Assembly (NCBI RefSeq): GCF_006861775.1
Contig: NZ_VDGG01000035.1
Location: 1 to 40,271, forward strand
Source of the DNA: Psychrobacillus soli
Lineage (GTDB): Bacteria; Bacillota; Bacilli; Bacillales_A; Planococcaceae
Direction: 5' to 3'
Length of the DNA: 40,271 bases
The number at the start of each line of letters is the position of its first letter. Position 1 is the first letter of the stretch. The position numbers and the translations under genes were made by a program. This document shows positions 1 through 40,271 of the stretch, one piece after another. The notes below the pieces were generated by a model. That model ran no database searches, was not told where the DNA came from, and was given only the letters and a program-made list of their open reading frames with translations.

Positions 1-260
1 ACCATTTATTGGATTCTCACAGTAGAAAAACAGTATAAGATTTTGTTTTTAGCGAGTTGATACTGATTAAGTAAGCAATTTATATTGATTTTCGCTGCAG
101 GCGGTGACTCCATTGGGATCAAGTGAGTAAGATGAGACTTCACAACGTACGCGCAAGCGGCGGTGAAGGCTCATCACTCACCCCACGGAAAGCGTCCGCC
201 CTGCAGCGAAAATCATAGCGGACACTTCATTCAAATCACTACGGCGCACTTTCCCTATAG
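1..260 (-). repeat. Composite intergenic repeat, copy A (array cut off by the window edge)
   Basis: The gene-free start of the window holds a long imperfect hairpin at 87-214 whose outer arms GATTTTCGCTGCAG (87-100) and CTGCAGCGAAAATC (201-214) are perfect reverse complements. Inner arms also pair (GTGAGTAAGATGAG against CTCATCACTCAC). Positions 1-86 match, as reverse complement, the linker found beside the other copies and begin inside CCATTTATTGGA, where the 21-bp array starts in complete copies. The hairpin is nearly identical to copy D (28331-28457), and the right flank CACTACGGCGCACTTTCC resembles the flank of D. No protein-coding potential seen. 261-390 is AT-rich, presumably the promoter region of the next gene. 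Confidence 0.85.
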
Positions 261-404
261 TGTCTACTTGTTATTATTCATATTTCCTATACTAATTAAT
301 AAAACATAATTGAAATTTACCCCAATCTACTTCATTATTAATAATAGACAGTCTTTTGTGATGTATTTATACAAAAGAAATATGCTCAACGAAGGAAGAA
401 ACTT

Positions 405-1571
405 GTGAGAGAAGAGAATATTACTCGTATAAATTTAGACGGCAAAGAAATAATATTAATCGGAACAGCGCATGTATCTAGACAAAGTGCAGAACAAGTA
501 AAAGAAGTAATTGAAGCAGAAAGACCAGATTCTGTTTGTATAGAACTAGATGACCAACGATATCAATCGGTGATGGAAGGTAGCAAGTGGAAAGAGACAG
601 ACATCTTTAAAGTGATTAAAGAAAAGAAAGCCACATTACTTTTGATGAATCTAGCAATCTCCTCTTTTCAAAATCGTTTAGCAAAGCAATTTGAGATAAA
701 ACCAGGGCAAGAAATGATTCAAGGGATTGAATCTGCTAAAGAAACGGGTGCAGAGCTAGTGCTTGCAGATCGGAATATTCAAATCACCTTTTCTCGTATT
801 TGGCATAATCTTGGATTCATGGGAAAAGCCCAATTACTTAACGGAGTAGTCTTTAGTATTTTTAGTAAGGACACCATTTCAGAAGAAGAATTAGAAAAAA
901 TGAAAACGCAAGATACGCTAAATGCAGTACTTGCTGAATTTACGGAATCTTTTCCTAAGCTAAAGACTCCATTAATCGATGAAAGAGATCAATATCTTGC
1001 ACAGAAGATTAAAGATGCACCAGGAAAAAAGATAGTTGCTGTTTTAGGCGCTGCACATGTTCCTGGTATTACGAAAGAGATTCATAAGGAGCATAATTTA
1101 GATGCATTAGTTGCAATTCCTCCAAAATCAATTGTGCCAAAAATTTTAGGGTGGGCAATACCAGCTCTACTAGTCGCGATTGTTGTGTATACTTTTATAG
1201 CAAATCCAACTGCTGGTTTCGATCAAGCGTTAAGCTGGATCATCTGGACAGGTAGCTTTGCAGCTATTGGAGCCGCACTTGCGCTTGGTCATCCGCTTGC
1301 TATATTATCTGCATTTATCGTAGCACCGATTACGACGTTACATCCGCTAATAGCATCCGGCTGGGTTTCCGGAATTGTTCAAGCTTATTTCCGACGTCCG
1401 AATGTCGGTGATTTTGAAACACTCTCTGAAGATGTTTTTACGATAAAAGGGTTTTGGCGAAACAAAGTAACTCGAATTTTATTGGTCGTCGTATTAACGA
1501 ATCTGGTCGGATCTATCGGAACATTCATAGGCGGGGCAGATGTAATTCGAGTATTCTTTAAAAACTTATAA
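405..1571 (+). CDS. TraB/PrgY-family membrane protein
   Basis: A 388-residue protein of the TraB/PrgY/TIKI superfamily, whose founders shut down pheromone activity in enterococci and whose eukaryotic relatives are metalloproteases. Two family GxxH motifs are visible, GTAH at residues 20-23 and GAAH at 215-218, with the acidic CIELD at 45-49. The soluble domain covers about residues 1-240; the C-terminal 150 residues hold several hydrophobic segments (about 246-266, 276-298, 299-325, 355-378). The GTG start at 405 is supported by GAAGGAAG just upstream. It is monocistronic, ending at a bidirectional terminator. Catalytic activity and substrate are not known for bacterial members; a proteolytic or peptide-binding role is inference. 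Confidence 0.85.
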   Translation: MREENITRINLDGKEIILIGTAHVSRQSAEQVKEVIEAERPDSVCIELDDQRYQSVMEGSKWKETDIFKVIKEKKATLLLMNLAISSFQNRLAKQFEIKPGQEMIQGIESAKETGAELVLADRNIQITFSRIWHNLGFMGKAQLLNGVVFSIFSKDTISEEELEKMKTQDTLNAVLAEFTESFPKLKTPLIDERDQYLAQKIKDAPGKKIVAVLGAAHVPGITKEIHKEHNLDALVAIPPKSIVPKILGWAIPALLVAIVVYTFIANPTAGFDQALSWIIWTGSFAAIGAALALGHPLAILSAFIVAPITTLHPLIASGWVSGIVQAYFRRPNVGDFETLSEDVFTIKGFWRNKVTRILLVVVLTNLVGSIGTFIGGADVIRVFFKNL

Positions 1572-1579
1572 AAAAATGT

Positions 1580-1616
1580 AAAAGCCAGCTATTCATGAAA
1601 GAGTAGCTGGCTTTTT
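1580..1616. terminator. Bidirectional terminator between traB-like gene and tatA
   Basis: Inverted repeat AAAGCCAGCTA ... TAGCTGGCTTTTT, with A-tract on the left and T-tract on the right, so it can stop the converging traB-like and tatCA transcripts. Confidence 0.85.
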
Positions 1617-1619
1617 GTA

Positions 1620-1823
1620 TTAGTTTTTCTTTTTAGCGTCTGTTTCTTTGTCATCTAGCTTGAATTCTTCTGTTACATCGTCCACGATATCTTTTGTAGA
1701 ATTTTTAAATTCTTTTAAAGTTTGTCCAACTGCTCTACCTAATTGAGGTAATTTCGAAGGTCCAAAAACGATTAAAGCTATGATTAAAATGATGATTAAC
1801 CCTGGTACGCCGATGTTTGGCAT
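1620..1823 (-). CDS. tatA: Sec-independent translocase subunit TatA
   Basis: 67-residue TatA/E-family protein of the twin-arginine translocation system, which exports folded proteins. It shows the classic layout: a short N-terminus, one hydrophobic helix (about residues 5-20, [16 protein letters not shown]), the FGP hinge at 20-22, an amphipathic helix [18 protein letters not shown], and a charged tail ending in KKKN. The start is preceded by GAGGAGGAAC. It follows tatC by 26 nt, so the order in this operon is tatC-tatA, the reverse of the common tatA-tatC order. The [14 protein letters not shown] sequence points to TatA rather than TatB. Confidence 0.95.
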
Positions 1824-1849
1824 GGGATGTTCCTCCTCGCAATAATAGG

Positions 1850-2605
1850 TTAGTTTTCTAAGTTTTCTTCCACAAGTGCTTGTTTTGCAAGTTGCTTTTT
1901 ATACGACCAGCTAGAAACGAGAATACTTATTTCAAAAAGTAATAGTAATGGAACAACGATGATGAAATCAGAAATAAAGTCCGGTGGTGTGATAGAAACC
2001 CCAACTACTACCAGTATAAAGTAGGAAAGCTTTCTCATTTTTCTTAAACGATCTGGTGTTATAATACCCAACTTTGTTAAAAATAAAATAATCACTGGCA
2101 ATTCAAAAACGATACCTACTGGAATGATTAAGTTAAACATAAATGTGAAATATTGCTGCATTCCATAAGTTTCTAATGCACCGATAGAATCATTAATACT
2201 CGACATAAAATTCAACATAAGTGGGAAAAGTATAAAATAACTAAAACTTATCCCTGCTAAAAATAAAAGGAATGAAACAGGGATAAAATAAATCGTCCCT
2301 TTTGCTTCTTTTTCTAGTAGACCTGGCTTTACGAATAACCAGATTTGATGCATTGCAATTGGCAAAGTAATTAAAATAGCTAAAATTAGAGCACATTTAA
2401 CATAGATCATTAGACCGTCTGTATAACCAAATACGTTCCACTCAACATGGGCCGCTGTAGGTTGTTGCTTAATAAAGGTTAATGTCTTTGGAGCCATCCA
2501 AAACCCTAAAGCAAGAGATAGGATAAATGTCGTTGCAACAATGATAAGCCTTTTTCGTAGTTCTGTTAAATGTTCGACAAGCGTTAATTCTGGTTCTTGT
2601 ATCAT
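1850..2605 (-). CDS. tatC: Sec-independent translocase subunit TatC
   Basis: TatC, the polytopic receptor that recognises twin-arginine signal peptides. Six hydrophobic segments are visible. Family landmarks include the N-terminal [11 protein letters not shown] with the conserved Glu, [10 protein letters not shown] in the first cytoplasmic loop, and ITPPDF before the last helices. The reading frame opens at a GTG at 2617, but that GTG lies inside the ribosome binding site (GGGGTGG). The ATG at 2605, seven to eight bases downstream, is the better start and gives 251 residues beginning [13 protein letters not shown]. It is the first gene of the tatC-tatA operon. No Tat substrate is encoded next to it. 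Confidence 0.95.
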
Positions 2606-2793
2606 TGGTTTTACCACCCCATCTTCTCAAACAAAGTGAAGTTTGCTTATTTTTTATAAAGAACAACTAGTAGAATCCATTTAGCTAAAAATAGAATCAA
2701 TTAGTAAATAATATAGACGTGCGTCACCTTCACATTATACTCTTTCCGATGAATTTGTAAATAAAAGTACCCTCTATTTACTTAATAATTGAT

Positions 2794-2836
2794 AAAAAAC
2801 TCCTAAATTGCTTTTTACGGCAAATTAGGAGTTTTT
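2794..2836 (-). terminator. Terminator of the mtnWXBD operon
   Basis: ACTCCTAAATTG pairs with CAAATTAGGAGT (one mismatch); on the minus strand the stem is followed by a T-run, just past the mtnD stop. The rest of 2606-2793 is AT-rich with no gene seen; it should hold the tatC promoter. Confidence 0.8.
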
Positions 2837-2839
2837 GAT

Positions 2840-3373
2840 TTAGCTTTGAGCAACTTCATCTTGGTAAACGGGTACCCAGCCTTCTGTTGTTACGAAGATT
2901 CGAACTGCAACTACTTTGCGATCTTCTGCAAGCGTGAAGTAATGTGTAATATTCTCAGGTACCGAGATTAAGTCTCCAGGAGTTAAATGAACTTCAAAGA
3001 AACGCTCATCTTTTCCTTGGATGATAAACACCCCATGACCACTTACGATATATCGAACTTCATCGTCCGTATGAATATGTTTGCGTTCAAAGTTTTTCAA
3101 TAGCTCATCTAAGTTAGGGTTAGAATCGGATAAAGAAATTATATCGGATGCTTGGTAGCCGCGAAGTTTTGAAATATCATCAATTTCTACTTGAAAAGCT
3201 TGCAGTATTTCCTCTTTTTCAGAATCGCTAAGATCAAATTTTTCACGAAGATGTACTGGTAACTTTTCAATATTCCAATGTTCATAAACAACTTCTTGGT
3301 TTTCTAAAAATGCTGCAACCTCGTTTTGTGCTTCAATTGTTTCATTTGTTCCTTGAATTTTAATAATAGCCAT
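2840..3373 (-). CDS. mtnD: Acireductone dioxygenase (methionine salvage)
   Basis: 177-residue ARD-family cupin. It oxidises the acireductone 1,2-dihydroxy-3-keto-5-methylthiopentene with O2, giving the methionine keto acid plus formate with iron (or methylthiopropionate plus CO with nickel). Metal ligands visible are H99, H101 and E105 in HIHTDDEVRY and H144 in PENITHYF, the standard three-His-one-Glu set. Length matches the Bacillus enzyme. It is the last gene of mtnWXBD, 15 nt after mtnB, with RBS GAGAGGGAG before the ATG. Which metal is bound cannot be read from the sequence. Confidence 0.96.
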   Translation of the reverse strand: MAIIKIQGTNETIEAQNEVAAFLENQEVVYEHWNIEKLPVHLREKFDLSDSEKEEILQAFQVEIDDISKLRGYQASDIISLSDSNPNLDELLKNFERKHIHTDDEVRYIVSGHGVFIIQGKDERFFEVHLTPGDLISVPENITHYFTLAEDRKVVAVRIFVTTEGWVPVYQDEVAQS

Positions 3374-3388
3374 CTCAATCTCCCTCTC

Positions 3389-4006
3389 TTATTTTGATTT
3401 TATCTGAAGTAATGCCAATTGATACTGAAATAAAAACTCACAAGCTTCTAGTAGCTTCTTTGCTTCGAAACCATCCTTACCCCAAACAGTAATACCATGA
3501 TTTCGAATTAATACAGCTCCTTTATCAGCATGTATATGGGAACGAAATTCTTCTGCCAGGTTTGGTATATCTGCATGATTAGGTATGATAGGAATAGAAA
3601 GTAACGCATCCTCTTCCCATAAATCAAAAGCTTTAATAAGTTCCTGACCTTGAAAGTCAATTTTTCCATCATCACCGTATATTTCCGAAATAACATTATT
3701 CGCTACTGTATGAATATGGAGACTACAGCCAGCAGAGGTTTTGTCGTATATGGCACAGTGCAGTAATGTTTCGGCAGATGGTTTTAAATCGGTCTTTTCA
3801 ACCGGATGTCCACTAACGTCTACGGGTAAAAAATCTTCCATCGTCCGCTTCTTTTTATCTTTCCCACTAGCAGTCACTAAAAACTGTAGTGGTTCATCGC
3901 TCACTTTTATCGCTAAATTTCCGCTAGTTCCCATGAACCAGTCTCGTGCAGCTAGTTCGTCTTTTATGTTGGCTAACTCTTCCCATTTGTTTTGGAGCGT
4001 TGTCAT
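3389..4006 (-). CDS. mtnB: Methylthioribulose-1-phosphate dehydratase
   Basis: 205-residue class II aldolase/adducin-fold enzyme. It dehydrates 5-methylthioribulose-1-phosphate, the product of MtnA, to the 2,3-diketo compound used by MtnW. Zinc-site residues are visible as H97 and H99 in [10 protein letters not shown] and a later His in [18 protein letters not shown] at about 77-83 supplies the likely catalytic acid region. The start ATG overlaps the mtnX stop by 4 nt (ATGA), implying coupled translation, with AGGTG upstream. Neighbourhood and motifs together separate it from fuculose/ribulose-phosphate aldolases of the same fold. Confidence 0.95.
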
Positions 4007-4683
4007 ACTTCTACACCTAACTTTGCATCTAATATGTTAATGACATCATGGAAACTTTCAAACGGTTCATATGGAATATGAAGTTCTTCACATTTTTCAA
4101 TGAGGAAATCCCGTGCAATGACCATGTCGGCTAATTTAGCAGCTTCTAAATCTGTTATAGAATCTCCAATGACAATGCTTAACGCATCACTGCCTTGAAG
4201 TTCACGAATAATGGATGGCTTGCAACAACCACAGCCTTGGTTTGTACATTGCTCATCACATCCATATGGAAAATTAATACGTATCGAATATCCCGAAAAG
4301 TCCGATTCATTGCAATAAACATCGGAAAATGGTCCGAACGGTTTTAGCAGCGGGTTCACAAAAAAATCGATTCCTCCACTTACGATATAAAGTGGAATAT
4401 TGTTTTTTCTCGTATAAGAAACAAATTCAGCAAAACCAGCACGAATTTGTGCTTGCTCTAGCAAAAAAGAAATAATTTGATCTTTCAATGAAGTAGGAAG
4501 TAGTGCAAACATCTGAGCTACTCCTTCACGGATTGATTGCTTTTGACCTAGAATATTCTCTTTGATCGGCAAGTATTCAGGAGGTGCAAACTTTTTCATA
4601 ATCGAGATGATATTGTCTTGCGTCGTAATAGTGCCATCAAAATCGCAAAAGATAACTAGTTTTTTTATTGTAATTACCCCCAT
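4003..4683 (-). CDS. mtnX: HK-MTPenyl-1-P phosphatase (HAD family)
   Basis: 226-residue HAD phosphatase that removes phosphate from 2-hydroxy-3-keto-5-methylthiopentenyl-1-phosphate, giving the acireductone. Motif I DFDGT has nucleophile D14 and acid/base D16; IVSGG is motif II and [12 protein letters not shown] motif IV. A cysteine-rich stretch [13 protein letters not shown] lies at about 139-151; I recall a similar cluster in Bacillus MtnX. The ATG at 4683 lies inside the last codons of mtnW (10-nt overlap) but has a weak RBS. The GGGGG run sits after it, which would suit initiation a few codons later, where only non-standard codons (ATT, ATA) exist; see findings. Confidence 0.93.
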
Positions 4684-5888
4684 AATTCGATTGCTGTTCT
4701 TAATTCGCTATGTTGCTTTGCCGCTTCTGCAAGAGGGATCCCAGCAAGCTCAGCTTCCACGGCTTGTCTGAATGCAAGTCCTCCACCAATCGCACCAGCA
4801 GGATGCCCATGTACCCCGCCCCCGGCATTAATAATGCTATCAACTCCATAGTCTTGCATTAAAAGAGGCACTAAACTTGGATGTATACCTGCAGAAGGCA
4901 CCGGGAAAGTTCGTTTTACGCTACTAGCTTTCGTTAATTCCTCTCCTAGAGAAAGAGCTACTTTTTTCTCAAGGGCAACACTTCCGTAAGGGGAAGGGAA
5001 TAGTGAAAAATCTGCCCCAGCATAGCGTGTCAGTTTGCCAAGCAAAAGGGATGTTGAGACCCCATAAAATGGAGAAGAAGTGAATGCCCCACTATAAGCT
5101 GGATGCGCCATAAATGGTAATTGAATGTCATCATCTTCTACAAGTTCTTGGAGTACGTCTAGCCCGTATGCATGAACGTTAAGTAATAAAGCATCTGCAC
5201 CAAGTTCTTTTGCTATTTTCGCTTTTTCGCGTAATTGTGACGTACGTCCAGATAAATTCACTGCATAAAGCGTACGATGTCCAGTTTCTTCATACGCTTG
5301 ACGCAATACTTCCTTGGCAGTTGTAATTCGCTTTTCAAAAGGAGTGAGTGGATTGTCAAAAAGAATTTCATCGTCTTTTACAAGATCGACTCCTCCAAGT
5401 GCCTGATGTCGAAGTTGTTCTGCCAAATAATCGATATCCCGCCCTATGACCCCTTTGAATATGCTCATGATGAGTGGTCGATTATGTAGATTTAACAAGT
5501 TTCTTATATGCTCGATACCAAATCTCGGTCCAGGAAACTTTGCTAAAAGCTCTGGAGAAAATTCTAAGTCTAATAGCTTTACTTCACCGTCTAATGATAA
5601 TTTACCAAAAACGGTTGTTAATATGGCAGGCAGATCTGCTGAAAAGTTGACACTAGGATACTCTATTTTTATCTCTGCTCTAATTTGTTCTGGTTTAGAT
5701 GGGTGTTGTATGTTTTCAAACTCCGTAATCGATACAACATTCCCTTTATGCTGTTTTAATTGTTGTTGTTCAAGTAATGGTAAATCCGTCCATGAACCAA
5801 TCGTTAAACCTAAAGCAATGCCTTCTGCTTTTTTTTCGAATGACCCTGGATTCCCGTACAATTGATAAACAGAAGTTACTCCACTCAT
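4674..5888 (-). CDS. mtnW: 2,3-diketo-5-methylthiopentyl-1-P enolase (RuBisCO-like protein)
   Basis: 404-residue type IV RuBisCO-like protein catalysing the enolisation of 2,3-diketo-5-methylthiopentyl-1-phosphate. The RuBisCO-fold signature [10 protein letters not shown] (residues 166-174) carries K171, equivalent to the carbamylated lysine, with D172/D173/E174 as magnesium ligands. Glycine-rich phosphate-binding stretches GIHPSLV and [17 protein letters not shown] follow near the C-terminus. Length fits Bacillus MtnW rather than photosynthetic large subunit. First gene of the leftward operon, directly downstream of a SAM-I riboswitch terminator, so expression should rise when SAM is scarce. 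Confidence 0.96.
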
Positions 5889-5921
5889 GTTTTTAATCCC
5901 CTTTAAAAATGAAAATAAGAT

Positions 5922-6068
5922 AAAAAAACCTCTTCAAATAAGAAGAGGTTAAACGTTTAACGACTTCTTATTTCTCAGTCAATGGACTGCAAGAATTAGC
6001 ACCGTATCCATTAGTTGGACCGGTTGCCGGGTATCATAGGGCTCGTCCCTCCACCTGCTCTAAATAAG
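5922..6068 (-). promoter_or_regulatory. SAM-I (S-box) riboswitch with terminator, controls mtnWXBD
   Basis: On the minus strand the aptamer runs about 6068 to 5967, from P1 CTTATTTAGAGCAGG through GGCAACC and ACGGTGCTAATTC to AAATAAG. A terminator follows at 5950-5922: AACCTCTTC pairs with GAAGAGGTT and runs into T7. The 3' strand of P1 plus AAG can instead pair with CTTCTTATTT to form an antiterminator, so SAM binding should terminate transcription. S-box architecture is established for methionine genes in Firmicutes. Confidence 0.95.
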
Positions 6069-6075
6069 AAAAATT

Positions 6076-6104
6076 ATTAAATTAAGATTTCAGTTAATTG
6101 TCAA
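6076..6104 (-). promoter_or_regulatory. Predicted sigma-A promoter of mtnWXBD
   Basis: On the minus strand, TTGACA (6104-6099), a 17-nt spacer, then TTTAAT (6081-6076); the transcript would start at the foot of the S-box P1 stem. A second TTGACA lies further upstream (about 6144-6139). Confidence 0.6.
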
Positions 6105-6181
6105 AGTAATAATGATTATTTCATGTAATTAGATAATTGTCAATATAGTATTTAGACTCTTTATAAAATTGAAAAAGGTTA

Positions 6182-6211
6182 TTGACATTTCTTTTTCAAA
6201 TATGCTAGGAT
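6182..6211 (+). promoter_or_regulatory. Predicted promoter of the mtnKA-transporter operon
   Basis: TTGACA (6182-6187), 18-nt spacer, TAGGAT (6206-6211), about 35 nt before the riboswitch. The -10 is a weak match, so this is tentative. Confidence 0.45.
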
Positions 6212-6246
6212 TCTAATCAAATAACATTACGTTAAAAATAATAGCA

Positions 6247-6447
6247 CTCTTATCAAGAGCAGGCAGAGGGTAATGGCCCGATGAAGCCCAGCAACCGACC
6301 GTAATACCGTTGTGAGACGGGGCGCTTTTGCGCCGAGATAACAATCTCTTAAGGCACGGTGCTAATTCCATCAGAAAGGAAACTTTCTGAAAGATAAGAG
6401 GCGTGAAATCTCTTATTCTACGCCTCTTTCTTTTGAAAGAGGTTTTT
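6247..6447 (+). promoter_or_regulatory. SAM-I (S-box) riboswitch with terminator, controls mtnKA and transporter
   Basis: Aptamer about 6247-6400: P1 CTCTTATC pairs with GATAAGAG. Inside are AGAGCAGGCAGAGGG, CCCAGCAACCG and CACGGTGCTAATTCC, the S-box conserved blocks. The terminator is CCTCTTTC / GAAAGAGG with T5 (6423-6447). AAGAGGCGT, which includes the 3' end of P1, can pair with ACGCCTCTT, hiding the terminator arm; this is the antiterminator. SAM therefore should switch off the rightward operon. This region (5889-6472) is otherwise gene-free. Confidence 0.96.
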
Positions 6448-6466
6448 ATTTTGTAAAGGAAGGTAG

Positions 6467-8711
<2,245 letters not shown>

Positions 8712-8715
<4 letters not shown>

Positions 8716-9794
8716 AAACAAAAATAGTCACGTTTATATCAGTACTACTAATAATTGGCGTTTTTTTTTTAACGGGATGTCAGCCGAAAAGCAATGCAAA
8801 AGAAGAAACATCTAAGCCTAGTTCGGAGAAAGCATCAGAAAATCCATTAGCTGGGAAGAAAATTGCACTTATTTTACAACAAAACCTTGGTACTTTTTCT
8901 GCACAATATATTGAAGGTGTAAAGGAACAAGTGGAGAACTTTGGAGGAACTGTTACCGTATTTAACTCTGAAGGTGACTTAGCGAAAATGGCATCGAATT
9001 TAGATGCAGCAGTTAACCAAGGAATGGACGGAATTTTAATAGATCACGGTACAAAAGAAGCATTAAACCAAGGTGTTCAAAATGCTGTCGACAAAGGAAT
9101 TCCAGTAGTAGCATTTGACGCAGGTGTGGATGTAGAAGGAATTACTGTTTTAGAGCAAGGCGATCAGAAAATGGCGGAAATGACATTGCAGAAGTTATTG
9201 GAAGATGCAAATGGTGAAGCCAATATCGTGAAAATTTGGGTAGCTGGTTTTGCACCAATGGAAAGAAGACAAGTGGCTTACGAGCAGTTTTTATCTGAAA
9301 ATCCAGGAATTAAAGAAATTGCAACATTCGGAGCAGCAACACAAAATACAGCTTTAGATACACAAGCACAAATGGAAGCTATACTAAAACAGTACCCGAA
9401 CGAAGGGGATATTACTGCTGTTTGGGCAGCTTGGGATGAGTTTGCAAAAGGTGCCGTTCGTGCTATTGAACAGGCAGGTAGAACAGATATTAAAGTGTAC
9501 AGTATAGACATGAGCGATGAAGATTTACAAATGATTCAAAAAGAAAATAGTCCTTGGGTTGCTTCAGCTGCAGTGGATCCAATGGATATTGGCCGCATTC
9601 AAGTGCGTTACTTATACCAAAAGATTAATGGAGAATATCCAGAAGCTAACGTTGTACTAGATCCAGTGTTTGTCGATGCATCTAAACTTCCAGAAGAAAC
9701 AGTGACGACAAATGGTTTACACGAGTTTATCGAAGGCTGGGGAGCAAGTGAACAAGGGTATACAGATGCATTAAAAGAGTTGGAAAACCAATAA
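8712..9794 (+). CDS. Sugar ABC transporter substrate-binding lipoprotein, probable methylthioribose receptor
   Basis: 360-residue type I periplasmic-binding-protein-like receptor of the RbsB class. A signal peptide with lipobox LTGC (C23) anchors it outside the membrane. The mature domain begins at about residue 50 with [23 protein letters not shown] and continues through the hinge to about 345. The gene overlaps mtnA by 4 nt (ATGA) and lies in the SAM-I riboswitch operon, and its partners are a RbsA-like ATPase and RbsC-like permease. Fold implies a pentose-like ligand; context makes methylthioribose the best guess, but this is inference. Ribose, autoinducer-2 or another nucleoside sugar are alternatives. 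Confidence 0.85.
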
Positions 9795-9808
9795 ACTCAA
9801 CTATTAGC

Positions 9809-9838
9809 AGCTGTCCTAATGAAGGGCAGCTTCTTTTT
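9809..9838 (+). terminator. Internal hairpin / partial terminator after the receptor gene
   Basis: AGCTGTCC pairs with GGGCAGCT (one G-U) and is followed by TCTTTTT, directly before the RBS of the ATPase gene. Such hairpins commonly make the receptor more abundant than the membrane subunits. Confidence 0.6.
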
Positions 9839-9855
9839 AAGAAAGGAGCATGTTT

Positions 9856-11361
9856 GTGGCAAATCCTTTTCTTTCGATGAATTCGATACGCAAGTCATTT
9901 GGAAATGTGAAAGCACTAGAGGATGCTAAATTTCACCTAGAAAAAGGGGAAGTACATGCATTGCTAGGTGTGAATGGTGCAGGCAAAAGTACGCTGATGA
10001 AAATATTATCAGGTGTGTACGAGCAAGACGAAGGGGAAATCTTGCTAGATGGTAAGATTGTTCACCTACGTTCCCCAAAAGTGGCAAAAGAACAGGGAAT
10101 TTACTGCGTTTACCAGGAAGTAGACACAGCGATTGTACCCGAATTATCGGTTGCTGAAAATATAATGCTTGATACGATTGCGACTCATAATAATTTATTT
10201 ATTTCCACTTCGAAGTTATACAAAGAGGCGAGCAACGCACTAAAACAGTTGCAAGCGGAGAATATTTCCGTACAACAACCTGCCCATAAGCTTACATTAG
10301 CGGAAAAACAATTAGTATTAATTGCAAGGGCACTTGTTAGTTCGGCTAAAATAATTATTTTTGATGAACCAACAGCTCCTTTATCACTTCATGAATCAGC
10401 TAAACTATTTTCTGTCATTCATCAACTGAAAGCACAAGGAGTTGGTTGTATATTTATTTCGCATCGACTTCCCGAAGTGTTTGAAATTAGCGACAGAATT
10501 ACGGTCATGCGTGATGGGACGCTAGTAGACGTTTTTCAAACCGTGGATGCAACTGCAGAGGATATTATTGAAGCGATGCTTGGTACTTCGCTTCATCAAG
10601 AACAACATACTAGTAATTACCCTTTAGGCGAAACGTTACTGGATGTAAAAGAACTGTCTGACGGTCATAAGTTAAACAATCTTTCATTTACCGTTTCAGA
10701 AGGAGAGATTGTCGGTATTGTTGGTCTAGTAGGGGCGGGAAAAACGGAGTTAGCTAAAGCATTATTTGGCTTAGAATTACTAACAAGTGGAAGTGTGAAG
10801 CTTTCAGGAAAGGAAGTAAGAGCGGCACATCCGAAAGACGCTATTAGTGCAGGGATGGCTCTTATACCAGAAGAACGTAGAAAAGAAGGGTTATTCGTAC
10901 ACGAATCATTGCAAACGAATGCTTCTTTTCCGAACTTACGAAAGTTTTCTAATCTATTATTTATGAATAAAAGCGCTGAAAAAAGTTTTGCGAAGGATAT
11001 TATTAAACGATTACAAATTAAAACAGATAACACGGAAACACCTCTCATTCATTTAAGTGGAGGTAACCAACAGAAAGTAGTAATCGGTAAATGGACTTCG
11101 CGTGATTCCATTTTATATTTGTTCGATGAACCGACAAAAGGTGTAGATATTGGGGCAAAAGCAGATATTTTTGGGCTTATTCGTGAACTAGCGGAGAGTG
11201 GAAAGGGCTGTCTCTATTTTTCGAGCGAAATTCAAGAAGCAATCGGTATTTCCGATCGTATTTTAGTCATGTATAACGGTCAAATCGTGAAGGAGTTTTC
11301 ACGGGGAGATGCGACCCAGGAAAGGATTTTGTTATATGCAAGCGGTGGGAAAGAAGAATAA
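9856..11361 (+). CDS. RbsA-type sugar ABC transporter, double ATP-binding subunit
   Basis: About 501-residue tandem ATPase of the ribose/galactoside importer class. First cassette: Walker A GVNGAGKST, a degenerate signature LTLAEKQLVLIARAL, Walker B IIIFDEPTAPL, then SHR. Second cassette: Walker A GLVGAGKTE, signature LSGGNQQKVVIGKW, Walker B LYLFDEPTKGVD. A reading frame opens at ATG 9850, but that is only 1-2 nt after AAAGGAG; the GTG at 9856 has the proper spacing and is preferred. It powers the permease downstream and the lipoprotein upstream, probably for methylthioribose uptake. Confidence 0.9.
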   Translation: MANPFLSMNSIRKSFGNVKALEDAKFHLEKGEVHALLGVNGAGKSTLMKILSGVYEQDEGEILLDGKIVHLRSPKVAKEQGIYCVYQEVDTAIVPELSVAENIMLDTIATHNNLFISTSKLYKEASNALKQLQAENISVQQPAHKLTLAEKQLVLIARALVSSAKIIIFDEPTAPLSLHESAKLFSVIHQLKAQGVGCIFISHRLPEVFEISDRITVMRDGTLVDVFQTVDATAEDIIEAMLGTSLHQEQHTSNYPLGETLLDVKELSDGHKLNNLSFTVSEGEIVGIVGLVGAGKTELAKALFGLELLTSGSVKLSGKEVRAAHPKDAISAGMALIPEERRKEGLFVHESLQTNASFPNLRKFSNLLFMNKSAEKSFAKDIIKRLQIKTDNTETPLIHLSGGNQQKVVIGKWTSRDSILYLFDEPTKGVDIGAKADIFGLIRELAESGKGCLYFSSEIQEAIGISDRILVMYNGQIVKEFSRGDATQERILLYASGGKEE

Positions 11362-12358
11362 ATTAAAAGAAAATGGGATTCAATTTCTATTTAAATACGG
11401 TGCTATTGCCTTATTAATTATCATTATTTTATATTTTAGTTCCATTAGTGAAGCATTTTTAACATATGCTAACTTTACGGATATTTTGCGTTCTATATCT
11501 ATTGTTACGTTACTCGCGTTAGGAGTTACCTTTACATTAGTAGTAGGTGGGTTTGACCTGTCGGTTGGATCGACGATGTCGTTGTCAACGGTCGTTACTG
11601 CTTCTTTAATGGTGTGGTATGAAATGCCACTTTGGCTCGTTATTATTTTACCGATTTTAGTAGGGGTATTAGTGGGTGTCCTTAATAGTTTTTTAATTGT
11701 AGTATTAGGGATTCCAGATTTGCTTGCGACATTAAGTATGATGTATATCGTTGCAGGCTTTCATCGTACATATACGGAAGGTTATTCTATTTACAACAAT
11801 ATGCCACTTACTGCTGGAGGCACTGCTCCGGGGCAGTTATCGGAGGCATTTCTTTGGATTGGACAAGGAAGAATGCTTGGTTTGCCGGTCCCTGTATGGA
11901 TCATGCTAGGAATGGTATTAATCGCTTATGTAGTACTCCATCATACTCGGTGGGGACGAGTTTTATATATGACTGGTGGAAATGCAGAAGCTGCAACGTT
12001 GTCGGGAGTGAATATTCGTAAAGTGAAATTTGCTGCATATGTAATCTCTGGTATATTTGCTTCTATGGCCGGCATATTGTTTACTGCACGTGTTGGTTCG
12101 GGACAAATTGACGCTGGTGCACCTATGTTAATGGAAGCGGTAGCGGCTGTTTTTGTAGGGTATTCTGTTCTTGGGGCGGGGAAGCCAAATGCGATTGGAA
12201 CGTTTTTTGGAGCAGCTGTGATCGGTATTTTGTTAAATGGCTTAACGATCTTGAATTTGCCGTATTATGCATTTGATATTATTAAAGGTGCAGTACTAGT
12301 TTCGGCCCTTGCTGTGACGTATGTTTACGCGAAAAAAAGATTCACTCAAACAGGATAA
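11336..12358 (+). CDS. RbsC-type sugar ABC transporter permease
   Basis: About 340-residue BPD_transp_2-family permease with eight to ten hydrophobic segments, the family signature VVGGFDLSVGSTMSLS near the N-terminus and the cytoplasmic-loop motif GRVLYMTGGNAEAATLSGVNIRKVKFAAYVISG seen in RbsC-like proteins. The frame opens at 11309, but the ATG at 11336 follows AGGAAAGG at a better distance and still overlaps the ATPase gene by 26 nt. It is the last clear member of the riboswitch operon. No strong terminator follows it. Confidence 0.9.
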   Translation: MQAVGKKNKLKENGIQFLFKYGAIALLIIIILYFSSISEAFLTYANFTDILRSISIVTLLALGVTFTLVVGGFDLSVGSTMSLSTVVTASLMVWYEMPLWLVIILPILVGVLVGVLNSFLIVVLGIPDLLATLSMMYIVAGFHRTYTEGYSIYNNMPLTAGGTAPGQLSEAFLWIGQGRMLGLPVPVWIMLGMVLIAYVVLHHTRWGRVLYMTGGNAEAATLSGVNIRKVKFAAYVISGIFASMAGILFTARVGSGQIDAGAPMLMEAVAAVFVGYSVLGAGKPNAIGTFFGAAVIGILLNGLTILNLPYYAFDIIKGAVLVSALAVTYVYAKKRFTQTG

Positions 12359-12377
12359 ATTTTGTGTCTCGAAGTAC

Positions 12378-12405
12378 TTGTTTTCTTTTCATGTGAGTAT
12401 ATAAT
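12378..12405 (+). promoter_or_regulatory. Predicted promoter of MFS gene
   Basis: TTGTTT (12378-12383), 16-nt spacer, TATAAT (12400-12405), 40 nt before the start codon. It suggests the MFS gene can be transcribed apart from the riboswitch operon. Confidence 0.5.
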
Positions 12406-12446
12406 TCTAGCATATCCTATATTATTTTTCGGAATGGACGGAATTT

Positions 12447-13640
12447 ATGAAAACGTACAATGAAAAGATTAGTATTTATCATGGAATGGCTTCGACTATA
12501 GCACTTAACTTTTCCAATAATTTTTTTCCGATATTTGCAATTACAATATTAGGAGCTACTAATTATCAAGTGGGGCTAATTAGTTCATTGCCTCCACTAA
12601 TCGCGTTGTTAATGACGATACCAGCAGCAGTGTTGTTAAATCGAGCCAATGCCCAAAAGAAGCTAGTAGCTATGTCCGTGCTTCTAGCTAGGTTGATGTT
12701 TTTGCTTATCGTACTTGTTGTTTATTTACCTTCTCCTTCTTTTCATGCGTGGATATTTTTAGCCATTATTGCCTTCATCAGTGTACCGAATACGGTAGCA
12801 AATGTAGGGTGGCAAACTCTAATTAGTGGAATGATTAAGGAATCGAGAAGAGGACAGTTTTTCAGTGACCGCAATCGTTTACTGACAATGGTTGGGTTAG
12901 TATCAACGTTACTTGTTGGAATTTTAATGAGAGATGCTTCTGAAAGTATAGTTGCATATCAAATTCTGTTTGCGATTGCTTTCGTCTTTGGTTTGTTAGA
13001 GGTATTTTTCTTATTAAAACATGAAGAAGATGTTGTGAAAGTAGAAAATGGCTTACCGAAAAAGAAATCAATGGATTGGAGTATTTTTAAACATTCCAAT
13101 TATGTTTGGTTTTTAGCTGCTGCTCTCTTTTTTAACTTTGCTTGGCAAATGGCCTGGGGATTGTTCAATATTTACAATGTTAGAGTAGCAGGAGCAACGA
13201 TTTTTTGGATAAGTATGTTTTCGGTTGGTAGTATGCTTATGCAATTTTTAACATTTCCACTTTGGAAAAAATGGGCAGAAAAATATTCAAATTTAGGCGT
13301 GTTTATATTGGCTGCAGTTGGTATGGCAACAACGCCTTTTTTAGTAGTGCTATCTACAAACTTGTATTATTTAACACTTATTCAAACGACTTCAGGCTTC
13401 TTTTTAGCAGGCACCGTGTTAATTTTGTTTAATTTATTGTTAGAAAAATCTCCAGCGCAATCTCGTACGTATTGTATTACGACATACAATGTGTTATTGG
13501 CATTTGTTGCATTTGTCGCTCCACAAGTAGGTATTTGGTTTTTAGATCTATTTGGTATGGATGTGGCGATGTATATTAGTTCCTCATTAAGGTTATTAAG
13601 TGCGGTTGGGTTTTTCTATGTATATATGCGAAATAAATAA
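12447..13640 (+). CDS. MFS transporter
   Basis: 397-residue membrane protein with about 12 hydrophobic segments and a central charged loop (LKHEEDVVKVENGLPKKKS, about 190-208), typical of the major facilitator superfamily. Residues 20-130 resemble MFS helices 1-4, with ESRRGQFFSDRNRL at the cytoplasmic loop after helix 4. No substrate-defining motif is recognised. It lies 88 nt after the sugar permease, without a terminator between but with its own candidate promoter, so it may or may not belong to the S-box regulon. The start has a weak RBS (GGACGGAATTT). Confidence 0.8.
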   Translation: MKTYNEKISIYHGMASTIALNFSNNFFPIFAITILGATNYQVGLISSLPPLIALLMTIPAAVLLNRANAQKKLVAMSVLLARLMFLLIVLVVYLPSPSFHAWIFLAIIAFISVPNTVANVGWQTLISGMIKESRRGQFFSDRNRLLTMVGLVSTLLVGILMRDASESIVAYQILFAIAFVFGLLEVFFLLKHEEDVVKVENGLPKKKSMDWSIFKHSNYVWFLAAALFFNFAWQMAWGLFNIYNVRVAGATIFWISMFSVGSMLMQFLTFPLWKKWAEKYSNLGVFILAAVGMATTPFLVVLSTNLYYLTLIQTTSGFFLAGTVLILFNLLLEKSPAQSRTYCITTYNVLLAFVAFVAPQVGIWFLDLFGMDVAMYISSSLRLLSAVGFFYVYMRNK

Positions 13641-13646
13641 AAATTA

Positions 13647-13709
13647 AAAAACACCTCTACATTGATGATTTAGGTATTCTAGCCTGTTTTTTCAATGAAA
13701 GGTGTTTTT
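13647..13709. terminator. Terminator after MFS gene, overlaps the 3' end of the small minus-strand gene
   Basis: AAAAACACCT (13646-13655) pairs with AGGTGTTTTT (13699-13708), extended by CATTGA / TCAATG, giving a stem with T-tracts in both directions. Confidence 0.65.
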
Positions 13710-13897
13710 CTTTGTATTTGTCGAATTAGCTTATATGTTGGGGAAATAGAAAAAAATAGTAAAACCTGGTCTAACATTTCGTAATGTTGTTTGGTAATTA
13801 CAAAAAGACAATCTAGTTCTTCTGTTTTTGATATGACCTGTATTAGTGGAGTGAATATAATTCCCTCTAGCCGAGTTTCAAAGACAATTATCTCCAT
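13679..13897 (-). CDS. Small hypothetical protein
   Basis: 72 residues from the ATG at 13897 (the open frame extends to 13921), supported by GGGAGGTG six nt upstream. The sequence starts MEIIVFETRLEGIIFTPLIQ and has no membrane segment or motif I recognise; a mixed hydrophobic pattern suggests a small alpha/beta fold. It lies 42 nt after the glycosyltransferase gene on the same strand and is probably co-transcribed with it. Its last codons overlap the terminator stem shared with the MFS gene. Function unknown. Confidence 0.6.
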   Translation of the reverse strand: MEIIVFETRLEGIIFTPLIQVISKTEELDCLFVITKQHYEMLDQVLLFFSISPTYKLIRQIQRKTPFIEKTG

Positions 13898-13939
13898 ATA
13901 GTTACACCTCCCTTTCAACATTCGTCCTTTAGCTTTATT

Positions 13940-15550
13940 TTACCGTCGTATTAAGAGTAGTTTTGTAATATTCCCGTCAACTTCCTCGAAATGCGGTACG
14001 TATTCATCTCCCCAACGTTTCAGTGTTTCATTTACAACCATTCGAGTCTGTCGGTTTAACATTTCCTTTTCTAAGATGGTTAAGTTTTTGCTGTGCTGAC
14101 GTTGATGGTAAAGTGTCTGATCGATCCAGTGAGTGTCGAACCGTTCTACCATTCTTAAAAACATCGTAAAGTCATCTGCCAAAAGTGGTTCGCCGTGTAA
14201 CGATGACATCCAACCTTTTAATTTTTTTAGGGTCGACAGCCTATACATACGTGGACAATGAGTTTTGAAGTTCTGTAATACATCATACTTATTTGAACTT
14301 GGAATACCTTTATATACAGCTCCTTTTATTAATTGGCCATTCTCTTCTACCCAAATTTGTCGATTTGCAAAAGCCATGCCTACTTTGGAAGGTAAAGTGT
14401 CCATCTTATTTAACATAATCTCTAAAGTGTTAGGATCAATCCAATCATCTCCGTTTAGTTCAAGTACGTATTCACCTAATACATAACTTAAGCCAATATT
14501 TAGTGCTTCAGCTTTATGTCTTTTGTCTAGATGAATGGGAATCATTCTTGAATCATGCACCGAATAAATTTTTTCTAATGTACTATCGGTTGAGCCCACG
14601 TCTAGTACGACCATATGAAAATTGGAATAGGTTTGATCTAAAATACTCTGAATACAGTTATTAATATAGTTTTCGTCGTTATGTGCTGTAATGATAACTG
14701 TAACTTTTGGTATATCCCCGTTCCTTTGTCTATGATTCACACTGGCACTCATTCTTTTCGTAAATAACTCTTCTGAAGGTGTAATGGTAGTTAGAGAGTA
14801 CTTGCCATTTAAGCGATACTCCAACAATATTTCATGTATGAATTGGAATTCACCGAGCTGCATCAACCTTATCCAAAATTCATAATCAGAAACTAGTCCA
14901 TAATTTGGGTCATAGCCGTCTGCCTTTTCATATGCTTCTCTTCTAAAAAGGAACGATGCTCCAATGAAACAAGTAAACATAATTTCCTCTTTTGGACGAT
15001 TCATCATGTTAAACAGTGATGTATACCAAGCTTGTCCAAAAGAATCCGATCGTCCTTGCTCATCTATCGATTGATACATGGAGTAAACTAGTACCGTGTT
15101 TGAAGAGACGCTGTTCATTGTATTTACTAATCTTTCAAGAAAGTTAGGTTTTAGTCTATTATCGCCAGAAATCCAGGTTAAATAGGGGCAGTCTAGTAGG
15201 TACTCATAACCCTCATTTAGAGAATAGGCAATTCCTTTATTATTAGTACGGTGAATGATGGAGTATGAACATGTGAGAACTTCCGAAGCTTCGTAGGTTG
15301 CTTTTAAGGTCTCCTCATTTGCACCATCAATTACAATAACTAACTTGAAATTTCGATAGGTTTGTTTTTCGATTGACTGTATACATTCTATTAAATAATC
15401 TCTTTTTTGGTTATACACGGGAAGTACAATGCCTACCTTGCTATTATGCTTGTTGTCATCAGTACTACTTAAATAACCTTTTTTTCTTACCTGTTTTGGC
15501 TGAAATTTGCTGTGTAATCGGTGGTACCATCTAATCTTTTTCAAAAACAT
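13940..15550 (-). CDS. Double-domain family 2 glycosyltransferase
   Basis: 536-residue protein with two GT-A fold, GT2-type domains in tandem. Domain 1 covers about residues 38-270 (VGIVLPVYNQKRDYLIECIQSIEKQTYRN, WISGDNRLKPNF in the DXD position). Domain 2 covers about 277-500 (VTVIITAHNDENYINNCIQSILDQTYSN, LELNGDDWIDPNT as the DXD site). No signal peptide or membrane segment, so it should act on the cytoplasmic side. The N-terminus is basic (KKIRWYHRLHSKFQPKQVRKKG). RBS GAAAGGAG precedes the ATG. No polysaccharide gene cluster surrounds it; a spore-surface or cell-wall glycan role is only a guess. Confidence 0.88.
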   Translation of the reverse strand: MFLKKIRWYHRLHSKFQPKQVRKKGYLSSTDDNKHNSKVGIVLPVYNQKRDYLIECIQSIEKQTYRNFKLVIVIDGANEETLKATYEASEVLTCSYSIIHRTNNKGIAYSLNEGYEYLLDCPYLTWISGDNRLKPNFLERLVNTMNSVSSNTVLVYSMYQSIDEQGRSDSFGQAWYTSLFNMMNRPKEEIMFTCFIGASFLFRREAYEKADGYDPNYGLVSDYEFWIRLMQLGEFQFIHEILLEYRLNGKYSLTTITPSEELFTKRMSASVNHRQRNGDIPKVTVIITAHNDENYINNCIQSILDQTYSNFHMVVLDVGSTDSTLEKIYSVHDSRMIPIHLDKRHKAEALNIGLSYVLGEYVLELNGDDWIDPNTLEIMLNKMDTLPSKVGMAFANRQIWVEENGQLIKGAVYKGIPSSNKYDVLQNFKTHCPRMYRLSTLKKLKGWMSSLHGEPLLADDFTMFLRMVERFDTHWIDQTLYHQRQHSKNLTILEKEMLNRQTRMVVNETLKRWGDEYVPHFEEVDGNITKLLLIRR

Positions 15551-15759
15551 TTTAGTTCTCCTTTCCTAGATATTTAACGGCATAGAAACCGTCTATAGAA
15601 TAATCTATGAAATTCTAGAGAACTGGATAGGGCTATTTTATTATAGAAATTATATTAAATCTTTTTACTATTAACTTTTAGAAAAAGGAAATTATTCGTT
15701 TAGGTAGTTAGAGAGGAAAAATTCGTGGGGAGGAAGGGAGTTAATCGCTCCCTTCTACG

Positions 15760-16404
15760 TCATCTTTGGCTTAATCCATGCATGATGAATTGAACAGTTC
15801 GCTCTATTTCAAGTTCATCATCCCATTCACTATCAGGAAAGAAAATATAACGAGATATTAAATAGCCGAATATGCTTGAAATGGCAAGTCTTGCAGCACT
15901 TAGAGTCGGCATTTCGATTAGTTGCCCTTTATCTTGATACTCTTTAATAACGAGTAAAATACGATCGAATGTTTTTCGGGCAACTTGCTCTAAAAATTGT
16001 TCTCTTAACTCGGGTTGGAACGGGATTTCTTGCATCATAATTTTAATAACTGGAAGCATTTTTTTTATGATGTCGCTTCGATTTTGGATTGCTGCTCTCA
16101 AAAAGTCTTCTACATGTTCATACGGGTGGTCTAATACTTTATGAAAGTCATTTACAATGAATGGACCGATTAGCTTCGCCATAAGGGGAGCGACAATTGA
16201 AACAAGCAACTCTTTTTTCGTTTTATAGTGTCTAAAAATAGTACCTTCCGCTACACCCGCTTTTTTCGCAATTTCACTAGTAGATGTTGCAGCATATCCT
16301 TTTTCGGAAAATGACTCTATAGCAGCGAGGATAATCTTTTTTTGTTTCTCTGTTAATTTGTCATCTTCAAATAATTGTTGTAACAATACTTCATCTTCTG
16401 ACAT
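15760..16404 (-). CDS. TetR/AcrR-family transcriptional regulator
   Basis: 214-residue regulator. The N-terminal HTH is classic: KIILAAIESFSEKGYAATSTSEIAKKAGVAEGTIFRHYKTKKELL (about 22-66). The remainder is a helical ligand-binding domain. It is the third gene of the leftward ABC exporter operon (12 nt after the permease) and probably represses it, with the palindrome at 18264-18281 in the operon promoter as a likely operator. The inducer is unknown. RBS GAAAGGAG precedes the ATG. The 15551-15759 gap upstream of the glycosyltransferase is AT-rich with nothing recognised. Confidence 0.92.
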   Translation of the reverse strand: MSEDEVLLQQLFEDDKLTEKQKKIILAAIESFSEKGYAATSTSEIAKKAGVAEGTIFRHYKTKKELLVSIVAPLMAKLIGPFIVNDFHKVLDHPYEHVEDFLRAAIQNRSDIIKKMLPVIKIMMQEIPFQPELREQFLEQVARKTFDRILLVIKEYQDKGQLIEMPTLSAARLAISSIFGYLISRYIFFPDSEWDDELEIERTVQFIMHGLSQR

Positions 16405-16416
16405 TAGTTACTCCTT

Positions 16417-17523
16417 TCAAATTTTTCGATATTTCTTTAAAGCAAGTATATTTAATACAATGAATACAAGGGCAAAACCTAATAGCACAAATAGTTCATT
16501 TTTAATATCACTTAGGCCTAAACCTTTATACATTACGTCAACTAACGCATTTCCACCATAGTACATCGGCATACATTTCGCAACAAGTTGCATCCATTCC
16601 GGCATTCCTTCAAACGGCAAAATTCCTGCGAAAAATACTTGGGGAATAATTGCAATCGGTATAAACTGCATCATTTGAAATTCAGAATTCGCAAAAGCAG
16701 ACAATAAAATACCAAGTAATAATGCAACAAGCGCTAGTGATAAATTAATCAAAATAACGTTCCAAAGGGAGCCAACGAGCATAATATCTAATATTTTCGT
16801 AGCATAAAAAACAACGATTATTGTTTGAATGATTGCAAAGAAACCGTATCCTATTAAATAACCAAATACTATATCTCTTCTTTGGATAGGTGTTGCCATC
16901 AAGCGGTCAAGTGTTCCCGTAGTTCGTTCTCGCAATAATCCAATACCGGAAATGAGGAAGACGAAAAAGAATACAAAGAAACCGACTAAAATAGGACTTA
17001 ACTGATCAAAGAAGGTTGTGTCACTACTTCCGTAAATATAAGAAGTATTAAATTCTGGCACTTTTGCTTGAGGTAAATAGATTGGTGTATTTGGAAGTTG
17101 ACGTCCGATATCTTCAACTAAATTGGCTAAATTAGTTGCTTGTTCGCTTGCATTTACGGTGGAAATAGCTTGCAGTACTTTAGTTTGTAACACTTTTGCT
17201 TTAGAAGGGTCGTCATTTGTTATAGTTAAATCTATTTGGTCTCCTTCTAGTTGAAGTATAGCATCTAAGTTCTCATCTTTTATAAGTTGGTCTGGATTTT
17301 TTAGTTGATCATATTGGATGATTTCTATTTCTTTTTCTTTTAGCTCATTTATTAGACTTTCTTCCACACCATTTACGCCTAGTTTTGGAGTAGTTGTGTC
17401 AGAGGAAAGTAAAAAATGCAGCAATGTTAAAATAACTAGAGGTGCGACCATCATTAAAGCGAGGGTTCGTTTATCCCGTACCATTTGGATACAAACACGC
17501 TTAACTAATGCGATTGTTCTCAT
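16417..17523 (-). CDS. ABC-2 type exporter permease
   Basis: 368-residue ABC-2 membrane protein. It has one N-terminal membrane segment (about 24-42), a large extracytoplasmic domain (about 43-175), then five further segments, with the conserved RERTTGTLDRLMATPIQRRDIVFGYLIGY at the start of the second half and GILPFEGMPEWMQLVAKCMPMYYGGNAL near the end, as in YhgE/DrrB/LinH-like exporters. Its start overlaps the ATPase gene by 23 nt. With the ATPase it forms an exporter of unknown substrate (drug or lipid are typical for the family). Confidence 0.9.
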   Translation of the reverse strand: MRTIALVKRVCIQMVRDKRTLALMMVAPLVILTLLHFLLSSDTTTPKLGVNGVEESLINELKEKEIEIIQYDQLKNPDQLIKDENLDAILQLEGDQIDLTITNDDPSKAKVLQTKVLQAISTVNASEQATNLANLVEDIGRQLPNTPIYLPQAKVPEFNTSYIYGSSDTTFFDQLSPILVGFFVFFFVFLISGIGLLRERTTGTLDRLMATPIQRRDIVFGYLIGYGFFAIIQTIIVVFYATKILDIMLVGSLWNVILINLSLALVALLLGILLSAFANSEFQMMQFIPIAIIPQVFFAGILPFEGMPEWMQLVAKCMPMYYGGNALVDVMYKGLGLSDIKNELFVLLGFALVFIVLNILALKKYRKI

Positions 17524-18241
17524 GTTTTTTACCTCCTGCTTTTAAAAATACTTCCTCTAAACTATTAATATTGTAATGGTTTTTCAAATCTTTGGGAGAA
17601 CCGTTGGATATTATTTCCCCATCTCTTACCATCGCAAGCTGATCACATTTCTCCGCTTCATCCATTACGTGTGTTGTTATTAATATTGTTTTTCCATTGT
17701 TTTTTAATCGATTTATTTCCTCCCAAATAGACTTTCTGAGCTCGGGATCTATTCCAACAGTTGGCTCGTCAAGTATTAATATTGGAGGGTCGTGTATTAA
17801 TGCAATAGCTAGTGATAGTCTGCGCTTCATACCACCTGAATAGTTTTGAACTTTTTTAGTTAGGTGAGGGGTCAGTTCAACCAAATCGGCAGCATAAGCA
17901 ATGCGCTTTTTTTGTGATTCTTTGTTCAATTTATAAAGGGAAGCAAAAAATGCAAGATTTTCTTTACCAGTCAAATCGTTGTATAATGCATCCGCTTGTG
18001 CCATGTAACCGATACTTTGTAACAAACCCAAATTTGGAACTTGCGTATGGAGCACTTGTACTTGACCAGCAGAAGGATGGTCCATTCCTACAATAATTTT
18101 CACTAATGTTGTTTTACCTGAACCAGAGGGACCGATTAAGCCAAAAATTTGTCCAGCGTCTACGTTAATATTAATGTTATTTAAAACCGTCTTTTTCCCA
18201 AAACTTTTACTTACTTGTTCTAATACAATAGTCGAAGTCAA
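17501..18241 (-). CDS. ABC exporter ATP-binding protein
   Basis: 246-residue ATPase of the CcmA/DrrA type. Walker A is GPSGSGKTT, signature NYSGGMKRRLSLAIAL, Walker B PILILDEPTVGID, and H-loop TTHVMDEAE. The TTG start is preceded by AGGAGG at seven nt. First gene of the operon ATPase-permease-TetR, with a strong promoter and palindromic operator upstream. The TetR gene in the same transcript points to substrate-induced autoregulation. Confidence 0.93.
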   Translation of the reverse strand: MTSTIVLEQVSKSFGKKTVLNNININVDAGQIFGLIGPSGSGKTTLVKIIVGMDHPSAGQVQVLHTQVPNLGLLQSIGYMAQADALYNDLTGKENLAFFASLYKLNKESQKKRIAYAADLVELTPHLTKKVQNYSGGMKRRLSLAIALIHDPPILILDEPTVGIDPELRKSIWEEINRLKNNGKTILITTHVMDEAEKCDQLAMVRDGEIISNGSPKDLKNHYNINSLEEVFLKAGGKKHENNRIS

Positions 18242-18263
18242 TTATAAAACCTCCTATTCATTT

Positions 18264-18312
18264 AATGAGTGATTACTCACTTTTATTATATGCCTAATCA
18301 ATAATAGGTCAA
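18264..18312 (-). promoter_or_regulatory. Promoter and TetR-type operator of the ABC exporter operon
   Basis: On the minus strand: TTGACC (18312-18307), 16-nt spacer, TATAAT (18290-18285). Directly downstream is the palindromic TGAGTGATTACTCACT (18266-18281), readable as TGAGT-N4-ACTCA or AGTGA-N4-TCACT, the form many TetR-family operators take. A repressor there would block the transcription start. Confidence 0.75.
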
Positions 18313-18409
18313 TAGCGGATTAGAAAAATAACAGATACAATAAGGAAAGAAAATATAAAGATAGCATAATAAATTTTTAAAAGTAGATGATTAAGAGGGA
18401 GGTGCTTCT

Positions 18410-19483
18410 ATGAAAGTGTTCATTTCACTACTAGTTATACTAATTTCGGTCTTACTTTATTTTAATCTGCAAATAAAAGAACCTTTCCAAGAAAAGTTCC
18501 ACGGGAAACAATATTCGACATTTCATATTGATTATCGCGAAGAAACGATAAAAATCGGTATGATTGGAGATATTTTGTTGCATTTTCCTCTGTATCATTA
18601 TAAAAGTTTTCTACCCTCATTTGAGCCTATTAAGGAAGAGCTAGAATCATTGGATATACTACTAGCCAATCAAGAATCTATTCCGGCTGGTGTTGAATTT
18701 GGATTATCCGGCTACCCTGATTTTGCTAGCCCTACGCATATTATCGATGACTTAAAGAAAGTTGGCGTTGATATGATATCGATGGCTAATAATCATACAC
18801 TCGATCAAGAGGAGGCTGGGGTACTAGCGGCGATCAATCATATGAAAAATGTTGATATGCCTTATATTGGCGCATATGAATCATTGGAAGATTTACAAAC
18901 CGATCGTATTTTGCAAGTAGATACTATTAGCTTTGGGTTTCTAAGTTATACTTACGGGACAAATGGTCATGAAACGCCCAGTGGAAAGGATTATTTGGTT
19001 AACCGTATCGATGTAGAGCGAATCACAAAGGATATTGGCGCTTTAAAGCAAAAAGTAGATTTTATTGTAGTAAGTATGCATTGGGGGACGGAGTATGAGT
19101 TGGAACCTAATGGAGAACAAAAAAATCTTGCAAATGCGATTGCTGATGCGGGAGCAAATATTATTTTCGGACATCACCCGCATGTCATTCAGCCATATGA
19201 AATGCTCACGACAAGTAGTGGTCACCAAACGCATGTGTTTTATTCGCTTGGTAACTTTTTTTCTGCGCAAAAAACAGAGAATACGAATATTGGTGGGATT
19301 GCTAAGTTAGAGATATTAAAGAAAACTATTAATGGTAAACAAGTGTTAAGTATAGAGAACCCTTCTTTTATATCGACAGCTGTTTTGAGGGGAGAACCGT
19401 TTACAGTGCATCCACTTATACCTGTAGAGAACCAAATAGGCCGGACAGATAAGTCGGTGCAGCGACATGTATTTGGCGAGTGA
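18410..19483 (+). CDS. CapA/YwtB-family putative metallophosphatase
   Basis: 357-residue protein of the CapA (poly-gamma-glutamate capsule) family. A single N-terminal membrane anchor (residues 2-20) exports the domain. Metallophosphoesterase-like motifs are MIGDILLH, LANQES, MANNHTLDQ, VVSMHWGTEYEL, IFGHHPHVIQPYE and FYSLGNFF. RBS GAGGGAGGTG supports the ATG. No pgs/cap synthesis genes adjoin it, so a role in polyglutamate handling is unproven. The final codons and TGA lie inside repeat copy B, so the C-terminus may have been changed by the repeat. Confidence 0.87.
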   Translation: MKVFISLLVILISVLLYFNLQIKEPFQEKFHGKQYSTFHIDYREETIKIGMIGDILLHFPLYHYKSFLPSFEPIKEELESLDILLANQESIPAGVEFGLSGYPDFASPTHIIDDLKKVGVDMISMANNHTLDQEEAGVLAAINHMKNVDMPYIGAYESLEDLQTDRILQVDTISFGFLSYTYGTNGHETPSGKDYLVNRIDVERITKDIGALKQKVDFIVVSMHWGTEYELEPNGEQKNLANAIADAGANIIFGHHPHVIQPYEMLTTSSGHQTHVFYSLGNFFSAQKTENTNIGGIAKLEILKKTINGKQVLSIENPSFISTAVLRGEPFTVHPLIPVENQIGRTDKSVQRHVFGE

Positions 19484-19720
19484 TGAGCCATCCCCGCCGC
19501 CTGCAGCGAAAATCAAGGGAAATTGCTGACTTATTCAGTATCGACTCGCTAAAAACAAAATCTTATCTAGTTTTTCAATTGCCTGAACCCAGTAAATGGC
19601 TTAGGGCAACCAAACTGTCATTGAAAGCAATCAATTCTTTTCGAAGAGCAACCAAATCAGCACGAGAGCAACTAATTGACAGATGAAAGCAACTAATTCT
19701 TAAAATAACAAGTTTACTTG
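19476..19720 (+). repeat. Composite intergenic repeat, copy B (hairpin mostly deleted, array complete)
   Basis: Only part of the hairpin remains: GGCGAGTGATGAGCCATCC leading to CTGCAGCGAAAATC (19501-19514). The linker (about 19515-19595) aligns with the other copies, including the shared CTTATTCAGTATC, CTCGCTAAAAACAAAATC and CCAGTAAATGG blocks. Then five array units with GCAA cores at 19606, 19627, 19648, 19668 and 19689, ending in TTCTTAAAATAACAAG and TTTACTTG. An open frame through it is judged spurious. Confidence 0.85.
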
Positions 19721-19781
19721 AAGTGAGCCACCAATGACTGTTAAGCACTATTTCTACATTCTTAAAATAGGAGGGATAACC

Positions 19782-20387
19782 ATGAGAGAACAAGATCATG
19801 ATCGTTTATTACGTATAAAAACAGAAGGAATTCGGGAGTGGCAACACCAATCCGCACATTACAATCGCTATGAAGCGACCCCTTATATGGCACTTGAGGC
19901 TCTTTTTGATGAGTATGTATGTACAACTTCTGATAAGTTTGTAGATTTCGGTTGCGGTAAAGGTCGCTTCCCATTTTACGTTCATCACCATCTTCATGTA
20001 GCTGCAACAGGGGTAGAGATGAATGGACAACTATATCAGGAGGCGGTTGAAAACTTAACTAAATATATGGAGCGAGCGAAGCATTCAAGGGCATCTATTC
20101 GTTTTGAGCAAATTTTTGCCGAAGGGTATGATATCGAACCGAATGAAAATCGATTTTATTTCTTTAATCCTTTTTCCATTCAAATTTTTCAAAAGGTTAT
20201 TGATAATATTCTCTTATCTGTAGAACAATATCCGCGTTCAGTCGACGTTATACTTTATTATCCGACGATGGAGTACATTCAATTCATGGAAGTGAATACT
20301 GCGTTTGAGTTGCTGAAGGAAGTAAGGATACCTGAGTTATATAAACAAAATACGAATGAACGGTTTATGATATACCGGTATGAATGA
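19782..20387 (+). CDS. Class I SAM-dependent methyltransferase
   Basis: 201 residues from the ATG at 19782, chosen because AGGAGGG lies seven nt upstream (an upstream ATG at 19734 has none). Motif I is FVDFGCGKGRFPFY (about residues 46-59), with the acidic end of strand 2 in VEMNGQLYQEAVENL. FYFFNPF occupies the motif IV position and lacks the NPPY of N-methyltransferases, so the substrate is unclear. It is a single gene between repeat copy B and a weak hairpin. I do not recognise a specific name. Confidence 0.85.
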   Translation: MREQDHDRLLRIKTEGIREWQHQSAHYNRYEATPYMALEALFDEYVCTTSDKFVDFGCGKGRFPFYVHHHLHVAATGVEMNGQLYQEAVENLTKYMERAKHSRASIRFEQIFAEGYDIEPNENRFYFFNPFSIQIFQKVIDNILLSVEQYPRSVDVILYYPTMEYIQFMEVNTAFELLKEVRIPELYKQNTNERFMIYRYE

Positions 20388-20389
20388 TG

Positions 20390-20418
20390 AAAGCACCTCT
20401 CTATGTGAAAGGTGCTTA
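20390..20418. terminator. Hairpin between convergent genes
   Basis: AAGCACCT pairs with AGGTGCTT across a short loop; T-tracts are poor on both sides, so termination is only probable. Confidence 0.5.
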
Positions 20419-20427
20419 ACTAAAAAG

Positions 20428-20904
20428 TTATTTTACAAGTTTTTCTAAAAGTTCTTTGTATTTTACATACCAAACTTCCCATTCATCGTTTCTAGCTATT
20501 GGTCTATCGTCCAATATTGCTTCAATTACATCCAAGCAAACATGCCAACCTGCTAGGTCTCTTGCTGTATGCTCCGTGATAGATGTAATTGTTTCGATGA
20601 ATGTTAATTGACAGCCTTCAGCAAGAGGGGATAATTCAAATCGGGCAATATCTTTATCCCATTCAAAAGCTAAAACCTTCAAAGGTTCATAATCTAAAAT
20701 TTGCATATCAATGAATGTCCCATCTTGCATATCGAACTTGATTAGACCACCTTTGCGTAAGTCAACAATTCGAAGTTCTGTAAACCATTGTTGTAACTTT
20801 TCGTTGTCTGTTAGCATAGACCAAACTTCTTCTATTGAATGTGGAAAATGTCGTTCATAACGTGCCGAGTACGTATCATTTTCTTGTTGAATCGTTGCGA
20901 TCAA
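20428..20904 (-). CDS. SRPBCC (AHSA1-like) domain protein
   Basis: 158-residue START/AHSA1-type protein. The N-terminal YSARYERHFPHSIEEVWSMLTDNEKLQQWF is the classic helix-grip opening, followed by WDKDIARFELSPLAEGCQLTFIETI and AGWHVCLDVIEAIL near the C-terminus. Such proteins bind hydrophobic ligands or act in stress responses; no function can be assigned. The TTG start has GGGGG nine to ten nt upstream. The gene follows the TetM-like GTPase by 24 nt on the same strand, so the two may be co-transcribed. Confidence 0.85.
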   Translation of the reverse strand: MIATIQQENDTYSARYERHFPHSIEEVWSMLTDNEKLQQWFTELRIVDLRKGGLIKFDMQDGTFIDMQILDYEPLKVLAFEWDKDIARFELSPLAEGCQLTFIETITSITEHTARDLAGWHVCLDVIEAILDDRPIARNDEWEVWYVKYKELLEKLVK

Positions 20905-20928
20905 AAGATATTCCCCCTTAGAATTGTA

Positions 20929-22854
20929 TTATTTACAGTGCATCGCTTCCTCCGCTTCATCCCAAGGAACTTTATAGCCTTTTCCTCTCGCACAGAAAAT
21001 AGAGGTGGAAGTGTATTCTGGATCTGCTTCTTTATTGTAGCCAATCTTTTCAATAACTTCATCTTTATTGTGACACCGATCATACCCTCCAAATAGTAGG
21101 CTGAGCGTTCCTTTGCCAGAAGTGAATGAAGCAAACGTTGTACTGTAGTTCATGAAGGTTGCTACAGGTACTCGTCCTTTGACAATTACCTTGTCACCAA
21201 CATTCTCAGGGGAGTCAAAGCTTCCATGCGCTTGTTGAATATCAGATAAAACTCTACCTATGAGGTTCATATCCACTTTTATTTTAAAGTCATAAAAAGG
21301 TTCTAGAAGCACATTTTCAGCTTTCTCTAAACCTTGTCTTAAAGCTCGATAGGTTGCCTCTCTAAAATCCCCGCCATGCGTATGTTCGTTATGTCCGCGT
21401 CCAGTAAGCAGGGTAATCTTGACATCTGTCAATGAAGAGCCAGTTAGAATTCCATGATGCTCACGTTCCAATAAATGATGTTGCACTAAATTTTGATTGC
21501 CAATGGACAAATCATTTGCATGGCAAACATTATCTAAAGTAATGCCGCTTCCACGTTTTGTGGGCTCTATTAACAGATGCACCTCTGCATAATGTTTTAA
21601 CGGCTCAAAGTGACCATAGCCTTTAACTGTTGTATCGATTGTTTCTTTATAAAGAATTCTCGGTTCACCAAAAGAAATAGTGAAATGAAAGCGTTCTAGG
21701 ACAATTTGTTCAAGTACTTCCAGTTGGATAACACCCATTACATGCACATGAATTTCTTGAAAGTGCTCATCCCAATAAACATGCAAAGAAGGGTCTTCTG
21801 CATCTAGTAGTTTAAAGCAACGCAACACTTCTTTGACATGAATAGAATCGTCAAAAAATACTTTTGATTTTAAAGTTGGAATCATATCAAAGGTCGTCTT
21901 GTTGTTTATGGCACCAATTCCATCGCCAATGGAGACATTTGTTAGCCCAGTCACTGCAACTAGTTCACCCGCTACTGCTTGTTCAACTGTTTTGAATTTA
22001 TTTCCGCTGTATACTCGAAGCTGTGTAATTTTTTCTGCTAATTCCCCGTAATGCACTTCGTCTCGCACTTTTAGCTTGCCGCTTAATAGTTTAAGGAATG
22101 TCACTCTGTTTCCACTTTCATCATGACGAATTTTGTATACTTGAGCAGAAAATGCTTCTTCTTGTTTATAAGAGGATTCTGTTAATAAATGCAGTTTATC
22201 TAAAAACTCGATTATTCCAATGTCTTTTAATGCAGAGCCACTTGCACAAGCAAAGATTTTATTTTCTTGGATCATACGCTTACAAGCTTGTATCCATAAA
22301 TCTTCGTCATAACCAGTATCCATGTATTTTTCAAGAAGATTTTCATCGCGTTCTGCTAAAAATTCAACAAACTCTTCGTTGAAAGCGTTTGTTAAATCGC
22401 ACACGTCATCAGATAAATTAGCACGAATTTCTTCTAATACTTTCGCTACATCGGTTCCTTCATAATCCGTTTTATTGATGAAGAAAAAAGTGGGTACCTG
22501 ATGTTTCCGTAGCAATTGCCATACTGTTTCTGTATGTCCTTCTACACCATCTACCGCGCTAATAATAAGGATCGCGAAGTCCATCACTTGGATAGCACGC
22601 TCCATTTCTGGTGAAAAATCGATGTGACCAGGAGTATCGATGACATAATAAGTGGAATTGTTATACGAGAAGATTCCTTGATCCGCAAAAATCGTAATTC
22701 CTCTGTTTTTTTCAATCGAATGACTGTCGAGAAAAGAGTCTTGATGGTCGACACGCCCTCTTTGTCGAATGGTTTTTGTATGGTACAGCAGTTGCTCGGA
22801 AAAAGTCGTTTTTCCTGCATCTACATGGGCAAGTATACCAATGGTTTTATACAC
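20929..22854 (-). CDS. TetM-like translational GTPase (ribosomal protection protein family)
   Basis: 641 residues from a GTG at 22854, preceded by AGAGGTGA; this matches TetM length, and the longer open frame adds 24 implausible residues. G-domain motifs: G1 AHVDAGKTT (about 9-17), G2 RGITI, G3 DTPGH, G4 NKTD. EF-G-like domains II-V follow, ending in YKVPWDEAEEAMHCK. In the domain IV tip region the TetM YSPVST-type loop is replaced by HTHGGDFREATYRALRQGL, which recalls Otr(A)-like and chromosomal TetM-like proteins. Tetracycline protection is therefore possible but not assured; a housekeeping ribosome-associated role is an alternative. Confidence 0.88.
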   Translation of the reverse strand: MYKTIGILAHVDAGKTTFSEQLLYHTKTIRQRGRVDHQDSFLDSHSIEKNRGITIFADQGIFSYNNSTYYVIDTPGHIDFSPEMERAIQVMDFAILIISAVDGVEGHTETVWQLLRKHQVPTFFFINKTDYEGTDVAKVLEEIRANLSDDVCDLTNAFNEEFVEFLAERDENLLEKYMDTGYDEDLWIQACKRMIQENKIFACASGSALKDIGIIEFLDKLHLLTESSYKQEEAFSAQVYKIRHDESGNRVTFLKLLSGKLKVRDEVHYGELAEKITQLRVYSGNKFKTVEQAVAGELVAVTGLTNVSIGDGIGAINNKTTFDMIPTLKSKVFFDDSIHVKEVLRCFKLLDAEDPSLHVYWDEHFQEIHVHVMGVIQLEVLEQIVLERFHFTISFGEPRILYKETIDTTVKGYGHFEPLKHYAEVHLLIEPTKRGSGITLDNVCHANDLSIGNQNLVQHHLLEREHHGILTGSSLTDVKITLLTGRGHNEHTHGGDFREATYRALRQGLEKAENVLLEPFYDFKIKVDMNLIGRVLSDIQQAHGSFDSPENVGDKVIVKGRVPVATFMNYSTTFASFTSGKGTLSLLFGGYDRCHNKDEVIEKIGYNKEADPEYTSTSIFCARGKGYKVPWDEAEEAMHCK

Positions 22855-22918
22855 GACGTCACCTCTGCTCATTTTGTAGTGAATGACTTTATTATAGCAA
22901 AGCTTTCTGCACAAAAGA

Positions 22919-22952
22919 AAAGCCACCGTGTATGTCAGTTACACGGTGGCTT
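22919..22952 (-). terminator. Terminator after the metal transporter operon
   Basis: AAGCCACCGTGTA pairs perfectly with TACACGGTGGCTT; on the minus strand it runs into TTTTCTTTTG. It separates the metal ABC operon from the GTPase gene. Confidence 0.85.
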
Positions 22953-22960
22953 ATAACGTA

Positions 22961-23851
22961 TTAGGACTCAACATGCACTTTTGTATCTTTCAATTTTATA
23001 CGTTTGAACATCTTCCATATCCAACCGTCATGTGGCTTGAATACAAACACGAGCATAAATATTACACCTATCATGGCTGCCATCATACCAGCAATGGATG
23101 TGTTCCATAGTTTGGCCAGATAATATCCTGTTATAGCTGCAGTAATGCCAAAAAACATACTCCATATCATCATCCTTAAGACGCTTTTACTCATCAGATA
23201 AGCAGTAGCAGCAGGTCCTATGAGCATTGCTACAACAAGAACTGCCCCTACACTATCAAAAGCCGCAACAGTCGTTAAAGAAACGAGTGTCATATAAGAA
23301 TAATGCATAGCTACTATTGGTAATCCAATAGATAGCGCAAAAACCGGATCGAAAGTAGTGAGCTTCATCTCTTTGTAAAAGAAAAAGAGAAATAATATAT
23401 TGAATAAAAGAACGATTAACAACATCCAAACTGCTTTCGGCATGGAAAAACCTAAAATGTCCCATGTATCCCATGGAACAAATGCAATTTCACCCATCAG
23501 CACATGCTCCACATCTAAGTGGACGTTTCCTGCAAATAAAGTGATAAACAACACACCTAGTGCAAATAGGGAAGTGAACACAACCCCAATGGCAGCATCT
23601 TCTTGTAAGCCACCTGACTGGAGCAATTGCACAAGAAAAGTAGTAAGTAATCCAGCGATTGCAGCGCCAACTAGCATCCAAAATCCACTTAATGATTGCG
23701 TAATCATAAATGCCACAACAATTCCAAATAACACTGTGTGACTAATAGCGTCTGCAATCATAGCTGTTTTGCGCAGGATTAAAAATACACCAGTTAACCC
23801 GCAAGTTATACCAACTAATGATCCAGTTAAGAGCACCCAGAATTCATTCAT
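22961..23851 (-). CDS. mntD: Mn/Zn-type ABC transporter permease (second)
   Basis: 296-residue ABC-3 family permease with eight or nine hydrophobic segments. Family features include the DAISHTVLFGIVVAF loop near the N-terminus and FDPVFALSIGLPI in the middle. It overlaps the preceding permease by 8 nt and is the last gene of a four-gene operon in the order receptor, ATPase, permease, permease, the same as Bacillus mntABCD. The C-terminal tail is basic and cytoplasmic. Manganese is favoured by operon order and the upstream palindromes, but zinc cannot be excluded. Confidence 0.87.
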   Translation of the reverse strand: MNEFWVLLTGSLVGITCGLTGVFLILRKTAMIADAISHTVLFGIVVAFMITQSLSGFWMLVGAAIAGLLTTFLVQLLQSGGLQEDAAIGVVFTSLFALGVLFITLFAGNVHLDVEHVLMGEIAFVPWDTWDILGFSMPKAVWMLLIVLLFNILFLFFFYKEMKLTTFDPVFALSIGLPIVAMHYSYMTLVSLTTVAAFDSVGAVLVVAMLIGPAATAYLMSKSVLRMMIWSMFFGITAAITGYYLAKLWNTSIAGMMAAMIGVIFMLVFVFKPHDGWIWKMFKRIKLKDTKVHVES

Positions 23852-24737
23852 GGTTCGCCGCCTCCTTTACTACGTTTCTTTGCTTAAATGCTTTTTTCTT
23901 TAGCGATTTAGAGATGAATCCTCTTGTCGGTGCGAAAAAATAGGATATTAAAAAGAGACTAGCAGCACATAGTACTATAATTGGTCCTGTTGATAGTCCT
24001 GTACGAAAAGAGCTTATAATGGTACCTAATGCTCCGGAAAGAGCCCCAAAGAAAGCACTTGTAACAAGAATAATTCCAAGATGATTAGACCAAAATCTAG
24101 CAGCAGCTGCAGGTATAATGAGCATAGCTGCCATCAATATAACACCAACTGCCTGTATTCCAGTAACAATCGTTAGTACAGTAAGAGCTGTCAATAGAAC
24201 ACGTAATCGTTCAACCGGCAATCCGATACCTTTTGCAAATACGGGGTCAAAAATCATTAGCTTCCATTCTTTAAAAAATAGTAAACACATTAGTATGATT
24301 AACAAGGCGCTACTTGATAGCCAAACTAGGTCGCTTTTCGCCATGGTAGCCGCTTTTCCAAATATAAAATCATTCAAACCACTTTGATTTCCTGCGCTGC
24401 TTTGATTGACAATGGTAAGGAGAACGATTCCAATACCAAAAAATACGGATAAAACAAACCCAATTGCAGCGTCTGCTTTTAGCTTAGAGTTCCCCACAAT
24501 CCATTGAATCATATATACAGCAAGTGCAGAAGTAATGGCCGCACCTAACATAAGGATTGGTAAATCTTTTTGCTGAAATACTAAATACGCAATTGCAATA
24601 CCAGGGAGTGCCGCATGTGCAGCAGCATCTCCTACTAGACTTTGTTTCTGTAGAAAGGCGAAGGTTCCATTTAAACCGGCTGCTACTCCTAGCAAAATAG
24701 CTCCTATAAGAACCCAAAGTAAGTTTCCAGTTAACAT
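23844..24737 (-). CDS. mntC: Mn/Zn-type ABC transporter permease (first)
   Basis: 297-residue ABC-3 permease paralogous to its downstream neighbour. It shares GDAAAHAALPGIAIAYL near the N-terminus, the central FDPVFAKGIGLPVERLRVLLTALTVLTIV, and a run of hydrophobic helices to about residue 275, followed by a basic tail. Two paralogous permeases in one operon imply a heterodimeric channel. It begins 16 nt after the ATPase gene, with AGAGGTGA before the ATG. Confidence 0.87.
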   Translation of the reverse strand: MLTGNLLWVLIGAILLGVAAGLNGTFAFLQKQSLVGDAAAHAALPGIAIAYLVFQQKDLPILMLGAAITSALAVYMIQWIVGNSKLKADAAIGFVLSVFFGIGIVLLTIVNQSSAGNQSGLNDFIFGKAATMAKSDLVWLSSSALLIILMCLLFFKEWKLMIFDPVFAKGIGLPVERLRVLLTALTVLTIVTGIQAVGVILMAAMLIIPAAAARFWSNHLGIILVTSAFFGALSGALGTIISSFRTGLSTGPIIVLCAASLFLISYFFAPTRGFISKSLKKKAFKQRNVVKEAANHE

Positions 24738-24753
24738 TATTTTTTCACCTCTC

Positions 24754-25503
24754 TTAGTTGAACGTTTTGTTCGATTTCGTCTGATCCATAAAAAATAATT
24801 TCCCGCCGTATGCTTCTTGTAGATTGTCTTCTGTAAACGTTTGTTCTGTTGGACCTGATGCGGTAATCGTTTGATTTAACAAAATGATCCAATCAAAGTA
24901 GTCAGCAGCAGTTTGTAAATCATGATGGACAACAAAAACAGATTTACCTTTTGCTTTTAAATCTTTTAAAATAGCAATAATTGTACGCTCTGTTGCAGCA
25001 TCCACACCAACAAAGGGTTCATCCATAAAATAGACTTCTGCTTCTTGTGCTAGTGCACGAGCCAAAAATACACGCTGCTGTTGTCCTCCTGATAATTGAC
25101 CAATTGATCGATCAGCAAAAGCTTCCATTCCCACATCTTTTAGGCAATCCATGGCAATTTGTTTATCTTTTGCTGAAGGTTTTTTAATCATACCTATATG
25201 TCCGTAACGTCCCATTAGGACAACATCTAAAGCATTTGTAGGAAAGTCCCAATCGACTGCATTTCGCTGTGGAACGTAGCCGACTGTATGGTCTTTTGCG
25301 TTAAGGGGGCGTTCTAAAATATGAACAGCCCCTGTTTTGTTTGGTAATTGGTTAAGTATTGCTTTGATTAATGTAGATTTCCCGGCTCCATTTGGACCAA
25401 TAATGCCTGTTAGGTGACCTACTGGAATAGTTAAGTTTACATTTTGTAATACAACTTTTTCTTCATAAGCAACCGACAAATTTTTTACTTGTAACGCGTC
25501 CAT
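24754..25503 (-). CDS. mntB: Mn/Zn-type ABC transporter ATP-binding protein
   Basis: 249-residue ATPase. Walker A is GPNGAGKSTLIKAIL, signature LSGGQQQRVFLARAL, Walker B VYFMDEPFVGVD, and the H-loop VVHHDLQTAADYFD. VGYVPQRNAVDWDFPTNALDVVLMGRYGH is characteristic of the Mn/Zn/Fe chelate (MntB/SitB/TroB) subfamily. GGAGGG precedes the ATG, and only 12 nt separate it from the receptor gene. It powers the two permeases downstream. Confidence 0.9.
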   Translation of the reverse strand: MDALQVKNLSVAYEEKVVLQNVNLTIPVGHLTGIIGPNGAGKSTLIKAILNQLPNKTGAVHILERPLNAKDHTVGYVPQRNAVDWDFPTNALDVVLMGRYGHIGMIKKPSAKDKQIAMDCLKDVGMEAFADRSIGQLSGGQQQRVFLARALAQEAEVYFMDEPFVGVDAATERTIIAILKDLKAKGKSVFVVHHDLQTAADYFDWIILLNQTITASGPTEQTFTEDNLQEAYGGKLFFMDQTKSNKTFN

Positions 25504-25515
25504 GTTGCTTCCCTC

Positions 25516-26436
25516 CTATTTAAGTGAATCGACAATTGTGTTGACGTTATGTTCGTACATGCCAATATAAGTGCCTTCTTCAGTTCCTTCCGCACCCATT
25601 GCATCCGAGTAAAGTTCTCCGCCAATTTGGATTGTATGACCTTTTTCTTTAGCGCCTTCTATAACAGCTTTCATCGCTTTGTCAGAAACACTGGACTCGA
25701 TGAAAACGGCTTTAATATTATTTTCTACTAGAAAATCTACGATATTTTGAATATCTTTTAAACCATACTCGGCATCTGTACTTAAACCTTGTAAACCACG
25801 TACTTCCATGCCATGACTATTACCAAAATAGTTAAATGCATCATGTGCTGTTACAAGCACTCGTTGTTTTTCTGGAATTTCACTAATTCGTTGATCTGAC
25901 CAATCGGATAGATCGGTTAATTGTATAAAATATGCTTCTTCCTTCTTTGCAAATTCCTCTTTACTGTCTGGAAGCTCTTCTGAAAGTGTTTTGGTTATTT
26001 CTTTCGTTGCTATTTTCCATACGTTTATATCAAACCAAATATGTGGATCTGATAGCTCGGGATGTGCCTCATCATTTAATATCTGATCTTGTGGAACTGC
26101 TTCCCCAATCGCAACAACCGTTTTTTCTTTCTTCATTTTTTCAAAAATATCACTCATTTTTCCTTCCAGTTCTAGACCGTTATAAAAAATGATATCTGCC
26201 TTTTCTAATGTTTGTAAGTCCCCTTGTGTCGCTTTGTACATATGGGGATCTACACCGGGTCCCATTAACGATTTTATCTCTACATGGTCTCCAGCAATTT
26301 CTTTAACCGCGTCCGCAATTTGCCCGGTTGTCGTAACAACTAATGGCTTTTCCTCTTTTTCTACGTCCCCGCTAACATTGTTACTACATCCAACTAACAA
26401 AACAGCGGTAATGAATAAAAACAAAATCTTTTTCAA
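25516..26436 (-). CDS. mntA: Metal-binding receptor lipoprotein of a Mn/Zn ABC transporter
   Basis: 306-residue cluster A-I (TroA/MntA) receptor. A signal peptide ends in lipobox LVGC (C17). Metal ligands visible by family pattern are H65 (DPHMYKAT), H132 (DPHIWFD), H198 (TAHDAFNYFG) and D278 (YSDAMG). It has no His-rich acidic loop of the ZnuA type, and TAHDAF resembles TroA and Bacillus MntA. The TTG start is preceded by GGGAGGAATT. First gene of the operon; two DtxR/MntR-like palindromes lie upstream, implying repression when the metal is plentiful. Manganese preference is inferred. Confidence 0.9.
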   Translation of the reverse strand: MKKILFLFITAVLLVGCSNNVSGDVEKEEKPLVVTTTGQIADAVKEIAGDHVEIKSLMGPGVDPHMYKATQGDLQTLEKADIIFYNGLELEGKMSDIFEKMKKEKTVVAIGEAVPQDQILNDEAHPELSDPHIWFDINVWKIATKEITKTLSEELPDSKEEFAKKEEAYFIQLTDLSDWSDQRISEIPEKQRVLVTAHDAFNYFGNSHGMEVRGLQGLSTDAEYGLKDIQNIVDFLVENNIKAVFIESSVSDKAMKAVIEGAKEKGHTIQIGGELYSDAMGAEGTEEGTYIGMYEHNVNTIVDSLK

Positions 26437-26469
26437 TTTAATTCCTCCCTTTTCCTACGCTCTACTTTA

Positions 26470-26483
26470 TTTCCCCTGGGAAA
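26470..26483. promoter_or_regulatory. DtxR/MntR-like palindromic operator, proximal
   Basis: TTTCCC-CT-GGGAAA, 34 bp upstream of the receptor start codon. It resembles the MntR box (TTTGCCTTAAGGAAA type) recalled from B. subtilis. Confidence 0.65.
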
Positions 26484-26528
26484 CTTTTAGAATAAAAAAA
26501 ATCATCTTTTTTCGTTAGTGCCATTAAA

Positions 26529-26542
26529 TTTCCCGAGGGAAA
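26529..26542. promoter_or_regulatory. DtxR/MntR-like palindromic operator, distal
   Basis: TTTCCC-GA-GGGAAA, the same arms as the proximal site and 59 bp away from it. On the minus strand it sits just downstream of a possible -10 (TATAAA), so it could block transcription start of the metal operon. Confidence 0.65.
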
Positions 26543-26683
26543 CATTTGTTTATAAGGTTAACACTTCATTTTTATTTTGTCAAAGTAATGTATGTAAATT
26601 TTTTAAAAAAGGTGATTATAAGAAAAATCTTTTGTTAGTGTTATACTTTAATGACAAATTGAATGAAAAGGAGTTGACGGTTC

Positions 26684-26860
26684 ATGCAATATTCGAAATC
26701 CAAGATGGAGCAGCTAGTGAAGCACAGTGCAGATCTTTCCAAACGTTTGAAAGAAGTAATGAAGGAACATGATTTAGAAAAAAGTTTTGCTTTAAAAGCT
26801 TTGTATCACTCGGAAGTAAAAGATGGCGGGAAATATCAGAGGGACTATCAAGATTTATAA
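26684..26860 (+). CDS. Small hypothetical protein (58 aa)
   Basis: A 58-codon frame beginning MQYSKSKMEQLVKHSADLSK. AAAGGAG lies nine nt upstream of the ATG, which supports real translation. The product is strongly charged and predicted helical (KRLKEVMKEHDLEKSFALKAL), with no membrane segment and no motif I recognise. It is 21 nt ahead of the pirin gene on the same strand and divergent from the metal operon, so it probably shares a transcript with pirin. Function unknown. Confidence 0.6.
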   Translation: MQYSKSKMEQLVKHSADLSKRLKEVMKEHDLEKSFALKALYHSEVKDGGKYQRDYQDL

Positions 26861-26881
26861 TTCGTAAAGGGGAAGAGGCAA

Positions 26882-27625
26882 GTGATTCAAGTTCTTCGAG
26901 CAGGAAATCATTATCAACCTTTTAGAGGACCGTTCACGATTACTCGTATCCAACCAAGCGATATTTTTGAAGAGAGCATAGAAGATTCTGTATTTGGAAC
27001 GCTAAGCAATATTGATCATGCGGTGATGAAAAAAGGATTAACAATTAAAATGCATGAACATGTGAACGATGAAATCTTCAGTTATGTGTGGAAGGGCACT
27101 TCGTATCATAAGGATTCAGCGGGTTTGGAAGCCGAAATTTCACCGGGTAAACTGATGATGATGAACGCAGGTGTAAGTTTTTGGCATGAAGAAAAGGTAA
27201 AAGAGGAATATGTTGAAATGCTTCAAATATTTTTCCGTCCACGTGAAGCAAACCTTCCGCCAAATATACAGTTTCATGATAAACCTACAAATAACCGCGA
27301 CTGGTATGAGATGGTTGGTCCTGAGGGTTCAGATGCACCACTGATTGTTCGCCAAAATGCTTACGTTTTAGATGCTCATCCTAGGGCAGGAGATATACTC
27401 CAAGTTCCTTCTTATGAAGGAAAGAAACCTTTTCTGTATGTATTAAGTGGTTCCATTCAAATTGGGGACTATATTGTCAATAAACAAGAAGCTGTGACGG
27501 ATTTAGAAAAAGATCTTCCTGGACTTAAAGCTCAGGAAGATACAACGATTATCTTGTTTGCGGTAGATATGGATGCGCCAGCTTTCTCAGGCGGTACCAT
27601 TAGTGGAATAAGTATGCAGAGATAA
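26882..27625 (+). CDS. Pirin-family bicupin protein
   Basis: 247-residue pirin-like protein with two cupin domains (about 10-130 and 145-245). The N-terminal metal site is visible as H58 and H60 (MHEHVNDE), H102 and E104 (FWHEE). Bacterial pirins include quercetin 2,3-dioxygenases and regulatory proteins; substrate unknown. The GTG start at 26882 follows GGGGAAGAGG. A strong terminator follows the gene. Confidence 0.88.
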   Translation: MIQVLRAGNHYQPFRGPFTITRIQPSDIFEESIEDSVFGTLSNIDHAVMKKGLTIKMHEHVNDEIFSYVWKGTSYHKDSAGLEAEISPGKLMMMNAGVSFWHEEKVKEEYVEMLQIFFRPREANLPPNIQFHDKPTNNRDWYEMVGPEGSDAPLIVRQNAYVLDAHPRAGDILQVPSYEGKKPFLYVLSGSIQIGDYIVNKQEAVTDLEKDLPGLKAQEDTTIILFAVDMDAPAFSGGTISGISMQR

Positions 27626-27640
27626 ATTATTAATTGTAGA

Positions 27641-27678
27641 GCGTGCCGATCATTTGTTGATTCGGCACGCTTTTTTTG
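27641..27678 (+). terminator. Terminator of the pirin gene
   Basis: GCGTGCCGA pairs with TCGGCACGC, followed by T7. Confidence 0.9.
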
Positions 27679-27734
27679 TCTAGGAAACTAGAGATATTTG
27701 GATAATCTCTTAAAGTAACATGAGGTATGGCATT

Positions 27735-28010
27735 CCTTGTTTTATACGTGATATAGAGATAATGCGTCTTAAGGTATCCGCTGTGATTTGTGCTACGGGG
27801 TGGACGCTTTCCGTGAGGTGAGCGATAAGCCATCACCGACGCTGACGCATGCGATGTGATGGCTTATCGTGCTCAACAGAGGAACAAAGGCTCAGGGCGC
27901 CACATCGTGTGGCAACGCCTTCGTGACCAACATCCTGTTGTCCTCCACTGGATTCTTCACCCCTCCGCAAAATTCAATGGAAAATGCTAACTTATTGAAA
28001 ACCGATATGA
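27735..28010 (+). repeat. Composite intergenic repeat, copy C (diverged)
   Basis: Contains GGACGCTTTCCGTGAGGTGAG and a strong hairpin, GTGAGCGATAAGCCATCAC against GTGATGGCTTATCGTGCTCA (about 27817-27876). A second small stem lies at about 27890-27945 (GGCGCCACATCGTGTGGC region). The right part, AATGGAAAATGCTAACTTATTG ending in AATAAATGG, is a degraded version of the linker. Same orientation as copies B and E, head-on to copy D. No gene is seen in 27679-28550; small open frames there coincide with the repeats. Confidence 0.7.
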
Positions 28011-28121
28011 ATAATAAATGGTTGAACGCGACAAACCATTCATACAGATGCTTGTGTGCGAGTTCTGGGGGCTTTAAGGCATATTATTCTTAGAATATGT
28101 CGAAAGCCTCATCGTCTCATA

Positions 28122-28475
28122 CCAAGTAAACTTGTTGTTTTAAGAATTAGTTGCTTTCATATGCAATTTAGTTGCTCTCGCGTCGAGTTTAGTTGCTCTC
28201 AGACTATAATTGATTGCCTCCAATGACCGATTGGTTGCCCTAAGCCATTTACTGGATACACTCACTGAAGAAATTAGAATAAAATTTTGTTTTTTTCAAG
28301 TAGATGCCGATAAGTAAGCAATTTTCCATTGATTTTCGCTGCAGGCGTCGACTCCAGTGGGATCAAGTGAGCAAAATGAGACTTCACAACGTACGCCTAA
28401 GCGGCGGTGAAGGCTCATCGCTCACCCCACGGAAAGCGTACGACTGCAGCGAAAATCACAGCGGTCACTACTACG
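28122..28475 (-). repeat. Composite intergenic repeat, copy D (complete: array, linker, hairpin)
   Basis: The best-preserved copy. Five array units with TTGC cores (GCAA on the minus strand) at 28151, 28172, 28193, 28214 and 28235, exactly 21 bp apart, bounded by CAAGTAAACTTG and CCATTTACTGGA. Linker about 28257-28330. Hairpin 28331-28457 with perfect outer arms GATTTTCGCTGCAG and CTGCAGCGAAAATC and an inner stem. Nearly identical to copy A through the hairpin. Confidence 0.88.
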
Positions 28476-28550
28476 CACTTTCGTTATTATATGCATCGAT
28501 CACGTTTGCTAAATCAGGCAAGACACAGGCGTTTTAGCACTTTTTCTATG

Positions 28551-28781
28551 TTATTCCTCTTCAATCCTTCCAAAAACTTCATCTTTTGTTTGGTCGAATG
28601 CTTTTTGTAAATTACGTTTGTATAATTCTTTATCTTTTCCATCCAAATTTGGTGCATTACTTATTTCTTCTTCATGGTGTTTAAAAATAGCGCTAAGTGA
28701 TGTTGATTCATTTGCTACACTGTTTGTCATTAATGTATGTTTAAAATTTTCGACATAATATTCTTTTGTTCCAACTGTCAT
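28551..28781 (-). CDS. Small hypothetical protein (76 aa)
   Basis: 76 residues beginning MTVGTKEYYVENFKHTLMTN, with AAAGGAAG about eight nt before the ATG. Acidic and predicted mostly helical (two or three helices; SLSAIFKHHEEEISN, DKELYKRNLQKAFDQTKDEVFGRIEEE). No signal peptide, membrane segment or recognised motif. It stands alone between repeat copy D and a terminator. A real gene is likely from RBS and composition; function unknown. Confidence 0.6.
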   Translation of the reverse strand: MTVGTKEYYVENFKHTLMTNSVANESTSLSAIFKHHEEEISNAPNLDGKDKELYKRNLQKAFDQTKDEVFGRIEEE

Positions 28782-28810
28782 GTCCTAACTTCCTTTCCAT
28801 CGTGAACATA

Positions 28811-28848
28811 AAAAGCATCTTCCCTTAGTTGTTACAAAGGAAGATGCT
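28811..28848 (-). terminator. Terminator downstream of the cobalamin riboswitch transcript
   Basis: Minus strand GCATCTTCC ... GGAAGATGC followed by TTTTT; it starts at the stop codon of the short frame below, so the riboswitch transcript is only about 400 nt long. Confidence 0.85.
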
Positions 28849-29014
28849 AATTCAAGTGAATGAATATGGTTGATTGTTGTCGTGACGAATAATACGTAAA
28901 GAAAAGAAAACCACTATAAACGGCATAGTGAAATAAGAGGAGTCGATTCCTCCAGTGTTTCTTTCCGATTACGTTTTTTCGTACGACAGCAATTTCAAGC
29001 AGTTGCTTGTTCAT
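28847..29014 (-). CDS. Short ORF downstream of the cobalamin riboswitch (uncertain)
   Basis: A 55-codon frame from ATG 29014 (60 codons if the in-frame GTG at 29029, inside the RBS, is used). It begins MNKQLLEIAVVRKNVIGKKH and has one hydrophobic stretch (LLLFHYAVYSGFLFFTYY, about residues 25-42). AGGAGGTG lies 12 nt upstream of the ATG, which is rather far. It is the only frame between the riboswitch and its terminator. It does not resemble a B12 gene I know (CbtB-size, but without its motifs). It may be a small membrane protein or the remnant of a deleted B12-regulated gene. Confidence 0.4.
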   Translation of the reverse strand: MNKQLLEIAVVRKNVIGKKHWRNRLLLFHYAVYSGFLFFTYYSSRQQSTIFIHLN

Positions 29015-29049
29015 AGCTGCACTTAACACCTCCTATTCCGCGTAGGTTT

Positions 29050-29228
29050 TGGTGTGTACTTGAAATAGGCAGGTCTCCTGGCTCATGATCATCACTTTTC
29101 TTTCCCTTCCCATTAAGGATTAACAGTGGATTTGAAAGAATGCTCCCATTTACAGTTGCGGGACAGCGTCGGTTTTTCACCGAACTTCCCTTTTAAGCTA
29201 TTTTACAAAAGGAAAATAGCACCTAAAT
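29050..29228 (-). promoter_or_regulatory. Cobalamin (AdoCbl) riboswitch
   Basis: On the minus strand: GGTGCTATTTTCC start, AAAAGGGAAGTTCGGTGAAAA, CCGACGCTGTCCCGCAACTGTAA, and the B12 box AGCCAGGAGACCTGCCT (29083-29067). These are the conserved blocks of the cobalamin aptamer in correct order and spacing. No terminator is seen between the aptamer and the AGGAGGTG at about 29030, so control may be on translation. It points away from the MFS gene at 29358. Confidence 0.95.
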
Positions 29229-29357
29229 CTACACGTTATTCAGTTGTACTTTTACTATATCATAGATAAAGTAGAAGCATTTTTTTTGTAAACAATCGCA
29301 AATTTGGACAAGAAAACGGCGTTCACCCTTTCTATAATCAATAGGAGGGGGAGAAAA

Positions 29358-30590
29358 ATGACTATAATGAAGACAAAAAATCCGTATCAAGTTTATATTT
29401 ATACTTGTTTTTTATCGCAATTATTTTTTACATTTATTTTCACTGTAAATTTGTTATATCAAGTGAAAATTGTCATGCTTGATCCACTGCAACTTGTTTT
29501 AGTAGGAACTGTTTTGGAACTATCCGTTTTTCTATTTGAAATTCCAACTGGAGTAATTTCGGATTTAAAAAGCCGGAAGCTCTCCGTTATAATTGGGTAC
29601 TTTTTAATAGGGGGTGGTTTTTTAATCGAGGGGTTATTCCCTTATTTTACGACTGTCCTTTTAGCACAAGTTGCATGGGGGATTGGTTATACTTTTACTA
29701 GTGGTTCCCTGCAGGCTTGGATTGCAGATGAAGTAGGGGAAGAACGTGCTTCATTAGCATTTATAAGAGGAGCAAAGGCCGGTAATCTTGGGCAAGTCAT
29801 AGCGATACCTCTAAGTATATTAACGGGTCTTTATATGATTAATCTACCAATCATTATTGGCGGACTTTGTATGGTTGGGTTGGCGGTATATTTAATCCTA
29901 TTTATGAAGGAAGAAAACTTTAAACCATTGGATAAAACGGAGAGAACATCTACTTGGGAAAGTATGAAGGGGAGTATGGGGAAAATTATTTTTCATTCTA
30001 GAACTAGCTTTATTATAAGAATGCTTTTCCTTATTGCTTTATTCGTTGGATTTTATAGTGAAGGATTCGATCGTTTATGGATGTCCCATTTTTTTGATGT
30101 ATCTAATTTAGTAGCGCTAACGGATGAAAAGCTAGTTTTATTAACTGGGGGTATTCAATTTATGGTTGTGCTAATTTCTTTTGTAGTACTCCATTTAATG
30201 AATAGAGGCTCTATCCATCTAAATTTAAAGCATATTTATGCCGTCCTGTTTACGTGTAGCTTATTTATTATTGCTTCATTAATCGGCTTTGCATTGTCAA
30301 CTTATGCCATTGGTTTATTAGTATTTTATATCATTATTCAAGTAACAAGAAAAGTGATGTATCCGCTAGAGGATATTTGGCTGAACAAGGTTATTCCAGA
30401 ATCCTCTACTCGTGCAACATTTTTTTCCGTAAAAGGCCAAGTAGATGCTATCGGTCAAATTGGAGGAGGACCTGTAATTGGTTATGTTGCAACAAATTTT
30501 ACGATAAAAACAGCGATTGTTGTTAGCGCCATTTTGTTAACTCCAGTTCTATTTTTATATAATATCATTTTGAAAAAGCATCAGTCTTGA
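29358..30590 (+). CDS. MFS transporter
   Basis: 410 residues from the ATG at 29358, which follows AGGAGGGGG at seven nt; an upstream in-frame ATG at 29304 lacks an RBS. Twelve hydrophobic segments fit the major facilitator superfamily. Motif-A-like sequence EIPTGVISDLKSRKLSVIIGYFL occupies the loop after helix 2, as in drug/proton antiporters. WGIGYTFTSGSLQAWIADEVGEERASLAFIRG resembles members annotated as multidrug or tetracycline-type efflux proteins. Substrate unknown. Although next to the cobalamin riboswitch, it is on the opposite strand. Confidence 0.85.
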   Translation: MTIMKTKNPYQVYIYTCFLSQLFFTFIFTVNLLYQVKIVMLDPLQLVLVGTVLELSVFLFEIPTGVISDLKSRKLSVIIGYFLIGGGFLIEGLFPYFTTVLLAQVAWGIGYTFTSGSLQAWIADEVGEERASLAFIRGAKAGNLGQVIAIPLSILTGLYMINLPIIIGGLCMVGLAVYLILFMKEENFKPLDKTERTSTWESMKGSMGKIIFHSRTSFIIRMLFLIALFVGFYSEGFDRLWMSHFFDVSNLVALTDEKLVLLTGGIQFMVVLISFVVLHLMNRGSIHLNLKHIYAVLFTCSLFIIASLIGFALSTYAIGLLVFYIIIQVTRKVMYPLEDIWLNKVIPESSTRATFFSVKGQVDAIGQIGGGPVIGYVATNFTIKTAIVVSAILLTPVLFLYNIILKKHQS

Positions 30591-30609
30591 TACTGATGCT
30601 TTCATTTTT
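30576..30609 (+). terminator. Terminator overlapping the end of the MFS gene
   Basis: AAAGCATCAGT pairs perfectly with ACTGATGCTTT and continues into CATTTTT; the left arm includes the last codons. Confidence 0.85.
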
Positions 30610-30653
30610 CAGGCTTTGACGTTTCCTTGAATGAAATTTAATAATTACCTATT

Positions 30654-31073
30654 CTATTGCGAGATAATATATTTTTCTTTGAATGTTGGACTTAATTCAC
30701 TCCATACATCAAATTTATTGCCATCTAAGTCATAGAAAACAAAGTTCTTTCCAGTATGTCCTCTGTCTTCGATTTCTCCCACTTTTATCTGTTTATCAAT
30801 AAAATCACGATGAATAGCTTTTAGCGAATTTAATCCATCTACTTCAAATGTTATGGAGAAACGCTCTTGATCATAGATATCATAGAAGTTAGAGCTTTGA
30901 CCTGCTTTAGATTTAACAAGAAAAATACTTTGGTTAGCAAAGTTTAGAATTGCTTTGTCTTCATCTGTATAACTTAACTCAGCACCTAATTTATTTATAT
31001 ACCATTCTGCAGAAATTTCTATATTAGTTACCGGTATATATGTAGTTCCTATTCTTAATAATTTGTCATTCAT
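30654..31073 (-). CDS. VOC (glyoxalase/bleomycin-resistance-like) family protein
   Basis: 139-residue single-chain VOC protein with two beta-alpha-beta-beta-beta modules (about 1-60 and 70-130). TTYIPVTNIEISAEWYINKLGAELSY opens the first and VFYDLDGNKFDVWSE ends the second, as in glyoxalase-fold proteins. The first metal ligand position has no clear His/Glu, and function cannot be assigned. AGGAGGAAAC precedes the ATG. Single gene. Confidence 0.85.
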   Translation of the reverse strand: MNDKLLRIGTTYIPVTNIEISAEWYINKLGAELSYTDEDKAILNFANQSIFLVKSKAGQSSNFYDIYDQERFSITFEVDGLNSLKAIHRDFIDKQIKVGEIEDRGHTGKNFVFYDLDGNKFDVWSELSPTFKEKYIISQ

Positions 31074-31158
31074 CTAGTTTCCTCCTGTTAGTATGTATAA
31101 ATAATTCTATTCTCTATTAAATTGACTTTACCTTTATTTCTTCTTTAATAAATTAATA

Positions 31159-31184
31159 AGCCTCACTCTAAGGTGAGTGAGGCT
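31159..31184 (-). terminator. Terminator-like hairpin between AraC-type and VOC genes
   Basis: AGCCTCACTC pairs with GAGTGAGGCT; on the minus strand it runs into TTATTAATTTATT. It would end the AraC-type transcript. Confidence 0.6.
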
Positions 31185-31320
31185 CCTATTCTGACGATCA
31201 GTATTGTCAAATAGTTATGAGAAAAACGAAGGGAGATCTATTCAGATGATTAATCTGTTTCTCCCTATATATTTACCACGCAGGAAAAAGACGAAACTAG
31301 TAATATTTATCGAATTTAGT

Positions 31321-32241
31321 TTAGTCCATTTCTCTTTTCTTAATCGGTAAGTAAATTTCCATATATATTTTTTCATATTCCCAGTCATGGCAGTGTTCGT
31401 CATAATATTCAAAGTCATAGACGTTTTCATCGACCTCGTAATGAGATTTTGGTAACCAATCCTCCAAAATATATTGCCAAGTTCCTTTGATAGAATGGAC
31501 GAATTGTTCCACTTCCACGAGTGGGGTTTTAAAAACTGCATATGTTGCTGCTGGGATTTTCAACTTTGTCAGTTCTTTAGGAAGATGGATATCTTGGTCG
31601 TAGTTTACAGCAAATAAATAAGTAAAGCTTTCTTTCAATTCGGTTCCACTTAGATTAATGCAATATTCCCCATGCTTTTCAGGAGACAATAGATTGTACA
31701 GAGTTCTTTCGATTGCTTCATCAGCTGAAATCCTTTGCTCCCAAAAAGCGGGTGCATCCCTTGTATAAGAAACCTTTTCCAAGTAACTCTCAAATGTTTT
31801 CCCAGCAATTTCAAAAGCTTCTTTGTGTACAATTTTTGGTTGCATAACAATTCCACCGGTCTGTTTTTGACGAAGACTGAGTAAATCCAATTTTTGTGGT
31901 AAGGAGATCGGACAATGAAGCTTATATAAACTTGGAGGACTTCCAAAACATTTTTTAAAAGCTTTTGTAAAACCGGAATGCGTTTCAAATCCATAATCTA
32001 GTGCTATTTGAATAATTTTTTTACCTTGGACTAACTCGTACAAAGCGAATTGTAGTTTTCTTTTCTGAACATAGTTCATAACGGTATATCCAATATGTTT
32101 ATCAAAGATTCTATAAAAATGATAAGGAGAATAGCCAACGAGAGTGGCTAGTTCCTCTGGATTAATCTCCTCTTTAATATGTTCGTCTATGTGATCAATT
32201 ACTTGTTGTAGTAATAATAACTGTTGAATAGGGATTGCCAC
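31321..32241 (-). CDS. AraC-family regulator with GyrI-like effector-binding domain
   Basis: 306 residues: two AraC HTH units at about 10-110 (LATLVGYSPYHFYRIFDKHIGYTVMNYVQKRKL, IALDYGFETHSGFTKAFKKCFGSPPSLYK), then a C-terminal GyrI/Rob-like effector domain (about 130-300; YEVDENVYDFEYYDEHCHDWEYEKIYMEIYLPIKK) that binds small molecules in relatives. The start is uncertain: the GTG at 32241 overlaps the apparent RBS AAGGTGG. Divergent from the beta-lactamase-like gene with a shared AT-rich 90-bp promoter region, so regulation of that gene is plausible. A 99-codon frame on the same strand is a shadow. Confidence 0.88.
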   Translation of the reverse strand: MAIPIQQLLLLQQVIDHIDEHIKEEINPEELATLVGYSPYHFYRIFDKHIGYTVMNYVQKRKLQFALYELVQGKKIIQIALDYGFETHSGFTKAFKKCFGSPPSLYKLHCPISLPQKLDLLSLRQKQTGGIVMQPKIVHKEAFEIAGKTFESYLEKVSYTRDAPAFWEQRISADEAIERTLYNLLSPEKHGEYCINLSGTELKESFTYLFAVNYDQDIHLPKELTKLKIPAATYAVFKTPLVEVEQFVHSIKGTWQYILEDWLPKSHYEVDENVYDFEYYDEHCHDWEYEKIYMEIYLPIKKREMD

Positions 32242-32331
32242 CTTTTTAATTTATATACTATTCATAATATATTCTATTATTCGATTATAATAGATTGTAA
32301 TATAATAATTTTAAATTAAGGGGTATAAAAG

Positions 32332-33132
32332 GTGAAAACACTAGTAAATAAAATTCGAAATTTAACTAAACAGTCAGTGGGGACATGGGGAATTGTTTTA
32401 GAAGATTTGGATTTAGGTGAAAAGTGGGTATGGAATGAGGATGAACTATTTTATGCAGCAAGTGTTATAAAAGTACCCATCATGGCTGCAGTTTTCTCGG
32501 CTGTTGAACGCGCGGAACTAGCTTTAACGGATCAAATCATTATAAAAGAAGAAGACCTTGTAGGTGGCTCAGGTGTTCTTCAACATTTAACTCCGGGAAC
32601 GTCACTATCTATTCAGGATACCGTGATGCTGATGATTATTCAAAGTGATAACACAGCAACGAATGTACTAATAGATCAAGTGGGGGTAGAATATATCGTA
32701 CAGACGATGAAAGCAGTAGGTATGGAAAAGAGCACTTTTTACAATAAATTAATGATGAACAAACCTAATCCAAAAGGGTTCAATCAAATAACAGCGTCTG
32801 ATGTTGCAAGACTATTAAGACTGATAGCTACAGGAGAATTAGTGTCTCCAGAAGCTAGTGAGCAGATGACCGCTATTATGAAAAAGCAACAAATAAAAGA
32901 TTGTTTACCAGAAAAACTACCTTCTCCATATTCGAATTTCAATAATGGAATGACTTCCTGGGAACTAGCGCATAAAACAGGTTGGATTCCAGGAACTCGT
33001 CATGATGTTGGCATTTTTTACGTTGGCGAACGGAAACTAGTCGCAACTGTTTTATCAAAGGAAGAAGATGACCTAGTGTCCAAGCGAATTCTAACCGAAA
33101 TTGGAGAGGAAATATATAACTACTTACAGTGA
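32332..33132 (+). CDS. Class A beta-lactamase-like serine hydrolase, cytosolic
   Basis: 266 residues of the penicillin-binding/beta-lactamase fold. SxxK is S44-V-I-K47, SDN is S105-D106-N107, and KTG is K215-T216-G217. The omega-loop Glu of true class A enzymes (ExxLN) is not visible; the loop reads NKLMMNKPNPKGFNQ and is short. There is no signal peptide, so the protein should be cytoplasmic. These points argue against a resistance beta-lactamase and for a peptidase or esterase-like hydrolase. GTG start with GGGG about 10 nt upstream. It lies divergent to an AraC-type regulator and before an RNA methyltransferase gene. Confidence 0.85.
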   Translation: MKTLVNKIRNLTKQSVGTWGIVLEDLDLGEKWVWNEDELFYAASVIKVPIMAAVFSAVERAELALTDQIIIKEEDLVGGSGVLQHLTPGTSLSIQDTVMLMIIQSDNTATNVLIDQVGVEYIVQTMKAVGMEKSTFYNKLMMNKPNPKGFNQITASDVARLLRLIATGELVSPEASEQMTAIMKKQQIKDCLPEKLPSPYSNFNNGMTSWELAHKTGWIPGTRHDVGIFYVGERKLVATVLSKEEDDLVSKRILTEIGEEIYNYLQ

Positions 33133-33152
33133 AGTACAATGAACGAATAGAG

Positions 33153-33185
33153 AACCGATTCCTTCCAAAAGAGGAATCGGTTTTT
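33153..33185 (+). terminator. Terminator of the serine hydrolase gene
   Basis: AACCGATTCC pairs with GGAATCGGTT, then TTTT. It lies in the open frame that continues upstream of the next gene, showing that the upstream part of that frame is not coding. Confidence 0.85.
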
Positions 33186-33221
33186 GCGTGTTATAATAGA
33201 GGTATTATTGGAGGGAATACA

Positions 33222-34175
33222 TTGACGAACTTTAGCCGACAACCGGCATTCATTTATACATTTGCATATAACGATGCAGAACGCTCCCTATGTCATTTAG
33301 AGATGCGCTCTTTTTTTGGAACAGATACAGAGTCAAAAATAGTAAAAAGCGATGTGAAGATAGATCCTAGTAGAAGCCCTTTTATAAAGGGAAGAGTAGA
33401 AGTTTTAGCAGAAGGAGATACTGTGGAAGAAATTATCGCACAGGCGACTGCTTTTGGTAATGAAGAAGAAACAAACAAGGTAATTTTCCTGAAGATTAAT
33501 GATCGACAAGGGAAAGATAAAATTGAAAATCAAGAGCGTCTTCGAATAGAACGAGCAATTGGCAGTGAAATGCAAGGAGACTTCGATTTACATAATCCGG
33601 ATCAACTATATGCAGTCGTTCCATACGGGGGTCGCTGGTACTTTGGAGTGTATACGAAAAGTGAACCTATTTGGTTTAATCATATGAAAAAACCAAGAGA
33701 GTATTCAACTGCACTTAGCACGAGAGTGGCTCGCGCAGTAGCAAATATCGCAGTTCCGCGTCCTGAAGGAATTCGAGCAATCGATCCTTGCTGTGGAATT
33801 GGAACAGTTCTTGTCGAAGCCTTATCAATGGGTATTAATATAGTCGGACGAGATATTAATCCACTCGTTTGCGCTGGCTCTAGAGAGAATATCGCGTATT
33901 TTGGTTTAACGGGGGATGTAAGAAAAAGTGCAATTGAAGACATCACTGAAGACTACGATGTAGCGATAATTGATCTACCTTATAATTTATATACGCATGC
34001 ATCATGGGAAGAACAATTTACGATTTTGAAACATGCTAGAAGAATAGCGGAAAAAGTCATTATTGTCACGATTGAATCGATGGATGAGCGATTAGAATCA
34101 GTAGGTTTTCAAATAATTGATCGTTGTATTACGAAGAAACAACAGTTTTCGCGCGAAATAGTTGTATGTATATAA
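33222..34175 (+). CDS. TRM11/UPF0020-type RNA methyltransferase
   Basis: 317 residues from the TTG at 33222 (TTG-ACG-AAC), preceded by TTGGAGGGAA. The frame is open back to 33129, but that part contains the upstream terminator and a TATAAT. N-terminal half (about 1-165) is a THUMP-like RNA-binding region; the C-terminal half is a Rossmann methyltransferase with DPCCGIGTVLVEAL (SAM motif) and DLPYN as catalytic motif IV, the N-methyltransferase form. Likely modifies tRNA or rRNA guanosine; the exact site is unknown. Confidence 0.85.
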   Translation: MTNFSRQPAFIYTFAYNDAERSLCHLEMRSFFGTDTESKIVKSDVKIDPSRSPFIKGRVEVLAEGDTVEEIIAQATAFGNEEETNKVIFLKINDRQGKDKIENQERLRIERAIGSEMQGDFDLHNPDQLYAVVPYGGRWYFGVYTKSEPIWFNHMKKPREYSTALSTRVARAVANIAVPRPEGIRAIDPCCGIGTVLVEALSMGINIVGRDINPLVCAGSRENIAYFGLTGDVRKSAIEDITEDYDVAIIDLPYNLYTHASWEEQFTILKHARRIAEKVIIVTIESMDERLESVGFQIIDRCITKKQQFSREIVVCI

Positions 34176-34199
34176 AGTAGAGTGAAAGGAGAGCACAGG

Positions 34200-34844
34200 A
34201 TGAAGGATCTATCCATTGTTGGACTTTTAGACGTAATAGGCGAGTTATTTTCAGATGAAGTATCCATTGCTATAACCGATAAAGAAAACTATATCTATTA
34301 TCGACCGAGTAAGCGAATCGATTTGAAAATAACGCCTGGTGATCCTATTGTAGAAGGGACACTTGCTTATAAAGCAATGAGCGGCAAGCAAAAAGTGTCT
34401 GAGTTCATTGACCGCGAATTGTTTGGGGTTCCATATCACGGCATGGCTGTACCTTTTCAACATGAAGGAGAACTGGAAGGTTGTATATTAGCCATTTATC
34501 CAGCATTTACGGAAGGAAAGTCTGTAATAACGATTAAAACGCAAGATGGATGGATTCCTATTTCTTTTTCCGATGTAATTTATTTAGAAGCGAAAGATCG
34601 AAAGACACATATAGTGACGAAGACCTTCTCTGGAATGCATACAAGCTCCTTACAAAACTTTGAGTACCGGCTGCCAAGAGAATCTTTCATACGATGTCAT
34701 CGTTCGTTTATCGTAAATGTTCATCATATAAAGGAAATTTATCCAGACACACATTCTACATTTCTTCTAGCGATGGAAAATGGCGAAAAAGTATCCGTTA
34801 GTCAATCATACTCCAGTTATTTCCGAAAGCTATTAGGATTTTAA
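34200..34844 (+). CDS. LytTR-domain transcriptional regulator
   Basis: 214 residues from ATG 34200, with AAAGGAGAG upstream. The N-terminal 105 residues form a PAS-like sensory domain (SIVGLLDVIGELFSDEVSIAITDKENYIYYRPSKRIDLKI). The C-terminal LytTR domain spans about 113-213 (GWIPISFSDVIYLEAKDRKTHIVTKT, RLPRESFIRCHRSFIVNVHHIKEI, VSVSQSYSSYFRKLLGF). No receiver domain, so it is a one-component regulator sensing a cytosolic signal. The next gene is a CoA-transferase; regulation of it is possible by position only. Confidence 0.88.
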   Translation: MKDLSIVGLLDVIGELFSDEVSIAITDKENYIYYRPSKRIDLKITPGDPIVEGTLAYKAMSGKQKVSEFIDRELFGVPYHGMAVPFQHEGELEGCILAIYPAFTEGKSVITIKTQDGWIPISFSDVIYLEAKDRKTHIVTKTFSGMHTSSLQNFEYRLPRESFIRCHRSFIVNVHHIKEIYPDTHSTFLLAMENGEKVSVSQSYSSYFRKLLGF

Positions 34845-34857
34845 CTAAAATGTGCTT

Positions 34858-34896
34858 GAATAAGGGAAAAGCATGCCCTTATTCCAGCTTTTTTTT
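34858..34896 (+). terminator. Terminator of the LytTR regulator gene
   Basis: GAATAAGGG pairs with CCCTTATTC, followed by CAGC and T8. Confidence 0.85.
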
Positions 34897-34929
34897 AGTA
34901 TGTTTGCATTAGCGAAATAACATACTAAA
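34894..34929. promoter_or_regulatory. Perfect 11-bp inverted repeat upstream of the CoA-transferase
   Basis: TTTAGTATGTT and AACATACTAAA with 14 nt between. The minus strand has A- and T-tracts only at the edges, so it could be a second hairpin or a regulator-binding site. It stands about 143 bp before the CoA-transferase start. Nothing else is recognised in 34930-35060, except a possible CTGTTTTAC / CTGTATTCA direct pair. Confidence 0.45.
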
Positions 34930-35071
34930 AAGGAAAGTGATAAAATATTGCTGCTTTAGTCTTTAATATTTCTGTTTTACTCAATAAAAACCTGTATTCA
35001 TCAAGGTTTCTCTAAATTTCGACAATACACGGTAAAATTAGACATATATATTATAGGAGGGGGATAAAACG

Positions 35072-36589
35072 ATGGAAAAGAATCTTGAGCGCATAAAAGA
35101 TAGTAGCTTACATGATCTTGTTGTACAAGCGGAAAATGCTGCTTCTTGGATTAGAGATGGTATGACTTTAGGTTTAAGTGGATTTACACGTGCGGGTGAC
35201 GCGAAAGCGGTTCCATTTGCATTAGTCGAGCGAGCGAAGAAAGAAAAATTTAAAGTAAATATTTTTACAGGAGCTTCTTTAGGCTCTGATCTGGACAAAG
35301 TATTATCAGAAGCAGGTATTATTAATAAACGCTTACCTTTCCAAGCAGATGCGACAATGCGCAAAAATATTAATGCCGGCAATCATTTATTTGTCGACCA
35401 ACATTTATCTCATACCGCTGAAATGATACGTAACGGAGTCTTACCACAAATTGACTTCGCTATAGTCGAAGCGGTTTCGATTACAGCAGATGGGATGATT
35501 ATTCCTACTACATCTGTTGGAAATTCTTTAGCTTTTGTAACGCACGCAAAAAATATTATTGTAGAGATTAATGTGGATCAATCCGAACAATTAGAAGGTC
35601 TGCATGACTTATATGAACCGGCCGAACAAGGAAGAAGACTTCCGATTCCATTGACGAAAGCAGACGATCGAATCGGTACAGTTGGCATGCCTGTTGATAC
35701 GGATAAAATTAGAGGAATTGTTTTTACCAAATATATGGATTCACCTTCTCCAATTGTTCCGCCTGATCACGAAACGGAAGAAATGGCACAGCATTTAATT
35801 TCTTTCTTACGTGAAGAGGTACATGCAGGTAGACTTTCTAATAATTTAGCTCCTCTTCAAGCGGGAATAGGTTCGGTTGCTAATGCCGTGTTACACGGAC
35901 TGATTGATTCTGAGTTTGAAGATTTACAAGTATACTCTGAAGTGCTACAAGACTCTGTGTTCGAATTAATCGATGCAGGCAAAGTCAATTTTGCATCCGC
36001 ATGTTCCATTACATTGTCAGAAGAGATGATGAAGCAAGTATATGGAAACTTGGAAAAGTATCGAGATAAATTAGTATTACGTCCACAAGAAATTACGAAT
36101 CATCCGGAAATTATTCGTCGACTCGGGTTAATCTCTATTAACACGGCGCTTGAGTTTGATATTTATGGTAACGTCAACTCTACGCATGTTTCTGGAACGA
36201 AAATGATGAATGGTATTGGTGGTTCAGGGGATTTCGCTCGTAATGCAAAACTCGCGATTTTCGTTACAAAGTCTATTGCAAAAGGCGGAAACATTTCCAG
36301 TATTGTACCTTTCGTAGCGCATGTGGACCATACAGAGCATGATGTAGATGTAGTTGTGACAGAACAAGGATATGCCGATCTTCGTGGGTTGGCTCCAAGA
36401 GAACGTGCACAACTAATTATTAATAATTGCGTACATCCAATGTATAAAGCACAATTACGTCAATACTTTGAAGAAGCTTTAACTAGAGGTGGACAAACTC
36501 CACATGTACTTGAAAAAGCATTCTCTTTCCATACAAATTTAGCAAAAAACGGAACTATGCTTGTTGAGGAAGTAAAATCTTACGTATAA
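35072..36589 (+). CDS. Acetyl-CoA hydrolase / succinate:acetate CoA-transferase family protein
   Basis: 505-residue class I CoA-transferase of the Cat1/AarC/ScpC family, moving CoA between succinyl-CoA (or propionyl-CoA) and acetate or succinate. GLSGFTRAGDAKAVP is at 34-48, the likely catalytic Glu is E290 in QVYSEVLQD, oxyanion-site NGIGGSGDF is near 382-390, and VTEQGYADLRGLAPRERA follows. AGGAGGGGG precedes the ATG. Single gene with its own terminator, after a LytTR regulator. Whether it is a true transferase or a hydrolase cannot be told by sequence. Confidence 0.9.
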   Translation: MEKNLERIKDSSLHDLVVQAENAASWIRDGMTLGLSGFTRAGDAKAVPFALVERAKKEKFKVNIFTGASLGSDLDKVLSEAGIINKRLPFQADATMRKNINAGNHLFVDQHLSHTAEMIRNGVLPQIDFAIVEAVSITADGMIIPTTSVGNSLAFVTHAKNIIVEINVDQSEQLEGLHDLYEPAEQGRRLPIPLTKADDRIGTVGMPVDTDKIRGIVFTKYMDSPSPIVPPDHETEEMAQHLISFLREEVHAGRLSNNLAPLQAGIGSVANAVLHGLIDSEFEDLQVYSEVLQDSVFELIDAGKVNFASACSITLSEEMMKQVYGNLEKYRDKLVLRPQEITNHPEIIRRLGLISINTALEFDIYGNVNSTHVSGTKMMNGIGGSGDFARNAKLAIFVTKSIAKGGNISSIVPFVAHVDHTEHDVDVVVTEQGYADLRGLAPRERAQLIINNCVHPMYKAQLRQYFEEALTRGGQTPHVLEKAFSFHTNLAKNGTMLVEEVKSYV

Positions 36590-36592
36590 TGC

Positions 36593-36627
36593 AAAAACCG
36601 ATCTCATTTCTTATGAGATCGGTTTTT
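36593..36627. terminator. Bidirectional terminator
   Basis: AAAAACCGATCTCAT pairs perfectly with ATGAGATCGGTTTTT across a 5-nt loop, between the convergent CoA-transferase and YitT genes. Confidence 0.92.
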
Positions 36628-36629
36628 GA

Positions 36630-37538
36630 TTAATGAATATCTTTTTTCTTAAATCGTCCACCGCGAACTTCTGCGATATTGCCAATTGCTAAAAATGCAT
36701 GTTCGTCGATTTCCTCTACAATTGATTTTAATTTCGCTTCTTCCAACCTAGTAACGACCGTGAAAATCACCTTTTTATTATCCCCAGTATAGGCACCTTC
36801 CCCGTGTAAGTAGGTTACCCCACGTCCAAGTCGATCCATAATGGCGTCCCCGATATCTTCAATGCGTTCGCTTATCACATAAACGGATTTCGACTCATCT
36901 AGCCCTTGAATTACAATATCAATTGTTTTGAATGCGATAAAATAGGCCAAAAATGAATACATCGCCTGCTCCCAAGTGAACACGAAGCCGGCCACACTGA
37001 AAATAACTAAGTTAATAATCATAATAATTTCACCAACTGAAAATGGAAGGGCTTTATTGAATAAAATTGCAAGTATTTCAGAACCATCTAAGGAACCACC
37101 GTTGCGAATTACAAGACCAACACCCATACCTAAAATAATTCCACCGAATACAGTAGAGAGCAATAAATCAGTCGTAAAGGGATCAATATTATGTAAATAA
37201 GAAGTGCAAATGGATAAGACAGTAATACCGAATAGGGTGGATAATGCGAAGGTTTTTCCAATTTGCTTATAGCCTAGGAAAAAGAATGGGATGTTCAGAA
37301 TGAAAATAAAAATACCTAAACGGACCCCTGTTAGATGAGAAATGATGATGGATACCCCGACGACTCCTCCGTCTAAAATTTGATTTGGTACTAAAAATAA
37401 CTCTAAACCAACTGCCATTAAAATGGCACCGATAGCAATCATTATTGCACGCGCAAAAATGACTTTTTTAGGAGCGTTTCTGTGAGGTAACGTAGTGGTT
37501 TTGGGTTCTGTACTTAGATTTGCCGATAGGTCACTCAA
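36630..37538 (-). CDS. YitT-family membrane protein (DUF161 + DUF2179)
   Basis: 302 residues: a basic N-terminus, five or six membrane helices (about 27-185), and a C-terminal cytoplasmic DUF2179-like domain (about 215-300; KSVYVISERIEDIGDAIMDRLGRGVTYLHGEGAYTGDNKKVIFTVV). The conserved loop GGSLDGSEILAILFNK is seen. Function of YitT-family proteins is poorly known. The TTG start is preceded by GAGGAGA at six nt. Single gene. Confidence 0.9.
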   Translation of the reverse strand: MSDLSANLSTEPKTTTLPHRNAPKKVIFARAIMIAIGAILMAVGLELFLVPNQILDGGVVGVSIIISHLTGVRLGIFIFILNIPFFFLGYKQIGKTFALSTLFGITVLSICTSYLHNIDPFTTDLLLSTVFGGIILGMGVGLVIRNGGSLDGSEILAILFNKALPFSVGEIIMIINLVIFSVAGFVFTWEQAMYSFLAYFIAFKTIDIVIQGLDESKSVYVISERIEDIGDAIMDRLGRGVTYLHGEGAYTGDNKKVIFTVVTRLEEAKLKSIVEEIDEHAFLAIGNIAEVRGGRFKKKDIH

Positions 37539-37640
37539 TTTAATCTCCTCATTTCTAATAGGTTCTCTTTTTATCTTATAGAAATATTCAAGATTTTAAA
37601 AGTAAAAGATGAGATACCTTACAAGTAATAATCAAAATAT

Positions 37641-37678
37641 TTGACAAAAAGAACCGATGTAATTATGATGGTTACATC
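37641..37678 (+). promoter_or_regulatory. Promoter with overlapping TGTAA-N9-TTACA operator
   Basis: TTGACA (37641-37646), 17 nt, TATGAT (37664-37669). An inverted repeat GATGTAA ... TTACATC (37656-37678) covers the -10, core TGTAA-N9-TTACA at 37658-37676. Its place before the Rrf2 gene suggests autorepression. Confidence 0.7.
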
Positions 37679-37693
37679 TGGAGGTGAAAAGAT

Positions 37694-38125
37694 ATGAAAA
37701 TCAGTAGTCGTTTTACAGTCGCTGTTCATATACTATCTCTTGTAAATTTAAATAGAAACATCGTTTGTACTTCTGAATGGATTGCAGAAAGTGTTAATAC
37801 AAATCCAGTAGTAATCCGAAGAGTAATGGGGAAGCTAAAAAAGGCGGGGTTCATTGACATTCGTCGCGGACTTGGTGGTGCTAATCTTCTAAAGCCGTTA
37901 CATGCAATCACATTATTAGATGTGTATCAAGCGGTTGAAGTAGTGGACGAAGGGGAACTTTTTCAAATGCATGAAAATCCAAATCCGAATTGTCCTGTAG
38001 GTGCTAATATTCAAGGTGTACTTGAACTAATACTGTTCCGTGCACAAGATGCAATGGAGGCAATTTTAAAGGAAGTTACGATGGATGAGCTAGTTCAAGC
38101 ATTAAGTCAAAAAATTGAATCATAA
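37694..38125 (+). CDS. ywnA: Rrf2-family regulator, YwnA-like
   Basis: 143-residue Rrf2-family winged-helix regulator (HTH about 8-60, CTSEWIAESVNTNPVVIRRVMGKLKKAGFIDIRRGLGGANL). Only one cysteine of interest remains (NPNCPVG, about residue 95), so it lacks the three-Cys Fe-S set of IscR; C26 is another. In B. subtilis ywnA is followed by ywnB, as here, which supports the name. GGAGGTG precedes the ATG. Likely represses itself and the downstream oxidoreductases through matching operators. Confidence 0.85.
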   Translation: MKISSRFTVAVHILSLVNLNRNIVCTSEWIAESVNTNPVVIRRVMGKLKKAGFIDIRRGLGGANLLKPLHAITLLDVYQAVEVVDEGELFQMHENPNPNCPVGANIQGVLELILFRAQDAMEAILKEVTMDELVQALSQKIES

Positions 38126-38147
38126 ACTTTCAATTTTTTTTGGATAG

Positions 38148-38168
38148 TTGTAACAAAATTAGTTACAA
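38148..38168. promoter_or_regulatory. Second TGTAA-N9-TTACA operator before the ywnB-like gene
   Basis: TTGTAAC ... GTTACAA (38148-38168), core TGTAA-N9-TTACA at 38149-38167. Same half-sites and same 9-bp spacer as the operator before the Rrf2 gene. Confidence 0.75.
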
Positions 38169-38198
38169 CAAAATAAAATTTAATCGGGGGTAAGTAAG

Positions 38199-38837
38199 AT
38201 GAAAATAGGCGTAATTGGAGCAACAGGAAAAGCAGGTAATTTAATTTTTAAAGAGGCAGCTGATAGAGGCCATGAAGTAACTGCAATTGTAAGAGATGCT
38301 TCCAAATTGAATGATCAACATGTTCAAGTTATAGAAAAAAGCATATTTGATTTAACTACAGATGATGTGAAACAATTTGACGTAGTCGTAAATGCATTTG
38401 GGGCTCCACTTGGTGAAGGGCAAGCACATGTAGATGCAGGGCATGCTTTAATAGAAGTACTTAAAGGCACAAATACAAGAGTAATTGTAGTAGGCGGAGC
38501 AGGAAGCCTATTTGTAGACGAGGCAAAAACAATCCGGGTAATGGATACACCTGATTTTCCTGAAATATTTAAACCAACGGCTGATGGGCAAGGACGTAAC
38601 TTGCAAGAACTACAAGAAACAACAGATATCAAATGGACATTTGTAAGTCCAGCTGGTTACTTTGATCCAGAAGGTAAACGAACAGGTACTTATCAGTTAG
38701 GTAAAGACAATCTGATCGTAAACGCAAAAGGCGACAGCTATATTAGTTATGCAGATTATGCAATTGCTATTGTAGATGAAATTGAAAATGCTCAGCATGT
38801 AAATGAACGTTTTTCTGTTGTAGCGGAAGCTGAGTAA
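38199..38837 (+). CDS. ywnB: NAD(P)-binding oxidoreductase, YwnB-like
   Basis: 212-residue atypical SDR/NmrA-like protein. Rossmann motif GVIGATGKAGNLI is at 4-16; GGAGSLF and SPAGYFDPEGKRTG follow. The family holds NAD(P)H-dependent reductases such as flavin reductase-like enzymes, and the exact substrate is unknown. It is preceded by its own operator and by CGGGGGTAAG as RBS, and is followed after 3 nt by the luciferase-like gene, so the two form one transcription unit under the Rrf2 regulator. Confidence 0.88.
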   Translation: MKIGVIGATGKAGNLIFKEAADRGHEVTAIVRDASKLNDQHVQVIEKSIFDLTTDDVKQFDVVVNAFGAPLGEGQAHVDAGHALIEVLKGTNTRVIVVGGAGSLFVDEAKTIRVMDTPDFPEIFKPTADGQGRNLQELQETTDIKWTFVSPAGYFDPEGKRTGTYQLGKDNLIVNAKGDSYISYADYAIAIVDEIENAQHVNERFSVVAEAE

Positions 38838-38840
38838 ATA

Positions 38841-39878
38841 ATGGAAATTGGTATTTATACATTTGGAGATCTCGGTCCAAATCCACATACTGGAGCAACA
38901 ATTAGTGCACCGAAGCGTTTAAAAGAAGTGATCGAGTTAGGGAAACTGGCGGATGAAGCGGGTCTAGATGTTTTCGGTGTTGGAGAACATCATCGATTGG
39001 ATTACACGGTCTCGTCTCCAGCGGTTGTCCTAGCTGCAGTTGCTCAAGCTACAAAGCATATTAAATTGACAAGTGCTACAAGTGTTATAAGCACCTTAGA
39101 TCCAGTTCGCCTATTCGAAGATTTTGCTACATTAGATGTGATTTCCGAAGGACGAGCAGAAATCATAGCGGGTAGAGGAGCATTTGTAGAGTCTTTTCCT
39201 CTTTTCGGATATGACTTGGATGATTATGACGCTTTGTTTGAAGAAAACATAAAGTTACTTCAACAGTTAAATGCGGAAGAAATAGTGACCTGGCAAGGTG
39301 AATTTCGTTCTAATCTGACCAATGCAATGATTTCTCCTCGACCAATTCAAGAGAGACTGCCATTATGGGTTGGAGTTGGTGGGACTGCTAAGAGCGCAAT
39401 CAGAGCAGGGAGACTTGGAACAGGACTGGCGATTGCTATATTAGGAGGACCGCTAACAGATTATAAATCCCTTGTAGATTTGTATAGACAAGCGGGTATA
39501 GAAGAGGGACACAAACGAGAAAGCTTACCGGTTGCTGTAAATGGACACACTTATATTGCAAAAGAAAGCCAACAAGCAAAGGACGAATTTTATCCTTATT
39601 ACGCTAATTATTGGTCTTATGTGAATAAGCAAAGAGGAATGGGTATGAAAATGTCCCGAGCGGATTTTGAACATATAGCAAGTCCGGAAACCGCACTATT
39701 CGTAGGTAGTCCCCAACAGATCGTAGAAAAAATTCTTACTCAACATGAAGCATTTGGGCACAACCGTTTTATCGCGCAAATAGATATCGGTGGTCAGTCT
39801 TTTAGCGAGGTTGCAAAAGGGATCGAACTTCTTGCAACAGAAGTAGCTCCTATCGTAAAAAGAGAAACAAGTAAATAA
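38841..39878 (+). CDS. LLM-class flavin-dependent oxidoreductase
   Basis: 345-residue luciferase-like monooxygenase with a TIM barrel (MEIGIYTFGDLGPN, GVGEHHRLDYTVSSPAVVLAAVA, LTSATSVISTLDPVRLFEDFATLDVISEGRAEIIAGRGAF). Such enzymes use reduced FMN and O2, or F420. The YwnB-like reductase 3 nt upstream could supply or recycle cofactor; this is inference. No strong RBS is visible (GCGGAAGCTGAG), fitting translation coupled to the gene before. Confidence 0.88.
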   Translation: MEIGIYTFGDLGPNPHTGATISAPKRLKEVIELGKLADEAGLDVFGVGEHHRLDYTVSSPAVVLAAVAQATKHIKLTSATSVISTLDPVRLFEDFATLDVISEGRAEIIAGRGAFVESFPLFGYDLDDYDALFEENIKLLQQLNAEEIVTWQGEFRSNLTNAMISPRPIQERLPLWVGVGGTAKSAIRAGRLGTGLAIAILGGPLTDYKSLVDLYRQAGIEEGHKRESLPVAVNGHTYIAKESQQAKDEFYPYYANYWSYVNKQRGMGMKMSRADFEHIASPETALFVGSPQQIVEKILTQHEAFGHNRFIAQIDIGGQSFSEVAKGIELLATEVAPIVKRETSK

Positions 39879-39886
39879 ATGCAAGG

Positions 39887-39930
39887 AAAATGGTTGGGAT
39901 GCATAGTATCCCAGCCATTTTTTTTGTTTT
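39887..39930 (+). terminator. Terminator of the ywnB-LLM unit
   Basis: AAAATGGTTGGGAT pairs with ATCCCAGCCATTTT (one G-U), followed by T8. Confidence 0.9.
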
Positions 39931-39989
39931 AAGAAACTATCAAGTCTATCGCACGTGAATAACTTTCTCTCAATAGCATAAGGTATGTC

Positions 39990-40271
39990 ACTATTTAGGG
40001 ATAATGCGCGGTAGTGAGCTGGATAAAGTGTTCGCTGGGATTTTCGCTGCAGTCGAACGCTTTCCGCCGGGTGAGCGATGAGCCATCCCCGCCGCTTAGG
40101 CGTCGTAGGGATGGCTCATTTGCTCACTCATCCGGCAGGAGTCGTCGCCTACAGCGAAAATCCACATAAATGGCTTACTTATCCGCGTAGACTCGTAAAA
40201 AACAAGATTTTACAGTTTTTTCAAATGTTTAAATCCAGTAAATGGTTTAGAGCAACTAATTGGTCATTGAA
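39990..40271 (+). repeat. Composite intergenic repeat, copy E (array cut off by the window edge)
   Basis: Left flank GGGATAATGCG, also seen in copy C. Hairpin 40039-40162 with arms GATTTTCGCTGCAG and CTACAGCGAAAATC (one change) and a strong inner stem, GATGAGCCATCCC against GGGATGGCTCAT. The linker (about 40163-40235) ends in CCAGTAAATGG, then the first array unit GAGCAACTAATTGGTCATTGAA reaches the end of the window. Same orientation as copies B and C. No gene is seen after 39930. Confidence 0.85.

Follow-up and report, generated by a model that had tools for sequence, protein, structure and literature searches.

The stretch of DNA analysed here, referred to as the window, is an entire contig (C31; 40,271 bp) of a 101-contig, 4.2-Mb Psychrobacillus draft genome (the host genome, G000). 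A first-pass annotation of the window had reported five intergenic copies, A to E, of a non-coding composite made up of a hairpin, a linker and an array of 21-bp units, and had left it between a non-autonomous mobile element, a structured RNA family and a chromosome-organising site. The question raised by this locus is which of these the composite is, and how it came to be where it is.

Organisation of the element

The repeat itself is genuine, but what were counted as five copies are a single complete element (C with D), one half that is truncated (B) and, at either end of the contig, a further half (A and E). Copies C (plus strand) and D (minus strand) face one another, the same plan recurs at other loci, and a single gap in the genome of a related species (G016) spans both; we therefore regard C and D as the two ends of one gene-free element, in which the modules run in the order hairpin, linker, 21-bp array, spacer X and inverted hairpin. 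The features of the window are as follows.

27664..27677, plus strand: flank directly left of the element, the end of a terminator-like hairpin with its T-tract, read from the sequence
27678..28541, no strand: whole element C+D, bounds taken from the G016 gap, edges uncertain by several bases
27752..27768, plus strand: outer motif of the C end (TATAGAGATAATGCGTC), the motif found outside most hairpins
27778..27980, plus strand: C hairpin, with 5' arm and apical stem, RF01690 block and 3' arm; hairpin model 38.9 bits over 27778-27912, 3' arm from sequence
27875..27941, plus strand: RF01690 Bacillaceae-1 RNA, 67 nt, inside copy C; 63.9 bits, gathering score 35
28003..28118, plus strand: spacer X, with an inner palindrome copy at 28081-28098; recurs in other copies of the host genome
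28122..28235, minus strand: array of five 21-bp units, with the palindrome CAAGTAAACTTG at its outer edge
28226..28310, minus strand: linker, with CCATTTACTGG at 28245-28255
28325..28464, minus strand: D hairpin; hairpin model 163.9 bits, fold z -7.7/-8.0
28474..28489, minus strand: outer motif at the D end, in degenerate form (minus-strand reading TAATAACGAAAGTGCG), from sequence
2..264, minus strand: copy A, half of an element, at the start of the contig, with linker at 2-66, hairpin at 81-221 and outer motif at about 250-264
19495..19720, plus strand: copy B, a truncated half that retains the final ~25 bp of hairpin, the linker and the array
39996..40264, plus strand: copy E, half of an element, at the end of the contig, with outer motif at 39996-40008, hairpin at 40032-40168 and linker at 40182-40264

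The absence of coding potential noted earlier holds, no open reading frame (ORF) of 80 aa or more being listed across C or D, and so does the shared order of hairpin, linker and array in both orientations; linker and array recur beside hairpins. The window is the whole contig, and A and E run up to its two ends, which leaves their arrays incomplete. Copy B, with just ~25 bp of hairpin, was not detected by the hairpin model, and copy C, which lacks the GATTTTCGCTGCAG base and reads GATTTGTGCTACGG there, scores 38.9 bits against 163.9 for D. Unit spacing is 21 bp in 68 of 79 spacings measured over 23 arrays; the D array was not reported by Tandem Repeats Finder. Complete copies in the host genome typically have one end of the form hairpin, linker and array and another of the form X and hairpin, with the hairpins facing (L001, L189, L190), and there are variants without X or with added pieces (L002, L007, L201). 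Facing hairpin pairs that enclose an array are also found in genomes G013, G004 and G006. Contigs of the host draft (C84, C79, C80, C48 and C13 are examples) often start or stop within these elements, so that copies are split. The window also carries a divergent pair of SAM riboswitches at 5965-6070 (minus) and 6247-6400 (plus), and a cobalamin riboswitch at 29051-29241 (minus).

Conservation and distribution of the hairpin

The first-pass annotation had proposed a covariance model, a search of the host genome and its relatives, and a look for compensatory changes in the stem. A model trained on 30 hairpins of the host genome gave at least 134 matches there (best 150 of 1,211 candidates scored), while copy D as query gave at least 74 (best 40 of 273 candidates scored). 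The hairpin is present in all 19 Psychrobacillus genomes and in 40 of 81 relatives, and is thus not confined to the window; plasmid or phage copies of the element were not found at the sensitivity used. Among 50 distinct hairpins from the host genome and its relatives, 27 of 45 stem pairs show changes on both sides. Paired cells make up 92.6% of this alignment, against a shuffled mean of 84.9% and 33-47% for slid structures, figures that come from an alignment fitted to a model made from the host's own copies and from cells that are not independent events. Pairing is weaker towards the stem base, with 80% in helix 1. The fold of D stands at z -7.7 relative to shuffles when treated as RNA and at -8.0 as DNA. 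Base pairing of the hairpin is conserved, and this fits RNA or single-stranded DNA alike; the suggestion of a structured RNA family is therefore upheld as to structure, and the pairing does not single out RNA.

A motif like TAGGGATAATGCGTC lies outside most hairpins, and the sequence farther out varies by branch. The palindromic tip CGCAGTATAGGGATACTGCG was considered as the true end of the element and rejected, as similarity runs on outward from it in a branch-specific manner.

It could be argued that hairpin and Bacillaceae-1 block act as transcribed RNA, for example at the 3' ends of mRNAs, and that copies are retained for this role with mobility being secondary. The changes on both sides of stem pairs and the cataloguing of RF01690 as an RNA candidate agree with such a role, as does the distribution of copies among gaps, in which divergent gaps are under-used (7/86 vs 63/254, p = 6e-4). 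However, convergent gaps are not significantly enriched (20/86 vs 45/254, p = 0.27), the copies occur in either orientation and often as two facing copies in one gap, candidates number in the hundreds per genome, and a signal acting in single-stranded DNA or in transposition would conserve the stem as well. We consider a primary function as RNA unlikely, though it is the strongest of the alternatives to transposition of the kind described below.

The Bacillaceae-1 block

The statement that no named family has this composition needs to be divided. Copy C holds a full-length RF01690 and is the only one of the five copies, A to E, with a match above the Rfam gathering score; the composite itself was absent from the Rfam searches, and no paper on it was among the matches listed in the open-access literature. 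In the host genome RF01690 has at least 54 matches (best 54 of 376 candidates scored), and it is present in 45 of 81 relatives, in 43 of them above the Rfam cut-off. It is missing from most hairpins of the first 30 host loci. Where it occurs in the hairpin its position is fixed, before the 3' arm, where L004 has 69 bp and L018, L026, L185 and L194 have 6.

When 12 further loci from 12 genomes were folded, three (L140, L145, L149) showed at least 30 pairs across the block; the remaining nine, most of which have other flanks, showed 0-16. These spanning and non-spanning folds, together with the differing flanks, indicate that RF01690 resides in at least two kinds of surroundings. A second repeated frame (GACATCCGCCGGAGG ... 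GGACGCAATTACGCCGA) surrounds RF01690 without the hairpin of this element at L139, L141, L142, L146, L147 and L150.

It is quite possible, and we advance it tentatively, that Bacillaceae-1 is a module carried about by transposable elements with hairpin ends, either instead of or in addition to being a small RNA gene. These structured elements would have been seeded through the genomes of the whole genus, the module would sit in at least two unrelated repeat frames, one IS4 branch would provide the ends in certain species, and a different IS4-family insertion sequence (IS) would land in the hairpin stems. If so, a small RNA family of Rfam would need to be re-annotated as part of mobile DNA.

Filled and empty sites

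At the place orthologous to the window element, G016 lacks 863 bp, with flanks that are 83% and 91% identical; this is an empty site for the element, and a deletion in G016 would also fit. Comparison of the fetched loci gave 20 filled/empty rows, equal to 11 distinct sites by our own grouping, and hairpin modules lie in the gap at seven of these. Of 141 clusters of the element, none is contained in an ORF of at least 90 aa. The earlier proposal of a non-autonomous mobile element is borne out by these orthologous sites and, in relatives, by inverted terminal repeats, by 9-bp duplications and by an IS that shares those ends. The accompanying remark that no target duplication is seen applies to the window copy, which has just a 5-base overlap inside a T-tract, but not to the relatives with their 9-bp duplications. 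That there is no transposase is correct for the element itself, which is free of genes.

Terminal repeats and an IS4-family relative

In sister species, hairpin-bearing elements are bounded by inverted repeats of 17 bp (CACRNSTGTTGATTAWC) and by target duplications of 9 bp, and CTGTTGATTATC-like ends lie beyond the hairpins in elements of G013, G010 and OK032. With two mismatches allowed, the 17-bp pattern outnumbers its reversed control in G010 (29 vs 0), G015 (21 vs 3) and G013 (13 vs 3) and, as a weaker excess, in G000 (9 vs 4), and shows no excess over the control in most other genomes of the genus at the same setting. Searched without mismatches, the pattern turned up in 53 of the 250 genomes examined in the family, alongside two listed control hits. 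In other genera, repeats spaced about 1,255 bp from one another delimit an IS that encodes a DDE transposase (about 375 aa) of the IS4 family, scoring above the cut-off of the NCBIfam model NF033592; this IS also occurs on plasmids of Lysinibacillus and Priestia. Its ends and 9-bp duplication match those of the hairpin-bearing elements of the sister species, and those of G010 and G013 share their terminal repeat with this autonomous IS.

Considering all 43 repeat pairs in the fetched loci, the 9-bp duplication is perfect in 20 and reaches at least 7/9 in 30, against 31 of 1,806 reaching 7/9 in a mismatched-pairing control. The 27 Psychrobacillus pairs contribute nine perfect duplications and 19 of at least 7/9. 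The hairpin model was run on 23 of these (all but L121, L318, L320 and L329): 11 contain the hairpin, seven of them as two facing copies, and ten of the 11 reach 7/9. The hairpin is missing from the other 12 of the 23, and is thus not needed for repeat-bounded elements.

The host genome presents a different picture. A terminal repeat at 12/16 or better was not found near the edges of the window copy, L003 is the only host locus with a 17-bp repeat beside a hairpin, and the outer ends fall into several different classes. Besides an end like TTTAGGAAATTATA, recurrent ones carry GCTAAAGCGCC or AAAGGATAG. Two repeat-bounded host loci gave no hairpin match: L333 on C80 (800 bp, 8/9 duplication, RF01690 inside) and L352 on C43 (299 bp, 9/9 duplication), both with the 17-bp repeat. 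Relatives of the transposase are found in four of 19 genomes of the genus: that of G000 is broken, those of G015 and G011 are partial, and that of G013 is open but 33% identical and has no 17-bp repeat nearby. The G000 relative, at C48 5480-6359, is about 44% identical and interrupted by stops. Judged from their first 60 residues, none of the ORFs of at least 150 aa in 40 repeat-bounded genus loci is transposase-like.

A second IS4-family IS, with ends CATAGC..., is found at L188 1300-2935 (C14 of G000) and at L212-L222 (G010, G012, G018). The L188 element was considered as the mobiliser and rejected, being a tenant whose own ends sit inside the hairpin arms. Eleven-bp duplications flank the six G012 and G018 copies examined (e.g. 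CTACGGGATGA in L214), whereas the half-hairpins of L188 are inverted and without duplication. All 13 loci fetched for this IS have a hairpin match.

Origin of the window copy

On balance the composite is probably a MITE-like transposable element that is not autonomous and depends on an IS4-type transposase acting in trans. The element, gene-free and about 0.7-0.9 kb long, is framed by two long structured hairpins that face each other; its interior is asymmetric, with the linker and 21-bp array next to one hairpin and spacer X next to the other. It would have spread into intergenic DNA through transposase supplied in trans. The 1,255-bp IS4 branch could have been the mover of the family, with hairpins and array serving as subterminal binding or folding sites, and the window copy may descend from a branch whose outermost ends have been replaced or eroded. 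IS4-type transposition is well supported for the hairpin-bearing elements of the sister species. For the window copy we infer it, since no terminal repeat is found there, the two elements of its own genome with repeat and duplication lack the hairpin, and relatives of the transposase are sparse in the genus and broken in the host.

Alternatively, the window branch could have spread by a different mechanism, landing beside transcription terminators, and the IS4-type ends of the sister species could reflect a later capture of hairpin modules by unrelated MITEs. The left edge of the window copy abuts a T-tract, and an outer end like TTTAGGAAATTATA follows a T-tract in 13 of 16 pattern matches among 75 ends, at least three of the 16 looking spurious; hairpins are also constant while outer ends differ, and many repeat-bounded elements have no hairpin. 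However, T-tracts are common in AT-rich gaps and the 13 of 16 stands without a background rate, and no enzyme, duplication or exact boundary was found for such a mechanism, which we regard as improbable. Movement of REP/REPIN-like palindromes by a Y1 (RAYT) transposase is highly improbable and was rejected: inverted hairpin pairs do resemble REPINs and a Y1_Tnp match is present in 18 of 19 genomes of the genus, but 20 Y1 loci fetched with about 1.2 kb on each side contain no hairpin match, the results of the hairpin and Y1 searches do not run parallel across the 81 genomes to which both were applied, G002 has no Y1 match yet at least 39 hairpin matches (best 40 candidates scored), and 9-bp duplications are, to our knowledge, not expected of Y1 transposition.

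If IS4-type transposition in trans is correct, it would explain many intergenic stretches of Psychrobacillus that are now without annotation and that also interrupt draft assemblies, and would provide a natural system of DDE-type-ended elements that carry long conserved hairpins and a two-helical-turn array.

Comparison with known repeats

BOX elements of Streptococcus pneumoniae are, like the element described here, modular, intergenic and able to fold. The bcr1 repeat of the Bacillus cereus group is named as a MITE (PMC3733652) and is likewise a mobile, intergenic, stem-loop repeat of Bacillales; with a length given as about 147-167 bp (PMC2267715), it differs by description from the 0.7-0.9-kb modular element here. 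The same source gives 74 bp for Bhal-1 of Bacillus halodurans, an intergenic stem-loop repeat with a length near that of RF01690, and that the two are identical is a guess. RF01690 itself, listed as an RNA candidate in the paper that named it (PMC2864571), is shared with copy C as a full-length match, but its 67 nt are here one block in the larger hairpin of a repeated element.

The nearest known systems are IS4-derived MITEs. The element has no coding capacity and multiple dispersed copies; like them it is gene-free, multicopy and intergenic, and its sister-species forms have terminal inverted repeats and a 9-bp duplication as in the 1,255-bp IS. It differs from them in the long covarying hairpins at both ends, the 21-bp array, the embedded Rfam motif and a window copy without terminal repeat. 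The window copy is thus MITE-like in its working, and it is by lacking the terminal repeat, the one tested feature on which it fails, that it falls outside strict membership of the IS4-ended family.
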